A stretch of DNA of 64,000 nucleotides from assembly GCA_005116955.1 (NCBI GenBank), contig SWDI01000002.1, forward strand, positions 265,187 to 329,186, read 5' to 3'. Numbering within the stretch: the stretch's first letter is position 1; each line of letters begins with the position of its first letter. Of this stretch, positions 1 to 64,000 are shown piece after piece. The translations under genes were made by a program, and so were the position numbers. The stretch is from Nitrospira sp. Lineage in GTDB: Bacteria > Nitrospirota > Nitrospiria > Nitrospirales > Nitrospiraceae. The notes under the pieces were generated by a model. That model saw only the letters and a list, made by a program, of their open reading frames with translations, had not been told where the DNA came from and searched no databases.

Positions 1-98
1 ACATACGCCAATACAACAAGCAGCCCAAACCCGTGAAGTGGAAGTACTTCGATCCATCGCGACGAATTACTCCCGAATCAATCGTTACAGGCCACTAG
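1..98 (+). mobile_element. 3' part of a MITE-like element (partial copy)
   Basis: These 98 bases are identical (98/98 by eye) to the reverse complement of 49344-49441. That is the end portion of the complete 196-bp inverted-repeat element at 49344-49539. The copy ends at 98 with the terminal repeat GTTACAGGCCACTAG; beyond it the two loci share no sequence except a chance C. The rest of this copy lies left of the window. Its reading frame is open and runs straight into the helicase gene. Confidence 0.8.
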
Positions 99-2788
99 CC
101 GAGGAGCAAAACTGGCTTCGGGAGGTCCTTTTCGCCGGGTGGATTGGCGGGGGATTGCAGGAGGCATGGCAAGACTTGCTGGCCGCTGTCGAGACCTTGG
201 CAAGTGAAGCTGGCACGGCTCACCGACTTATCATGGCACATGGACCGGATCTCCCGCAGGGTCGTCCGGTGGATGAAGCAGCTTTACTGCTCAGCGAGAT
301 CGTAGCTTTCCTTGAATCTGGTGGGTCTTTCGGTTTGAAGACGAAACTCACTCGCCGGGCGTGGCATCAGCTCATCGAATCCTGCCGCGTAGATGGTCGT
401 GAGCCTCAAATACTGGATGAGTTTCGTGCGTTGCATGCGAGAGCGCAGTTGGAGGAAAGCCGGAACCGCTTCACCGCCCGCTGGCGTCGCACGGTTGAAA
501 GCCTCGACGGGCCGGCGGTTGAAAGCCTTGGGCGCTCACCGGAACGCACAGCTCAAGGCTACGCTGTGGAAATACGCACGCGTCTTGAATGGCGGAGTGC
601 TGTATGGGAGCCACTGATCGGTGAATTGCGTGCTGTGGGTTTTCGCTGGGACATGTGGCTAGCAGCTCATCCACCCATACCTGGAGACTATGGCGAATTG
701 ACGCGAGTGCAGCGTGCTGGTTCGCATGGGTTGGTGGAGATTGTAGAAGCACAGGCGGCGCTGCTCAGGCAAGCGGAATTATCGGCGGCCTTACAAGCCC
801 AGCGAACCTATCTGGCAGGGTTCCCACAAAGCGATATTGCTTCGGTACTGCTCCAGGCGCAGGACACATGGAATGTGGACTACTACGAGGAGGCGTGCCG
901 CGAGATTGCACGGCTCGAAGGTCTCCGCGAGGTGTACGAAGCTCGTAACGTTCTCCTCGAAAAGCTGGAGACTCCCGCACCTGCATGGGCACATGCTATC
1001 GCGAAACGGTACAAGCCGCACGACGTTCCGCTGCCACTGGGCGATGCGGCTGCAGCCTGGCGCTGGCGACAGTGGCTTCAAGAGTTGGAACGGCGCGCAG
1101 CAGTTTCGATGACGGAACTCCAAGAACGGCTCGACCGAACGGAGGACGAATTACGGCAAGTTGCGGGGCAGATCGTCGAGCAAGAGACATGGGCAGCGCA
1201 GCGTGAACGCACAGGACTGCAAGAACAGTTGTCGTTGATGGGGTTCGTTAAGACACAAGCAAAAATCACGAAGACGCGTCGTGGCGTGAGAGACGCGGAG
1301 TTGATGCGTGAGGCAAGACGTCTCCTCGCTGAAGCGCGCCGGGCGGTGCCAGTGTGGATCATGCCCTTGAACCGTGTGTACGAGAGCTTCGATCCGCGCA
1401 ATACAAAGTTCGACGTGGTGATTATTGATGAGGCCAGCCAGAGCGATGTGACCGCGCTCGCGGCACTGTATCTCGGGCGCGAGCACGTTGTAGTCGGCGA
1501 CAAGGAGCAGGTCACACCCGATGCCGTGGGCCAGCGAGTGGATGAGGTTCAACGGCTCATTGCCACCGACCTCCAGGGCATTCCAAACGGGCATCTCTAT
1601 GATGGGCAGACTTCTATCTATGACCTTGCGGAAACGGCATTCGGCGGTGTGATCGCATTGCGCGAGCATTTCCGCTGTGTGCCGGAGATCATTGAGTTCT
1701 GCAATCATCTTTCTTACAGTCACAGCATTCGACCTCTGCGTGAGCCGTTTTCGGCAAGCGTGCGCCCGGCGCTCGTGGCCCATCGCGTGCATGGTTTCCG
1801 CGATGAACGGAGCAAGATCAACCAGGTCGAGGCAGAGGAAATCGCGTCGTTGGTCTGCGCGTGCCTGAGCGATGCGGAATATGCACAAAACGAATCGAAG
1901 CGTCCAACAAGCTTCGGCGTCATTTCGCTGCTTGGCGATGAACAGGCCTTGTTGATTGAGAATTTGCTCCGGCAGCGGCTGTCACCGGATGTCTTTGAGA
2001 AACACCGATTGCTCTGCGGGAATGCGGCGCAATTTCAGGGTGATGAACGAGATGTCGTCTTTCTCTCAATGGTCGATGGACCGCCGGAGGACGGACAACT
2101 TTTTTATCGCGACGCTGGGCCGAAAGATCTTTATAAAAAGCGCTACAACGTCGCGGTGAGCCGCGCTCGTAATCAGCTTTGGATCGTGCATTCACTTGAC
2201 CCAGAAATTCATCTCAAGGGTGGCGATCTACGCCGCCGGCTCATCGAGCATGCACGTGATCCACAAGCGATTCTTCGAGCGATGGAGAATCACAGCAAAC
2301 AGACTGACTCGGTGTTTGAAACCATGGTGCTCCAGCGACTCCTCGCAGCCGGTTACCGAGTGCAGCCGCAGTGGCCGGTCGGTGCTTACCGAATTGACCT
2401 CGTGGTGGAAGGGCAAAACCGACGCCTCGCTGTGGAATGCGACGGCGAGCGGTGGCACACACCAGAGCAGCTTCATCGTGATCTTGAACGGCAAGCGATT
2501 CTGGAAAGGCTTGGCTGGGTATTCGTCCGCATCCGCGGCAGCGTCTTTTTCCGCACCCCCGATGCTGCAATGGCCACAGTGTTTTCGAGACTAAATCAAC
2601 TTGGTATTGAGCCAATTGGTGCAAACGAACAGTACACGCCTAACCCAGTTCAGCCCTTGGTGGACAAGATAAGAAGAGCAGCTGAGAAGATCCGTCAGGA
2701 CTGGAACAATGAACAACTGAACGAGGAGGAGAATAGCGAATATGGACATGGAAAACGCCAAACAAGGCGTTCCACCGGAAATAGATGA
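2..2788 (+). CDS. Truncated SF1 helicase with C-terminal Vsr/DUF559-like nuclease (Hhe-like), 5' end replaced by MITE
   Basis: The frame is open from base 2, so the true start is left of the window; GTG at 38 is only an internal candidate. Counting from 38, residues 459-468 hold the Walker B box VVIIDEASQS. Motif III-like GDKEQ follows, then QGDE (motif V) and VAVSRAR (motif VI). From about residue 764 there is a restriction-like nuclease domain with RIDLVV and AVECDG. No Walker A (GxGKT) is present, nor the DUF4011 region that full proteins carry N-terminally. The first ~32 visible codons are MITE sequence (1-98), and the helicase part begins inside the segment that normally lies between motifs Ia and II. 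Family knowledge links DUF4011-helicase-Vsr proteins to phage defence. ATPase activity is unlikely without motif I. It is either a remnant or a fused shortened protein. Confidence 0.8.
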   Translation, partial: HTPIQQAAQTREVEVLRSIATNYSRINRYRPLAEEQNWLREVLFAGWIGGGLQEAWQDLLAAVETLASEAGTAHRLIMAHGPDLPQGRPVDEAALLLSEIVAFLESGGSFGLKTKLTRRAWHQLIESCRVDGREPQILDEFRALHARAQLEESRNRFTARWRRTVESLDGPAVESLGRSPERTAQGYAVEIRTRLEWRSAVWEPLIGELRAVGFRWDMWLAAHPPIPGDYGELTRVQRAGSHGLVEIVEAQAALLRQAELSAALQAQRTYLAGFPQSDIASVLLQAQDTWNVDYYEEACREIARLEGLREVYEARNVLLEKLETPAPAWAHAIAKRYKPHDVPLPLGDAAAAWRWRQWLQELERRAAVSMTELQERLDRTEDELRQVAGQIVEQETWAAQRERTGLQEQLSLMGFVKTQAKITKTRRGVRDAELMREARRLLAEARRAVPVWIMPLNRVYESFDPRNTKFDVVIIDEASQSDVTALAALYLGREHVVVGDKEQVTPDAVGQRVDEVQRLIATDLQGIPNGHLYDGQTSIYDLAETAFGGVIALREHFRCVPEIIEFCNHLSYSHSIRPLREPFSASVRPALVAHRVHGFRDERSKINQVEAEEIASLVCACLSDAEYAQNESKRPTSFGVISLLGDEQALLIENLLRQRLSPDVFEKHRLLCGNAAQFQGDERDVVFLSMVDGPPEDGQLFYRDAGPKDLYKKRYNVAVSRARNQLWIVHSLDPEIHLKGGDLRRRLIEHARDPQAILRAMENHSKQTDSVFETMVLQRLLAAGYRVQPQWPVGAYRIDLVVEGQNRRLAVECDGERWHTPEQLHRDLERQAILERLGWVFVRIRGSVFFRTPDAAMATVFSRLNQLGIEPIGANEQYTPNPVQPLVDKIRRAAEKIRQDWNNEQLNEEENSEYGHGKRQTRRSTGNR

Positions 2789-2849
2789 TAGCAGTCCCGG
2801 TGGGCTCCCATGGTCCCTTGCTGTCACAAACGGAAGAAATTGGCGTTGA
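2742..2849 (+). CDS. Possible 35-aa ORF overlapping the helicase end
   Basis: An ATG at 2742 is preceded by a strong GAGGAGGAG ribosome binding site at about 2723-2731, and the frame runs 35 codons to TGA at 2847. It overlaps the helicase 3' end in another frame. The peptide starts MDMENAKQGVPPEIDD and resembles nothing I recognise. It could be a small protein or the start of a decayed gene whose continuation is in another frame. The only support is the ribosome binding site. Confidence 0.25.
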   Translation: MDMENAKQGVPPEIDDSSPGGLPWSLAVTNGRNWR

Positions 2850-2991
2850 GCTTAATCGTTTACGCGGACGCCCAACCCCGAGAGTTGTTCTCTCGAAATT
2901 ATGCCCTCTATTCCACAGGTCGTTAGGCACTCGGTGTACTTTGTCAACCAATCCGACTAGCAGACAAATATCGCGGATATCGAGGGAGTAG

Positions 2992-3516
2992 ATGGATAAA
3001 ATCACAATCGCCGATTGGCTCATGATCTTTGCCGTTTTACTAGGCCCAATAATCGCTGTCCGCCTGACTCGTTATCTTGATAATAAGAAAGAGATTCGTG
3101 AGCGCAAGTTGGCAGTTTTCAAGAAATTGATGGCAACGCGCGCGTACACAATCTCATGGGATCACGTCGAGGCATTAAACCGCATCGACCTCGAATTCGA
3201 CAAAAAGGAGAAAAACGAAAAGGCCGTTATCGAAGCCTGGAAAGAATATCTCAATCTGCTTGGAAATAAGCAGCTAACACCTGAGCAATGGACTGTGAAG
3301 AGGGTGGATTTGCTCGTAGAGCTACTTCACAAGATGGCCATCGTGCTCAATTATGACTTTGATAAGACTCATATTAAGAACTCCTCATACTCGCCTATGG
3401 CACACGGTGAGCTTGAAGAACAACAGACCGCAATCCGAAAAGGCGTGATAGAGGTCCTTGAAGGTAAACGACCTCTTCCACTGTTTGTAACTAATTTACC
3501 TCGAGGGGGAAGCTAA
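2992..3516 (+). CDS. DUF6680-like membrane-anchored protein
   Basis: The product has 174 residues. One N-terminal membrane segment (about residues 8-26, WLMIFAVLLGPIIAV) is followed by a basic stretch and a soluble helical region with the motif LMATRAYTISWDHVEALNRI. That motif and layout match my memory of the DUF6680 family, whose function is unknown. The start is supported by GAGGGA about 7 bases upstream. It lies 200 bp after the truncated defence helicase on the same strand, so it may be an accessory gene of that locus or independent cargo. Its AT-richer, Lys-rich composition differs from the core genes to the right, which fits a transferred segment. Confidence 0.65.
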   Translation: MDKITIADWLMIFAVLLGPIIAVRLTRYLDNKKEIRERKLAVFKKLMATRAYTISWDHVEALNRIDLEFDKKEKNEKAVIEAWKEYLNLLGNKQLTPEQWTVKRVDLLVELLHKMAIVLNYDFDKTHIKNSSYSPMAHGELEEQQTAIRKGVIEVLEGKRPLPLFVTNLPRGGS

Positions 3517-3852
3517 CAACTCCATCAACCCATCGCCAACAAACGACGCGGCTGATGGAAGGCACGAACTCAACCCGTTCGGAATAACACCTGTACCTAG
3601 CCTATTGCGGCTGCCCAACACTGGTCCTTCACTCTCCCTCTCTCACAAGGGTGACCCGGTTGAAGCCAAAACTGCGCGCATCGAACAAGGCCCTTCTGAG
3701 GGCGCGCGTTCGGCAGAATTCTTCTCTTCCCCTCCCAATATCCCCCCTGAGGGTAGTGCGGCTTGGTCCTTAAGTGCGCGCATCCACCGAGCACCGCCTG
3801 ACCTGATGTACGTCTGATAGGTCCTGCGTGCGCGGTGGGCGAGCACAGAGGA
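3517..3852. other. Intergenic stretch without a credible gene
   Basis: No reading frame here has coding character or a ribosome binding site. It contains short palindromes: GCGCGC at 3674-3679 facing GCGCGC at 3703-3708, with an inner GCCCT/AGGGC hairpin at about 3690-3703. The phrase GCGCGCATC recurs near 3775. It separates the plus-strand defence remnant from the minus-strand core genes and may hold the 3' end of one or both transcripts. Confidence 0.5.
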
Positions 3853-4455
3853 TCAGCCGCGCTGCCCGATCTTACTCTCCGTCCCATTCCGCAACCGTTC
3901 CATGTTTGCTTTATGCTTGATCGCGATCAGCCCGCTCACAGCGAGTGAGAAGAGCATGAACGCTGTGGTCGGTCGCATCAGCGCGGTGATGATAGGGAAA
4001 AGTCCAAAGGCGGTCAGTGCGCCGCCAGAAGAGTAGCGCCACAGAGCGACTGCTCCAATCCAGGCCAGCAGAAGCAAGAGGCCAATCAGCGGCGCGACAC
4101 CAAGCACTGAACCGAGTGCCGTTGCGACTCCTTTGCCTCCTTTGAATCCGAGAAACGGCGAAAAGAGATGGCCCAGAAACGGTGCGAGGGCAACGAGCAG
4201 TATGGCCCATTCATCTTGCAGCAGCTGCGTCGCAGCGAAGCCCATCACCCATCCTTTGCCCATATCGCCGATCAAGGTGAGGATGCCGGGCGTCTTGCCC
4301 GACACACGGAGGACGTTCGTAAATCCGACGTTCTTGCTCCCGACCGTGCGTGGATCTGGCAGGCCCATCGCCTTGGAGATGACGATGCCAAATGGGACAG
4401 CTCCTAGAAGATATCCGATGATCGAGAGCCCAGCGATGAGTCCTTGTTGTTCCAT
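3853..4455 (-). CDS. plsY: Acyl-phosphate:glycerol-3-phosphate acyltransferase PlsY
   Basis: PlsY transfers an acyl group from acyl-phosphate to glycerol-3-phosphate in the inner membrane, the first step of phospholipid synthesis. The 200-residue product has the family motifs GSKNVGFTN (39-47, usually GSGNPGATN) and GHLFSPFLGFKGGKGVAT (95-112), and about five hydrophobic segments, all of normal family size. The start MEQQGLIAG gives a standard length. The gene stands alone on the minus strand, with a REP-like palindrome just upstream. Confidence 0.95.
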   Translation of the reverse strand: MEQQGLIAGLSIIGYLLGAVPFGIVISKAMGLPDPRTVGSKNVGFTNVLRVSGKTPGILTLIGDMGKGWVMGFAATQLLQDEWAILLVALAPFLGHLFSPFLGFKGGKGVATALGSVLGVAPLIGLLLLLAWIGAVALWRYSSGGALTAFGLFPIITALMRPTTAFMLFSLAVSGLIAIKHKANMERLRNGTESKIGQRG

Positions 4456-4490
4456 CCTAATAGAATCCGAGAATGACGATTACGGTAAGC

Positions 4491-4532
4491 CCTTCGACAA
4501 GTCTATCCTGAGGCAGTCGAAGGACTCAGGGC
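4491..4532. repeat. REP-like palindrome
   Basis: CCTTCGAC at 4491-4498 faces GTCGAAGG at 4516-4523, and the unit continues into CTCAGGGCGAACGG. This wording is typical of dispersed REP-type palindromes in many environmental bacteria. It lies between plsY and the esterase gene. No second copy was found in the window. Confidence 0.5.
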
Positions 4533-4604
4533 GAACGGATTATCACAGCTATGACAGGGACACAAGGTGAGGTCCGACTGATGAAGGAGCCTGCCGCACA
4601 GACT

Positions 4605-5477
4605 TCACTGAAACTTCTCTGGATGCGTAAAGAACTCCAGCATCACTCGATTCAGATTCGGCCAGTCGCGATGGCTGCCCGTCCCCTCACAGTAGAGCGT
4701 TGCACCGCCTGAGGCACAGCCTTGGTATGCACGGCACCCGCCCTCCACTGGTTTCGTCTTCGTCACATCACACTGATTACAGCCGGCCCACCAAGTTGAC
4801 GTTTGGGCTCCCCAGCCTGGAAACAGCTTGTCGTTCTTGCCATGCATGATCATGACTGGGATTGGAGCGCGACATTGATACGCCTCAAGGTCTTTGTCGG
4901 TTACCCCAGCAGCACTTGGCGCGATTGTGGCAGGCACTGTTTTCGTCTTCTCAATCACAGCCAGCATCAGGGATGCCGTACCCCCGTCTGAATGACCGGT
5001 GGCGGATACCCTGCTCTCATCGATGCACCATTCCTTTGCCACTAGACCAGGAATGGCTCCAAGCTGTTCAATGGTCGAAATATTCAACTGCTTATGATCG
5101 GTATAGACGACGACAAACCCCGCGCCGGTCGCTGCAGTCGTAAGGTCTGTGAGACGCTCGGACGTCCAGCGACTCTGCCCAGCCGGAGCGTAGACCATCA
5201 AGAGCGGATGTGCGAATGTGGAATCGTAGTTCGAGGGCGTCCGAACCATATACCGAATGCCGTCAACGGAGACTTTCCCATCGGTCGCGCCTGTGAGTCC
5301 AGCTCGCGCACCCGTTTCACATCGGGTCACCGTCGAAGTACTCGGATATGCATAAGCTTCTAACTGAGGAGGCGTTCCGTTCTCTGTGCAAGCTGTAACG
5401 AGAAAGAGGAGACTAGTACAGGCAACGATTGGCGATGTGAGTAGCGCTCGACGGACGGCCCGGGATTCCAAACCCAT
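4605..5477 (-). CDS. Lipoprotein alpha/beta-hydrolase, LpqC/polyhydroxybutyrate depolymerase-like
   Basis: From the chosen ATG (5477) the product has 290 residues. It begins with a lipoprotein signal ending in the lipobox LVTAC (Cys30), so it is predicted to be exported and lipid-anchored. The nucleophile motif GHSDGG is at 161-166 (Ser163), with a likely acid at Asp216 (GKNDKL) and His269 (GSHRDW). Several Cys in the C-terminal half could form disulfides. The fold resembles the PHB depolymerase/feruloyl esterase family; the substrate cannot be told. The frame extends 20 codons further upstream, but the signal peptide favours 5477. It is separated from pgsA by a split repeat element. Confidence 0.75.
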   Translation of the reverse strand: MGLESRAVRRALLTSPIVACTSLLFLVTACTENGTPPQLEAYAYPSTSTVTRCETGARAGLTGATDGKVSVDGIRYMVRTPSNYDSTFAHPLLMVYAPAGQSRWTSERLTDLTTAATGAGFVVVYTDHKQLNISTIEQLGAIPGLVAKEWCIDESRVSATGHSDGGTASLMLAVIEKTKTVPATIAPSAAGVTDKDLEAYQCRAPIPVMIMHGKNDKLFPGWGAQTSTWWAGCNQCDVTKTKPVEGGCRAYQGCASGGATLYCEGTGSHRDWPNLNRVMLEFFTHPEKFQ

Positions 5478-5544
5478 GTCAGGCTCGTCTTGGTGACAGT
5501 TACTGCCGAAGAAAGTTGATGGAGGAGTCCAATCCACTGTACGA

Positions 5545-5780
5545 CAGGATGTTCAAACGAGACATCCAGCGAGGCCGCAGCGAGGTCCGCAAGGTGACGA
5601 ATAAGGAGCCTCACGTTTGCGGACGGGCGCGAGATGGAAAGCGCCCCGTGTCTTAAAGGGCCGAGACATAATCTTTCTCACCCACCCACCCCGAGCAGCC
5701 GGAGCAGCTCTCTCCCGAATGGGTATGTTGAAGGTCTGAACGATGCGAGAACAAAGCTGGAGTCTCGTCTCAACGTCCTG
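5545..5780. repeat. Stop-codon-associated palindromic repeat, copy 1 (split by a ~125-bp insert)
   Basis: The left arm (about 5545-5595) and right arm (about 5722-5780) are imperfect inverted copies. CAGGATGTTCAAACGAGAC pairs with CAGGACGTTGAGACGAGAC read on the other strand. The outer end sits one base after the pgsA stop codon. Unlike copies at 6436 and 26910, the arms are separated by about 125 bp of unrelated sequence. Confidence 0.65.
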
Positions 5781-5781
5781 A

Positions 5782-6378
5782 CTACAGTCCCTTCGCGACT
5801 ACCTGCTTCCAGAAGCTCCAGACATACTGGCCACCAGAGAGATAGCCCAACACCAGCGAAATATACAACGTAACGGTGCCGGCTAAATGCATGTTACCAA
5901 GTTCAGCAAGCCCCGTCCCTTCCAGGATCAGCAGGATAATGGCCACGACTTGGAGCGCCATCTTATACTTACCGGTCGTCTCCGCCGCAATGATCATGCC
6001 TTCGCTCGCAGCAATGGCACGGATTCCCGTCACCGCCACTTCTCGCCCGATAATCAGCAGCGCGACCAACGCACTGACCCGATCTACGTTCATCAGGAGT
6101 ATCAGTGCCGACAACACCAGGAGTTTGTCCGCGATCGGATCGAGCAGTTTGCCGAGTTTCGTTACCTGGCCTGTTCGGCGGGCAATATAGCCATCCAACA
6201 TATCCGTCACCGCCGCAACGGTAAAGACAATCGCCGCCGCGAGTGACTGGTCTGGTGTTGGATTGACAAAGAGAATGATGAAGACCGGGATCAAGAGAAT
6301 GCGGACGAGCGTCAAGAGATTGGGCAGATTGAGCGACTCCGCTCCTATCTCTCGCCACATTGCCAAAACGCGGTTCAT
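5782..6378 (-). CDS. pgsA: CDP-diacylglycerol--glycerol-3-phosphate 3-phosphatidyltransferase
   Basis: PgsA makes phosphatidylglycerophosphate from CDP-diacylglycerol and glycerol-3-phosphate at the inner membrane. The 198-residue protein has about five membrane segments and the full CDP-alcohol phosphotransferase signature D59-x2-DG-x2-AR-x8-G-x3-D-x3-D84. Length is normal. It lies downstream of kdsD on the same strand but is separated from it by palindromic repeat copy 2, and its own stop codon abuts repeat copy 1. Co-transcription with the LPS operon is possible but interrupted by the repeat. Confidence 0.93.
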   Translation of the reverse strand: MNRVLAMWREIGAESLNLPNLLTLVRILLIPVFIILFVNPTPDQSLAAAIVFTVAAVTDMLDGYIARRTGQVTKLGKLLDPIADKLLVLSALILLMNVDRVSALVALLIIGREVAVTGIRAIAASEGMIIAAETTGKYKMALQVVAIILLILEGTGLAELGNMHLAGTVTLYISLVLGYLSGGQYVWSFWKQVVAKGL

Positions 6379-6435
6379 GGTCCGATTCGTCTCCTACGCA
6401 GGCGACTAAAACACTGCTTCGACCTGATGGCACCC

Positions 6436-6559
6436 GCAGGATGGTCAAAAAGGCCGTCCAGCAAGGCCAGAGCGAGCGAGGAGGCGAGGCGTACGCTTCG
6501 GTACGTTGAGCCTCTGAGCGATGTGAGAACGCCGCTGGCGGACTTTTTCAGCATCCTGC
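6436..6559. repeat. Stop-codon-associated palindromic repeat, copy 2
   Basis: A 124-bp imperfect palindrome begins GCAGGATG (6436) and ends CATCCTGC (6559). The left arm GGATGGTCAAAAAGGCCGTC faces the right arm GGATGCTGAAAAAGTCCGCC read from the other strand, with GTACG near the centre. Its outer G overlaps the last base of the kdsD TAG stop. The RNA would fold as a long hairpin between kdsD and pgsA. Confidence 0.8.
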
Positions 6560-7566
6560 TACACGATTCCGTTCTTTAACAAATCATGTAAATGAATGAC
6601 CCCGCGGATGTTCCGCTCATCCTCGGTGACCACCAGCGTCGTAATCGAAAATCGCTCCATCATCTCAACGGCCTTGGCGGCCAGTTCGTCCGGCCCAATG
6701 GACTTAGGATTCGTGGTAGCCAGCTCTTGCGCCGTGGTGTTGACCAGATCGATTCCCCGTTGGATAAACCGCCGTAAGTCGCCGTCGGTAATCACTCCGA
6801 CCAGCAATCCCTCCTGATCCACGACCGTGGTCATGCCGAGCTTTTTCGCCGTCATTTCCAGCATGGCCGCCATGCCCCCGACCGCGGCTTGGACCATCGG
6901 GACATCCGATTCGGCATGCATGAGGTCTTTCACCTTGACCAGCAATCGTCGCCCCAACGTGCCGCCGGGATGGAAGCGGGCAAAATCCTCTTCCTTGAAC
7001 TCCCGTTTCTGCAGCAGGGCCACGGCCAACGCATCGCCTAAAGCCAACGTAGCGGTCGTGCTGGCGGTCGGAGCTAATCCCATCGGGCAGGCCTCTTCCT
7101 GGACCGACACATCGAGTGCGACATCGGCATTTTTTGCCAGGGTCGACGTCATCCGTCCTGTGAACGCAATCACCGGAATGCCGAGCCGTTTCACAAACGG
7201 AAGCAATTGCAGCAACTCCTGCGTCTCACCGCTGTTGGAAATCGCGACCAACGCATCACGTCGCGCCAACATGCCCAGATCTCCATGCACACCTTCGGCG
7301 GGATGTAGAAAGAACGACGAGGTGCCGGTGCTGGCAAGCGTCGCCGCGATTTTTTGACCGATCAAGCCGGACTTCCCCATGCCCGACACGACGACCTTTC
7401 CCTTACACTGCACAAGCAGCTGCACGGCCTTCGCGAACTTGGCATCCAACCGGTCCACAAGCGATTGCACGGCTCGCGCTTCGATTTCGAGCACGCGCCG
7501 ACCGTCGGCCAGACTTTCTTCTATTTTCGAAATTTTCGAATCCCGACCAGATGGCTTCACCGTCAT
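6559..7566 (-). CDS. kdsD: Arabinose-5-phosphate isomerase, KpsF/GutQ family
   Basis: It interconverts ribulose-5-phosphate and arabinose-5-phosphate, the first step of KDO synthesis. From ATG 7566 it has 335 residues: an N-terminal SIS domain with GMGKSGLIGQKIAATLASTG and the HPAEGVHGDLGM loop, then two CBS domains (VGVITDGDLRRFIQRG, then IRGVIHLHDLLK). This length is normal. An in-frame ATG at 7677 would add a Lys/Arg-rich 37-residue tail and overlap kdsA; I prefer the shorter form, though its ribosome binding site is weak. The gene follows kdsA in the LPS operon and its stop overlaps a palindromic repeat. Confidence 0.92.
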   Translation of the reverse strand: MTVKPSGRDSKISKIEESLADGRRVLEIEARAVQSLVDRLDAKFAKAVQLLVQCKGKVVVSGMGKSGLIGQKIAATLASTGTSSFFLHPAEGVHGDLGMLARRDALVAISNSGETQELLQLLPFVKRLGIPVIAFTGRMTSTLAKNADVALDVSVQEEACPMGLAPTASTTATLALGDALAVALLQKREFKEEDFARFHPGGTLGRRLLVKVKDLMHAESDVPMVQAAVGGMAAMLEMTAKKLGMTTVVDQEGLLVGVITDGDLRRFIQRGIDLVNTTAQELATTNPKSIGPDELAAKAVEMMERFSITTLVVTEDERNIRGVIHLHDLLKNGIV

Positions 7567-7649
7567 AGTTTCGCTTCGCCTTTTCGCAACCTTTGCTACT
7601 CGACTAGCTGCCTTCACTTTCGTAGAGTGACCGCGCCGCACGGAAGGTT

Positions 7650-8477
7650 TCAGCTTCTCGGCTTGGCTGCGTCGCATATGCGCAGAACCCGTTCCAGCAA
7701 GGACTTTAGTTGATGCAATGGGACCATATTGGGCCCATCGGACAGCGCCCCGTCTGGATTTGGATGGACTTCCATGAAGAATCCGTCGACACCCGCTCCA
7801 GCCGCAGCGCACGCCAACGGCTCAACAAATTCCCGCTGGCCACTGGATTTTGTCCCACCACCACCCGGCAGCTGAACGCTATGCGTCGCATCGAAGACGA
7901 CAGGATACCCGAAACTTCTCATAAGAGGAAAGGATCGCATATCCACAACAAGATTGTTGTAGCCGAATGACGACCCACGCTCGGTGAGCAGAAGCCGACG
8001 GCTTCCACATTCTTCGACTTTTTTAACCGCATTGCCCATTTCGATCGGCGAGAGAAATTGCCCCTTCTTCACGTTCACGACTTTCCCTGTCTTTGCGGCG
8101 GCAATTAGCAAATCCGTCTGCCGACAGAGAAAAGCTGGGATCTGAAGGACATCCACCACCTTCCCCGCTTCGGTCGCCTGCTCTTCCGTATGGACGTCGG
8201 TCAACACCGGTACACCGACTTGGTCCTTGACCTTTTTGAGTATCGCCAGGCCTTTTTCAAGCCCAGGACCTCGAAACGAGGTAATCGATGTTCTGTTGGC
8301 TTTATCGAAGGATGACTTGAAGACGTACGGAATTCCCAGTGACTTTGCAATGTCCGCAACATAACCGGCCGTCTCCATCACCAGCTGCTCGCTCTCGATC
8401 ACACAGGGCCCGGCAATCAGAAACGGGCGCTGTCCTTGTCCGACTTTGAACGAACCGATTTCGACGAGTTGTGCCAT
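7650..8477 (-). CDS. kdsA: 3-deoxy-8-phosphooctulonate synthase
   Basis: KdsA condenses arabinose-5-phosphate with phosphoenolpyruvate to KDO-8-phosphate in the cytoplasm. The 275-residue product shows the family motifs [34 protein letters not shown] and [13 protein letters not shown], and its length matches the family. It starts 10 bases after the pyrG stop and runs into kdsD, so three of the KDO steps (kdsB, kdsA, kdsD) plus the CTP supplier PyrG are contiguous. Confidence 0.97.
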
Positions 8478-8486
8478 AGCCTACAA

Positions 8487-10088
<1,602 letters not shown>

Positions 10089-10137
10089 GGTTGTCCCCTC
10101 TGTTGGACGTCAGAGCACCCCAATTCGAATATACTTT

Positions 10138-10938
10138 TCATCGCTTAAAAAATACCCCACTGTTCTGCAACTCACGCCTGACCGCCTCGTATTGCTGCAG
10201 ACGTTCCGCGACATCCGACACGTCTTCAGGACGGTCAACTCGCAACGAGGCATGTTTGGTTTCCCACACCCGGATGCGAATCCCATGATCCAACGCACGG
10301 AGCTGTTCAAGCTTCTCGGCATCCTCCAAACGACTGGTCGGCAACGCCGCGAATCGCAGTAAGGTCTCCTTCGTATACATGTACAAGCCCAGATGGATGT
10401 AGTGGAGCCCTCCGATCACCTGCCCTCCTGGCTCATCACGGACGAATGGGATCGGAGATCGAGAAAAGTACAGGGCCTCGCCTTTGGCGTCCGTCACGAC
10501 TTTGACCACTGCGGAATTGTGGAGATCCTCTTTAGGGTCCATGACCCGCTTCAGCGTCCCTATGCTGACACCGCTTTCAAGAAACGGTTCAATAAGATCG
10601 GTCAACAACTCGGGGTTCAGTGGAATCTCATCGCCCTGTAAGTCCAAAAAGTACTCTCCCGCAAATATGCGAGCCACAGCGGCGACCCGGTCCGTCCCTG
10701 TTCGACAATCACCGGCAACCATAATCACACGCCCACCAAACCGCTCAACGGCATGTTTGATACGCTCATCGTCAGTTGCGACCAACACATCAGCAACGGC
10801 ACGGCAGGCCACAGCCTGTTCATAGACATGTTGAATCATCGGCTTCCCATTCAGCTCGACGAGCGGCTTACCCGGGAACCGTGAGGACCCATAGCGGGCT
10901 GGAATCACAACCGTGACAGACCGTGAACTTTTATTCAT
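10138..10938 (-). CDS. kdsB: 3-deoxy-manno-octulosonate cytidylyltransferase
   Basis: KdsB couples KDO to CMP, the activated sugar for lipid A core assembly. Starting at ATG 10938 the protein begins MNKSSRSVTVVIPARYGSSR, the nucleotidyltransferase N terminus with the PARYGSSRFPGKPL motif; it also has FLDLQGDEIPLNPELL and GLHYIHLGLYMYTKETL. It has 266 residues, close to the family's ~250. The frame is open 74 codons further upstream, but that region is the end of hldE1. The start overlaps the hldE1 stop by 8 bases, so translation is probably coupled. Confidence 0.96.
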   Translation of the reverse strand: MNKSSRSVTVVIPARYGSSRFPGKPLVELNGKPMIQHVYEQAVACRAVADVLVATDDERIKHAVERFGGRVIMVAGDCRTGTDRVAAVARIFAGEYFLDLQGDEIPLNPELLTDLIEPFLESGVSIGTLKRVMDPKEDLHNSAVVKVVTDAKGEALYFSRSPIPFVRDEPGGQVIGGLHYIHLGLYMYTKETLLRFAALPTSRLEDAEKLEQLRALDHGIRIRVWETKHASLRVDRPEDVSDVAERLQQYEAVRRELQNSGVFFKR

Positions 10939-11998
10939 CTCCAAATGCCTCAGACAATTGCTTCGGCAAGACCGTCGCGGTGCCGACCATGCCCACCACG
11001 ATCCCGGCCGCATAGTTCGCCATGACTGCTCCGGTCTTGATGCTTGCTCCAGCCGCCAGCGCCAGCGCCAAAGTTGCGATGACTGTATCGCCTGCACCAG
11101 TGACGTCGTAGACCTGCCGAGCCTTCGTCGGCAAATGCCACGATGCGCCATTGCGCTCATACAAGCTCATGCCTTTTTCACCGCGCGTAATCAGGACGGA
11201 CTGACACCCGAGACGCTGCCGAATCATCACGCCGGCTTCGTCGATCGTCTGGTCATTGTCTCCGTGCAACCCGGAGGCTTGAGCCGCTTCAAGATGATTT
11301 GGCGTGAGCACGGTGACGCCTTTGTAGTAGCTGAAATGTTCGACCTTCGGATCGACAATGACCGGAACTTTTCTCAACGCAGCAAGTCGTATGAGATCGG
11401 ACATGAGTGTCGGCGAGACGACGCCCTTGGCATAATCCGACACCACGATGCAGGACAACTCTCGAATCCGTGACTCCACATACCGGAGAATCTTTTGCCT
11501 CAGCGCGACTTTCAGTTCGCTCCGTCCCTCGATGTCATACCGAACAATCTGCTGGTTATGCGCGATCACGCGACTTTTTCTGGTCGTTGGACGATCATGA
11601 TCGATCACCACCCCCCCGCGGCTTGAGCGTTTGTTGCCGAGCTCCTTCATCAACAGACGCCCGCTTTCATCCGACCCGATCACACCGCAGAGATCGGCCT
11701 TTCCGCCAAGCGCCAAAATATTGTTGAACACATTCGCCGCCCCACCAAGCCGGAGAGATTCCGACTCGACATGAACGACCGGAACCGGAGCTTCAGGGGA
11801 AATCCGGCTGACCCGTCCCATGACATAGTGATCGAGAATGAGGTCGCCGACAACGAGGATCGATGCCTGCGGAAATCGCTGAAGATACTGTCGGAGCGCC
11901 TTAGGCGACAACGCATCACTCTTCCCATTCGAGTCTGCGCTCGGAAGGGAAGAGTCGCTGCGTTTCGTTATTGAATCGCCTTTCCGAATCGTTCCCAT
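10931..11998 (-). CDS. rfaE1: D-glycero-beta-D-manno-heptose-7-phosphate kinase (RfaE domain I)
   Basis: This PfkB-family kinase makes heptose-1,7-bisphosphate for LPS inner core. It shows ILVVGDLILDHYVMGRVSRI, the substrate loop APVPVVHVESESLRLGGAANV and the catalytic DVTGAGDT near the C terminus. The product (355 residues from ATG 11998) ends after the kinase domain, so the adenylyltransferase half of bifunctional HldE is absent and must be encoded elsewhere. The start overlaps lepB by 31 bases. The first ~35 residues are polar and poorly conserved, so a later start is possible. Confidence 0.9.
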   Translation of the reverse strand: MGTIRKGDSITKRSDSSLPSADSNGKSDALSPKALRQYLQRFPQASILVVGDLILDHYVMGRVSRISPEAPVPVVHVESESLRLGGAANVFNNILALGGKADLCGVIGSDESGRLLMKELGNKRSSRGGVVIDHDRPTTRKSRVIAHNQQIVRYDIEGRSELKVALRQKILRYVESRIRELSCIVVSDYAKGVVSPTLMSDLIRLAALRKVPVIVDPKVEHFSYYKGVTVLTPNHLEAAQASGLHGDNDQTIDEAGVMIRQRLGCQSVLITRGEKGMSLYERNGASWHLPTKARQVYDVTGAGDTVIATLALALAAGASIKTGAVMANYAAGIVVGMVGTATVLPKQLSEAFGDE

Positions 11999-12737
11999 CT
12001 GACCCACTCCGTCCAATTTCCCTGCCCATTCCAGGACCAATAGATACGGAACGCTCTACCGCGGATCTTTTCTTCGCGCACATAGCCCCAAAACCGGCTG
12101 TCCAGACTTTGGTCGCGATTATCGCCCATCACGAAATACGATCCATCCGGAACCGTCACTGGTCCAAAATTATCACGGGGGTTGATCGTACCGTCGATGA
12201 CGCCGGGATCGATTCGTTGCGTGAAGGCTTTATCGTCGAGTGGCTGGCCGTTTACAAGGACGCTCTTATTCTTCAGTTGGACGGTATCCCCTGGCAGACC
12301 GACAATGCGCTTAATGAAGTCTTTCTCTTCATCCTCGGGAAACCGAAACACGATGATGTCGCCCCGCTGCGGCTTGCCGAACGTCACAACCGTTTCGGAC
12401 GTGTAGCAATTGAGCGGTGGGAAACTCCATAGCACCTTACAATCCGTCGGCCACTGCAGGCCATAGGAGAGCTTACTGACCAAAATATGATCGCCGATCT
12501 GCAAGGTCGGAATCATTGATCCTGAGGGAATCTTAAATGCCTGCACGACGAACACGCGGATGGCAAATGCCAGGAGCATCGCCACAATGATCGCCTCCGC
12601 ATATTCCCGGACAAGAGACTTCTGCCTCGATTGGTCCGTGTTGTCGGCGAGTTTGACCTCCGAGAGCGTGGCCTGGTCTCCTCCCCCACGCGGAGCGCCT
12701 GACAACTTATCCGCATTCCTTGGATTCTGATCGAGGC

Positions 12738-12741
<4 letters not shown>
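11968..12741 (-). CDS. lepB: Signal peptidase I
   Basis: LepB cleaves signal peptides at the periplasmic face of the inner membrane. The 257-residue protein has a charged N terminus, one clear membrane segment (about residues 47-68) and the catalytic dyad: Ser75 in [10 protein letters not shown] and Lys144 in [12 protein letters not shown]. Box [18 protein letters not shown] is also present. It overlaps lepA by 4 bases, which suggests translational coupling. The lepA-lepB pair is a classic arrangement. Confidence 0.97.
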
Positions 12742-14537
<1,796 letters not shown>

Positions 14538-14564
14538 ATCCTAGCTCATTGGTAAAAATGCGTC

Positions 14565-14593
14565 ATTATAGTAACTGCTTCCTGGGTTGTCAA
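14565..14593 (-). promoter_or_regulatory. lepA operon sigma-70 promoter
   Basis: Read on the minus strand, TTGACA (14593-14588) is followed after exactly 17 bases by TATAAT (14570-14565): a full consensus promoter about 28 bases before the lepA ATG. Its -35 box overlaps by five bases the -35 box of the divergent bioA promoter. Confidence 0.85.
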
Positions 14594-14615
14594 AGAGATC
14601 GCCTCCACCTATAAT
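14587..14615 (+). promoter_or_regulatory. bioA sigma-70 promoter
   Basis: TTGTCA at 14587-14592 and TATAAT at 14610-14615 are separated by 17 bases, pointing toward bioA with a leader of roughly 100 bases. The -35 hexamer is shared with the divergent lepA promoter, offset by one base, so two RNA polymerases could hardly bind both at once. Confidence 0.75.
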
Positions 14616-14722
14616 CACGCGCCGCTATCGAGGCCACTCCCTCGTCCATCGGGAGTCGTCAAGCGTCAGTCACAGATCGTCCAGTCTAATCCCAGGATTA
14701 AAAGACGATATTTCATGGAGTC

Positions 14723-16090
14723 ATGACTCGACCACCCTCTACGAAGCAGCTAAGGAACTGGGACCACCGCTATCTCTGGCATCCGTTTACCCAGATGCAA
14801 GAGTGGGCACAGGAAGATCCGCTGATCATCGAGCGCGGGAACGGTTCCTACCTCATCGATACGGAAGGAAAACGCTATCTCGATGGCACCTCGTCCATCT
14901 GGGTGAATCTCCATGGACACCGACATCCTGTCCTGAACCGCGCCATCAAGAAACAGCTCGACAACATCGCCCACTCCACGTTCCTGGGACTCTCCAATCC
15001 ACCAGCTATCGAGCTGGCACGCGCCTTGATCCGGATCGCACCAAAGGGGCTCACACGCGTCTTCTATTCAGACAACGGTTCGACGGCGGTAGAAATCGCG
15101 CTGAAGATGGCCGTCCAATACTGGCAGCAGCGGCATCCGGAGGCCGGCCTCAAAAATACGTTTCTCCATCTCAAGATGGCGTATCACGGCGATACGATCG
15201 GAGCCGTGAGCGTCGGCAATATCGCGCTGTTTCATTCTCGGTTCAAACCGCTGTTGTTCCCAACTCTGGCGGCAGAACCACCCTATTGTTACCGCTGTCC
15301 GCTCAAACTCGCCTATCCCTCCTGCAAGATGGCCTGCATCGATCCAATTGAACAAATCTTGAAACGTCGTCATCGCGAACTAGCCGGATTCATCATCGAA
15401 CCACTGATGCAAGCGGCCGCCGGTATGATTCCCCAGCCGGACGGGTATCTGAAACGAGTCCGAGAACTTTGCACGAAATACAACGTCCTCTTGATCACCG
15501 ATGAAGTCGCGACGGGTTTCGGGCGAACCGGCAAGATGTTCGCGTGCGAGCATGAACGGATCACACCGGATCTGATGGCGATCAGCAAGGGACTCACCGG
15601 CGGGTATATGCCGCTTGCGGCGACCCTCACGACCGATGAAATCTATCGAGGATTCTTGGGGACCTACGACGAATTCAAGACTTTCTTTCATGGGCACAGT
15701 TTTACCGGAAATCCCCTAGGCTGTGCCGTAGCCCTGGCCAATCTCCAAGTGTTCCGCCAGGAGAAAACACTGTCCCGACTGTCCGCAAAGATCAAGATGT
15801 TGACCCAATGGTTGAAGCCGATCGCTGATATTCCTCATGTCGGCGACATCCGACAGCGTGGGTTCATGGTTGGGATCGAGCTGGTCCAAGACAAGACAAC
15901 CAAAACACCGTACCCCCTCAGCGCCAAGACTGGTCACCACGTAGCGGCCATCGCCCGATCGAAGGGACTCATCTTGAGACCTATCGGGAACGTACTTGTG
16001 CTCATACCTCCCCTCTCGACCACAACAGAAGAATTAAAGAAAATGCTAGAAATCATCAAGAAATCCATAGAGACTCTGCACAGTGATTGA
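14723..16090 (+). CDS. bioA: Adenosylmethionine-8-amino-7-oxononanoate aminotransferase
   Basis: BioA makes 7,8-diaminopelargonate in biotin synthesis using S-adenosylmethionine as amino donor and PLP as cofactor. The 455-residue product has the diagnostic HPFTQMQEW near residue 20, the PLP phosphate contacts SDNGSTAVEIALKMA, DEVATGFGRTGKMFA (260-274) and the PLP lysine Lys289 in AISKGLTGG. ATG 14723 has GGAG just upstream. No other biotin gene is in the window, so the pathway must be split over loci. Confidence 0.95.
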   Translation: MTRPPSTKQLRNWDHRYLWHPFTQMQEWAQEDPLIIERGNGSYLIDTEGKRYLDGTSSIWVNLHGHRHPVLNRAIKKQLDNIAHSTFLGLSNPPAIELARALIRIAPKGLTRVFYSDNGSTAVEIALKMAVQYWQQRHPEAGLKNTFLHLKMAYHGDTIGAVSVGNIALFHSRFKPLLFPTLAAEPPYCYRCPLKLAYPSCKMACIDPIEQILKRRHRELAGFIIEPLMQAAAGMIPQPDGYLKRVRELCTKYNVLLITDEVATGFGRTGKMFACEHERITPDLMAISKGLTGGYMPLAATLTTDEIYRGFLGTYDEFKTFFHGHSFTGNPLGCAVALANLQVFRQEKTLSRLSAKIKMLTQWLKPIADIPHVGDIRQRGFMVGIELVQDKTTKTPYPLSAKTGHHVAAIARSKGLILRPIGNVLVLIPPLSTTTEELKKMLEIIKKSIETLHSD

Positions 16091-16138
16091 GTCTCACTGA
16101 GATGCGTCACCCAATCGCCAAGAGAGCCACGACACATT

Positions 16139-17338
16139 ATGCAAACCTGTGATTTTCTCGTCATCGGAGGTGGAGTCATCGGCCTCAGCATCGCGCGTGA
16201 GCTTCGCAAACGCCAGGCAGATGCCCACGTGCTGTTAATTGAAAAGGAACCTTCTTGCGGGGCTCATGCCAGTGGACGCAATAGCGGAGTCCTACACGCG
16301 GGATTCTACTACTCACCCGACAGCCTGAAAGCGAAGTTTACTCGTCTTGGGAACGAACGACTGACTGCCTACTGCGAGGGAAAACACATCCCTCTCAATA
16401 AATGCGGCAAGCTCGTCGTCGCGAAGGATGCGGCCGATTTACCATCGCTGGATGAATTATTCCGTCGCGGACAAGTCAACGGCATTGAACTCCAACCTCT
16501 CACGGAAGCAGAAGCCAAGTCCATTGAGCCACGAGTCAAGACCTACCAACGAGCCCTCTTTTCGCCACGTACCTCGACGGTAAGCCCGCTTCAAGTGGTC
16601 AACGCGATGCAGGAAGATGCACTCCGGGAGGGTATTCAAATTCAGTGCAACACAGCCTATCGACGACGAGACAACACAAGTGTGTACACCGACCGCGACA
16701 GCATTGAGGCCGGCTACGTCGTGAACGCCGCTGGCCTGTATGCCGACAAAATTGCGATGGACTATGGATTCTCGGAAAAGTATCGCATCCTGCCTTTTAA
16801 AGGCCTCTATCTCTATTCCGATGAACCAGTAGGTGCGATTCGTACCAATATTTATCCCGTTCCAGATCTCAGGAATCCGTTCCTGGGTGTCCATTTCACT
16901 ATCACGGCCGACGGAAAAGCCAAGATCGGCCCGACAGCCATTCCAGCTTTGTGGCGAGAGAACTATGAGGGGTTCGGCAACTTCAATTTCGGTGAACTTG
17001 TTGAAGTTGCAAGTCGAGGACTCGGGTTACTGACCGGAGCTGGATTCGATTTCCGACGCTTGGCGATGGAAGAGGTTGCCAAATACTCGCGGGGCAAGAT
17101 GGTAGCACTTGCTTCGGTACTCGCCGAAGGCGTGGTCGAGCGCAACTACCATAAATGGGGGCGACCAGGAATTCGAGCCCAGCTCCTCGACATCACGAAG
17201 AAAAAGCTTGAAATGGATTTCGTCCTGGAAGGCGACAACCGCTCCATGCACGTGCTCAACGCCGTGTCTCCCGCCTTTACCTGCTCGCTCCCCTTCGCAA
17301 GCCATGTGTGCGATCACATCGACAATGCGATGGGCTGA
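16139..17338 (+). CDS. lhgO: FAD-dependent oxidoreductase, L-2-hydroxyglutarate oxidase LhgO-like
   Basis: LhgO-type enzymes oxidise L-2-hydroxyglutarate to 2-oxoglutarate and pass electrons to the membrane quinone pool. The 399-residue protein is a DAO-family flavoprotein: the Rossmann motif DFLVIGGGVIGLSIAREL at the start, HASGRNSGVLHAGFYY (typical of LhgO) and the C-terminal FTCSLPFASHVCDHI. It follows bioA by 48 bases on the same strand and may be co-transcribed, although no functional link is evident. Confidence 0.85.
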   Translation: MQTCDFLVIGGGVIGLSIARELRKRQADAHVLLIEKEPSCGAHASGRNSGVLHAGFYYSPDSLKAKFTRLGNERLTAYCEGKHIPLNKCGKLVVAKDAADLPSLDELFRRGQVNGIELQPLTEAEAKSIEPRVKTYQRALFSPRTSTVSPLQVVNAMQEDALREGIQIQCNTAYRRRDNTSVYTDRDSIEAGYVVNAAGLYADKIAMDYGFSEKYRILPFKGLYLYSDEPVGAIRTNIYPVPDLRNPFLGVHFTITADGKAKIGPTAIPALWRENYEGFGNFNFGELVEVASRGLGLLTGAGFDFRRLAMEEVAKYSRGKMVALASVLAEGVVERNYHKWGRPGIRAQLLDITKKKLEMDFVLEGDNRSMHVLNAVSPAFTCSLPFASHVCDHIDNAMG

Positions 17339-17344
17339 GACGAC

Positions 17345-18142
17345 TCAGCACAGACGGACTTCTTCTCCCACACCAACTTGCAGACAGCGCGCCGCGCTAT
17401 CTTCCTGCAAAAAGATTTCCAAATTCTCACTACTATTGATGAGCGCAGAGGGACTCTCCCGATTGCCCTGACTGTAACTCCCAACCAAATCGTTGATGAC
17501 ATAGGCTCCAACATAAATCTCGAGAGATTGCCCCCCGACTGCCCGAAACTCCCTCACCTGCCTCGCAGTGATATTAGAGATGAGATTCCCGAAGCGATCG
17601 ACGGAGACAATCCTGCCGATCAGCACTTCTTCATGCCACACGGGGATCGCCACGGAACGGTGAATCGGATCCTGGACCACCGGCCCAAAAAATGCCGGTG
17701 GCACGCCTTTGCTCAACCATGCAGCAGCCGGCGCGAACACATCTCGCCCATCAAAGGTCGACCCTATCGTTTCAAGACGATAGTCCTGATTCACGATCTG
17801 CCATATCTTCGCCCCCTGCTCCTGCTCTAGGAGTTCACTGAACAACCCATTATCCGGTCCCACAAAAAATGAACCGGCCGCGGACACGAGCAATGCCCGT
17901 CGCTCGGTTCCGACTCCGGGATCGACCACGGCAACATGGATAGTTCCTGCTGGAAAATAGCGATAGCAAGACTTGAGAAAGTACCCAGCTTCCTGAATCC
18001 GATGAGAGGCGATTTGATGAGAGAGATCGACGACGGCAGCGGTGGAATTGATCGACAGAATGACCCCTTTCATGCTCGCCACGAAGCAATCCCGCTCGCC
18101 AAAATCCGTCAGCAGCGTGATAAGGGGGCGTGCATCCTGCAC
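17345..18142 (-). CDS. SAM hydroxide adenosyltransferase (DUF62)
   Basis: DUF62/SAM_HAT proteins split S-adenosylmethionine with water to adenosine and methionine. The start PLITLLTDFGERDCFVASMK is the family signature, and VVDPGVGTERRALLV and the FVGPDNGLFS loop follow. The C-terminal barrel domain is present. I place the start at GTG 18142, which lies just after the greA stop with GAGG about 9 bases upstream. ATG 18184 inside greA is the alternative and adds 14 non-conserved residues. It is the last gene of the pyr/car operon. Confidence 0.85.
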   Translation of the reverse strand: MQDARPLITLLTDFGERDCFVASMKGVILSINSTAAVVDLSHQIASHRIQEAGYFLKSCYRYFPAGTIHVAVVDPGVGTERRALLVSAAGSFFVGPDNGLFSELLEQEQGAKIWQIVNQDYRLETIGSTFDGRDVFAPAAAWLSKGVPPAFFGPVVQDPIHRSVAIPVWHEEVLIGRIVSVDRFGNLISNITARQVREFRAVGGQSLEIYVGAYVINDLVGSYSQGNRESPSALINSSENLEIFLQEDSAARCLQVGVGEEVRLC

Positions 18143-18143
18143 G

Positions 18144-18620
18144 TCAGAGTTCCTCGAATTTGATCTCCATGACCTCGTATTCAACCATCTTGACAGGTGT
18201 CTTCACTTCCACGAAATCTCCAACGCGTTTACCGATGAGTGCACGCCCAACAGGGGACTGCACCGAGATCTTGTTGAATTTCATGTCGGCTTCGTCCTGT
18301 CCAACCAAGGTATACTGTTTCTTGGCTTGAGACTCCTGTTCAACGACCAAGACCGTCGCACCGAAGACGATCGTCTCGATGATGCGTCCGGCGATCTCCA
18401 CCACGCGGGCATCGGCCAGCTTGGTTTCGAGTTCAGCGATGCGCGATTCGATGAAGCCTTGGCGCTCTTTGGCGGCGTCATACTCGGCGTTCTCACTAAG
18501 ATCGCCATGCGCTCTGGCTTCCGCGATGGCTTCGATGTTTTTGAGCCGCTCGACCTTGCGCAAACGATCCAATTCTGCCTTTAACGCCTCGTAGCCTTTC
18601 TTCGTAATTGGTGTCGGCAT
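18144..18620 (-). CDS. greA: Transcription elongation factor GreA
   Basis: GreA rescues backtracked RNA polymerase by stimulating transcript cleavage. The 158-residue product has the N-terminal coiled coil (MPTPITKKGYEALKAEL, with NIEAIAEARAHGDLSENAEY, whose acidic tip DLSENAEY acts in cleavage) and the C-terminal FKBP-like domain. Family length is 157-158. It sits between carB and the SAM hydrolase gene in the pyr operon. Confidence 0.97.
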   Translation of the reverse strand: MPTPITKKGYEALKAELDRLRKVERLKNIEAIAEARAHGDLSENAEYDAAKERQGFIESRIAELETKLADARVVEIAGRIIETIVFGATVLVVEQESQAKKQYTLVGQDEADMKFNKISVQSPVGRALIGKRVGDFVEVKTPVKMVEYEVMEIKFEEL

Positions 18621-18642
18621 GCTCTGGTCGCTCCTGAACAGG

Positions 18643-21600
18643 TTATGGCCGATGATACTCCTGCAATGTGCGAATTGCTAAGCCCTTTTTGACGATCGCT
18701 TCGATACCCATCACCGCAGCATGCGCTCCCCTCATCGTCGTGAAATACGGAATGCTGCGATGAAGTGCTTCGCGCCGGATGGCTAACGAATCCAGATGCG
18801 CCGAGGCCGTTCGTACCGTATTCACGACGAGGGCGATCGATCCATTCTTGATGTGATCGACGATGTGCGGCCTCCCCTCGGTCACCTTGTTCACAATCTC
18901 CACGGTAAGCCCATGTTCACGTAAATACCCCGCTGTCCCGCTCGTTCCCTGAATACGCATCCCCAACTTATTTAACGCCCTACCCACTTCCAACGCTGCG
19001 GGACGGTCGGAGGCTTTCACACTGATAAAGGCAGTTCCTGACGTCGGCAACACCGCCCCTGCCCCTGCTTGTGATTTCGCAAACGCCCATCCGAAATCTC
19101 CGTCGATACCCATCACTTCACCGGTCGATTTCATCTCCGGTCCCAGCAGTACATCGACCCCGGGAAATCTATTGAATGGAAACACCGCTTCTTTGACCGA
19201 AAAATGCTTGGGGAGAGGAGCGCTCGTAAATCCAAGCTCCTTGAGCGTTCTCCCCATCATCACTTTCATGGCCAACTTTGCGAGGGGTATGCCGATCGCC
19301 TTGCTGACGAATGGCACGGTCCGAGATCCGCGTGGATTGACCTCAAGGACAAAAATCGTCTGCCCTTTGACGGCAAACTGTGCATTCATGAGCCCGACAA
19401 CTCTTAACTCCAGCGCCAACATGCACATCTGACGTTCAATCTCACGCACAATGGACTTGTCGAGTGTATAGGGAGGAAGGGAGCAGGCCGAATCGCCTGA
19501 ATGGACACCGGCTTCTTCGATATGCTCCATGATTCCCGCCACAACCACGGTTTCACCGTCCGAAATCGCATCGGCATCGACTTCGATGGCATCGGCTAGG
19601 TACTTGTCGATCAAGACCGGATGATTGGGCGACGCCTTGACGGCGGAATGCATGTACTCCAGCAAGCCGGCTTCATCATAGACAATCTGCATCGACCGGC
19701 CACCCAACACATACGACGGACGGACCATGACCGGATAGCTGATCCGTCCGGCGATCTGCACCGCTTCCTCAATGGATCGGGCGATTCCGCTTTCCGCCTG
19801 CCGTAACCCCAACCGATTGAGAAGTTCTCGGAACCGCTCTCGATCTTCCGCCAAATCGATCGCATCAGGACTAGTCCCGAGAATCTTCACGCCGGCGTTC
19901 GAGAGCGAAAGCGCGAGTTTCAACGGCGTCTGCCCCCCAAACTGCAAGACCACTCCGAGCGGCTGCTCACGATGCACAATATTGAGAACATCTTCGTGCG
20001 TCAGCGGCTCAAAGTACAGTCGATCGGAGGTATCGTAATCCGTGCTTACGGTTTCCGGGTTGCAGTTGACCATAATCGTATCAACCGCTTCCTCCCGAAG
20101 CGCCATGGCCGCATGAACACAGCAGTAGTCAAACTCAATCCCCTGCCCGATTCGATTCGGGCCTCCGCCAAGAATCACGACCTTTTGTCGGTTTGATGGC
20201 CGGGCTTCACACTCCCTGCCGTAGGTGGAATAGAGATATGGTGTCTGCGACTCGAACTCGGCAGCACAGGTATCAACTCGTTTATAGGTGACCCCGCGTG
20301 CCCCTTGTTGTGTCCGTGCGGTCTGAACCGCACCCGGTTCGCATCCGAGCAATTGTGCGATCCGATCATCCGAAAATCCGAGTTCTTTCGCCTCCCAGAG
20401 CAACTCACTGGCCAACACGGCCGCTGAGTTGACAGCATGACCAGCAAGCATTTGTTCGAAGTCCACCAGCTGTCTCACTTGGTCTAAAAACCAAGGATCT
20501 ATCTTTGTCGTGGCAAACAGTTCCTCGTCCGTGAATCCCAGGCGCATGGCATCGGCCACATACCACAGTCGTTCTGCTACCGGTGTCCGCAGCACTCGGT
20601 TGAGCTTCTCGATCGCTTCTGACCGGTTAAACTCGGCTGGAATACCCCGATCAAGCCCAAACCGGGACGCCAACCCATTGAGGTTTAACTCTAGGGAGCG
20701 AATGGCTTTTTGGAGAGACTCCTTGAAGGTACGTCCGATCGCCATCACCTCCCCGACCGATTTCATCTGTGTCGTCAAGGTCGGATCGGCCCCCTTGAAC
20801 TTCTGAAAAGCAAATCTTGGGATCTTAACAACTACGTAATCAATCGCCGGTTCAAAGGAAGCCTTCGTGACACCGGTAATGTCATTGGAGATCTCATCCA
20901 GCGTGTAGCCGATAGCGAGCTTGGCCGCGATCTTGGCGATTGGGAACCCGGTGGCCTTTGACGCCAACGCTGAGCTTCGAGAGACCCGAGGATTCATTTC
21001 GATGACAACCATCTCCCCGTTGGCAGGGTTGATACCGAACTGAATGTTGGATCCTCCCGTATCAACCCCGATCTCTCGGATGATACGAAGTGCCGCATTC
21101 CGCATCCGTTGATATTCTTTATCGCTCAACGTCATGGCCGGCGCGACCGTGATACTGTCTCCTGTATGCACGCCCATCGGATCGAAATTTTCGATAGGGC
21201 AGACGATCACAACATTGTCTTTCAGGTCGCGCATGACCTCCAATTCATATTCTTTCCATCCAATGACCGACTCTTCGATCAGCACCTGACTGACCGGACT
21301 CATGGCCAGCGCCCAATCGATCAGCCGCTCGAATTCCTCACGATTGTACGCGATGTTTCCGCCGGTCCCCCCCATGGTAAAGGACGGCCGAATGATCGCG
21401 GGGAAGCCGACCGTCTCGAGAATAGCCAGCGCTTCCAGTCGCGTATGCGCCGTGCCGCTCGTCGGCACTCGCAGGCCGATTCGATACATCGCCTGTTTGA
21501 AGGCATCCCGATCCTCTGCTTTATGAATCGCTTCCGCCGACGCGCCGATGAGAGCGACTTTGTACTTCTCGAGAACCCCTCGCTTCACCAATCCCATGGT

Positions 21601-21894
21601 GGTGTTCAGCGCCGTTTGTCCGCCCATGGTCGGAAGCAATGCATCCGGGCGCTCTCGCTCAATCACCTTCTCAACCACATCTAAGGTAATTGGTTCGACA
21701 TACGTCCGATCAGCCATCTCCGGATCTGTCATGATCGTCGCCGGATTGCTGTTGATGAGAATGACTTTGTACCCCTCCGCTTTGAGGGCTTTGCAGGCCT
21801 GTGTGCCGGAATAATCAAACTCACAGGCTTGGCCGATGACAATCGGACCGGAACCGATCATGAGGATTGACTGAATGTCTGTACGTTTTGGCAT
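18643..21894 (-). CDS. carB: Carbamoyl-phosphate synthase large subunit
   Basis: CarB makes carbamoyl phosphate from bicarbonate, ATP and ammonia supplied by CarA, for pyrimidines and arginine. From ATG 21894 ([20 protein letters not shown]) it has 1083 residues: two ATP-grasp halves, each with GxGPxxIGQ-type and GGQTALN/GGQTPLK motifs, and a C-terminal MGS-like allosteric domain. The open frame extends 42 codons further upstream but there it is the end of the M48 gene. carB is separated from carA by two protease genes. Confidence 0.97.
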
Positions 21895-21911
21895 GGTGTT
21901 GTGATGGTCGA

Positions 21912-22874
21912 TCAGCTGGACGGAAGCGCGGGACCAATCCGTGGGTGATACGGGACCGGCGGTACAGAGGGAGCATCGCCCTGCGCCGCATGATAATACC
22001 TCATGGCCTCTGGCAGCCACGCTTCAATCTGGTTGATACGCGCCAGATCGGAAGGGTGTGTGGACAAAAACTCCGGGATATTATGTTTCGACCGAAAACA
22101 GACCTTGTCGATCATCTGCCTGGGACACCCGCTCATGCGCTCCCAAAATGGCACGGCCTCTCGAGGGTCATAGCCAGCCTGCGCCATTAACCTCAGTCCG
22201 ATATAGTCGGCCTCCGATTCCTGTTTTCTTCCGAACGGCAGCGAAACGCCGACTCCATAGGCACTCATCGCCGCCATCGCCGCATCCGGACGTCCGACAG
22301 CAGCTCCAGCTGCCAACGCACCGACTTGGCCGATCGTTTCAAGGATACTTCGGCTATATCGCTCCGCCCCATGGCGTTGGAGCGCATGCGCCACCTCATG
22401 CCCAATCACAGTCGCTAACCCGTTTTCGTTCTTCGTCAACTTTAGAATACCCGTGAACACGGCAACCTTGCCACCTGGAAGCGCGAAGGCGTTGATCATG
22501 CGGTCGTCCCGAATAATGGCGAACTCCCACTCATACTCTGGTTTATTGGCCACCGCGGCAATTCGTTGACCAACCCGGTTGACCATCTCAGTTAACTCAG
22601 GATCGTTACTGATTGGAGCCTGTCGCAGTAATTCGCGATAGCCGCTGATGCCCATCGCAATTTCTTTCTCCTCAGAGATATAGATGAATTGATCTCGTGC
22701 CGTTCCCGGCGCGCGGACACATCCCCCCAGAGTTGCAAGCACACCAGCCGTTGTTCCAAGACAGGAAAGGCACGTCACTCCCCACATTCCGCGAACCCAA
22801 TAGCGAAGCAACGCACGACGCTCGATGGGCGTTGAAAACACGAGGTTGATTTGCTGATCTGCCGACTCTGTCAT
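21912..22874 (-). CDS. M48-family metalloprotease, putative lipoprotein (BepA/LoiP-like)
   Basis: From ATG 22874 the 320-residue product has an N-terminal basic/hydrophobic signal ending near LGGC (Cys52), which suggests export and lipid anchoring. Zinc-binding HEVAH is at 159-163 and a second-ligand Glu lies in the [19 protein letters not shown] block. Periplasmic M48 proteases of this type act in outer-membrane protein quality control. The long pre-signal N terminus leaves the start uncertain; TTG 22892 is an alternative. It lies in the pyr/car operon between sppA and carB. Confidence 0.85.
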
Positions 22875-22955
22875 CTCGAATCTCACGATCAAGGCCGTTT
22901 CTCATCATCTTACCAGTCTCGATACTCTCAGTCATGCGACTGGCACCTTCTCTCA

Positions 22956-23906
22956 CTATGGCATCCACATGTACATGAACTGGGGCGTTCCCCCACGGAC
23001 AACTGTCATGAGATCGAGATCGGCAAGACTGGCGAGCCCACTCGGCGCCAACAGCTTGGAATAGACGTTATTCGAATATTCCCCAGGCCGTTGGTACGTC
23101 ACGACTCGAGCTTCCGTCAGACCAGCTTTCTTCTTGGCTAATTCGACTGCGTCTTCGAGATAGCCGATCCCATCGACCAAACCAGCCTCCTTCGCTTGCT
23201 CTCCGGTATAGATTCGTCCATCAGCTAACCGTTTGATCTGCTCCATCTGTAAATTAGAGCGGCCTTCTTGCACGACATTCAAAAACCGCTGATAAAACGA
23301 ATCGATCAGCCCTTGAAAGATGGCGCGCTCTTCAGTCGTCATGGTCCGAAACGGCGAACCCATATCTTTGCGAGGCCCCGACGTCACAGCCGTAGCCTCC
23401 ACGCCCACCTTCTCCAACAGCCCTCGTGCATTCATGGTGAGCATGATCACACCGATACTGCCGGTCACGGATGAAGGATGCGCCAGTACCGTGTCCGCGG
23501 CGGCGGCGATATAGTAGCCCCCTGAAGTCCCTAGATCCATAATGGATGCCACAATGGGGACCTTACGACTGGCTTTGAACGTTTTCAGCTCGTGATAAAT
23601 AATATCCGATGCCGTCACCGTTCCCCCAGGCGTGTTGATACGAAGTACGACCGCTTTGACGTTCTCATCCTTAGCCGCCCGGGTCAGCTGTTCCTTCACG
23701 CTTGCAATCATGCTGGGTGCGGACCGGAGTCCATCTTTTTCCTGAGAACTGATCATCCCGGAAATTTCGACCAGCAGCACTTTTGCTTTACCGGTCCCCT
23801 CAACCTGCGCCTCTTGCAGAGGCCCGGGGCCTGGAAACAGCGGAAAATTAAACGTGCATCCAGACAGCACCAGTCCGATGACCCCAATGAGAACACGGTT
23901 ATGCAT
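22956..23906 (-). CDS. sppA: Signal peptide peptidase SppA-type protease, lipoprotein
   Basis: SppA-type S49 serine proteases degrade cleaved signal peptides. ATG 23906 gives 316 residues, starting with a signal and lipobox LSGC. Motifs include [17 protein letters not shown], the serine motif [15 protein letters not shown] and [12 protein letters not shown]. It is a half-size single-domain SppA. The start overlaps the carA stop by 8 bases, so translation is likely coupled. An upstream extension of the frame overlaps carA and was rejected. Confidence 0.9.
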
Positions 23907-25071
23907 GATGAGTCTCCATAAGACGCACGAATTCATCGAACAAATAGGCAGCATCATGAGGTCCCGGTGCCGCTTCCGGGTGGTATTGGACCGAGAAGAC
24001 CGGATGGTCGAGACAGGCCATCCCCTCAATCGAGTAGTCGTTTAAGCTGAGATGGGTGAGCGACAGGTTGCCATATCGGGTGTCGACCACTGGCGGGAAC
24101 TTCGGTACTTCACGGAATGATGTAGGACCCTGCACGGCAAAATTATGGTTCTGCGACGTAATTTCGACTTTTCTCGTCCGAAGATCCATCACAGGATGAT
24201 TCGCCCCATGGTGACCGAACTTCAGCTTATAAGTCTTGAGGCCAAAGGCCAAGCAGAGAATCTGATGGCCCAAACAAATGCCAAAGATCGGATAGCGGCC
24301 GATCAGTTTCTCCATCGCCTTCACGGCATAGGGAAGGCCTCCCGGATCGCCGGGTCCATTTGAAAGGAAAATGCCGTCTGGCTTTAGAGCCGCGACTTCC
24401 TCTGCTGATGTCGCAGCAGGCACCACCGTCACCTGACAGCCGACATCCACCAATCGTCTCAGAATGTTGTGTTTAATACCGAAATCATAGGCCACAACTC
24501 GCCAAGGCCTGGACGGTCCACGTTCCTTGCCGTTTGCCAAGGGTGCCCAATCTCCGGTTCCCGTTGTCCAGTCATATGGATGTGCACAAGTGACTTCAGC
24601 AGCCAAATCTCGACCGATAATGGCGGGAGCCTGCCTGGCTCGTTGCACAGCTCGATCGAGATCGAGATCACGATGCGTGATGATTCCCTGCTGTGACCCA
24701 TGCTCGCGTAAGTGCCTTGTCAAGGCTCTCGTGTCGATGCCTTCAATTCCAACAACTCTTGCCTCGATCAATGACTCTTGAAGGGTCTGTCGGCTTCGCC
24801 AGTTACTGGCGAGACGGCTGGCTTCCATGACCACGAACCCCTCTGCCCATGACCGACCGGATTCTACATCTTCAGGTGTGACACCATAGTTTCCGATATG
24901 GGGACAGGTCATCGTGATGATCTGTCCTTTATAGGATGGATCGGTCAGTATCTCTTGATAACCGGTCATCGCCGTATTAAAGACGACTTCTCCAACCGTT
25001 TCGCCCTCGTAGCCAAGAGCGCGGCCTTCGAACACCGTTCCGTCTGCCAATGCCAGTAATGCCTTTTTCAC
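23899..25071 (-). CDS. carA: Carbamoyl-phosphate synthase small subunit
   Basis: CarA hydrolyses glutamine and channels ammonia to CarB. The 390-residue product has the N-terminal CPSase domain ([29 protein letters not shown]) and a class I amidotransferase domain with nucleophile Cys in [13 protein letters not shown] and [10 protein letters not shown] at the end. Its ATG overlaps the stop of the upstream DUF4149 gene (ATGA). It belongs to the PyrR-controlled operon. Confidence 0.98.
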
Positions 25072-25589
25072 GACTGCTTTCTATTCAGATCAAGTGAACC
25101 GTTCACTTTGATCACGACAAGCACGATGCCCAAGACCAGATTCACCATGTACAACGACCGAATCGGCATGAGCACACGAAACAGCGCCTCTAACGCCGTT
25201 TTCTTGGCTGTCTCATCTTTCGTTGCGAATGCCTGAGCTTGAAGCGCCACGGCATGGGGGTGCAATACCATCATGATGAGCCCGGCTATGAGCACCATGA
25301 TGGCCAGGACTATCACCTCACCCCGACCGACCGCCATGATTGGATCCCCGCTCCACCAACGATACCACACAGCAGCGCTGAGGATCACACAAGCCCCGAT
25401 GACGAAACGATGGTACCCTTCGAATGCTCGGGTTAAAAACATGCCCCCAGAATCCTGTCCTCCGAATGTATTGAACACCGCCGGGATCACCGCTCCGCTC
25501 AGCACGATCATGCCTCCAACCCAGACAGCCAACGCGACCCACTCAAGAGCAAGACACCCGACCATCCCCCAGCGGGGCAACCGTCGCAC
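25068..25589 (-). CDS. DUF4149-like integral membrane protein
   Basis: The 173-residue protein has four to five hydrophobic segments. The N-terminal [22 protein letters not shown] and the central [13 protein letters not shown] fit the DUF4149/TMEM205-like family, whose function is unknown. The start may be GTG 25589 or ATG 25565; neither has a strong ribosome binding site. It is inserted between pyrC and carA with 4-base coupling to carA, so it is expressed with pyrimidine genes, but nothing indicates a role in that pathway. Confidence 0.7.
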
Positions 25590-25593
25590 AGCA

Positions 25594-26880
25594 CTACCGC
25601 TCCACCGGGCCGTCCTCGAACACTATCTTGCCACCTACAATGGTTGTCTTCACTCGCCCTTTCACCTTCCACCCCACAAACGGCGTATTGCGGCTCTTGG
25701 ATCGAAATTTGGACGAGTCAACTTCCCAGGGTTCTTGCGGATCGATGAGGACGACATCGGCATCGGCACCGACCGCCAACGTCCCTTTCTTAAGTCCAAA
25801 TGCCGCAGCCGGGGCCGAGGTCAGTTTCTGAATCGCTTGTTCCAGTGACAGCACCCCTTCCTCTACCAACCCCAACGTCAGCGGAAGCGCCGTCTCAAGT
25901 CCCACGATTCCGAATGGGGCCTCGGTGAAATCCTGCTGTTTCTCCTGCGTCGCATGGGGGGCATGGTCGGTTGCAATCACATCGATCGTATCGTCCCGCA
26001 AGCCCTCCTTGATCGCCTGGACATCGGCCCAGGTACGCAGAGGGGGATTCATCTTGGCGTGGGTGTTATAGCCGCGCACCAGTTCTTCCGTCAGCGTAAA
26101 GTGATGAGGACAGGCTTCGGCCGTCACGCGGATCCCCCTGGCTTTCGCCTCCCGCACCATGCGAACAGACCCGGCGGTGCTGATGTGGGCGAGATGCAAA
26201 CGAGCTCCTGTCAGCTCCGAAAGTGAGAGATTCCGCGCCACCATCACATCTTCAGCTGCTGACGGGATCCCCGGCAACCCAAGCTCAGTTGAGATCAACC
26301 CCTCATTCATACAGCCGCCTTCTGCCAGATGCAGGTCCTCGCAATGGTCGACGACCGTCAGATCAAAGGCCACGGCATATTCCATCGCTCGCCGCATCAC
26401 CAGGCTGTTCATAACCGGCTTGCCATCATCAGAAATCGCCACGCAGCCAGACCGCCGTAAATCACCGATCTCCGCGAGTTCCTTCCCTTCCGAGCCTTTC
26501 GTGATGGCACCGATCGGCAACACATTCGCGAGGCCGGCCAGCCGGGACCGCTCCAGGATAAACTCCGTGACGGCTTGGTTGTCATTCACCGGGTTCGTGT
26601 TGGGCATGCAGCACACCGTTGTAAATCCGCCCGCAACCGCCGCAGCACTGCCGCTCTGAATCGTTTCTTTGTACTCGAATCCCGGTTCCCGAAAGTGGAC
26701 ATGGACATCAACGAACCCCGGTACCACCAACTTTCCCGTAGCGTGAATGGTCCGGCCACCGACCGGGGCTGAAAGATTCGACCCTAGTGCGGCAATCTTA
26801 TTGTTCTCAATCAGTACATCGGCGATGCCGTCAAACTTACCTGGATCAATGACACGACCACCCTTAATCAATATCGACAC
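25594..26880 (-). CDS. pyrC: Dihydroorotase
   Basis: PyrC cyclises carbamoyl aspartate to dihydroorotate. From GTG 26880 (SILIKGGRVIDPGKFDG), which has GGAGAGGAG about 8 bases upstream, it has 428 residues: metal ligands in VDVHVHFREPGFEYKETI, and later VDHCEDLHLAEGG, HLAHISTAGS and IATDHAPHA. This is the class I type. A longer frame to 26937 would enter the palindromic repeat and was rejected. It follows pyrB with repeat copy 3 in between. Confidence 0.96.
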   Translation of the reverse strand: MSILIKGGRVIDPGKFDGIADVLIENNKIAALGSNLSAPVGGRTIHATGKLVVPGFVDVHVHFREPGFEYKETIQSGSAAAVAGGFTTVCCMPNTNPVNDNQAVTEFILERSRLAGLANVLPIGAITKGSEGKELAEIGDLRRSGCVAISDDGKPVMNSLVMRRAMEYAVAFDLTVVDHCEDLHLAEGGCMNEGLISTELGLPGIPSAAEDVMVARNLSLSELTGARLHLAHISTAGSVRMVREAKARGIRVTAEACPHHFTLTEELVRGYNTHAKMNPPLRTWADVQAIKEGLRDDTIDVIATDHAPHATQEKQQDFTEAPFGIVGLETALPLTLGLVEEGVLSLEQAIQKLTSAPAAAFGLKKGTLAVGADADVVLIDPQEPWEVDSSKFRSKSRNTPFVGWKVKGRVKTTIVGGKIVFEDGPVER

Positions 26881-26909
26881 GCGAAGCTCCTCTCCATTGA
26901 TTTGTTCCA

Positions 26910-27032
26910 GAGGATGCTGAACAATCACTTCCAGCAAAGCCGCAACGAGTGAAAGGTCGAGACGTACGCGGTTGGTACGTTGAGACCTTGAGCGATACGA
27001 GAACGACGCTGGAGGGCTTTTGCAACATCCTC
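26910..27032. repeat. Stop-codon-associated palindromic repeat, copy 3
   Basis: This 123-bp imperfect palindrome runs from GAGGATGCTG (26910) to CAACATCCTC (27032) with GTACG near the centre. The arms match copies 1 and 2 in outline, with base changes that preserve pairing. The outer GAGG overlaps the pyrB TGA stop by two bases. It lies between pyrB and pyrC inside the pyr operon. Confidence 0.8.
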
Positions 27033-27951
27033 AATTCGCCCCGGACATGAGGTACAGAATTCCCATGCGCACTGCGACGCCGTTGGCCACCTGGTCGAGA
27101 ATCACCGAGGACAAACTATCGGCGACATCCGGCGCGATTTCCACTCCTCGATTGATCGGTCCCGGGTGCATCACGATCGCGCCGGCGTCGGCCAGTCGCA
27201 CTCGCTCAGCAGTCAAGCCATAGAGCCTTGAGTATTCCCGGATCGTCGGAAACTGCGCGCGTCCCTGCCGCTCCAACTGCAGCCGGAGCATCATGATCAC
27301 ATGCACGCCGCGCAGACCTTCATCCATGTTGTAGTAGACTTTCGCACCCAGTTTCTCCACACAGCTCGGCATCATCGTCGGCGGTCCCACCAGACGCACC
27401 TCGGCGCCCAGTTTGATGAGCGCATAGATATTCGATCGAGCTACGCGGCTATGCGACACATCTCCCACAATCGCCACGCGCAGCCCATTGAAATTCATCC
27501 CTCGTTGCCGGATCGTGTAGAGATCGAGCAACGCCTGCGTCGGGTGCTCATGCCACCCATCGCCTGCGTTAATGACAGATGACTTGACGCCATGCGCCAG
27601 GGTTTCGGCGGCACCAGCCGAGGAGTGGCGGAGGACGATGATGTCGGCTTGCATGGCTTCGATGTTCCTGGCCGTATCAAGCAGCGTCTCCCCCTTCACG
27701 ACGCTGCTTGAAGATGGGGCAAAGTTAATCACGTCGGCGCTCAGTCGCTTGGCCGCCAGCTCAAAGGACGTACGCGTTCTGGTACTCGGCTCAAAGAAGA
27801 GATTCACGACGGTCTTGCCTCGGAGAGCGGGCACTTTTTTGATTTCGCGCCCGGTCACTTCCTTGAAGGAATCTGCCGTCTCCAAGACGAGCATGATCTC
27901 GTCCACAGACAACGAAGCGAGGCTCAGCAGATCTTTGCGCTTGAGGCTCAT
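27031..27951 (-). CDS. pyrB: Aspartate carbamoyltransferase catalytic subunit
   Basis: PyrB joins carbamoyl phosphate and aspartate. From ATG 27951 ([19 protein letters not shown]) it has 306 residues with the carbamoyl-phosphate loop [13 protein letters not shown], the [12 protein letters not shown] motif and the C-terminal [12 protein letters not shown]. The upstream part of the frame is the pyrR end and was excluded. pyrB follows pyrR by 13 bases, the usual order when PyrR regulates by attenuation. Confidence 0.97.
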
Positions 27952-27964
27952 GGGATCCTCCGCT

Positions 27965-28609
<645 letters not shown>

Positions 28610-28655
28610 TCAATTGATCACCGGCCGTGGCCGGACAGAAATTCATGATTGGCTC

Positions 28656-28680
28656 CTTGCCCACCTCACTGGATGGGCAT
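28656..28680 (-). promoter_or_regulatory. PyrR-binding loop (anti-antiterminator) in pyr leader
   Basis: The leader contains a hairpin GCCCA/TGGGC enclosing ATCCAGTGAGGT, which fits the conserved PyrR-binding sequence (UCCAGnGAGGY). The segment GTGAGGTGG inside it can instead pair with CCTTCTCAC, the 5' arm of the terminator (8 of 9 pairs), giving the alternative antiterminator. This is the classical PyrR attenuation layout. Confidence 0.85.
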
Positions 28681-28693
28681 TAAAGGTTTCGTC

Positions 28694-28722
28694 ATCCTAC
28701 TGGAATCCCCAAACCCTGTCAA
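28694..28722 (-). promoter_or_regulatory. pyr operon promoter
   Basis: TTGACA (28722-28717) and TAGGAT (28699-28694) on the minus strand are 17 bases apart. Transcription would start near 28686, giving a leader of about 155 bases that contains the PyrR loop and terminator. Confidence 0.7.
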
Positions 28723-28853
28723 CTTCTTGAAGACAGCACAAAGCAGTTTAGGAGTTACTATACGAGCTACGACCTGCAGGAGTCCTTCGCGATTAACCCA
28801 TGCTATAAATAGTTGACTTCTGCCTTAGTGAGAATGATTTGAGACCATATCCG

Positions 28854-29741
28854 ATGGATGACTTGAGAGACCGATGCTCCAGAATCCTGCTCCTTGCCTC
28901 CCTGCTACTAATGTCTGCCTGCACACAAGCCGCATTTACAGCCGCCAATCTTCCCACCCACTTGGTCGAGATGGCTGTTGAACACGATCAGGCATATGGC
29001 CCTGACCCATCGCAGAAACTCGATATTTATGTTCCTGCCAACTCAAAGGACAAACAACTGGATATCATCGTCTTTTTTTATGGTGGGCGCTGGACCTATG
29101 GCGCCAAGGAAGATTATCGGTTTGTCGCTGCGACATTCGTAAAGGAGGGCTTTGTTGTCGTCATTCCCGATTACAGAAAGTATCCCCAAGTGCGTTTTCC
29201 AGTATTCGTCGAAGACGGGGCGAAGGCTCTTGCCTGGATTTCTGATCACATCGTCGAGTGGTACGGCAATCCCGCGCGGATCCATGTGGTTGGGCATTCC
29301 GCCGGGGCTCATATCGGCGCGTTACTCGCCGCTGATCCTCACTACCTTGCCGACGAAGGGAAAGACCGCTCACTGACCATTCACGATTTTTCCGGCCTCG
29401 CCGGCCCCTACGCCTTTACTCCTGACGAACCTGATCTGGAAGACATATTCGGCCCACCGCAGAATTATCCAAACATGCAGGTCACCACGTTCATCGACGG
29501 CACACAACCGCCGATGCTACTGCTCTACGGCAAGAAAGACACAGCCTTGAAACTTGCCAATCTTGAAAGGCTGGAGCAGCGTATCAAGCAACGAAGCGGC
29601 TGTGTACGATCACGCATCTATCCGAATGCCGATCACACCGATCTTATCGGAGCTCTGTCATGGTGGAACCGACAGAGAGTCCCCGTCGTGGAAGACATCA
29701 CAAAGTTCTTCGGAGCATGTCGTGCAGCAGGAGTCGAGTGA
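28854..29741 (+). CDS. Lipoprotein alpha/beta-hydrolase (carboxylesterase-like)
   Basis: From ATG 28854 the product has 295 residues. A signal peptide LLLASLLLMSAC gives a predicted lipoprotein. The oxyanion region IVFFYGGRW replaces the usual HGGG, and the nucleophile elbow is VVGHSAGAHIGALLA; Asp in YGKKDTALKL and His in YPNADHTDLI complete a likely triad. It resembles the alpha/beta-hydrolase fold-3/BD-FAE carboxylesterase group; the substrate is unknown. TTG 28839 is an alternative start. It stands alone and reads away from the pyr operon. Confidence 0.8.
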   Translation: MDDLRDRCSRILLLASLLLMSACTQAAFTAANLPTHLVEMAVEHDQAYGPDPSQKLDIYVPANSKDKQLDIIVFFYGGRWTYGAKEDYRFVAATFVKEGFVVVIPDYRKYPQVRFPVFVEDGAKALAWISDHIVEWYGNPARIHVVGHSAGAHIGALLAADPHYLADEGKDRSLTIHDFSGLAGPYAFTPDEPDLEDIFGPPQNYPNMQVTTFIDGTQPPMLLLYGKKDTALKLANLERLEQRIKQRSGCVRSRIYPNADHTDLIGALSWWNRQRVPVVEDITKFFGACRAAGVE

Positions 29742-29817
29742 TTAAATCGAACGGAGCTAGGTCGCTTAAGACGACCTCACCTTCCCAACAGGCGCACAGA
29801 GAAACCGGTCTACCCAT

Positions 29818-30453
29818 CTATCGCGCAATGGAAATAGTTCTGGGGGCCTGAAGACGTCTGATGCTGTCCGGCCAGAGTGTGGCCGGGTCTTTGTCGAATA
29901 TATTGAACGCATTCGATGGCAAGACTCCCCATGCCCCTTCGAGCATTTCATGTTCGAGCTGCCCCGGTGCCCATCCAGCGAATCCGGAAAACGCGCGGAA
30001 GGTCTCGGTCGATTTAGGCTGAGTCATGATACGTTCCAGGACGCGAGGTGTGCCCACGTAGATTCCATCGACAATCTGACGTGTATCAGGCAAGAGCTGC
30101 GTGAGCCGGAACAACAAGACCAGCTGCGTGAGCTCGACTGGCCCTCCGGCAAACAATCGGTGGGTAGTACGCTTCAGCACGGTAAAATCCGGCAAGACTT
30201 CCGATACAAGCACATTCGTGGGGCGGTTCAGAATGAGCCCAACCGTCCCGCCTCGTCCATGTTCGACAATGAGCAGGACGGTTTGATGAAAGTTGGGATC
30301 ACTCAGCGAGGGACTCGCGACCAAGAGTATGCCCTTTTCGAGCGACCCAGGCGAAAACTCTTGTTGCGCCTGAGCCGATAACGCGGACACAAGGAACAAG
30401 GTTCCCATAAGGAGGGTGCTTCTCGTAATGTTCCGCACCACAACAAGAGCCAA
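29818..30453 (-). CDS. UPF0301/YqgE-AlgH family protein with signal peptide
   Basis: The product has 211 residues, with the family core GSLEKGILLVASPSLSDPNF, VGLILNRPTNV, FAGGPVELTQLVLLF and the closing GWAPGQLEHEMLEGAW. YqgE proteins are normally ~185 residues and cytoplasmic. Here a hydrophobic N-terminal segment (LLMGTLFLVSALSAQAQ) looks like a cleavable signal peptide. The start is TTG 30453 with AAGGTG upstream; ATG 30408 would shorten but keep most of the hydrophobic segment. Function of the family is not firmly known. Confidence 0.85.
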   Translation of the reverse strand: MALVVVRNITRSTLLMGTLFLVSALSAQAQQEFSPGSLEKGILLVASPSLSDPNFHQTVLLIVEHGRGGTVGLILNRPTNVLVSEVLPDFTVLKRTTHRLFAGGPVELTQLVLLFRLTQLLPDTRQIVDGIYVGTPRVLERIMTQPKSTETFRAFSGFAGWAPGQLEHEMLEGAWGVLPSNAFNIFDKDPATLWPDSIRRLQAPRTISIAR

Positions 30454-30582
30454 GATTTCACCTTGATGCCAATGCTAACAAATATCTTTTCTCTTCAGTG
30501 AAAGCAACAGGGCGTGGCAGAAGAAGCTCGTGATGGTACGCTTGGTATGGTAGCTTTCTAGAGAGCGAGATGTGCTAGAGTA

Positions 30583-30630
30583 GTTCCTGCATTGGCTGCT
30601 GGTCAGATAGGCAGCAGCCAATGCAGGAAC
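30583..30630. repeat. Perfect 19-bp inverted repeat upstream of Sel1 gene
   Basis: GTTCCTGCATTGGCTGCTG (30583-30601) and its exact reverse complement (30612-30630) are separated by 10 bases. No T tract follows, and the Sel1 gene's ribosome binding site begins only about 8 bases later. It could be a 5'-UTR hairpin, an operator or a terminator for leftward transcripts. Confidence 0.8.
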
Positions 30631-30649
30631 GTTTCGAATGAGAGGGATT

Positions 30650-31237
30650 ATGAAGACCTGCCTGCGATATCTCATGATGATGACCGCCCTCTGCACCCTG
30701 TCGGGATGCATCGATCCACCGAAATCCCCCTACGTCGACGTACGGGACACAACGTCACGGATCGATGAGTTACAGTCAGCCGCAGGACAAGGGAGCGCCG
30801 AGGATCAGTACAATCTGGGCCTGCGATATGAGAACGCCTTACCGAAAGACCATAGGGAAGCCGTTCGATGGTACCGCATGGCGGCCACCCAGCGACATAT
30901 CGGTGCCTTCTATCGGCTCTGTGTGCTGTCGGACATCGGTCGAGGGATGCCCCAGGACTATCAGGAAGCTCTACGGTGGTGCCACCTTGCCGCGGACCAG
31001 GGACATGGACCAGCGATGTTCCTGATCGCCACCTATCATGAAAAGGCACGGGGTGTTCCCAAGGATGTCATCCGAGCCTACCAGTGGTACAACTTGGCGG
31101 CGGCTAACGGACAGGAGAATGGAGCGAAGTGGCGAGATCGTCTGGCCACGAATATGACGCCAACCCAAATCGAACAGGCACAATTTCTTGCACGGAATTG
31201 GAAACCAAAATCCCACAATTCAGTTCAAGAACAGTAG
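30650..31237 (+). CDS. Sel1-repeat lipoprotein
   Basis: ATG 30650 has GAGAGGG upstream and gives 195 residues. A signal peptide with lipobox LSGC comes first, then Sel1/TPR-like repeats with the typical wording (AEDQYNLGLRYENALPKDHREAVRWYRMAA, broken here by divergent bases), PQDYQEALRWCHLAADQGHG and PKDVIRAYQWYNLAAANGQ. The C-terminal MTPTQIEQAQ motif is common in such proteins. Sel1 proteins are protein-interaction scaffolds. It is paralogous to the gene at 31502. Confidence 0.85.
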   Translation: MKTCLRYLMMMTALCTLSGCIDPPKSPYVDVRDTTSRIDELQSAAGQGSAEDQYNLGLRYENALPKDHREAVRWYRMAATQRHIGAFYRLCVLSDIGRGMPQDYQEALRWCHLAADQGHGPAMFLIATYHEKARGVPKDVIRAYQWYNLAAANGQENGAKWRDRLATNMTPTQIEQAQFLARNWKPKSHNSVQEQ

Positions 31238-31501
31238 CCCATGGGTTTCTCCAGCTTGCTCTTTGTCATCTGCGACCACCAACTGAGATACACTCCTTGA
31301 AGTCGGCTTATCCTGCTCGCCACTCATACCGTAGGTTACACGAACGCCTTTGGAGAATGTGATTACCTTCAAGGCTCTCCATTCATCTACCCCTTACCCA
31401 CGATTGGCCCCCTTGAAGTTGCGCCCTCCCACTGCGTAGGATATCGAGCTGTAGTTCGCTAACTGGCCAGCAGATATTAATCACGTTCACAATCGTTCAG
31501 A

Positions 31502-32089
31502 ATGGATCACCGGCTACCCTATCAATATGTGACTTTCGTAGGATTTCTCCTGGCGTCCTTTCTCGTATCAGGCTGCACCACGTCCCCTTCTAGTCCACCA
31601 CAACTACTCATTGGCGAACCAGCCGTGAGCGAAGTCCTCAAACATGCTCAGACCGGCGATCCCAATGCTCAAAATGAATTGGGCATACTGTACAGCGAAG
31701 GACGAGGTCTTCCACAAAACTACCTTGAGGCCAAGGATTGGTTTAAAAAGGCCGCTGATCAAGGACACGCCGGTGCTCAAGTCAATCTTGGAACACTCTA
31801 TTCACTTGGACAAGGCGCCCCGTACAGTGATCACATGGCGTTGTTCTGGTTTCAGAAAGCAGCAGAACAGCAAAATGCGCTCGCATTTGCTAAGCTCGGA
31901 ATGATGTATGAACGAGGGCGTGGCGTGCCTCAGAGTCTTGTTGAAGCGCACATGTGGTACAGCCTTTCAGCGGCCTATGGCGAGAAGCGAGCTGTTGAAT
32001 CACGCGACACTATCGCCACACGGATGACTCGCAGCCAGATTACCGAATCTGAAGAACGGGCAAAGAAATGGACACCCAAACGACAATGA
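31502..32089 (+). CDS. Sel1-repeat lipoprotein (paralog)
   Basis: The 195-residue product starts with a signal sequence and lipobox VSGC. Four Sel1-type repeats follow, for example NELGILYSEGRGLPQNYLEA and NLGTLYSLGQGAPYSDHMAL, and it ends with MTRSQITESEERAKKW, matching the end of the preceding paralog. The two genes are 264 bp apart on the same strand and probably arose by duplication. Its role is probably as a periplasmic or outer-membrane scaffold; partners are unknown. Confidence 0.85.
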   Translation: MDHRLPYQYVTFVGFLLASFLVSGCTTSPSSPPQLLIGEPAVSEVLKHAQTGDPNAQNELGILYSEGRGLPQNYLEAKDWFKKAADQGHAGAQVNLGTLYSLGQGAPYSDHMALFWFQKAAEQQNALAFAKLGMMYERGRGVPQSLVEAHMWYSLSAAYGEKRAVESRDTIATRMTRSQITESEERAKKWTPKRQ

Positions 32090-32135
32090 TCACGTCAGAT
32101 TGTTGTGGATGATGAGAGAGAATGAGGTCGGACGG

Positions 32136-32531
32136 TCAAAAAATGCCGGCTTGCTTCTGAAGCCAGCGGATGTACTTTACGATGTGGTCCACATCACCAG
32201 GTTTGACTGCATCGATCTTCGGCATATCACCAAACTGCCAATGATGGGCCTTTACTCCGTTGGCCGCAGCTCGCTGAAACGCTTCATCGCCGTGATGATT
32301 CGGTTCATAGACCTTGTGAAGAAACGACGGGCCTTGAGTCGTTCCGACTCCACCGATCCCATGGCAGAGTGAACAGTTGGCGTTGAACTTCTGCTCTCCT
32401 TCTCGTAATTCTACCGGTGCAGAGGCCACGGTAGCCGTTCCCTTTGGTTCCCCCCCGTTTTGGCTGCACGCTGGTGCGGCGCCAAGCATCACCAGAACGA
32501 GGCTGACCAACTGCATTCGTGATGACTTCAT
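32136..32531 (-). CDS. Class I c-type cytochrome, lipoprotein
   Basis: From ATG 32531 the protein has 131 residues. A signal with lipobox-like APAC (Cys22) is followed by one heme-binding motif CSLCH (53-57) and a probable distal Met in FGDMPKID. It ends with the usual C-terminal helix HIVKYIRWLQKQAG. A small monoheme electron carrier anchored in the periplasm is inferred; redox partners cannot be named. It lies 34 bases after queC and may be the last gene of the acyP-sigma-apt operon. Confidence 0.88.
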   Translation of the reverse strand: MKSSRMQLVSLVLVMLGAAPACSQNGGEPKGTATVASAPVELREGEQKFNANCSLCHGIGGVGTTQGPSFLHKVYEPNHHGDEAFQRAAANGVKAHHWQFGDMPKIDAVKPGDVDHIVKYIRWLQKQAGIF

Positions 32532-32565
32532 AGAGCGTAACCACCTGTCCGAGCCGACCATTGGC

Positions 32566-33264
32566 TCAACATACCGCATACTGAATCGGATCTACAACTC
32601 CCGCTTCCGAAAATCCCTGTTTCCGAATCTGACAGCTGTCGCACTGCCCACAGGCCATCGACCCAACCGGGTCGTAGCAACTATGCGTGAGCTGAAAGGG
32701 AACGTTCAGAGTCAGGCCCAGCCTGATAATTTCCGCCTTCGACATCCGAAGCAGTGGCGCTCGAATCTCAATGCCCCTGCCCTGCATGCCCGCCTTTGTT
32801 CCTGCTTGCAGGGCTGCCTCCACAGCTTGGATGAACTCAGGACGGCAGTCGGGATAGCCGGAATAGTCAATTACATTGGCGCCGAAATAGATGATCGAGG
32901 CCCCCAGCACTTCCGCGTGAGCCGCAGCCAAAGACAGAAAAATCAGGTTTCGGCCTGGTACGTAGGTCACAGGCACATCCCGGTTCCGTTCAGATTCAGT
33001 CCGAAGCTTCGGCACCGACAGATTGCCGGTCAGGGCCGATCCACCAATCGTCCCTAAATCAACGTTGATCACCACATGCTGGTGAGCTTCCAGAGCCGTC
33101 GCCACCTGTCTCGATCGTTCAACCTCCACCGCGTGACGTTGTTGATATGCAATGGTCAGCAAGCACAGCGCATATCCATCGCGTCGTGCAATGGCTGCCG
33201 TGACAGTGGAGTCCAATCCGCCACTGGCAAGAACGACCGCTCGTTCTGAAGTCTGCCCATTCAT
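32566..33264 (-). CDS. queC: 7-cyano-7-deazaguanine synthase QueC
   Basis: QueC makes preQ0 from 7-carboxy-7-deazaguanine with ATP and ammonia, for queuosine tRNA modification. The 232-residue product has the PP-loop VVLASGGLDSTVTAAIA and the zinc-binding C terminus with HSCYDP and ACGQCDSCQIRKQGF. Length is normal. No other queuosine gene or preQ1 riboswitch was recognised in the window. Confidence 0.96.
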   Translation of the reverse strand: MNGQTSERAVVLASGGLDSTVTAAIARRDGYALCLLTIAYQQRHAVEVERSRQVATALEAHQHVVINVDLGTIGGSALTGNLSVPKLRTESERNRDVPVTYVPGRNLIFLSLAAAHAEVLGASIIYFGANVIDYSGYPDCRPEFIQAVEAALQAGTKAGMQGRGIEIRAPLLRMSKAEIIRLGLTLNVPFQLTHSCYDPVGSMACGQCDSCQIRKQGFSEAGVVDPIQYAVC

Positions 33265-33312
33265 GATGGAGAAAGAAAGGATGTAGGGTGAAGGGAGAGG
33301 GAACGTTGTACG

Positions 33313-33876
33313 CTAGTCGCGATCCTCTTCGCGTTCGATTTTCTCCAGCAATTCCACGCGCGATTGACACTCCACACAGAGCTTGGCAAAGGGGACCACC
33401 TGGAGACGCTTTTCGCTAATCTCAATCCCACATTCGGCACACATCCCATACGTCCCATCATGTAACCGAGTGAGGGCTTCATCGATCGACTGGCGCCGGC
33501 GATTACGCATCTCCATCAACGAAATCCCAAGTTCGCGCTCAAGATCCATTAAGGCTTGGTCACCGACATCACGCGCTGATTCGAGACGTCGCTGCTGATC
33601 TTCAGTCAACGACTGCCCCAAACTCTCTTCGATCTCTCTAATAATCTCTTGGCGTTTGCTAATGAGCATTTTATGAAGCACTTCCTGCCGCTGTTCCCGC
33701 GCTTCACGCTCTTTTGCCGTTTCCTTAGGCCGCACCGGCACCGTTATCTCGACCTCGGGCGTCACCTTAGGTACCGCGGCTGCCTCCGTGGTCGCCGACT
33801 GAGATTTCTTGATGAGAGCATCCACTGATTTCGTCTTTGCCTCACCCTTCTTCTTTGCCTGTATTTTTGTTGCCAT
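33313..33876 (-). CDS. TraR/DksA-type zinc-finger protein
   Basis: The 187-residue protein has a charged, low-complexity N terminus rich in Lys/Ala (1-60), a coiled-coil region (60-130) and a four-cysteine finger: Cys146, Cys149, Cys167 and Cys170. These features match DksA-superfamily proteins that enter the RNA polymerase secondary channel. The N-terminal extension is longer than in E. coli DksA (151 residues). It lies between apt and queC in an operon headed by a sigma factor. Confidence 0.85.
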   Translation of the reverse strand: MATKIQAKKKGEAKTKSVDALIKKSQSATTEAAAVPKVTPEVEITVPVRPKETAKEREAREQRQEVLHKMLISKRQEIIREIEESLGQSLTEDQQRRLESARDVGDQALMDLERELGISLMEMRNRRRQSIDEALTRLHDGTYGMCAECGIEISEKRLQVVPFAKLCVECQSRVELLEKIEREEDRD

Positions 33877-33984
33877 AAGAGAGTCCGCTCCAGAAATAAG
33901 GTACGTAGTTGGAGGGTAAAAATTCCGGCTTGTATATCACGCCCTGTGCCCCTTGAGCAAGGGGTTTAGAAGGATGCCTAACCC

Positions 33985-34509
33985 CTAGGGATAGGTAATG
34001 GTTGAATGGACCTCGTACCCAGCGAGTTTGTCGCGTCCCCTCAAACTCTTCAGTTCAACCAGAAAATCGAGTCCGACAATCGTCCCACCAAGCTGACGAA
34101 CAAGCTGGACCGTCGCCTCTGCCGTTCCTCCGGTCGCCAACAAGTCGTCGACGACCAGCACAGGCTCTCCGGTTTGGATCGCGTCACGGTGCACAGCAAG
34201 ACCGTTTTGCCCATACTCAAGACTATATTTGACTTCATAACAATCAGCCGGAAGTTTTCCAGGCTTACGAACTGGAACAAATCCAGCCCCGAGACGGGCG
34301 GCAAGAATCCCACCAAAAATAAACCCCCGCGACTCAATCCCGACAACTTTGGTGATCCCTCGATCCTGATAGCGAGTCGTCAGTTGGTCGGCAAGACTCC
34401 GAAGCGCAGCAGGATTCTTCAAAAGCGTGGTGATATCATAAAAGAGAATACCGGGCTTCGGAAAGTCCGGCACTTCTCGAATGAGTGCCTGATAGTTGAC
34501 GATGGTCAC
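33985..34509 (-). CDS. apt: Adenine phosphoribosyltransferase
   Basis: Apt salvages adenine to AMP with PRPP. The 174-residue product has [18 protein letters not shown], the flexible region [11 protein letters not shown] and the PRPP loop [16 protein letters not shown]. The start lies 5 bases after the sigma factor stop, so the two are transcribed together. Confidence 0.97.
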
Positions 34510-34514
34510 GAGAT

Positions 34515-35468
34515 TTAGAGCAAGTCTGCCTGTGTCATGGCTTTTCTGCCGATCGTGTTGCGAAGCCGAACTAACGCCGCCATTTCGATCTGTCGGACAC
34601 GCTCACGAGTCAGTCCCATGGTACGACCGATTTCTTCGAGCGTCTTCGCCTCATCTCCGTCGAGTCCGAACCGTGACACAATAACAGTTTGCTCTTTCTC
34701 AGGCAACTCCCTCACCCACGCCATCAGTTCCGTCCTCCGCCGAACCCCATCGGCGGTCTCATCGGGCAAGAGCCCAACGGGATCCTCAATCACATCGCGC
34801 AGAAAGGTATCAGTGTGGTCATTAAGCGGGCTATCGAGCGAGCAGGTTGTGCGCACCAACTGCTTCAGGTCTAATACCTCTTCTTCCGATGTCTTCATCT
34901 TGGCGGCCACTTCGGCCGCCCTCGGCTCCCGCCCGAGCGCTTGCACCAACTGCTCGACACGATTCAGATAACGATTGAGACGCTCCACCACGTGTACGGG
35001 TAAACGCACCAGCTTGCCTTGATTAATGATCGCCCGCTCGATGTATTGCCGGACCCACCAGGACGCGTAGGTGCTAAACCTGAAGCCCCGCTTGTAATCG
35101 AATTTTTCAACTGCTTTGATCAGTCCTAAATTACCTTCCTCCACGATGTCGGAAAACGGAAACCCTCGGTGCATGTAGCGTTTCCCGATACTGATGACAA
35201 GCCGCAGATTCGATTCGATCATCTGTTGCCGAGCTTGCTCATCACCGGCCATCACTCGTTTGCCGAGCTGCTGTTCTTGCTTGAAGGTCAGCAGTGTCGA
35301 TCGACGAACCTCCCGCAAGTAGCTCTTCAGCGTGTCAAGTCCTTCTGATCGACCCGTTTCTCGTTCGCCCTGATCAGATGCGCTCGCAGGTTCTGAGGTG
35401 TCCATATCATCGGCGATGTGCCGTCGAGCTTCGCTCAACTCGGACTCCTCGTCTTCCTGTCGACTCAT
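34515..35468 (-). CDS. RNA polymerase sigma-70 family factor, RpoD/RpoS-like (group 2)
   Basis: From ATG 35468 ([17 protein letters not shown]) the product has 317 residues. It has region 1.2 ([13 protein letters not shown]), region 2 ([54 protein letters not shown]), region 3, and region 4 with the helix-turn-helix [20 protein letters not shown]. The long acidic region 1.1 and non-conserved insert of RpoD are missing, which suggests an alternative (stationary-phase/RpoS-type) sigma. It follows acyP by 13 bases. Promoter specificity cannot be read from sequence alone. Confidence 0.9.
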
Positions 35469-35481
35469 GACTCCTCGTTCC

Positions 35482-35778
35482 TTAATGCCAAATGTCGAAG
35501 TGTGAATGCCGGCCGGTTGCGACGCCCCATTCCACCGCAATCGTCCTGACATGCGCAGCTGGAGGACCAGCTTTCAATTCTCGCAGAAGGTCTTCAATCA
35601 CCAGTTTCCCACCCTCGACCTCCAGCTCAACTCGGCCGTCGTCGAGATTGCGGACGCCCCCCAACAGATTAAGCCTGGTGGCGATACGTGCCGCGAACGC
35701 ACGAAACCCTACTCCCTGCACACGACCGACCACGAGAATGTGTGCTCGAACGGGTGGTTCATCGACCAATTGAGGCAT
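35482..35778 (-). CDS. acyP: Acylphosphatase
   Basis: Acylphosphatase hydrolyses carboxyl-phosphate bonds. The 98-residue product has the diagnostic [18 protein letters not shown], with catalytic Arg, and [15 protein letters not shown], with catalytic Asn. Size is typical. It is the first gene of a minus-strand run (acyP-sigma-apt-dksA/traR-queC-cytochrome). Confidence 0.95.
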
Positions 35779-36223
<445 letters not shown>

Positions 36224-36259
36224 ACAAGACCAAGCAGACAAACCGAACGCGTGATTGTC

Positions 36260-37363
36260 TTACAAGAGAGGGGTAAAAGGCAACCCATGAGCTTCAGCCA
36301 CCCCTCGATGAACAATTTTTCCATTTTTAAGGTTAACCCCCTTCGCCAACCCCGGATCAGCGTGAATCGCTCGATCCACACCGTCAGACGCGAGCCGCAG
36401 CAGATACGGCAACGTCGCATTGGTCAGAGCGTAGGTGGATGTGCGAGGAACGATTCCTGGCATATTGGCAACACAATAATGCACGACGCCATCAACGACA
36501 TAGACAGGCGCCGAGTGTGTCGTCGGCTTTGTGGTCTCAACACAGCCCCCCTGATCGACAGAAACATCCACGATCACCGACCCAGGCTTCATCCGTGAGA
36601 CCAGCGAACGGGACACCAGCGTTGGTGCCTTGGCTCCGGGGACCAGCACGGCGCCGATAACAAGATCTGCTGAGCACACAGCCTCCTCAATGGTGGTGGA
36701 GCTCGCAGCGCGCGTGATGATCCGGCCCTGGTACTGATCATCGAGATGCCGCAACCGTTCAACATCCAAATTGATCACCGTCACCTGGGCTCCCATCCCG
36801 ACCGCAATGCGAATCGCCGAGCTTCCAACGATCCCGGCACCAAGCACGACGACCTTGCCCGGCTCCACTCCCGGAACTCCTCCCAACAGCACACCTCGAC
36901 CTCCGTTGATTTTCTCCAGATATTGAGCACCGATCTGCACCGACATTCGTCCGGCAATTTCACTCATCGGCTTGAGCATCGGAAGACTGCCATCTTTCGA
37001 CTCGGTCGTTTCATACGCAATAGCCGTGACCTTACTCTGCAGGAGCTCCTTGGTCACCTCCACGAGTGAAGCAAGATGTAAATACGTAAACAGGACCTGG
37101 CCTGGACGAAACAGATGGCACTCAGAAAACAATGGTTCTTTAACCTTCACAATCAAATCAGCTCTCTTGAATAGCTCCTCTTTCGAACCGGCAACCGAGG
37201 CCCCAGCCTTACGATACTCAGCATCGCTAAATCCACTGCCCTGCCCGGCAGACGATTCAACCCAGACATCATGCCCACTTTGTCGAAGGGTCGCTGCACC
37301 CTCCGGTGTCAGACTGACACGATACTCATGATCTTTGATTTCCTTCGGAACACCGATGACCAT
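36260..37363 (-). CDS. ald: Alanine dehydrogenase
   Basis: Ald reversibly deaminates L-alanine to pyruvate with NAD. The 367-residue product starts [20 protein letters not shown], the family N terminus (substrate-binding Arg and Lys), and has KVKEPL, the Rossmann motif [20 protein letters not shown] and [12 protein letters not shown]. Length is typical (~370). The tRNA-Pro lies just after its stop and could be read by the same RNA polymerase. Confidence 0.96.
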
Positions 37364-37533
37364 ACAGGTTCCCCCTTCCAGCTATGAGTGCTGCAGACCT
37401 AACTGTGTCCATTATACATGGATCCACAAAGTGATCAGGTTGACCGCCACACCATCTACTGTGCTGCCCGTGGACAGCTTGGGAAAGCCTGTTGTAAGAT
37501 GCACCCTTCGTTGTGGTGTATATGGAGGTGAAG

Positions 37534-37917
37534 ATGGACTCCTGGAGCGAATCGTGTCAGGCCTGCGGAGCCGGCAACGGTGCACTGACAAAGCTTTCCA
37601 TGGGAAAAGACTTTTTCGGCCGCCCTTACGATCGCCTGTCTCCGTTATCAGATCAAAGCCCAAAATGGTATTGCACCCCGTGTTCGATACACAAAAACTT
37701 GCAACGTGATTTCCGTGACATCTGTGCTGAATTCGATAAGTTACGTGCTGACCACGTATCGGAACTCGCCAAGGGCGACGAGTTCCGACGAGCATCATTG
37801 CGGTTACATGAGATCTCGACTATCCTGAGCGCAACCCAGCACCCATCTCCGTTCTTAAGAGGCGACGATGTGACGCTCCTGATGGAACGGCTCAATACCC
37901 TGACGATGCCCGTCTAG
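37534..37917 (+). CDS. Small protein with two CxxC pairs, unknown function
   Basis: ATG 37534 is directly preceded by GGAGGTGAAG, an excellent ribosome binding site, and gives 127 residues; an earlier ATG at 37522 would lie inside that site. Cys8/Cys11 and Cys47/Cys50 form two CxxC pairs that could bind zinc or iron. The rest is polar and helical. I do not recognise the family. It is the first of four tightly spaced plus-strand genes, the next three including two Fe-S ferredoxins. Confidence 0.65.
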   Translation: MDSWSESCQACGAGNGALTKLSMGKDFFGRPYDRLSPLSDQSPKWYCTPCSIHKNLQRDFRDICAEFDKLRADHVSELAKGDEFRRASLRLHEISTILSATQHPSPFLRGDDVTLLMERLNTLTMPV

Positions 37918-37929
37918 CGACCTAACCCA

Positions 37930-38283
37930 ATGCCATCATTTCAACGACATATCTTCATCTGTACGAATCAGCGGCCAAAAGACGATCCACGCGGTTGTTG
38001 CGCGAACTTGGGTTCGGAAAAACTTCATGCACACTTCAAGAGTGAAACGAAGCGATTAAATCTCAAAGGGGTTGTCCGAGCAAACAAAGCCGGTTGCCTC
38101 GATCATTGTGACCTCGGCCCAAGTGTCGTAGTCTATCCTGAAGGCGTATGGTACTGGGTCGGTACGGAGGACGATGTCACCGAGATCATGGAGCGGCACG
38201 TGCTGAACGGCGAAATCGTCACTCGATTGCTCATGCCTGACCATCCGGTTCCAGAACAGCTGGTGCCGCTCAAAAAACTCTAA
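37930..38283 (+). CDS. Thioredoxin-like [2Fe-2S] ferredoxin
   Basis: The 117-residue protein begins RHIFICTNQRP and has Cys11, Cys23/24, Cys56 and Cys60. This C-x11-12-C plus C-x3-C spacing, with GCLDHCDLGPSVVVYPEGVWY, is the pattern of thioredoxin-fold 2Fe-2S ferredoxins (Shethna/NuoE-like). A soluble electron carrier is inferred. It starts 12 bases after the CxxC protein gene and 29 bases before the next gene, in what looks like an operon. Confidence 0.85.
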   Translation: MPSFQRHIFICTNQRPKDDPRGCCANLGSEKLHAHFKSETKRLNLKGVVRANKAGCLDHCDLGPSVVVYPEGVWYWVGTEDDVTEIMERHVLNGEIVTRLLMPDHPVPEQLVPLKKL

Positions 38284-38312
38284 GGCTTCCCCTTCGATAC
38301 CTCTATACATCC

Positions 38313-38726
38313 ATGCCAACCGAAGACAAATGGAAGGCCAACATGGAAAAGGTGGCCTTCACCAAACAGTTTCCTGGACTCACGCTGGACTGGAACGTCT
38401 GCGAACGCAAAACGATTGAAGCCGTGGTTCCCTTGACCGGGAAACCGAGTGCCTCGGTCATCGTGTTTACCGATGGGTCGTTTACGATCGCTTCTCTACC
38501 GGCGCCGGAACCGTGGGAGTTGGGCCAGGCCCTGGTGGATGCCAGGAAACATCTGGAACCCAAACACGGACAAGCCTATGAGGACTATGACCGTGTGGTG
38601 AAGAAGGATAAGGAAGCGCTTCGCTCAGCTCGGCTGGAAAAGATCATCGGTGCGATTCAGAATAATCTCGAACAGATTCCTGAGCTCAAAGATCGGCTCA
38701 AAGAACTCGTCAAGGAATGGAAATGA
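38313..38726 (+). CDS. Conserved hypothetical protein in ferredoxin cassette
   Basis: The 137-residue soluble protein has no signal or membrane segment. Residues 14-66 look like a small beta-rich domain (FPGLTLDWNVCERKTIEAVV, FTDGSFTIAS) and residues 70-137 are charged helix. I do not recognise it. Its stop overlaps the start of the following ferredoxin gene by four bases (ATGA), so the two are probably translated together. Confidence 0.6.
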   Translation: MPTEDKWKANMEKVAFTKQFPGLTLDWNVCERKTIEAVVPLTGKPSASVIVFTDGSFTIASLPAPEPWELGQALVDARKHLEPKHGQAYEDYDRVVKKDKEALRSARLEKIIGAIQNNLEQIPELKDRLKELVKEWK

Positions 38727-39025
38727 GCAGCCTGCCGAAAAAAAATATGTTCGAGATCTTCTCTCAAGGCCTCTTTGAAGGAGTCAAGCCCATGTTAGTC
38801 ATTCGTGATCACCTCGTCCGCCACCCTGACCGCTGCACGCACCAGGCCGTCTGTGTGCCGATTTGCCCGACCAGCGCCTGGCTCTCAACGCCACCTTACA
38901 AATTTGATCCTTCGCGCTGCCTTGAAAGCTGCCGGCTCTGCCTAGACGCTTGCCCCTCACAGGCAATCTACGCCGTCTTCAAGAAGGGCGACAAACTGTT
39001 GGAGCCGCAGAAAAAGACAGAGTAG
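38723..39025 (+). CDS. Dicluster bacterial-type ferredoxin with atypical first cluster motif
   Basis: From ATG 38723 the protein has 100 residues. Cys38, Cys44 and Cys48-Pro form C-x5-C-x3-CP, which lacks the second Cys of a standard CxxCxxCxxxCP and resembles a 3Fe-4S site. Cys66, Cys70, Cys73 and Cys77-Pro form the second motif with C-x3-C instead of C-x2-C. A 3Fe-4S/4Fe-4S electron carrier is inferred. The start is chosen by ATGA overlap with the previous gene; ATG 38717 is in frame as an alternative. Confidence 0.8.
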   Translation: MSSLPKKNMFEIFSQGLFEGVKPMLVIRDHLVRHPDRCTHQAVCVPICPTSAWLSTPPYKFDPSRCLESCRLCLDACPSQAIYAVFKKGDKLLEPQKKTE

Positions 39026-39046
39026 GACGAAGGCCTACACAGATCG

Positions 39047-40099
39047 TCACACGATCTGCTTGCGTAAATGCCCCCAATAGGCAGTTCCGGCGTATGCGCA
39101 CGCAGCAGTACCTGTCGTCATAGCTATGATCTGATAGACCTTGCTGCGCGGGATTTTGACCTTCACGGTGGGATTCAACAGATCGGGGGAATTCATGACA
39201 AGCTTGAGCGATTCTCCGGCAGAGAGGATCGGCCACATACAAGCGAGTCGTAGTCGGGTTTCATAACGCGGAATCGCCATTGTGTAGAGCCAGCCCTGAT
39301 CAAGGTGCTCGACCGCCAGACGGATAAGCTTGCGGAGCACAGGTCTGAAGCGAGGAAGATTGCTCTGCTGCAACAGGTCCTGCGGCTTCAGTCCAGCTTC
39401 ATCGAGCATCATTTCTGGAATATAACAGCGTCCCTTTTGCAGATCATGGGCAATGTCCTTGACGATGTTCGTCAGTTGCAGTCCCTTGCCAAATCGTACT
39501 CCAACTTCCGACATCTGCTGAATATTCCAGTTCGCCAGCGCCTTGCGATGAGCGCACATGAGATCGGTCCAGAACTCGCCGACACATCCGGCCACATGGT
39601 AGGTATAGCGGTCCAGATCATCAAAGGTCTTGAGCGCGGTGAGATCCTCCACGGAAGCCCCAGGGAACGTGCTCAGGTCCATTTCCATTCCTTGAGTCAG
39701 GGTCGTCATCACCCGCTGAATCCTACGTCGGTCGTCCAGCGAACAGGTGAGCGAAAGTTGGAAACACTCGTCCAACCGTTCGAGCAGAGTTCGTTCAGTC
39801 GACACTTGTTGGAGTGGTCCCACAGCCTGCTGAATCGTACGGATCTGAGCCCAGTCGAGCTGCTCACCGAGAAATTGTTCTCTAAAGCGGTGAAGAAAAC
39901 TGAGACGACGCGATCGGTCGATCAGTTCCGTATCGGCGATCGTATCAGCGGCCCGGGCAAAGAGATACGCCAATCCTACTTGATCACGAACATTCGCCGG
40001 CACAACAACTAACGTTGTGTAAAACAGACGGGAAACTTGCTTGAGAAGGTCACGGAGCAGCTCGTGCTTGGAGGAGACAGTTGTCGTAGAGAGTTCCAT
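39047..40099 (-). CDS. Squalene/phytoene synthase family protein
   Basis: The 350-residue product condenses two isoprenyl diphosphates, most likely farnesyl to squalene for hopanoids. It has the first Asp-rich motif YLFARAADTIADT, YHVAGCVGEFWTDL and the second region GLQLTNIVKDIAHDLQKGRCYIP. A C-terminal hydrophobic segment (TTGTAACAYAGTAYWG) may anchor it in the membrane, as in eukaryote-like squalene synthases. It starts within the stop of the cupredoxin gene (TAATG), so translation is coupled. Squalene versus phytoene product cannot be settled here. Confidence 0.85.
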   Translation of the reverse strand: MELSTTTVSSKHELLRDLLKQVSRLFYTTLVVVPANVRDQVGLAYLFARAADTIADTELIDRSRRLSFLHRFREQFLGEQLDWAQIRTIQQAVGPLQQVSTERTLLERLDECFQLSLTCSLDDRRRIQRVMTTLTQGMEMDLSTFPGASVEDLTALKTFDDLDRYTYHVAGCVGEFWTDLMCAHRKALANWNIQQMSEVGVRFGKGLQLTNIVKDIAHDLQKGRCYIPEMMLDEAGLKPQDLLQQSNLPRFRPVLRKLIRLAVEHLDQGWLYTMAIPRYETRLRLACMWPILSAGESLKLVMNSPDLLNPTVKVKIPRSKVYQIIAMTTGTAACAYAGTAYWGHLRKQIV

Positions 40100-40536
40100 T
40101 ACCTGACTTCCAATAATCCTTCCATTCCCTTATCTCGATGACTGGGCATAGGCCACAGCCGTTTGTCACAAAAGAACAGAAAGCGCCCGGGCTGAGTCGG
40201 AGGGAGTTTTGCGATGATAGTTTTTCCTGCACCAACGTCCTGTTCAATTGAAAGGCCGGCCGACAACTCCTTCATGACGAAGTTATGGGGTATGAATGTC
40301 GTACGACTCGTCAAGGTCAACTCAACTGGCTTGCCGCTCTCCACGACCAGATGGTTCGGTGAGTAGGAATAACTGTCGAGAATAACGGTAGCCCGTTGAA
40401 CTCCATCAGAAGAAATGGAGACAATGATCGGCGTGCCTGGCATGAAAGTATCCGCAGCTAGTCCAACCGACGTAGGCCCTAGTGTCAACCAACTCCCTAT
40501 CACCAGTGTCCAGAAGCATTTTGCATAAACCCTCAT
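40099..40536 (-). CDS. Exported cupredoxin-like protein
   Basis: The 145-residue protein has a signal peptide (cut near GLAA-DT, about residue 28) and a cupredoxin-type beta domain. Likely copper ligands are His84 (IPHNF), Cys123 (FFCDKR), His133 and Met138 (SHRDKGMEG), the type 1 order His-Cys-His-Met. The closing GMEGLLEV is typical. A periplasmic copper electron carrier is inferred. It is translationally coupled to the squalene synthase gene, an unusual pairing. Confidence 0.75.
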   Translation of the reverse strand: MRVYAKCFWTLVIGSWLTLGPTSVGLAADTFMPGTPIIVSISSDGVQRATVILDSYSYSPNHLVVESGKPVELTLTSRTTFIPHNFVMKELSAGLSIEQDVGAGKTIIAKLPPTQPGRFLFFCDKRLWPMPSHRDKGMEGLLEVR

Positions 40537-40690
40537 GATAATGGCTTTCTAACAGGAGCGTCGGGAGACGGTCAAGATTATCCACGTACTTTCAGAGACC
40601 TCACTCATTCTTGACTTTGAATAATGAGGTCTTACTCATAGCCCTATGCCCCTCTATGACTGACAATGTGTCGCAGACAACGGATTTGTG

Positions 40691-40696
40691 TATAAT
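40691..40696 (+). promoter_or_regulatory. Probable -10 box upstream of htpX
   Basis: A perfect TATAAT lies 60 bases before the htpX ATG in the context TTGTGTATAAT. No clear TTGACA is at the right distance, so the -35 is weak or an activator is used. Confidence 0.4.
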
Positions 40697-40756
40697 CATG
40701 GAAGTTCAGCTCGTTGCCTCACATGAGGCGACCGTTTGTTTCCAAGGAGGCTCATA

Positions 40757-41644
40757 ATGAAGTGGCTTAAAGGCGTAGGTCTGCTGCTGATCGCAAATAT
40801 TCTCATCATGGTGACGCTCTCGATCACCATCCCCATTGTGATCAACGTGATCTTACCGATGTTCGGAATCGATGTCCGCGGTTCCGTCGATCTGACATCG
40901 TTGATATGGGCTGCTATGTTCGGGTTCGGTGGGGCATTCATCAGTTTGGCGTTCTCGAAGCAAATGGCACGCGCCATGCTTGACTGCCAGCAAATCACCC
41001 AACCTCGTTCTCACGCGGAACAGATTGTGTATGGTTCCGTGCGGGAAATCGCCCAACGGTTGAATATCACCATGCCCGAGGTATGGGTCTACAATTCTCC
41101 CGATCCCAATGCCTTCGCGACGGGACCAAGCAAGAACAACTCGATGGTGGCGGTGTCAACCGGATTACTGGAGAACCTCAAGGAAGATGAGGTGAAGGCT
41201 GTTCTGGCTCATGAAATGGGCCACGTCTATAACGGCGACATGTTCGCTACAACTGTGCTAGCCGGGCTGATGAACACCTTTGTGTATTACATCGCCATGT
41301 GGGTACGGCGTTTCTTCGCGGAGCGGGATCAGGCAGCCTTAGGTTTCGGTCTGTCACTGGTAGTACAGATCATCGTCAGCATCCTGGCCTCCGTCGTCAT
41401 CAGTTGGTTTTCACGTCGTCGAGAGTTTGGAGCCGATGCGTTTGCTGCCAAGGTGTACGGGAAAGACTCGATGATCGGTGCGCTCCGAGCGATTGATCGA
41501 TGGGTGAGTCGTGCTCAATTCGAATACTCCACGCAAGACGCACTCGCAACGATGAAGATCTCCGGCAACACCAGTGGGTTCATGAGCTTATTCTCAACGC
41601 ACCCCCCGCTTGAGGCACGGATCGCGGCGTTGGAGCGGCTTTAA
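40757..41644 (+). CDS. htpX: Protease HtpX
   Basis: HtpX is an inner-membrane M48 zinc protease that degrades misfolded membrane proteins. From ATG 40757, with AAGGAGG nine bases upstream, it has 295 residues: two N-terminal membrane segments, zinc ligands HEMGH (152-156), two further segments and the third ligand Glu in RRREFGADAFAAK. The final STHPPLEARIAALERL is typical. The gene end overlaps the convergent gene at 41641 by four bases. Confidence 0.95.
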   Translation: MKWLKGVGLLLIANILIMVTLSITIPIVINVILPMFGIDVRGSVDLTSLIWAAMFGFGGAFISLAFSKQMARAMLDCQQITQPRSHAEQIVYGSVREIAQRLNITMPEVWVYNSPDPNAFATGPSKNNSMVAVSTGLLENLKEDEVKAVLAHEMGHVYNGDMFATTVLAGLMNTFVYYIAMWVRRFFAERDQAALGFGLSLVVQIIVSILASVVISWFSRRREFGADAFAAKVYGKDSMIGALRAIDRWVSRAQFEYSTQDALATMKISGNTSGFMSLFSTHPPLEARIAALERL

Positions 41645-41928
41645 TCCTGTTTCTTGAAAAATACGATGTGGGCGCGGTACTCAGTAATAGCCGCGCCCAA
41701 GGTCGTACTCCCCCGTGAGATGTTGGCCTCTATGGCATCCTCAATGTCGGGGTCGTTAATCTCAACGTCATACCGATCCTGAATGTTCGTTCTGACCGGC
41801 CCCCCGGTCAGCTCTCGTGGCATAAAGATTTCTTTCCAGACTTCTTTCTCAACCAAACACACATCCCGAAACCGTTCATAGAGCAAGGCTAGTTTTTCTG
41901 GATCTGTGACCTTCACACGCGCTCCCAT
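41641..41928 (-). CDS. Hypothetical protein
   Basis: The product has 95 residues, is soluble and acidic, with no signal or membrane segment. A ribosome binding site (AAAGGA) lies about eight bases before ATG 41928. The phrase VEINDPDIEDAIEANI suggests a small alpha/beta domain, but I do not recognise the family. It follows the exported protein gene at 41950 on the same strand by 21 bases and converges with htpX. Confidence 0.6.
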   Translation of the reverse strand: MGARVKVTDPEKLALLYERFRDVCLVEKEVWKEIFMPRELTGGPVRTNIQDRYDVEINDPDIEDAIEANISRGSTTLGAAITEYRAHIVFFKKQD

Positions 41929-41949
41929 GAGTATCCTTTCTCCAGGGAC

Positions 41950-42597
41950 CTACCTGACCGACTTCAGTTCAGGAGACCAGGTAGGAACAGTATCTGCAAT
42001 GGTAAAACGCATCACGCCGACGTGGTTGACGGCATGAAACGGTTGTTGGCCTAGCGGCGCAATATAGATCTTCGCCAGATAATTGCCCACCGGCCATTTC
42101 TCGCCTGACCGTTTCAACTCAAGGTACCCATATCGTTCGTGTCCTGACACCTCCAATACATCTTTCCCTAACGGCTTCTCATTCAACTGGCCACCCAGTT
42201 TCTCCAAATGCCATTGCACTGCAAATTGCGCTGGATCTTCCAAGGGGGCTACTTCAAAAACAATATAGATTGCTGGAATCTCCGGCGTGAATGTAGAACC
42301 CAGCCCGATCGGTTTCAGTCGCGGATCCTGGGTATACCACCCTTTACGTCCAAACGTATCCCATTCTACCTCAAACGCTTTCGCCATCTTGATCCAAGTA
42401 AAAAGCGACTGCGGAATGTCTTTTTCCTGATAGTCGAAGGAGGGGCTTTGGGTCGATCCAATCTCCGTGGACTCTTGCGCTTTGGGAGGCAGGAGGTCCT
42501 TGGCAATCCCTACCTGCTCATGGAGCAAGGCGACGCACACCACGCCAACGGCCAACCAACCTCTTGACCATCTTGTTGCCGGAGCATCCTGCGCCAT
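41950..42597 (-). CDS. Exported hypothetical protein
   Basis: From ATG 42597 the 215-residue protein has a signal-like segment (WLAVGVVCVALLHEQVGIA) and a beta-rich body with FTPEIPAIYIVFEVAP and the closing YLAKIYIAPLGQQPFHAVNH. No catalytic motif is evident. A periplasmic location is inferred. The frame starts 12 codons earlier at 42633, but that form buries the signal. It is probably co-transcribed with the 95-residue gene. Confidence 0.6.
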   Translation of the reverse strand: MAQDAPATRWSRGWLAVGVVCVALLHEQVGIAKDLLPPKAQESTEIGSTQSPSFDYQEKDIPQSLFTWIKMAKAFEVEWDTFGRKGWYTQDPRLKPIGLGSTFTPEIPAIYIVFEVAPLEDPAQFAVQWHLEKLGGQLNEKPLGKDVLEVSGHERYGYLELKRSGEKWPVGNYLAKIYIAPLGQQPFHAVNHVGVMRFTIADTVPTWSPELKSVR

Positions 42598-42707
42598 AGA
42601 ATTTATCGTACTGAAGCACGCCATGGGGATCAATGATTGCCAGCCATCATCCGATGAATCCTTGTGCCAGGCTGGTTCTATGCTAGAGTGCTCTTGGCTT
42701 TCCTATT

Positions 42708-44111
42708 ATGACCGCCCAACCAGCATCACCACATTCAACCGGACATACTCCTAACAACGATCCCGCTCCCATCATGCCACACGAGTCCGGTCGTCGTTTT
42801 GGTATTCGTGATGGACTGTTCCAGGCTATTGCCCAAGGCGGAGGCGAGCAGTATCTCTCGGCCTTTGCCTTGCTCTTGCACGCGACACCGTTCCAATTGA
42901 GTATTCTCTCGGCTATTCCCCAGCTCTTAGGCACATGGGCGCAGTTGGTTTCCGTCAAAGTCGCCCACTGGTTCCCCAGCCTGGCCTCTCAAGTCTTCTG
43001 GGGCATCATCGGACAATCCTTCGCCTGGATCCCCATTCTCGCACTACCCTTGCTCTGGCCAGATCAAGGACCGTGGCTGCTCATCGCAGCCGTTGCCGTG
43101 TATTTCACCTTTACTCATTTCACTTCTCCTGCATGGAATAGTCTCATCACCGACTTGCTTGAGCCTAACGAACGAGGCACTTACTTCGCCAGACGATCAC
43201 GCACCATTGCAATGACCAGTTTTCTCGCACTCTGTCTGGCTGGAGCGCTGTTGAGCTTCTTCGAACACCAGCAACTCCTTTGGGTCGGTTTTGCCGTGAT
43301 GTTCCTCACGGCTGGGCTCTGCCGGAGCACGTCAGCACTCTTACTACTGAAGGTACGCGGCTTACCATCGCGTGAGCCGAGCGGCAATCCAACTGGATTT
43401 CTGGTCTTTCTCCGCACCGGCACGTCCAAAAATTTCCGCCACTTCCTACTGTTTTCAGGTCTCATGCACTCGGCTGTGTTGGTTGCTGGTCCATTCTTCG
43501 TCATTTACCTGCTTCAGGACCTGCATCTCGCACATTGGCAATATGGAACCTGGCTGGCCGCCGGCATCATCGGCCAATTTCTGACTCTCCCAGCCTGGGG
43601 ACAGTTCGGCGATCGCTTTGGGAATAAGGCGTTGCTCACCTTCACTGGGCTACTCGTAGCATTCCTGCCGATGTTGTATCTGTTCGGGACAGCATGGCCG
43701 TTTCTTGTCACCGTCAATTTCTTCGGAGGCGTGGTCTGGGCAGGACTTGGGCTTGGATTGAATAACTACGTCTTCGACGTGGTGCTGCCTACGGATCGCG
43801 GGAAAGCTGTTGCCATTTCAAGTATCGTGAATGGTATTGGGTGGGCAATAGGAACCGTGATCGGAAGCATACTGATCGACACGCTACCGGACAGGCTGCA
43901 GGCTTGGAACTTGATGCTGGAGCCCGTCTCCAACCTCCCGTTTATTTTCTTTCTCTCGGGCCTTTTGCGATTGATCGTCTCAGCGACACTTCTCCGAACC
44001 TTTCACGAACCTCGTCAAGTGGAACAGCGCGCTCACCATCGATTGCTCTGGGAACTGCCGCTGTTGAAACCCTTACGACAACTCTCACGCCGGGCGATCA
44101 ACCATAATTAG
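42708..44111 (+). CDS. Major facilitator superfamily transporter
   Basis: The 467-residue protein has a polar N terminus of about 40 residues and then about 12 hydrophobic segments. The cytoplasmic loop after the second pair reads LLEPNERGTYFARRSRT, and WGQFGDRFGNKALL is the MFS motif A-like loop between TM8 and TM9. Substrate is unknown. Its stop overlaps the convergent lipoprotein gene by four bases. Confidence 0.85.
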   Translation: MTAQPASPHSTGHTPNNDPAPIMPHESGRRFGIRDGLFQAIAQGGGEQYLSAFALLLHATPFQLSILSAIPQLLGTWAQLVSVKVAHWFPSLASQVFWGIIGQSFAWIPILALPLLWPDQGPWLLIAAVAVYFTFTHFTSPAWNSLITDLLEPNERGTYFARRSRTIAMTSFLALCLAGALLSFFEHQQLLWVGFAVMFLTAGLCRSTSALLLLKVRGLPSREPSGNPTGFLVFLRTGTSKNFRHFLLFSGLMHSAVLVAGPFFVIYLLQDLHLAHWQYGTWLAAGIIGQFLTLPAWGQFGDRFGNKALLTFTGLLVAFLPMLYLFGTAWPFLVTVNFFGGVVWAGLGLGLNNYVFDVVLPTDRGKAVAISSIVNGIGWAIGTVIGSILIDTLPDRLQAWNLMLEPVSNLPFIFFLSGLLRLIVSATLLRTFHEPRQVEQRAHHRLLWELPLLKPLRQLSRRAINHN

Positions 44112-44329
44112 TAAGGACCTACTCCGGAGTCGATAGCACGATTCTTTTCCTCTTGCTTCAGTTTTTCAAACGCTTTGTCAGCATTGCTTCGAACCTGGTC
44201 CTGCGTCATTGTCGGCGCAGGTTTCGGCGCTTCACCGGCACATCCCCCTATCACCAACAGCAATACCCCCATGCCAGCCACGCTCAACCCATTCTTGAAC
44301 CCTATCCTCCATGTCGCTTTCTCCGACAT
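44108..44329 (-). CDS. Small lipoprotein
   Basis: ATG 44329 follows GAGGAGG at the best spacing and gives 73 residues. A signal with lipobox VIGGC is followed by a short charged helix (QVRSNADKAFEKLKQEEKNR). It is a predicted lipid-anchored peptide of unknown function, perhaps an envelope linker. Longer starts (to 44416) would lie upstream of the ribosome binding site and were rejected. Confidence 0.7.
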   Translation of the reverse strand: MSEKATWRIGFKNGLSVAGMGVLLLVIGGCAGEAPKPAPTMTQDQVRSNADKAFEKLKQEEKNRAIDSGVGPY

Positions 44330-44491
44330 ACCCATCCTCCTCTTCGTCATGAGAACCATACAATTTGTACCCACATCATAATCATACCATCCCTTTCTAT
44401 GAATACCACTCAGCACTCATCTCGTTGACTCACTGAAACCAAGAGGGTATGCTTCGCAACCCAGCTCAACCATACATCCATGAGGTCACCC

Positions 44492-44938
44492 ATGTCGCTG
44501 TCTGATCGCTTGACCGAAGATCTCAAACTTGCGATGAAATCACGAGATCAACTACGCATGGATGTCATCCGTATGATTAAAGCCGCCGTCCAGAACAAAG
44601 AAGTCGAGCTGAAGCGGGACCTTGATGATGCTGAAATGAGCCGCGTGATGACAACTCTTATCAAACAACGCAGAGAATCCGTCGAGCAATTTGAAAAAGC
44701 TCAACGGGCTGAACTGGCTGCCAAAGAACGGAAGGAAATCGAAATTATCGAGACCTACCTTCCCACACCGCTTTCACCTCAACAGTTGGAGTCCATTGTC
44801 ATAATGGCTATCACAGAGACAGGATCCCATACCCACAAAGATATGGGGATCGTCATGAAGGCCGTGATGTCCCGCCTCGCCGGGCAGTCCGTCGACGGCA
44901 AGCAAGTCAGCGACCTAGTGAAAAGTAAGCTCTCCTAA
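44492..44938 (+). CDS. GatB/YqeY domain protein
   Basis: From ATG 44492 (MSLSDRLTEDLKLAMKSRDQ) the protein has 148 residues and covers the YqeY family: KAAVQNKEVELKRDLDDAEM, RRESVEQFEKAQRAELAAKE and the C-terminal DMGIVMKAVMSRLAGQSVDG. The domain is related to the tRNA-binding tail of GatB; its free-standing role is not established. It lies before the signalling cluster but has an 83-bp gap to it. Confidence 0.92.
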   Translation: MSLSDRLTEDLKLAMKSRDQLRMDVIRMIKAAVQNKEVELKRDLDDAEMSRVMTTLIKQRRESVEQFEKAQRAELAAKERKEIEIIETYLPTPLSPQQLESIVIMAITETGSHTHKDMGIVMKAVMSRLAGQSVDGKQVSDLVKSKLS

Positions 44939-45021
44939 TCGTCTCTAGCATCGTTTGCTATACTAAATCCTATTCAATGAGTGGCTTTAGTTTCGTCTAC
45001 TCTTAGCCGTTAAGTAGTGGT

Positions 45022-45660
45022 ATGGCAATCCTCATAGTTGATGACTCTTCCGACCAACATCTCTTACTGCGGTCTATCCTGACAAAGGCCGGTCATGATG
45101 AGATTGTCACAGTTGATTCGGCCCAGGCAGCGTTTACGGCCTTAAACCTTGAAGGCCCACCAACATCAGTCAGGGTCGACTTGATTCTGATGGATGTCCT
45201 CATGCCCGACATCGATGGCGTGGGAGCTTGCCGACATATCAAACAGCAGGAGCATCTTCGAGACATTCCAATCATCATGGTGACCGCGAAGAATGACCTC
45301 AATAGCCTCAAGGAAGCGTTCTCTGCCGGCGCAATAGATTACATCAATAAACCCGTGAACGGAGTGGAGTTGCTTGCCCGCGTGTCCTCGGCGCTTACCT
45401 TGAAGCACGAGATGGATTGCCGCAAGAAACGGGAAGCGGAGCTTAGCCGCAGCAATGAGGAACTCCAACGCGCTCTTCGCGAAGTCAAAGTGCTACGCGG
45501 GCTCATTCCGATCTGCGCCTCCTGCAAGAACATCCGTAATGATGGTGGATTTTGGCAACAACTCGAAGAATATATCGGCGAACATTCCGAAGCGGAGTTT
45601 AGCCACGGACTCTGTCAACCCTGCCTCAAAAAGCTTTATCCTGGCGTTTATCAAGAGTAG
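45022..45660 (+). CDS. Response regulator with C-terminal Cys-pair (zinc-ribbon-like) domain
   Basis: The 212-residue protein has a receiver domain (MAILIVDDSSDQ, phospho-acceptor Asp58, Lys110 in YINKPV), a coiled coil (130-160) and a tail with Cys165/Cys168 and Cys198/Cys201 around GGFWQQLEEYIGEHSE and FSHGLC. Similar tails follow receivers and kinases in many environmental bacteria, and metal binding is inferred. No DNA-binding or enzyme domain is present. It opens a cluster with a REC-GGDEF protein, a hybrid kinase and an Hpt protein, which suggests a shared phosphorelay. Confidence 0.88.
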   Translation: MAILIVDDSSDQHLLLRSILTKAGHDEIVTVDSAQAAFTALNLEGPPTSVRVDLILMDVLMPDIDGVGACRHIKQQEHLRDIPIIMVTAKNDLNSLKEAFSAGAIDYINKPVNGVELLARVSSALTLKHEMDCRKKREAELSRSNEELQRALREVKVLRGLIPICASCKNIRNDGGFWQQLEEYIGEHSEAEFSHGLCQPCLKKLYPGVYQE

Positions 45661-45704
45661 CTGGTAGCGTTTAGAAGCTTCTTACCACAAGACTGTGTGA
45701 ACTT

Positions 45705-46709
45705 ATGAGCATCCTCATCGTCGACGATTCCGCAGATGATCGACTCCTGTTGCAGGCCATTTTGTTGGCTGCCGGCTATGAAAATATTCTGACAGCGGAT
45801 TCCGCCGCCGCCGCGTTTCAGCATCTCGGCCTGGACGGAAGTAAGCACAGCGGCGGGCACGTCGATCTGATCCTCATGGATATTTTGATGCCGCAGATGA
45901 ACGGTATCGAAGCCTGTCGCCAGATCAAAGCCGCCGACCGGTTCCGAGACACTCCGATTATCATGGTCACTGTCAAGACCGATCCAGTCGATCTTCAACT
46001 CGCATTTGCCGCCGGAGCTATGGATTACGTTGCCAAACCAGTCAAGAAGGTCGAGCTCCTGACCAGAGTACGGTCGGTGCTCCGGCTTGTCCACGAAATC
46101 GACCGCCGCCGCGCACGTGAGCAGGAACTTCTCGAGGTCATGCGCCAACTCCAAGAGGCCAATCAGATGTTGCTCCGTCTCTCCTGCTTGGACGGATTGA
46201 CGGGTATCACCAATCGACGCCAGTTCGACGACTTTCTGGATCAGGAATGGAGAAGAGGGGCGCGCGAGTCAACTCCAGTATCGCTGATTATCTTCGATAT
46301 CGACCGATTTAAAAATTATAACGACTCCAAAGGCCACACAGCTGGCGATGAATGTCTCAAACAAGTCGCTGCGGCAATTTCGAGCTCCGTGAATCGGCCA
46401 GGAGATTTGGTTGCCCGCTATGGCGGAGATGAGTTTGTGACGGTCCTGCCCGGCACAGGGATCGATGGCACGGCACAAGTCGCGGAAAATCTGCGACGCC
46501 GGGTTGAATCCCTCGATATGAAGCACACAGATGGGGAACTCGTGACGATCAGCGTTGGATATGCCTGCATGGTCCCGAACAGAAACTCTTCTCCTACCGA
46601 TCTCATCAAGGCCGCCGATCAGGCCCTCTATCAAGCGAAACAAGATGGACGTAATCGGACCAAATCGGCCAGCTTTTTGTCGCTGGTCCAAGAGTCACAC
46701 GACGACTAG
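45705..46709 (+). CDS. Response regulator with GGDEF diguanylate cyclase domain
   Basis: The 334-residue protein has a receiver domain ([12 protein letters not shown], Asp59, Lys in YVAKPVKK), a linker helix and a GGDEF domain. The active site is GGDEF at 240-244, and an inhibitory site RPGD (231-234) lies five residues before it, so product feedback by cyclic di-GMP is expected. [11 protein letters not shown] binds metal. It is a predicted phosphorylation-controlled maker of cyclic di-GMP, 44 bases after the REC-Cys gene. Confidence 0.95.
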
Positions 46710-46793
46710 AGACCGCCCCAACTATTCGCTGGGCATTCACACCCCCATGTCACGCCATCCGCGGGTACGACATCAAGAGCGAGTCTCGCAACC

Positions 46794-49022
46794 ATGAGAT
46801 CTGTTCCTCATTCCCGCACTAAGACCAGACGAACCACTTCCCCTGAACGGAAACTCTCCGAACGAACACTCCCTTTATTCGAGCAGAGTGCGGCCACACG
46901 GCTCAAGCAGTATCAAGGCACACTCCGCAAACTGGCGCAAAGTAAGGCTTTGAACAGCAGCGACATTTCCGGTGTCTTTTCAGCTATTTCAGAGGCCTGC
47001 TGCAGCATGCTGCATGTCAAACGCGCCAGCCTCTGGCTGCTTACTAGTGAGCGCGCTGCCATCGAACTGATCGACGTGTGCACATCCGGACGACATCATT
47101 CCAACCCTTCCTTTGTGTCCCGGCTCTCAGACTGGCCTGCACATCTTCGATCGCTGACGCGCATACAGCGCACCATCGCGGTTCACAATGTTTCCAGGAA
47201 TCCACATTTCAAGGAACTGGCACCGTGGTACCTGTCCTCCTTCCGTATCAAAGCCATGCTAAGTGCACCGATCAGGCAGAACGGAAAGCTCGTGGGAGCA
47301 CTCTGTGCCGAGTCCATCGGCACACCTCGGCGATGGACTCGGCATGAAGAAGACCTCATCAGCCTACTCGCAACCATGACATCCCTTGCCTTAGAAGCGG
47401 CTGAACGGCGTGAAGTGGAACAAGCCCTCCGTGTCGCCAAGGAAGCCGCCGAAGTGGCCAACCGCGCCAAGAGTGAATTCCTAGCCAGCATGAGTCATGA
47501 GATCAGAACCCCCATGAATGCCATCGTCGGCATGGCCGATCTTCTCTGGGATACTCCGCTCACACCAGACCAACGAAAGTATCTACGGATCTTCCGACGT
47601 GCGGGTGGCACACTCTTGAATCTGATCAATGATATTTTGGACCTCTCGAAAGTCGAAGCCGGTCGTTTGGAGTTGGAATCTATCGCGTTCGACCTGAATG
47701 AAGTCATCGATAAGGCCATCGATATACTGGCGATGCGAGCCAACGAGAAGGAGCTAGAGCTTGCCTGCCATGTGGATCGGAACGTGCCGTGTCAGTTAGT
47801 CGGTGACCCAACGCGGCTAACGCAGATATTGATCAATCTCATCGGCAATGCCATCAAATTCACAGAGAAAGGTTCGGTTATCATTCGTGTTACCAACGAC
47901 TCCGATAAAAATATCGCCGGTGCTGTTCGGTTTTCTATAACCGATACCGGAATCGGAATCCCGTCCAACAAACTCGTCTCGATCTTCGACAATTTCACGC
48001 AGGCACATGCGTCAACAACCAGGCAGTACGGAGGGACCGGACTCGGCCTCGCGATCACCAAACGCCTTGCCGAACATATGAACGGACGGATCTGGGCTGA
48101 AAGTATTGTGGGAACGGGGAGCACCTTCCACTGCTCCCTCCTGCTTCAGGCTCAAACAGAACCGCGCCATCAGCAATCCGCAACGCCGATCAACCTTGAA
48201 GGAATCAGAGTTCTGGTCGTGGACGATCATCCCATCAACCGCCTCATCCTCCGTGAGCTACTGAGTGCCTGGGGGGCTCAGGTGACGGAAGCCAGCGATG
48301 GAATGACCGCGTTGGACGAACTCCGCCACGCATCCGAACGAGAACAGGCTTACGAGCTCTTGCTCCTCGACTGCCGCATGCCTGAGATGAGCGGCTTTCA
48401 AGTTGTGGAACAGCTGAAGTCCCTGCCCAACGAGAGTTGCCCAACCGTCATTATGCTGACTTCCGATCATTGGGCGGACGATATCGCACGGACCTATGAC
48501 CTTGGTCTCGGTGGGTATCTGATTAAACCCATCCGACGGTCCGATCTCATGCAAACTATAGGGATTGCCCTTGGTCGGACGAAAGGAATACCGACGACAA
48601 ATCTAGAAGTCACAGCGCCATCGTCGACGGCTCCAACACGTCCATTACGTGTATTGTTAGTTGAAGATTCCCCAGACAACCAACTGCTCGTACGGGCATA
48701 TCTGACGCCGACCGACTACTTCCTTGACGTGGCAGAACATGGCGCCATCGCGTTGGACAGATTCAAGTCCGTTCACTACGACGTCATCCTGATGGATGTG
48801 CAAATGCCCGTCATGGACGGCTATGCCGCGACAAGGGCAATCCGCTCGTGGGAACGGGATCATGATCTTCCACCCACACCAATTATCGCCCTCACTGCAT
48901 TGGCCCTCAAGGAAGAAGGGGCCCGCATCTTTGAAGCAGGCTGCAACACACATCTCACGAAGCCCGTAAAGAAATCCACATTACTGGAAGTGCTTCGAGC
49001 GTACAAGGAGCACGTCGTCTAG
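46794..49022 (+). CDS. Hybrid sensor histidine kinase (GAF-HisKA-HATPase-REC-REC)
   Basis: The 742-residue soluble kinase has a GAF-like sensor (about 60-205), H box SHEIRTPMN with His235, N box [15 protein letters not shown] boxes DTGIGIP and [10 protein letters not shown], and two receivers with Asp526 and Asp668. No membrane segment is present, so the signal is cytoplasmic. The double receiver and the Hpt gene three bases downstream indicate a multistep relay, plausibly feeding the REC-GGDEF protein upstream. Confidence 0.93.
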
Positions 49023-49024
49023 CG

Positions 49025-49348
49025 ATGCACGCCTCACAACCCGAACCAACAGACCAACTCACCGTAGAGATTGATCGAGACCTTGAAGATATTGTACCGA
49101 TCTTCCTAGATAATCGGAAAAAGGATGTCCAGACACTTCGAAGCGCACTGAGCAAGCAAGACCTCAGGACCGTTCAAACTCTGGGCCATCGCATGAAAGG
49201 CGACGGAGGCGGATTTGGGTTTGATCGAATTACTGAAATCGGAGCGGCAATGGAGCGCGCGGCACAACTCGAGGACCACTCAACAATCGAACAACATATT
49301 GTACAGCTGGAAGACTTCCTCAAACACGTGACAGTTGTCTACCGCTAG
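49025..49348 (+). CDS. Hpt-domain phosphotransfer protein
   Basis: The 107-residue protein is a single Hpt bundle with phospho-acceptor His55 in LGHRMKGDGGGFGFD. It starts two bases after the hybrid kinase stop, so it is its likely relay partner. The stop codon TAG (49346-49348) lies inside the CTAG at the edge of the MITE-like element. If CTAG is the target duplication, the protein end was unchanged by insertion. Confidence 0.9.
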   Translation: MHASQPEPTDQLTVEIDRDLEDIVPIFLDNRKKDVQTLRSALSKQDLRTVQTLGHRMKGDGGGFGFDRITEIGAAMERAAQLEDHSTIEQHIVQLEDFLKHVTVVYR

Positions 49349-49486
49349 TGGCCTGTAACGATTGATTCGGGAGTAATTCGTCGCGATGGATCGAAGTACT
49401 TCCACTTCACGGGTTTGGGCTGCTTGTTGTATTGGCGTATGTGCTTGCCGTTGCAGTTCCATGCGTTCGCGGTTAGTCAGTTTCAT
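49280..49486 (-). other. Reading frame carried by the MITE, running out antisense into the Hpt gene
   Basis: Inside the element an ATG at 49486 follows GGAGGG (49496-49491) and encodes MKLTNRERMELQRQAHTPIQ and onward to the element end. There is no stop in this frame within the element, so it continues 20 codons antisense to the Hpt gene before stopping at 49280. The same peptide is fused to the helicase at the left edge. It may be the remains of a transposase N terminus. Whether it is translated is unknown. Confidence 0.5.
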
Positions 49487-49539
49487 CGCGCCCTCCATAG
49501 GCGCAATTATACTAACTATTTAAGTGTTACAGTCCACTA
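49344..49539 (-). mobile_element. MITE-like element, complete 196-bp copy
   Basis: The ends CTAGTGGCCTGTAAC (49344-49358) and GTTACAGTCCACTAG (49525-49539) are inverted repeats matching at 14 of 15 bases. CTAG at both edges may be a 4-bp target duplication (a TA duplication inside it is the alternative). The element carries a promoter-like box, a ribosome binding site and a 5'-complete frame, but no transposase. Another copy of its distal half, identical over 98 bases, is at 1-98 in opposite orientation. Confidence 0.8.
49506..49511 (-). promoter_or_regulatory. -10 box inside the MITE
   Basis: TATAAT on the minus strand lies 20 bases before the element's ATG. The terminal repeat supplies a weak -35-like TGGACT about 19 bases upstream. 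Transcription would leave the element leftward, antisense to the Hpt gene. Confidence 0.45.
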
Positions 49540-50118
49540 GAGGATGGAGCACGCGACCTTGTTCATCCGACCCTCAATTTCCATCGGCTTCGAACAGTAG
49601 TTCCCACATCGGCAATCATTCGAAAGGTTCCTCATCCTCAAGCTAAAACCGGATATTCTGGAGGTGATGATCGCTGCAACACATAGTCGATTGAAAGTAT
49701 CAACTGTGTCCTGATAGTCCGGTCCAATATAGCGATAACCCTGTCCGAGAAATCAGAAGCGGTACATTTCCATCAAGATAAAACACAACTCTAGCCTACC
49801 TTGATTCGAGAGGTCCCAGTCTGACCAATTTGGTAAGAAGGATCACGATCGCCATAGGCCATCCTGCGATCACAGGCATTGCCCCCGCCGAGGGGACATC
49901 AAGACGAGAGCTTTGGAATGCCCTATTAGGATGATGGTATCTTCCGTTCTTGTGTGATCAAGTACTGGTGGAGACTCTGTAACAGATTGTGTATAATGAG
50001 CCAAGGGAAACGCGGCTCTACATTCCTCCCCGTTCTTCGGCCGCAGCAGCGAGTTTGCATGCTCAAGTGCAGCAAATTCTGCGGGATCCCGAGGTCGCGG
50101 TCCCGATGTCCCATGAGT
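49540..50118. other. Gene-free region before tRNA-Ala, with a -10 box
   Basis: About 580 bases contain no frame with coding character. A perfect TATAAT is at 49992-49997, again in the context TTGTGTATAAT as before htpX, and could start a transcript with about 115 bases of leader before the tRNA. The stretch 49540-49980 is comparatively AT-rich and shows no recognised feature; it may be the remains of the insertion site or of a decayed gene. Confidence 0.4.
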
Positions 50119-50194
50119 GGGGGGCTAGCTCAGTTGGGAGAGCACTACGTTCGCAACGTAGGGGTCGGGGGTTCAACTCCCCTGCCCTCCACCA
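50119..50194 (+). tRNA. tRNA-Ala (anticodon CGC)
   Basis: A 76-base cloverleaf: acceptor GGGGGGC pairs with GCCCTCC (one G-U), then A and an encoded CCA at 50192-50194. The D arm is AGCTCAGTTGGGAGAGC, the anticodon arm CTACG-TTCGCAA-CGTAG (anticodon CGC) and the T arm carries GGTTCAACTCC. It decodes GCG alanine codons. Confidence 0.95.
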
Positions 50195-50292
50195 ATCTTC
50201 GCTAAAACTACCGGTTGTAGTCATTCCCCTTACAACACGTCTTGGATGATCATATTCCTGCTCCCACTAGTTGGCTGAACAATACAGGCCCC

Positions 50293-51198
50293 ATGTCCCT
50301 CTCTCCTCTGATTCGCTTCGGCACATCCACGTGGGCCTATGAAGGCTGGCAAGGACAGATTTATCACCGGCCGTACGCGAAAACCACCTTTGCACGTGAA
50401 TGTTTAGGTGAATATTGCCAGTATCTCCATACCGGCGAACCGCTTTTTCTGACAGTCGGCAACGACTCCACCTTCTACCACCCACCCACGACGAACCAGC
50501 TTGGCCACTATCTCAAGCAGATTCCAGAAGACTTCGAGATGTGTTTCAAGGTTTGGGAAGAAATTACCATTCCGCGTTTTGCGAGTCACGTTCGCTACGG
50601 TCCCAAGGCCGGAGAGCCGAATCCCCGTTTTCTCGACGCAAAGCTATTCAGCGATCTGGTTCTGGCGCCATACCGTGAAGCCAAATTTGAGCCGCACATG
50701 GGGCCGTTCATTTTTGAGTTTCAGAGGCATGGGTTGACCAGTGACGAGTTCTGCTCACGGCTCGATCGATTCTTCGAGCAGCTACCGAATGATTTCCGGT
50801 ATGCGGTCGAGATCCGCAATGCGGATTTGCTTGAGGAAAGCTATCGGAAAGTTTTAGAGAGCCATGGTGTGGCACACGTCTACAACCACTGGTCCTACAT
50901 GCCACCGTTGCTGCAACAGCACACACGGATGGAAGAAGGTTTCACAGCCCCGTTTATCGTGATCCGCCTACTCACGCCACTGAACATGAGCTACGAAGCA
51001 GCCAAGAAACGAGCGGCCCCCTACAACACAATCGTGGGAGAGCTGCCTCAGATGCGCAAAGAAACCGTAACCCTCATCAAGCAGGCCACGAGCGGAAATC
51101 GGCAAATCTATGTATTGGTGAACAATCGATCGGAAGGGAATGCGCCACTCACAGTACAAGCACTCGTAAGCCATCTACGCCATGAAGAATACCGATAA
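50293..51198 (+). CDS. DUF72 family protein
   Basis: From ATG 50293 the 301-residue product begins IRFGTSTWAYEGWQGQIYHR, the DUF72 N terminus, followed by PFIFEFQRHG, FRYAVEIRNADLL and AHVYNHWSYMPP. The family adopts a TIM-barrel-like fold with unknown function. The frame opens at 50242, but the first 17 residues are not family-like. It stands alone between the tRNA and the convergent pur genes. Confidence 0.85.
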   Translation: MSLSPLIRFGTSTWAYEGWQGQIYHRPYAKTTFARECLGEYCQYLHTGEPLFLTVGNDSTFYHPPTTNQLGHYLKQIPEDFEMCFKVWEEITIPRFASHVRYGPKAGEPNPRFLDAKLFSDLVLAPYREAKFEPHMGPFIFEFQRHGLTSDEFCSRLDRFFEQLPNDFRYAVEIRNADLLEESYRKVLESHGVAHVYNHWSYMPPLLQQHTRMEEGFTAPFIVIRLLTPLNMSYEAAKKRAAPYNTIVGELPQMRKETVTLIKQATSGNRQIYVLVNNRSEGNAPLTVQALVSHLRHEEYR

Positions 51199-51209
51199 TG
51201 TGAAACCCA

Positions 51210-51884
51210 TTATGCAGGACTGATAATCGCCTCTCCATCCGGTTTGGCGGCATCGATGAACACGCGGCGGCCGTCGACACGCAGTCGGCCTTCGGCAAAG
51301 AGCTGCACGGCGCGGGGATAGATTTTGTGCTCTTGCACGAGGATTCTCGCAGCAAGTGTGTCGGACGTGTCCTCGTCCAGGATCGGCACGGATGCTTGGA
51401 TAATGATTGGTCCTTCATCCACACCTTCCGTCACGAAATGCACCGTACAGCCCGCCAATTTGCAACCCCAATCGATGGCCTTTTTTTGTACATCCAATCC
51501 GGGAAATGACGGCAGCAGGGAGGGATGGATATTCATCATGCGATTGGCGTAGACATTCACCAGCACTGCCGTGACGATTTTCATGTACCCTGCGAGTAAG
51601 ACGAGTTCAACATGATGTTGCTGAAGTACTTCCAATAATGATCGGTCGTAGGCTTCACGGCTGTCCGGCCGACCGGCAAAAGGTTTGGGATCGACGAAGA
51701 GATCTTTAATCCCGTGCTTCCGCGCCCGCTCCAATGCAACCGCGTCCCTCTTATTGCTGACGACTGCGACAATCTGAGCTTGCACCTGCCCTGCTTCGAT
51801 CGCATCGATAATGGACTGTAGATTTGAACCTCGTCCGGATGCCAGCACTGCCACCCGCAACGGAGTCGTTCGGCTAATCGACAT
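51210..51884 (-). CDS. purN: Phosphoribosylglycinamide formyltransferase 1
   Basis: PurN transfers a formyl group from 10-formyltetrahydrofolate to GAR in purine synthesis. From ATG 51884 ([20 protein letters not shown]) it has 224 residues with the [10 protein letters not shown] loop, [22 protein letters not shown] (catalytic Asn-His) and the [11 protein letters not shown] motif with catalytic Asp. It overlaps the purM end by 11 bases, so translation is coupled. Confidence 0.96.
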
Positions 51885-52911
51885 ACTCAACCTCCGGCTC
51901 CTCCCCGGTGGAGGCAACGATTTCGCCGATCTGCCAGCCTCGGTCTCCCAAAGCCTCGGCACGAGCCAGCACTCCAAACACGGAATCAGGCGGGACCACG
52001 AGGATCAACCCAATGCCCATGTTGAACACACGATACATCTCCTCACGATCGACCTGTCCCAACCGGCTCATTACCCCAAAAATCGGCGGTGCCGTCCAGG
52101 TCGTCCTAGCAATCCTCGCCCGCACGCCATTCGGAAACACGCGTGGCAAATTCTCTGTAATGCCCCCTCCGGTAATGTGGGCGATGCCTTTGATCGGAAA
52201 CTCCTCGACTAACGCTAAAATCTGCTTCGCGTAAATTCTGGTGGGTGTCAGGAGAACCTCGCCGATGGACCCCTCAAGCTCGGAGAGACGGCTGGCAACT
52301 GTCAACTTGGCTTGCTCAAACAGCACCCGCCTGGCCAGTGAGTAGCCGTTGCTATGAAGTCCCGATGAAGCCAATCCGATGACGGCATCTCCGGGCACAA
52401 TGTGCCGACCATCGATCATCTTTGGGCGATCGACGGCGCCGACGGCAAAACCGGCCAGATCGTACTCCCCATCAGGATAGAATGAAGGCATTTCCGCGGT
52501 TTCACCCCCGATCAGCGCACACCCGGCTTGACGACAGCCGTCGGCAATACCGGCTACCACTTCCTGAGCCTTTGAAACAGATAACTTCCCGGTGGCGAAA
52601 TAATCGAGGAAAAATAGCGGCTCCGCCCCGCTCACCACGATATCATTGACACACATCGCCACCAGATCGATCCCGACGGTATCGTGTTTGTCCATCATGA
52701 ACGCGATCTTCAGTTTGGTCCCAACCCCGTCGGTTCCGGATACGAGCACCGGCTCCTTATATTTCCCAGCTTGAAAACCAAAGAGGCCGCCAAAGCCCCC
52801 AAGGTCGGTCAGAACTTCAGGGCGAAACGTCGATCGAACAAACGGCTTGATGCGATCGACGAACTCATCGCCTGCATCGATATCCACACCGGCATCACGA
52901 TAGGTCGTCAT
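51874..52911 (-). CDS. purM: Phosphoribosylformylglycinamidine cyclo-ligase
   Basis: PurM closes the imidazole ring to give AIR. From ATG 52911 ([20 protein letters not shown]) it has 345 residues with [40 protein letters not shown] and [16 protein letters not shown]. Length is typical. An upstream extension to 52998 has no family similarity. The purM-purN order is common. Confidence 0.97.
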
Positions 52912-53149
52912 GAATAGATATCCTGAACAATTACGGTTGTGATGAGACTGAACCTCAGCCTTACATCTGTTCGGGGCGCATCTTAACGGAGGGTCCAACA
53001 GAGGTCAACGCGGCTGTCTGAAGCCACCCAACACAACTCCATCTACCCCCGCCTTCTGCTTTTTTCTTGCCGCCATCGGAATACGCCCTATACTATGCTC
53101 GTCACATTTCCGCACTCTTCCGGCGAACAAACCGACCAAGGAGGGGTTG

Positions 53150-53767
53150 GTGGCTATTTTAATCGTTGACGACTCTCCCGATGAACGTCTGTTGCTCCAT
53201 CACATCTTGAAAACCGCAGGGTATCGGGATTTGATCACGGTTTCCTCTGCTCGTGATGTCTTCATGCAGTTGGACCTCGATCATGAAGGCGCAAACGGCG
53301 TCAAGACGGATCTCATTTTAATGGATATCAAGATGCCAGACATGGACGGAGTGGAGGCTTGTCGGCGCATCAAAGCCATTGATGCATTTGCGGGGATTCC
53401 GATCATCATCGTGACCGCGCGGGACCAAAGGGACTTCTTACAAGCTGCCTTCGACGCCGGGGCAACAGACTATATCAGAAAACCAGTGGAACGGGTGGAA
53501 CTCCTGGCGAGAGTCAAGGCTACGCTGAAACTCAAACAGGAAACAGAGGAGCGAAATCACTGGGAACAGGAACTGACAAAAGTCATCAGCGAACTCGATC
53601 GTACCCTGCGCGACATGGCGACATTACAGCAATTGATCCCCGTCTGCCCATCGTGCAAGAAATCCCATCCCGCGCATATGTCTGACACCGCGCTCGACGA
53701 GTATGTACGGAGCCACCCCCTGACGAAGTTTCAGGATCTCGTCTGCTCGGCGTGTGCCGGGCGCTGA
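53150..53767 (+). CDS. Response regulator with C-terminal Cys-pair domain (second copy)
   Basis: GTG 53150 follows AAGGAGGGG and gives 205 residues in the same plan as the protein at 45022: receiver domain (Asp59, Lys in YIRKPV), coiled coil (130-165), Cys166/Cys169 and Cys199/Cys202. The 30-residue distance between pairs is the same, but the intervening sequence differs and lacks the GGFW and FSHG words. It lies next to ntrX but on the opposite strand, with convergent ends 17 bases apart. Confidence 0.88.
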   Translation: MAILIVDDSPDERLLLHHILKTAGYRDLITVSSARDVFMQLDLDHEGANGVKTDLILMDIKMPDMDGVEACRRIKAIDAFAGIPIIIVTARDQRDFLQAAFDAGATDYIRKPVERVELLARVKATLKLKQETEERNHWEQELTKVISELDRTLRDMATLQQLIPVCPSCKKSHPAHMSDTALDEYVRSHPLTKFQDLVCSACAGR

Positions 53768-53784
53768 TCCTGGCACTGCGATCC

Positions 53785-55176
53785 TCAGCTTTCCGGACGC
53801 ATCTCCACATCGAGCAATTTAATCTTCCGGTGAAGATGACTTCGCTCGATCTTGAGATCGTCCGCGGTCCGTGAAATATTCCAATGGTGTTCCCGAAGTT
53901 TACGGCTGATATATTCCTTCTCGAACGCATTCCGAGCGTCTCGCAGGGAGTCATAAGATTTACTGAGAAGTGGATTGGCCGCGTGATTGCTCACCGGCAC
54001 CACCCCGACGGTTCGTCCCTGTAGCGACAAGGTAACCTGAGAGGCATCGATCATAAACCCCGGCACCATGATCATAAGCCGCTCAATCAAATTCCTCAGC
54101 TCCCGGATGTTCCCGGGCCATTCGTATTGCTGAAATACGGCCATCGCCTCAGGCGAGACTTCTTTTATTCGCAACCCTTGCTCCTCGACATGCGTCTTCA
54201 TGAAGTGCCGCACAAGAGCCGGGATATCTTCTCGCCGCTCCCGCAGTGGAGGCACGACAATCGGCACCACATTGAGACGGTAGTACAAATCCTCCCGAAA
54301 GTGTCCCTTGCCGATTTCTTTTTCCAATTCCTTATTGGAAGCCGCCAGCACCCGCACATCAACCTTCATCAATTTGGTCCCGCCAACTCGCGTGAACTGC
54401 TGTTCCTGTAACGCCCGCAACACTTTCGCCTGCGTACTGAGGCTCATATCCCCGATTTCGTCCAGAAACAACGTGCCCCCATCGGCCTGCTCGAACTGAC
54501 CACGCTTCATGGATGTGGCTCCGGTGAAGGAACCTTTTTCGTGGCCGAACAATTCGCTCTCAATCAATGTCTCAGGGATGGCGGCACAGTTGACGGCCAC
54601 GAACGGATGGTCCGATCGGGTGCTGTGCCTATGAATGGCTCGAGCGACCAACTCCTTCCCTGTTCCATTCTCGCCTCCGATCAATACCCGACTGTTCGTG
54701 GGCCCTGCCGTCTCGATAAGCTCCCGTAGCCGCTGCATGGCCGGAGACTGTCCGACCAACTCGAACTTTTGCTGAACCTTAGTCCGCAACGACCGGTTCT
54801 CTTGTGCCAATCGAAACTGCTCCAACGCTTGCTTGACACGGAACGTGACATTCTCCAGCGACAACGGCTTCTCGATGTAGTCGTACGCACCCAGCTTGAT
54901 GGCTTTCACGGCTGTTTCGATGGACCCATGCCCAGACATCATCATGATCTGAGTCGCAGGCACAAATTCTTTGACACGACGTAGCGTCTCCAGTCCGTCC
55001 ATTTCCGGCATCCAGATATCCAGAATCATGAGATCCGGTGGATCGGTCCCATAGATTTTCAACGCCTCGACCCCATTGGCGGCTACTGACACCTCATACC
55101 CTTCATCTTCGAGGATGCTTCGCAGGGACGTGCGAATCGCCTCTTCGTCGTCCACCACTAGAATCGATGCCGACAT
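53785..55176 (-). CDS. ntrX: Sigma-54-dependent response regulator, NtrX-like
   Basis: The 463-residue protein has a receiver (Asp53 in LMILDIWMPEMDG), an AAA+ domain with Walker A GENGTGKE (168-175) and the sigma-54 loop as GSFTGA (215-220) rather than GAFTGA, Walker B GGTLFLDEIGD, and a C-terminal Fis-type helix-turn-helix (ISRTADDLKIERSHLHRKI). It follows the NtrY-like kinase by 40 bases. NtrY/NtrX pairs act in nitrogen and redox control; the targets here are not known. The loop variant could alter sigma-54 contact. Confidence 0.92.
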   Translation of the reverse strand: MSASILVVDDEEAIRTSLRSILEDEGYEVSVAANGVEALKIYGTDPPDLMILDIWMPEMDGLETLRRVKEFVPATQIMMMSGHGSIETAVKAIKLGAYDYIEKPLSLENVTFRVKQALEQFRLAQENRSLRTKVQQKFELVGQSPAMQRLRELIETAGPTNSRVLIGGENGTGKELVARAIHRHSTRSDHPFVAVNCAAIPETLIESELFGHEKGSFTGATSMKRGQFEQADGGTLFLDEIGDMSLSTQAKVLRALQEQQFTRVGGTKLMKVDVRVLAASNKELEKEIGKGHFREDLYYRLNVVPIVVPPLRERREDIPALVRHFMKTHVEEQGLRIKEVSPEAMAVFQQYEWPGNIRELRNLIERLMIMVPGFMIDASQVTLSLQGRTVGVVPVSNHAANPLLSKSYDSLRDARNAFEKEYISRKLREHHWNISRTADDLKIERSHLHRKIKLLDVEMRPES

Positions 55177-55216
55177 ACTTCCCCTCTCCTTACCGCGTAC
55201 GTCTCACCGGTCTACC

Positions 55217-57550
55217 CTACACCGGCAAATCGAATGTAAATACGGCGCCCTTTGGGTAATGGTTCCCAACTTGGATCTGTCCATCATGGTCCGTGATAAT
55301 CCGGCGGACGATCGCCAACCCCAACCCGGTTCCGGTCTTCTTCCTGGTGAAATACGGGACAAACAACCGTTCCTGATCCTCCGGCGTGATCCCTGGCCCC
55401 TCATCCGCGACGGCGACGACCGCGCGACGGCGTTTCGTATCATACTTCGTCCCGACCCACAGCCGCCCTTTTTGATTCATTGCTTGAACCGCGTTGTCGA
55501 AAAGATTGACGAACACACGTCTCAGTTGTTCCCGATCGAAATTGATGGCTGGCAGATCCTCATCCAGCTCCACAATAAGCTCAATATCCTTCTGTGCCTC
55601 GCGATAGAGCGTGATCACTTCCCGTACCACGTCGTGCAGGGATTGCCGCGTCATTTGCGGAACAGGCAGACGGGCGAATTTAGAAAATTCGTCCAGCATC
55701 TGTTTCAGACTACCAACTTCGTTGATGATGACATTCGTGGCGTCGTCGAACACGCGATCCAGGTCGGGGGACTTCTCGAAGAACTTCTTGCGTAATCGCT
55801 GGGCCGATAGTTGAATCGGAGTCAGTGGATTCTTGATTTCATGGGCGACGCGCTTCGCGACTTCCTGCCACGCGGCCACTTTCTGCGCCTTGATCAATTC
55901 CGTCAGATCTTCAAAGACCAACACAAACCCCAAATCCTTGTTCGCCTCATCCCGCATGCGGGAACCTTTCAACCCAATCGTGATCAGCTTCCCTTGGATA
56001 TCCAACTGCCCTTCCAAGTCCAAATCGTCTCGTTCATCGGCCAGCATACGGTCATAGGCGGTCTGGAACGAGTCGAGACCGAACTCCTTGAACGCCTCAT
56101 TGGCCAGCCGTCCTTTGAACCGGTCGGCAGCCAACCCAAGAATACGCTCAGCTGATGGGTTGAACGTCGTGATCATTCCGCTCCGATCGATCGAGAGCAG
56201 GCCAGCGGCGATCGTATCGACGACCGTTTCGATATAGGCACGGCGGCGATCCAACTCGACATTCGTGTTCCGCAAAGTCAGGTTGGCTTCCTCAAGCTTC
56301 GACTTGCTCCCCTGCAGATCCTGCGTCATCCGATTAAACGACTCGATCAGCGTCCCGATTTCATCAGTTGCCCTGGCATCGACCTGTACCGACAGGTCGC
56401 CCTGGGCGACGGCTTCGGTCGCTTCCGCCAACCGTTGAATCGGAACGGTGATACCGCGCGCCACATAAAACCCGAACCACGTCGCACTGAAGAGAATCAA
56501 TACCGCCACGACGGCCACAAACAGGTAGGCCCCGGCTTTAATTGGGTTTTTCATCGCCTTGATCTGTTTGTATGCCGTGTATTGACGGCCAATCCCCTCC
56601 ATCTTGGTCAACAGGGATTCAGGGACGTAGGTTTCCACGACCACGACCCCCTCAATCTCGCCTCGCCGGCTTCCGGAGGCCACTGGGATGGCGGCGCGCA
56701 CTAACCGTCCCGTCTGGGCTTCCTGGACAGAGGTAAACTCCTGCTTGCCGTTAATGACTTGCAAGACCAGCTGACTGATCGGCAGATCCAACACCCCGGA
56801 GGGAATGTCACTATCAAGGGCCTTGGTGAGGGTCTCCATTTTGTTCGAAAACACTTCGATCCCGGCAACACCGTACTCCATGCGTTTCCGAGCCATCGCG
56901 GCGATCAAGAGATCCCGCTGGACGGGAGTCAACAGGTCTTCGCGAAACAGTTCTTGAGAAATCGCCCGTGCGCTGTTCACCGCGAGCGCGACATGCCCCG
57001 CATGCTGCATGCGAGCCACCTCGTACGAATCTTTCATCACTTTTTCGATATGCTCACTGAACCAAACATCGACCGCCTTGTTGACCAACCCACTCGCGAC
57101 GATTGCCAGGAGCAGCGTCGGAATCAACGAGAACCCAATAAAGGCCGCGATGAGCTTGGTGCGAAATCCTGACCCAACAAGACGGTGCCGGCGTTCAAAA
57201 TAGGCCTTGATCAGATTCCTGGACAACAACAGAACCAACACAACAAAGCCGATCAGGTCTAAATTGACCAGCAGGAGAACCAGTGCGTAGCTCGTCGTCG
57301 GCAGGAAAGAACCGTTCTCTTCGGATCCCGGCGCCACAACTTGTGAGTAATACAACGTGAGGGCCACGCAGGGGATCAAGAGAATCAGCACGATCCAGAC
57401 AGGGCGAAGATGAGGTGGTTTTCGCTCCGGTTTCTTCGGTTGGTCCGCCAAAGCTGTACGGACGTGACCGCCCATCGCCACGGGCAGAACCTCCGGAAGT
57501 CCTCCGGAGGCTGATCCAAATGCACCCGTGGGATGGTTGAGCTCTGGCAT
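55217..57550 (-). CDS. ntrY: Sensor histidine kinase, NtrY-like
   Basis: The 777-residue membrane kinase has a polar N terminus, several membrane segments (about 48-70, 85-110 and 130-155), a periplasmic sensor region, another segment near 340-360, then HAMP (VARGITVPIQRLAEATEAVA), PAS (LLSIDRSGMITTFNPSAERI), the H box RVAHEIKNPLTPIQLSAQRL and the ATP domain with FDNAVQAM, DEGPGI and GTGLGLAIV. This matches NtrY. It is co-transcribed with ntrX. Confidence 0.92.
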   Translation of the reverse strand: MPELNHPTGAFGSASGGLPEVLPVAMGGHVRTALADQPKKPERKPPHLRPVWIVLILLIPCVALTLYYSQVVAPGSEENGSFLPTTSYALVLLLVNLDLIGFVVLVLLLSRNLIKAYFERRHRLVGSGFRTKLIAAFIGFSLIPTLLLAIVASGLVNKAVDVWFSEHIEKVMKDSYEVARMQHAGHVALAVNSARAISQELFREDLLTPVQRDLLIAAMARKRMEYGVAGIEVFSNKMETLTKALDSDIPSGVLDLPISQLVLQVINGKQEFTSVQEAQTGRLVRAAIPVASGSRRGEIEGVVVVETYVPESLLTKMEGIGRQYTAYKQIKAMKNPIKAGAYLFVAVVAVLILFSATWFGFYVARGITVPIQRLAEATEAVAQGDLSVQVDARATDEIGTLIESFNRMTQDLQGSKSKLEEANLTLRNTNVELDRRRAYIETVVDTIAAGLLSIDRSGMITTFNPSAERILGLAADRFKGRLANEAFKEFGLDSFQTAYDRMLADERDDLDLEGQLDIQGKLITIGLKGSRMRDEANKDLGFVLVFEDLTELIKAQKVAAWQEVAKRVAHEIKNPLTPIQLSAQRLRKKFFEKSPDLDRVFDDATNVIINEVGSLKQMLDEFSKFARLPVPQMTRQSLHDVVREVITLYREAQKDIELIVELDEDLPAINFDREQLRRVFVNLFDNAVQAMNQKGRLWVGTKYDTKRRRAVVAVADEGPGITPEDQERLFVPYFTRKKTGTGLGLAIVRRIITDHDGQIQVGNHYPKGAVFTFDLPV

Positions 57551-57692
57551 TCACTCGCCCTCTAGAGACTATTCATACATGGAAACAGGAGCCTGTCTCA
57601 CTATAGCCGACTTATAAGACAGTCTCAAAGTTTGCCGCACAACTCGCAGCGTCCAGAGACCCGGCGGCATAGTAGAACCGAAAGATGGGATA

Positions 57693-58073
57693 CTACTTCG
57701 GTGATGCCAGCGTGACATACTTCATGCGAAGCGCATACAGCATGTCACGCAAGACCGTCTGCTCGTCAGCGGTCAGATTGCCTTTCGTCTTGTCTTCCAA
57801 GACAGACAATAGATCGATGATTTCCTTGGCTTGAGGCAGGTTGACAGGTATCGATGCCTGGTTCGGGTCCAGTTGCTCGCCCATGAGCATGAGCGACGAC
57901 GAGCCCAATGAGATCACAAATGACGCGAAGGTGACCGGAGGCGCTGGCACTGGTTCCGTCGACGAAGTCGCGGAGATCGACGGTTTTGAAGGCGACGCTG
58001 CGAGCGGAGCGGCCTCGGCTCCTCCCTTAGCTCGCCGATCACGAACGACAAACGCTTGCTCCTCCTCTGCCAT
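57693..58073 (-). CDS. DUF1844 domain protein
   Basis: The 126-residue product has an Ala/Pro/Ser-rich N-terminal part (1-45) and a DUF1844 domain: VTFASFVISLGSSSLMLMGE, then NLPQAKEIIDLLSVLEDKTK and LTADEQTVLRDMLYALRMKY. The function of the family is unknown. It is a single gene upstream of ntrY on the same strand, with 140 bp between, and diverges from mazG. Confidence 0.85.
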   Translation of the reverse strand: MAEEEQAFVVRDRRAKGGAEAAPLAASPSKPSISATSSTEPVPAPPVTFASFVISLGSSSLMLMGEQLDPNQASIPVNLPQAKEIIDLLSVLEDKTKGNLTADEQTVLRDMLYALRMKYVTLASPK

Positions 58074-58232
58074 TTTTCCCTTCTCCTCTCACATTCCCAA
58101 ATATTTTCAGCACCCTACCATAGGGTCTATTCGGTCGCAAGCCGTGACGGAGATTGAAGAGACCGTCATACTCGGTATAGAGTGGTATAGTATCAGGCTC
58201 GGCACAGGATGAAAGAAAAGCGATCGCCATTA

Positions 58233-59114
58233 ATGTCGACACATTTTACAAAAGTTGTTGAACTGATGGCTGCGCTCCGCGCACAAAACGGCTGTCCGTG
58301 GGACCGGAAGCAGACTCACGAGTCACTGAAACCCTACCTCCTCGAAGAAACATACGAAGTCCTCGAGACGATCGATCAGGGCGATCAGGCCAAGCTGCGG
58401 GAAGAGCTGGGCGACGTGCTGTTACAGGTCATTTTTCACAGCCAGATAGCCGCCGAATTCGGCACCTTTACTGTGGAGGATGTACTGAACACCCTCGCCG
58501 AAAAACTTGTCCGTCGGCATCCCCACGTCTTTGGAAACGGCGACCAGACCGGCACCCTCACCAACAGCGAACAGGTCTTGAACCAATGGGAACACATCAA
58601 ACGCGCCGAACGCGAGGCAGCCGGCGGCACCCAGTCCGCACTGGACGGCGTGCCGAAAACCCTGCCGGCCTTGCTGAGGGCTTACCAGACACAAGCCAGA
58701 GCCGCCCGGGTCGGATTTGATTGGCCACACAATGCGGCAGGCCTCGAACAAATCTTTGGAAAAGTGGCGGAGGAAGTCGGCGAGTTGAAGGAGGCGCTGG
58801 CTCAGGCAGGGTCGGGGTCAGGCCCAAACCAGCCTGGCAAGCAAACCGATATTGAAGCGGAACTGGGAGATATTTTGTTCTCTCTGGTCAACCTCGCCCG
58901 CTTCGTGAAGGTTAATCCTGAAGAAGCGCTTCGCCGGTCGACCAATCGCTTCATCGATCGCTTTCATCTGGTAGAAACGCAAGCAGCGGAGAAAGGCACG
59001 TCGCTAACGGACATGACGCTCGCCGAAATGGACGAGCTATGGGATGAAGCCAAGCGACAGTTACAAAGACCACAACCGGACACCACCTCGCACGCCGGAG
59101 ATCGCGCCCCATGA
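58233..59114 (+). CDS. mazG: Nucleoside triphosphate pyrophosphohydrolase MazG
   Basis: MazG hydrolyses nucleoside triphosphates to monophosphates and lowers aberrant nucleotides. From ATG 58233 it has 293 residues with two MazG domains: GCPWDRKQTHESLKPYLLEE and EELGDVLLQVIFHSQIA, then the second with KVAEEVGELKEAL and ELGDILFSLVNLARF. The frame opens at 58209. Its stop overlaps the next gene by four bases (ATGA). Confidence 0.95.
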   Translation: MSTHFTKVVELMAALRAQNGCPWDRKQTHESLKPYLLEETYEVLETIDQGDQAKLREELGDVLLQVIFHSQIAAEFGTFTVEDVLNTLAEKLVRRHPHVFGNGDQTGTLTNSEQVLNQWEHIKRAEREAAGGTQSALDGVPKTLPALLRAYQTQARAARVGFDWPHNAAGLEQIFGKVAEEVGELKEALAQAGSGSGPNQPGKQTDIEAELGDILFSLVNLARFVKVNPEEALRRSTNRFIDRFHLVETQAAEKGTSLTDMTLAEMDELWDEAKRQLQRPQPDTTSHAGDRAP

Positions 59115-59728
59115 CGAAGGACGAAGGACCCTACGAAGAGGGAAAGCGTGCCGGCGCTCATCCGCTGCTCGTGGTATTCGGCATCCTTATGGGACTCTGG
59201 TTGTTCGTGGCCCTGATCGTCCCCAGTTCGAGGAACAAACAAGCCGCCGGGACTGAGGGTCCCAATGTCTCGGTCATCGAGGATCCGGAAGCCGCGCCTG
59301 TCATGTTTAAGGTCCAGACAACGATCTTGGAGATGAACACCCTGGGCTTAATCGTTCCCTCGCAAGCGACGGATAGCCAGATTGTCGCTCTCTTGCAACG
59401 CCTCAAGCAAGCACGCCTGAAGGGCACCCTCGGTGAATTGCTTCCCTCGACCACACCCGGCCACAAATTGGGTGATCACACCATTGCCGATATCTACATC
59501 TTTTCAGACAAGCAACTCACGGAAGCAGATACGATCCGTACGCTGACACGAGGGGCCCATGCACCCGGGACGCTTTACCCGAATGGCGTTCCATTCGAGG
59601 TGGCCATGGAGCAAGTTCGTGGCTACTACCGTATCGACTTGAATGATACCGGCAGCCCGGACAAGGGATCCCTTGGTTTCGCCGACGAATCAGGTGTCCA
59701 TTCAAAACACTATAAAAGAATTTTTTGA
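59111..59728 (+). CDS. Membrane-anchored hypothetical protein
   Basis: The 205-residue protein has one membrane segment (about 18-40, PLLVVFGILMGLWLFVALIV) and a soluble, presumably periplasmic domain with no motif I can name. A possible structural cue is the C-terminal MEQVRGYYRIDL and DKGSLGFAD. Its ATGA overlap with mazG implies co-expression. I do not recognise a family. Confidence 0.65.
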   Translation: MTKDEGPYEEGKRAGAHPLLVVFGILMGLWLFVALIVPSSRNKQAAGTEGPNVSVIEDPEAAPVMFKVQTTILEMNTLGLIVPSQATDSQIVALLQRLKQARLKGTLGELLPSTTPGHKLGDHTIADIYIFSDKQLTEADTIRTLTRGAHAPGTLYPNGVPFEVAMEQVRGYYRIDLNDTGSPDKGSLGFADESGVHSKHYKRIF

Positions 59729-59760
59729 CGGATCGGGTCGGTACCCTTTCCCTCAAAGCG

Positions 59761-60177
59761 TCAGATCCCGATGCGTCTCCTCACTTCTTCCCGGACAGCC
59801 GATTGATCCGCTGCAAACAATGCCTCTACCTTCGGGAACAGATGGGCCAGTGGCCCGATAAATGGCTCCAGCAGCATGTCACGTCGTTCCGTCAACATGC
59901 CCTCCCCGTCAGCCACCTGCATCTTCCAGCTCGCAATCGTTTTGGAGAGGATGTTGCTCATCATCAATTGCTGGCCGGGCGAGCCAACAGCCATTCCGAC
60001 GAGACGACGCTTCAACACCTCCAGTTCATCCGGTATGGAGACCTTCACACGCACGCCATGTGGCGTCGCCCAGGTAGATCGTTGAATTGAATAGTCGAAG
60101 GAAAAGACCTGCTCTCGCGGCTCACGAAACGGACCGTTGATGTCTACGATGGCAAAGGGGTTATCAGTTGACGACAT
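59761..60177 (-). CDS. Hypothetical protein
   Basis: The 138-residue soluble protein has no signal. Its centre reads GVRVKVSIPDELEVLKRRLV, and the C-terminal half is helical and charged. I do not recognise it. It converges with the 59111 gene 32 bases away and is otherwise alone, so no context helps. Confidence 0.55.
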   Translation of the reverse strand: MSSTDNPFAIVDINGPFREPREQVFSFDYSIQRSTWATPHGVRVKVSIPDELEVLKRRLVGMAVGSPGQQLMMSNILSKTIASWKMQVADGEGMLTERRDMLLEPFIGPLAHLFPKVEALFAADQSAVREEVRRRIGI

Positions 60178-60429
60178 GATTCGCTCGCTTTCCTCGGTGA
60201 CAATGACACCCTCTCTCGCCTGTACTATAAGAGCTTGAAGTTAGAGAGGACAAGAGGCTATCTATAGAGGGGCAGCGTACGAGATACAAGGCACAGGGCT
60301 GCAGCGGTTCGACACAGCAAGCAGGTCTTTGCGGCTCCTCCGCTACGACGGCAGTGGTGGAGACCAGAGCACGAGACAGCGTCCTGACACACTGATATAC
60401 TCCGACCAAGGATTCCCTCGGGAGAAGGC

Positions 60430-61449
60430 ATGGCCAAGAAAGGCTATCCTGGACTCGTTCTAGTGCCACCCAGCGATCGAACGATCCTGAGGCGTCGACT
60501 ACTCCTTTGTGCGTTGTTCATTATCGCGCTCGTCTGGGGTGCGTCGACACTAGGTGTATGGCCACTGGTCTCCGACGATAGGGCGAACTGTCAACCAGAC
60601 GCCGCACAGGAAGGCTCGAATGGCCTTGCTGAAAAATGTGGCCAACCACAATCAGCAACGGAACCGTTACCAAATCAGAACGAGTTCAGCCTGACGCCCG
60701 TCTCACAGGCTGAAGGCCCGGCTGAATCTAACAATCCTCCACCTTCCCCTCCCCTTGATCCAGATCAGCACACGCCCCCCAGCACACACAGCCAAGACTC
60801 AACACCTCAATCCTCGGAGCCGGCCGACCGCCCAGCTGACCACAGCGCAGTATCTCCAACTAACGAAAAAATAACATCACATATGCAGGCCTCCGAACCA
60901 GCACATAACCAGAATCGCAATGTTCACGTAGCCGATCGACTCACGCCACAACACCATCAGAGCCAAAACTCAACACCCAAGTCCTCCGAGCTCATTAACC
61001 ATCCCATTGACCTCAATATCGCATCATCAGCTAACAAACAATCGATATTAAGTTCATCAACCTCAAGACCCTTTCAAGAGTCAGACATCGATGCTCGCCT
61101 AGCCGAACAGGGCGATGCATTTGCCCAGTATCGCCTCGGCCGCTATTACGCACAGCGTGATGGGCGAAAGGCTTCAGAGTCAGTCAGCTGGTACAAGAAA
61201 GCGTCTCCAGGTCTGCACCGCCTGGCGGAAACCGGCAATGGACAAGCCATGTATGTTCTCGGGGTGATGTACGCCTATGGACGCGGAGTACCAAGAAGTA
61301 CTGATGAGGCTCGCCGATGGCTAACCATGGCAGTCGAACACAAGATTACGGCGGCTCAGCCACTTCTCGCGAAACTGGCAATGCAACCTCATGGCAATCC
61401 CAGTCCGAAAGCACCCGCACAGGCAAAACACCTCAAGCTACAGAACTGA
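60430..61449 (+). CDS. Sel1-repeat protein with long disordered linker
   Basis: The 339-residue product has a short basic cytoplasmic N terminus, one membrane segment (about 24-41), a Pro/Ser/Gln/Asn-rich linker (50-215) and two Sel1 repeats near the C terminus (AQYRLGRYYAQRDGRKASES and MYVLGVMYAYGRGVPRSTDE). It is inferred to sit in the inner membrane with the repeats reaching into the periplasm. ATG 60430 follows a GGGAGAAGG ribosome binding site. It is the third Sel1 protein in the window. Confidence 0.8.
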   Translation: MAKKGYPGLVLVPPSDRTILRRRLLLCALFIIALVWGASTLGVWPLVSDDRANCQPDAAQEGSNGLAEKCGQPQSATEPLPNQNEFSLTPVSQAEGPAESNNPPPSPPLDPDQHTPPSTHSQDSTPQSSEPADRPADHSAVSPTNEKITSHMQASEPAHNQNRNVHVADRLTPQHHQSQNSTPKSSELINHPIDLNIASSANKQSILSSSTSRPFQESDIDARLAEQGDAFAQYRLGRYYAQRDGRKASESVSWYKKASPGLHRLAETGNGQAMYVLGVMYAYGRGVPRSTDEARRWLTMAVEHKITAAQPLLAKLAMQPHGNPSPKAPAQAKHLKLQN

Positions 61450-61512
61450 AGCAATCTGGCCGCTCTCCGATATTGCGCCGATTGATACAATCCCATAAAG
61501 TACATCCCTACT

Positions 61513-62241
61513 ATGGTTAATCTTACGCGCCTCAAGACGAAAACACCGAGTCCGTACAAGCTCACACACATCGAGACGGACACTCACGACACAAAGACCT
61601 TCCGTTTCGAGCTACCAGCCGACGCCACGCTGGACATGCTACCCGGTGACTTTCTGTACGTCCATGCCACGATTAACGGCAAGCAAGTGAAGCGGGCCTA
61701 TACGCCATCGTCGCTGCCCGGTACGACGGGGTTCTTCGACCTGACGGTCAAGCGCTATGAGGCTGGTTCAGTCTCGAAGTACCTTCATGATCAGTGGATC
61801 GGCGAGACGGTGCTGATGAGCGGGCCGAACACCGGCGGTCATTGGGTGGATAGCATGGCCACACGCGTAGGATTCGTCGCCGGAGGCACCGGCATTACGC
61901 CGATGATCTCCATCATTCGTTGGATTCTAACCAAGAAAATCGATGCGGAGCTATTTCTGATCGTTGCCAATAAAACAGAAGCGGACATCATCTTCCGACA
62001 AGAGTGGGAACAAAACGTCCAAGAACATCCCAACTTTCATTGCCATCACGTCTTGGAACAACCACCTCCTGGATGGTCCGGCAGCATAGGACGAATTACA
62101 CCGGACATTCTGCGACACCACCTTCCTGCTGCCGATGCCGGCACCTGTATCTTCCTCTGCGGCCCCCCTCCGATGGTCGATGCTCTGGAAACAACGCTGA
62201 AGGGACTTGGGTATCCTGAGCAGGCCATTATCCTCCCATAA
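61513..62241 (+). CDS. Ferredoxin reductase-type FAD/NAD(P)-binding oxidoreductase
   Basis: The 242-residue protein has an FAD domain with the RxYS-like signature VKRAYTPSS, and GSVSKYLHD, then an NAD domain with GFVAGGTGITPMISIIRW and the closing FLCGPPPMVDAL. No iron-sulfur or heme domain is fused. It resembles the reductase part of cytochrome b5 or nitrate reductase systems. The redox partner is unknown. It lies 63 bases after the Sel1 gene. Confidence 0.88.
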   Translation: MVNLTRLKTKTPSPYKLTHIETDTHDTKTFRFELPADATLDMLPGDFLYVHATINGKQVKRAYTPSSLPGTTGFFDLTVKRYEAGSVSKYLHDQWIGETVLMSGPNTGGHWVDSMATRVGFVAGGTGITPMISIIRWILTKKIDAELFLIVANKTEADIIFRQEWEQNVQEHPNFHCHHVLEQPPPGWSGSIGRITPDILRHHLPAADAGTCIFLCGPPPMVDALETTLKGLGYPEQAIILP

Positions 62242-62290
62242 AGGCCCTCGATCGACTGCAAAGAGGCCGTTTCCCCTTCCTTCCCCCTCC

Positions 62291-63769
62291 TCATAAACCC
62301 TCACTGATAGCGGATCGCCCAGATAGACTCTTGCCACCTACAAGATCCTGCACAACGCGTTCAGCCGCCAACGCCCCATCACGGATACAGTCTGGAATGC
62401 CGACCCCGCGATAGCCGGCCCCTGTGAGGATCAACCCTGGATAGCGACTCACTGCGGTATCAAGCTGGGCCAATCGGTCCAGGTGACCAATTGTGTACTG
62501 CGGCATCCCCTTCCACCATCGATTCACCTCCGTGAAAATTGGTTCCACACTGATGCCGCATACGGCAGCGAGTTCTTCTCTGACTTTGGCTACCAGCGTC
62601 TCGTCATCCAACTGAAGAATGTCTTCCCGGCCTACGCCACCGACATAGCATCGCACCAACAGCTGATCCACCGGAGCGCGATGCGGCCACTTCAGCGACG
62701 TCCAGGTTGCGGCAATCACATCACGCTGCTCTGTTCGTGGAATGATAAATCCGAATCCTTCAATGGCACTCGTCAGCGTCCGTGGAAACGCCATCGCAAT
62801 GGTGGCAGTTGATGCATAGGGAATCATGTTCAATAGTCCACCGGCAATCGGTGTCAATGGACGCACCAGTTCCGCCGACACATACGCCGGTGTGGCAAGA
62901 ACCACGCTATCCGCAGAAAGTGCCGATCCATCCTCCATGATCAGGTCGTACATCCACCGTCCTAACTCATGAGATCTCACTCTCAGCGCGTCGACCCGGC
63001 ACCCTAATCTAAGTTCCACGCCCTGCTGCGCCAATCGACTCGTCAGAGCCGTAACCAAATCGCTGAGACCATTCTTTAAGCTGACAAACATCGTACGCCC
63101 TGGTTGGGTATTCGAAACCAACGAGGCGGCTTTCTTGGCAGCCATCATGCCGCGAACAACGCTGCCGTACTGCTGTTCGAGCTCAAAGAACCGTGGAAAC
63201 GTAGCCCTCAGACTCATGTGCTCGGCGTCCCCCGCGTAGATCCCGGCCATGAGCGGCTCCAATACCCGCTCAAATGCCTGAACACCGAACCGACGGCGAA
63301 GAAACGCAGCCAACGGCTCATCTTCTCTGGAAGAACCAGGTGGAACGGCGAATTCGAGTCCCATCCGAACCAGCCCAGACCAGCTCAATAGTCCGCTGTG
63401 AAGGAACGACCCCAATTGTTTTGGGACGAATGACAACAGGCCCTCAGGTAGGTCATGAAGGCGACCTCTGTACAGAACACAGGCCTTCTTGCCCGTCTGA
63501 TTGGTATTGATGAGCTGATCGGAAAGGCCGAGCTTCGTACAAAAATCCAGACCGGCCTGCTTTTGGGACAGGAATGAGTCCGGTCCGGCTTCGGTCACAA
63601 TCTCGCCAACTCGATGCGTGACGATCTTCCCTCCCCAGGACGATCCGGATTCAAGGATCGTGCAGCGGAGGGCCAGACCGGCCTTTGTCGCCTGCTCTTG
63701 GAGTGAAAATGCAGTAGCCAGGCCGGAAATGCCCCCACCGACGATCACGACTGTACGCGATCGAGTCAC
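62291..63769 (-). CDS. hemG: Protoporphyrinogen oxidase (HemY type)
   Basis: The enzyme oxidises protoporphyrinogen (or coproporphyrinogen) IX in heme synthesis. The 492-residue flavoprotein has VVIVGGGISGLATAFSLQEQ at the start, ILESGSSWGGKI, EPLMAGIYAGDAEHMSLRAT and the C-terminal GLILTGAGYRGVGIPDCIRDG. This is the oxygen-dependent HgoX/HemY family, not E. coli flavodoxin-type HemG. GTG 63769 overlaps the hemH stop (GTGA), so the two are coupled. Confidence 0.93.
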   Translation of the reverse strand: MTRSRTVVIVGGGISGLATAFSLQEQATKAGLALRCTILESGSSWGGKIVTHRVGEIVTEAGPDSFLSQKQAGLDFCTKLGLSDQLINTNQTGKKACVLYRGRLHDLPEGLLSFVPKQLGSFLHSGLLSWSGLVRMGLEFAVPPGSSREDEPLAAFLRRRFGVQAFERVLEPLMAGIYAGDAEHMSLRATFPRFFELEQQYGSVVRGMMAAKKAASLVSNTQPGRTMFVSLKNGLSDLVTALTSRLAQQGVELRLGCRVDALRVRSHELGRWMYDLIMEDGSALSADSVVLATPAYVSAELVRPLTPIAGGLLNMIPYASTATIAMAFPRTLTSAIEGFGFIIPRTEQRDVIAATWTSLKWPHRAPVDQLLVRCYVGGVGREDILQLDDETLVAKVREELAAVCGISVEPIFTEVNRWWKGMPQYTIGHLDRLAQLDTAVSRYPGLILTGAGYRGVGIPDCIRDGALAAERVVQDLVGGKSLSGRSAISEGL

Positions 63770-64000
63770 GACTGAATAGGGAGCGAAGATTCGTGTGCAG
63801 CCAAGACGTCGCGTAACGTCTCAATGAGTGGAAGAGAGTCGTTCAGCATGGGCATGCGCTCGAGGTGTAGGCCTCTGTTCGTCGCCAGCTGCTTGAGTTC
63901 GATGTCGATGTCAAAGAGCGTTTCCACATGGTCGCAGATAAAGCCGATAGGCGCCACTAGCACATACCGGTGTCCCGCCAGCTGGATGGTTTCCGACATT
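63766..64000 (-). CDS. hemH: Ferrochelatase, C-terminal fragment (runs off window)
   Basis: Only the last ~78 codons lie in the window. The segment VLVAPIGFICDHVETLFDID with the conserved HVETL is the ferrochelatase C-terminal signature, with conserved Glu in the pair binding metal. The ATG at 63999 is internal; the gene begins outside. The product inserts ferrous iron (into protoporphyrin or coproporphyrin), the step after HemG in the same operon. Confidence 0.9.
   Translation of the reverse strand, partial: MSETIQLAGHRYVLVAPIGFICDHVETLFDIDIELKQLATNRGLHLERMPMLNDSLPLIETLRDVLAAHESSLPIQS

Follow-up and report, generated by a model that had tools for sequence, protein, structure and literature searches.

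A Nitrospira gene for a defence-like helicase-nuclease, very likely inactivated by recent insertion of an IS630-family element

Results

A large accessory gene of a Nitrospira genome, encoding a defence-like SF1 helicase-nuclease, has very likely been inactivated by the recent insertion of a full-length IS630-family element. The window, by which we mean the whole stretch of 64,000 nucleotides analyzed here (C2:265187-329186 of a 3.65-Mb genome in eight contigs), opens at the first base 3' of a 100-N scaffold gap (L009:9901-10000). From its second position, a frame of 928 codons is open (window:2-2788), and it runs without break from element sequence (1-98) into helicase sequence that begins at 98, just as the preliminary description of this DNA had it. 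The helicase sequence represents the 3' part of the gene (~896 codons, window 98..2788, forward strand), and the corresponding 5' part lies outside the window at L009:7910-9806 (C2:263096-264992), both limits being set by the continuous frame at the empty site and by uninterrupted homologues. This 5' half is read as a 637-codon ORF just left of the gap (L009:7910-9823, that is, C2:263096-265009), which comprises the N-terminal region, a Walker A motif (GPPGTGKT), and the first of the two RecA-like halves; between this ORF and the N gap sits the left end of the repeat whose right end is window 1-98. The CTAG target occurs at window 95..98, where the host gene resumes, and again at L009:9803-9806 to the left of the window, and when the flanks are joined at a single CTAG, they form a continuous frame of 1528 codons with no other stop or frameshift. 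Both halves of the gene therefore persist, parted by the element, and the earlier proposal that the insertion had removed the 5' half is contradicted by the intact half left of the gap, which places Walker A upstream in the same gene with the host frame continuous across the empty site.

The motifs of the two halves complement each other. Inside the window, Walker B (motif II) is present as DEASQ in the sequence (1427..1441, forward strand), followed on the same strand by AAA_12 (PF13087), the C-terminal RecA-like half of the helicase (1649..2188; profile match, E=5.8e-13), and by a REase_MTES_1575 (PF18741) nuclease domain of DUF559/Vsr-like type with its ECDG motif kept (2315..2593; E=4.4e-30), so that Walker B and the nuclease domain had been rightly reported as retained. 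Walker A was absent from the helicase part inside the window, which bears out the earlier statement for the window but not for the gene, whose GPPGTGKT lies in the 5' half across the gap. The element divides the ATPase core, parting Walker A from Walker B, and the catalytic motifs are intact in both fragments. In the joined flanks and in intact homologues alike, Walker A, Walker B, AAA_11/AAA_12, and the PF18741 nuclease domain belong to one protein, of which solved structures match the helicase core only (Sen1-like and related helicases). Neither the 5' half nor the intact homologues matched DUF4011 in profile search; because the intact family is without this domain, none was lost here, and the DUF4011 region thought to be missing was never part of the protein.

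Close uninterrupted homologues of ~1510-1560 codons were found in six congeneric Nitrospira genomes, and in each of these homologues a single open frame contains Walker A, DEASQ, and ECDG; two of the loci are labelled as Nitrospira MAGs. The gene is accessory, with close full-length copies in only a few of the 79 genomes of the genus, and none of the relatives examined has the split in common. The closest homologue, that of genome G010, can be aligned to both flanks of the insertion, with a 3-nt overlap, and has left-hand genes in common with the window genome. The site reads GATACTGGCCGAG in G010 and GATACTAG / CTAGCCGAG in the window genome, and G010 differs from the inferred empty site by one synonymous change (CTG/CTA, Leu). 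Since the two relatives read at the site carry CTGG where CTAG must have stood in the window genome, they match the empty site only if that one synonymous change is allowed for.

Several further features of the locus were recorded in these comparisons. The helicase gene is 92 and 86% identical to that of G010 (L009:7781-9804 and 10094-12792, respectively, versus L063), whereas the left-hand genes are only 80.5% identical, which suggests that the helicase gene may have been exchanged between these Nitrospira lineages after their split. Recombination between alleles at the IS site was ruled out, since the sliding identity to G010 has no step at the junction. Codons ~1015-1050 of the joined gene (near window 1210-1340) diverge from all relatives, with 60-67% nucleotide identity, whereas over the same codons the relatives agree with G010 at 81-84%; this in-frame divergence looks like a local replacement, a frameshift pair being ruled out by the preserved frame. 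A contig binned as Chthoniobacteraceae (L070, CANIWM010000029.1) carries a homologue with 75% identity to the 3' part, and this reflects either cross-phylum transfer or misbinning of the contig. An ISNCY transposase gene and a Gp49/HigB-like/Xre-like toxin-antitoxin pair (L009:4552-6716) lie between the conserved left neighbors and the helicase gene, and a DUF6680 protein is encoded directly downstream of it (window 2992-3516).

The first 98 nt of the window (1..98, forward strand) are the right end of an IS630-family element, inclusive of the CTAG with its duplicated TA, and recur as a repeat at many places in the genome. They are 94% identical to nt 1010-1107 of a full-length relative in genome G011, an IS of 1107 bp with an open IS630-type transposase, and the left 98 nt of the element are 80% identical to the left 98 nt of that IS. 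Frame 3 of window 1..98 encodes the transposase C terminus, IRQYNKQPKPVKWKYFDPSRRITPESIVTGH, with its TAG stop in the target; both the N- and the C-terminal coding ends of a putative IS630-type transposase are present, and the interior falls in the gap. The copies in which both ends are present have CTAG on either outer side, and the terminal inverted repeats are imperfect (GTGGACTGTAAC / GTGGCCTGTAAC). Judging by the title of Tenzen and Ohtsubo (1991), as cited in PMC2170065, IS630 prefers the TA in CTAG. The element is like other members of the IS630 family (Tc1/mariner superfamily) in its TA duplication within CTAG, its imperfect inverted repeats, and its single predicted transposase gene, which takes its stop codon from the TAG of the target, but unlike them in that its interior is unassembled in this genome, so that it was identified from its ends and the full-length relative. 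Neither a transposase body nor a full-length copy of this IS subtype was found anywhere in the assembly; a single IS630 transposase exceeds the family cut-off (C2:967457), and it belongs to a different element.

The preliminary description had taken the insertion for a MITE. That a mobile element interrupts the gene is borne out; the element is not demonstrably a MITE, its 98 bp being the right end of a 1.1-kb IS630. Of the G011 element, most copies in this genome align chiefly with nt 1-98 and 1010-1107, and most break off 95-98 nt in from either end, where an N100 gap or an inconsistent joint follows. Several copies have exactly 100 N between their ends. At an N100 gap unrelated to the element (L058), the contig ends on both sides share 99 identical bases, and this 99-nt overlap together with the ~98-nt stubs is what a de Bruijn assembly would leave at k of ~99. 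The MITE look is therefore best explained by repeat collapse and is very probably an assembly artifact, although the small variation of the cut points (95-98 nt) counts against it. The gap beside the window would then hold the ~0.9-kb interior of a full-length IS630, and a second pair of ends within the window, joined without gap as a 98+98-nt unit of 196 bp (49344..49540, reverse strand), is probably another collapsed full-length IS. At three other loci (L012, L013, and L052), a single IS end adjoins an N100 gap with unrelated sequence on the other side, and these gaps are possible misjoins or deletions adjoining the element.

It is still conceivable, if improbable, that the gene is split by a true MITE of ~196 bp, derived from IS630 by internal deletion, and that the 100 N stand for a scaffold join with nothing in it. 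Contiguous copies of ~191-196 bp do occur in the assembly (L006, L007, L008, L010, and L053; four belong to this subtype, one to a second), and the indefinite length of the gap is compatible with a short element at the site. However, the copies do not have the same junction throughout, other copies being gapped or reaching into the transposase: the gapless joints vary by a few nt (98+98, 98+97, 98+97 with a 1-nt overlap, and 96+96 with a 1-nt overlap) even though the flanking 96-98 nt are 100% identical, and in two subtypes, 7-20% apart in sequence, the cut points gather at 98 nt. Some gapped copies, divergent enough to be distinguished from the rest, also contain more transposase sequence, those at L055 and L062 reaching 124 and 134 nt into the gene before the N gap, and in two other Nitrospira genomes (G109 and G090), the element ends are ~1.1 kb apart, all of which argues for collapsed copies of the full-length IS.

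Discussion

Our results point to an IS630-family IS of ~1.1 kb that would have jumped recently into an accessory Nitrospira gene, duplicating the TA inside CTAG. The 1528-codon frame would thereby have been cut into a 637-codon 5' ORF with Walker A and a 3' ORF extending from Walker B to motif VI and the MTES_1575 nuclease, the latter probably devoid of a start signal of its own. Because the ATPase core is split between Walker A and Walker B, loss of function is the most likely effect. A short-read assembly with k of ~99 would have kept only the ~98 nt of each IS end that lie beside unique sequence, hence the resemblance to a MITE. Of the fates earlier proposed for the open frame, that of a dead remnant agrees with insertional inactivation.

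The age of the insertion can be approached through the substitutions in the two halves. Between this gene and its homologues, dN/dS is 0.10-0.20 in both halves because selection acted on the intact gene. In the 5' half, the ratio of non-synonymous to synonymous changes is 27:47 on this lineage versus 12:30 on that of G010, and in the 3' half it is 27:118 versus 27:110. Decay after insertion was considered and set aside, since non-synonymous changes on this lineage are not in excess, and because these counts are not raised relative to G010, the substitution pattern suggests that the insertion is probably recent.

The same figures enter into the question of whether the fragments still work. Both might be expressed and come together again as a split helicase-nuclease, or the 3' fragment might work as a nuclease on its own, which would fit either element length; the two halves are open, free of further lesions, and with the substitution counts unraised and the catalytic motifs intact, they would permit it. 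Yet intact halves are equally predicted by a recent insertion, the split is absent from the relatives examined and lies within the ATPase core, no promoter-like site was detected in window 1-600, and there is no good ribosome-binding site at GTG 38; the GGAGG upstream of TTG 176 lies within the old coding sequence. We consider such continued activity very unlikely, and slightly more so in the specific form in which an IS630 insertion gave rise to two separately made, reassociating fragments or freed the nuclease half for another role. The least credible reading, which we regard as practically untenable, is the earlier one of a deleted 5' half and a new N terminus contributed by a MITE. The frame is indeed open from window position 2, but the 5' half exists next to the gap, and the element's reading frame is not that of the transposase. 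Within the last 98 nt of the element, frame 1 has a stop, frame 2 is open (HTPIQQAAQTREVEVLRSIATNYSRINRYRPL), and frame 3 is that of the transposase; in the full-length relative, this off-frame reading stays open over 96 codons. With one in three frames of the IS end open into the host, read-through into the gene is about a one-in-three chance event, and the supposed element-encoded N terminus is the transposase 3' end read accidentally out of frame, for which chance overlap suffices and which has no recognizable start signal.

As to the function of the intact gene, a role in phage defense is plausible. The protein had been described as Hhe-like, which holds insofar as it is a large SF1 helicase-nuclease, but it is only distantly related to Hhe. 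Like the Hhe anti-phage protein (NF042953 / PDLC02194), it combines SF1 helicase motifs and a long insert with a nuclease at the C terminus; unlike Hhe, it is without DUF4011 and measures ~1530 amino acids as against 1797-1911 for the Hhe profiles. The Hhe model matches the C-terminal part, with E values of 2.5e-39 for the part in the window and ~1e-47 for intact homologues, and the NF042953 scores (134.6 bits and 160-163 bits, respectively) fall far below the curated cut-off of 2000. The best-scoring defense models for an intact homologue are ProA (NF058533; E 3e-65) and the PADLOC candidate PDC-S37 (E 4e-64), which differ from this protein in that the match covers only part of it; ProA reaches 210-220 bits, far below its curated cut-off of 1500. 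A literature search for papers on Hhe/DUF4011 and on IS disruption of defense genes returned nothing specific.

Together, these data carry a caution for the reading of draft genomes, because a gene that seems to be cut short at the edge of a window may be whole across a scaffold gap, and false MITEs, about twice as long as the k-mer, may arise where short-read assembly collapses IS copies that are in fact full-length. In biological terms the case would be an ordinary one: one more accessory defense-like gene switched off by an insertion sequence.

Follow-up and report, generated by a model that had tools for sequence, protein, structure and literature searches.

Putative back-to-back promoters drawing both -35 boxes from one heptamer between lepA and bioA in Nitrospira and most of its order

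The region between lepA and bioA in a 64,000-base stretch of Nitrospira sp. DNA (contig SWDI01000002.1; the whole stretch is called the window below) carries two promoter sequences that face away from each other and take their -35 boxes from the same heptamer, TTGTCAA (Table 1). We consider it probable (roughly 0.78), judging from the sequence and its comparison across genomes, that these are two real, near-consensus sigma70-type promoters set back to back. Toward lepA, TTGACA-17-TATAAT (14593-14565, minus strand) matches the consensus at all 12 positions, and toward bioA, TTGTCA-17-TATAAT (14587-14615, plus strand) matches it at 11 of 12. Both had been put forward in a preliminary description of this DNA and were confirmed by direct reading and a consensus scan. 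That description also placed the two -35 boxes in one octamer, offset by one base; the offset holds, while the element proved to be a heptamer, with five bases common to both boxes (14588-14592). What was established directly is the sequence of the pair, the absence of a second such pair from the genome, and the way in which the pair is conserved and lost among relatives.

Consensus-like sites as such are not enriched here, since the 10 kb around the site hold seven scoring at least 9 of 12, against 6.3 expected from shuffles. The two promoters facing lepA and bioA are the only ones among these seven to score above 9 of 12. Across the genome (3.65 Mb), exact TTGACA-16..18-TATAAT occurs at eight sites and the reversed control at none, and a search for the paired pattern (17/17 spacing, as many as three mismatches allowed) finds it once, between lepA and bioA. 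The two promoters lie on opposite strands, point apart and overlap in a core element (five -35 bases), and mutual exclusion would follow from their geometry. We file the site under divergent overlapping (back-to-back) promoters, a known class of which this deeply conserved instance is new. No description of the lepA/bioA promoters in Nitrospira appeared in the literature searched, a scope outside which older reviews of divergent promoters fell.

Table 1. Positions of the genes, promoter boxes and neighboring elements in the window.
Feature	Position	Strand	Basis or remark
lepA (elongation factor 4), TTG start	12738..14537	minus	TIGR01393
bioA (adenosylmethionine-8-amino-7-oxononanoate transaminase)	14723..16090	plus	TIGR00508
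lepA promoter -35 box TTGACA	14588..14593	minus	exact consensus (consensus scan)
lepA promoter -10 box TATAAT	14565..14570	minus	consensus scan; spacing 17 or 18 in 66/66 genus loci
bioA promoter -35 box TTGTCA	14587..14592	plus	one mismatch to consensus (consensus scan)
bioA promoter -10 box TATAAT	14610..14615	plus	consensus scan; spacing 17 or 18 in 64/66 genus loci
Common heptamer TTGTCAA, containing both -35 boxes	14587..14593	none	direct reading and consensus scan
GTAACTGC, part of the lepA spacer adjoining the lepA -10	14571..14578	none	slow-changing within the genus

The gene names in the preliminary description were upheld, as lepA scored 973 bits against TIGR01393 (cut-off 534) and bioA 558 bits against TIGR00508 (cut-off 405); the intergenic region measures 185 bases. 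The lipopolysaccharide-related genes that it had assigned to the lepA side are indeed present, with genes for signal peptidase I, heptose-7-phosphate kinase and KDO cytidylyltransferase lying 3' of lepA on the same strand, and pyrG, kdsA and others further along that strand by our own reading of the sequences. An L-2-hydroxyglutarate oxidase gene comes after bioA, and bioB is located on a different contig. The promoters are predicted to be active, with transcription starting near 14559 on the minus strand and near 14621 on the plus strand, about 63 bp apart, and with leaders of about 22 nt for lepA and about 100 nt for bioA.

The lepA start codon is TTG in all 66 genus loci described below. 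A two-codon open reading frame, ATG-AGC-TAG (14541-14549, minus strand), ends three bases before it, and an ATG-NNN-stop just before the lepA start was seen in 36 of those 66 loci; translational coupling is possible, as is chance. On the other side, the idea that bioA leaders generally share a conserved RNA structure found no support (median z -0.4, 13 of 64 leaders below -2; z -1.7 for the bioA leader region of the window itself), and Rfam gave no family match near the promoter site, its matches in the window being two tRNAs only. Five bioA leaders (L044, L046, L052, L121 and L151) contain long inverted repeats or GCGTATGGC / GCCATACGC units. Such repeats differ strongly between species, and in L046 and L052 they occupy the place expected for the bioA -10.

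Conservation in related genomes, which the preliminary description had suggested as a check, was found, the arrangement being kept in most of the order. The exact-pattern search covered 395 genomes of the phylum, 143 in the order and 252 outside it (group counts were made by hand from the listing), and matched 125 of them, namely 103 of the 143 and 22 of the 252. A control with the bioA-side spacing lengthened by six bases matched 0 of 143 and 9 of 252, respectively. By family of the order, the pattern was exact in 97 of 110 genomes in f1, in 6 of 6 in f3 and f4 together, and in 0 of 27 in f2. Of the pattern loci in the order, 29 were retrieved, and each of them sits between lepA and bioA; the location of the remaining matches in the order was checked where they were among the genus loci. 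The 13 misses in f1 comprise one region split by an insertion, one lost bioA -10, four cases of TATACT, one doubled heptamer, four genomes without a lepA match at the strict threshold and two with only a lepA fragment lacking the start.

So that the pattern itself did not choose the loci, those found with the BioA protein were counted apart (n = 150). An adjacent divergent lepA-bioA pair was present in 120, giving 88 distinct intergenic sequences; the 30 dropped loci lacked a lepA start (25) or a bioA start (4) or had a gap above 900 (1). Both promoters are exact in 81 of the 88, the lepA promoter is exact in 85, and the bioA -10 reads TATAAT or TATACT in 84. From BioA searches (89), from the pattern search only (24) and from a lepA search only (17, from genomes mostly without the exact pattern), 130 distinct intergenic sequences were assembled for the order. 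The heptamer is intact in 128 of these. As the lepA -10, 115 sequences have TATAAT and 15 a single-base variant of it; on the bioA side, 112 have TATAAT and 8 have TATACT; a good bioA -10 at the expected spacing is missing from 10, in one of them (L186) owing to a doubled heptamer. Of the 25 BioA-chosen loci without a lepA start, 20 belong to distant relatives (L159-L161, L164-L180), where the retrieved sequence, up to 2.5 kb on each side, showed no lepA and hence no pairing with bioA.

The lack of exact matches in f2 counts against the two-promoter explanation, retention of the heptamer notwithstanding. Among the f2 loci read (16 of the 27 genomes), 15 have bioA next to lepA and 15 have an intact heptamer; the lepA -10 has drifted to TACAAT, TAGAAT or TAAAAT, and as the bioA -10 some loci have TATAAT or TATACT and several nothing recognizable. 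One f2 locus without bioA (L201) still has the far-side TATAAT.

Within the genus, the BioA search gave a match in each of 79 genomes, in some just a distant aminotransferase, and loci were taken from 70; the other nine were omitted or lacked a full-length bioA start among the matches listed. In 67 of the 70 loci lepA lies alongside bioA, within 900 bases in 66, and in three no lepA start was found. In all 66 close loci ATTATA (the lepA -10) and TTGTCAA are kept, with a lepA spacing of 17 (64 loci) or 18 (2), and the bioA TATAAT is kept in 64, with a spacing of 17 (57) or 18 (7). The central base of the heptamer is T in every one of the 66, which gives lepA a perfect -35. A tree built from the coding DNA of the two genes (55 rows with 17/17 spacing) implied zero changes in the heptamer, a mean of 6.7 at lepA third codon positions, and 3-10 in 12 of the 16 columns of the bioA spacer. 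The -10 columns also stand at zero, partly because having exact boxes was the condition for entering the tree; the 11 loci outside the tree comprise two without the bioA -10 and nine with an 18-base spacer. A further element, GTAACTGC, changes slowly within the genus although it is no core promoter element known to us (13 inferred changes over its eight columns, against the mean of 6.7 per lepA third codon position). Unlike the heptamer, it is largely not retained outside the genus.

Several natural variants depart from the standard layout. In L032, about 2.4 kb of inserted DNA lies between lepA and bioA; the pair remains on the lepA side, where the bioA -10 reads TATAAC, and the bioA side has a second TTGTCA-18-TATAAT without a lepA -10. 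In L186 (TTGTCAAAGAGTTGTCAA) the heptamer is doubled, and each copy stands 17 bases from one -10. These two loci fit the existence of two separate promoters. Other sequence replaces the bioA -10 in L046 and L052, where the lepA promoter is intact. L139 has no bioA -35 left and a lepA -35 with a single mismatch, and a further TATAAT stands closer to bioA; in L158 the bioA boxes are degraded and lepA has TTGACA-17-TAAAAT. The L032 insertion also contains a small open reading frame that resembles, by eye, a ribbon-helix-helix protein, and the heptamer is present on both sides of it.

These patterns of retention and loss bear on an explanation that we regard as unlikely, in which the lepA promoter alone is important, the bioA promoter is a tolerated by-product of TTGACAA, and bioA is transcribed mainly from elsewhere. 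The bioA start would then lie in the 74-284 bases between the bioA -10 and the start codon, a range taken from loci in which that -10 is present. Such a reading is favored by the lepA -10, which matches at least 5 of 6 positions in all 130 sequences while 10 have no good bioA -10, and by the occurrence of the lepA promoter without bioA in five of eight class relatives. Against this, the bioA TATAAT sits in a fast-changing stretch and yet is rightly spaced in 64 of 66 genus loci, it is kept in 81 of the 88 distinct sequences chosen by BioA, and the bioA side of L032, where the genes are split, has a TTGTCA-18-TATAAT of its own. The heptamer could be retained for the lepA promoter alone, and thus only the bioA -10, which is sometimes lost, speaks directly for bioA.

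The class relatives also suggest an order of events. Eight lepA loci were read in other families of the class, and none of them has bioA within 1.5 kb. In five (L203-L207) the sequence upstream of lepA still contains ATTATA-15..17-TTGTCAA, and none has the far-side TATAAT. Because the same heptamer occurs in these relatives without bioA, the lepA promoter is probably the older of the two; in the simplest history, bioA arrived afterward and its promoter was added on the opposite face of the existing -35.

We also considered regulators that might act at the site. In Escherichia coli, the bioA/bioB promoters are repressed by BirA at the BirA operator. The single biotin-ligase match in this genome has BPL_LplA_LipB as its sole Pfam domain at E <= 1e-6, and a search of its open frame at that threshold found no BirA-type DNA-binding domain. 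A biotin repressor of the BirA type was set aside on this ground and because bioB lies on another contig, and the site does not belong with promoters controlled by a BirA that has a DNA-binding domain. More generally, the heptamer, GTAACTGC and the GG..AAG flanks might together form an operator for a regulator of both genes, as UmuDAb is at ddrR-umuDAb, a proposal that we find rather improbable. The columns beside the boxes do change little within the genus, and in Acinetobacter the mapped divergent -35s overlap one arm of a repressor site (PMC7273328). Such an operator is hard to reconcile with GTAACTGC being largely absent outside the genus while the heptamer stays, with a biotin ligase in which no DNA-binding domain was detected, and with the identical heptamer at lepA promoters that have no bioA beside them.

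Under the two-promoter reading that we prefer, the layout would follow from the -35 consensus itself. TTGACAA is the consensus -35 plus an A, and the opposite strand reads TTGTCAA, which is itself a 5/6 match to a -35. A strong promoter would thereby offer a second, opposite-facing -35, and one -10 at 17 bp would complete a second promoter. The central base of the heptamer suits one side only, and T favors lepA. Sigma region 4 binds a -35 in one orientation at a time, and the lepA and bioA promoters should therefore be mutually exclusive at binding; the view in the preliminary description that RNA polymerase could hardly occupy both thus accords with the geometry. Any effect of this exclusion on lepA or bioA would depend on promoter strength, and the near-consensus boxes place the site where competition would be expected. 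The competition for initiation between lepA and biotin synthesis raised in the preliminary description is plausible, because both promoters are near consensus.

A stricter version, which we find somewhat doubtful, would make the site a fixed splitter: strong polymerase binding toward lepA would keep bioA transcription at a constant share, so that biotin synthesis would vary inversely with lepA operon expression. The central base gives lepA a perfect -35 in every genus locus examined, and strengthening one direction lowered the other at E. coli bidirectional promoters (PMC12825309). The balance of box quality is nevertheless reversed in some f2 loci (lepA TAGAAT, bioA TATAAT), so a fixed ratio is not kept.

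Bidirectional promoters with a common -10 element were reportedly described by Warman et al. in 2021. For five natural examples in E. coli, a later study found no substantial competition in basal transcription; improving a -35 lowered transcription in the opposite direction, and one of the five responded differently to the change (Warman et al., 2026; PMC12825309). In the sense of Warman et al., a bidirectional promoter has a common -10 and starts 7-25 bp apart, and separate divergent promoters are excluded; the lepA/bioA site falls outside this definition, its two -10s lying apart (Table 1). The resemblance is that a short symmetric element serves two opposed polymerases, one binding at once. 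In the E. coli promoters, the -10 is common and the starts are mostly 10-23 bp apart, whereas between lepA and bioA the -35 is common and the starts would be about 63 bp apart. The E. coli bioA promoter likewise overlaps a divergent one, but its partner is bioB rather than lepA and the -10 is common, making it a different system (PMC12825309).

Two other systems offer partial parallels. At Acinetobacter ddrR-umuDAb, the divergent promoters have mapped starts, and a single arm of an inverted repeat is overlapped by both -35s (PMC7273328). Unlike the lepA/bioA pair, they are proposed to be under the repressor UmuDAb, their boxes are farther from consensus (TTGACG, TTGAAT), and ddrR is known from Acinetobacter only (PMC7273328). 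The Pc/Pr promoters of pLS20 are also divergent and overlapping, and polymerase itself is thought to act as the switch; the -10/-35 of one is proposed to coincide with the -35/-10 of the other, and, in contrast to lepA/bioA, one promoter is weak and regulator-dependent (PMC4207663).

The same shared-heptamer layout stands between other divergent gene pairs in some of the 22 genomes outside the order that matched the exact pattern. In family f29 it lies between lysS and yceD-plsX, in L217 with genes identified by Pfam and in L218-L221 with genes identified by eye. By Pfam, it also separates a GntR-family regulator from a PPDK_N protein (L213) and a thioredoxin from a response regulator (L224). 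Two further loci of other families of the phylum, L214 and L230, have the layout between other divergent pairs. Outside the order, 13 of 56 matches fall at bioA-side spacers of 16-18 against 5.4 expected (P 0.002, with 31 gap values treated as equal), in a set where several rows are mutual orthologues and one place is counted twice, and in a peak that is broad (17-20). This weakly supports an enrichment of the layout in the phylum outside the order. No match was found in three genomes from other groups.

We tentatively suggest that promoters sharing a -35 heptamer (TTGTCAA / TTGACAA) may form a class of their own beside those sharing a -10, with lepA|bioA as a long-kept case and others such as lysS | yceD-plsX. 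Such a class would arise because a strong -35 nearly equals its own reverse complement. None was described in the literature searched, including the accessible parts of PMC11661796, PMC10268837 and PMC4981023.

If both promoters are active, the site would be an exclusive two-way promoter, apparently free of a regulator, kept across most of an order that includes nitrite oxidizers. The arrangement also hints that a new promoter could arise, with few changes, on the reverse side of an existing one. The natural variants, with a doubled heptamer, split genes or a lost -10, are ready templates for tests, and the lepA/bioA pair, given two active promoters, provides a simple system in which to ask whether the steric competition of strong promoters serves a purpose or is merely tolerated.
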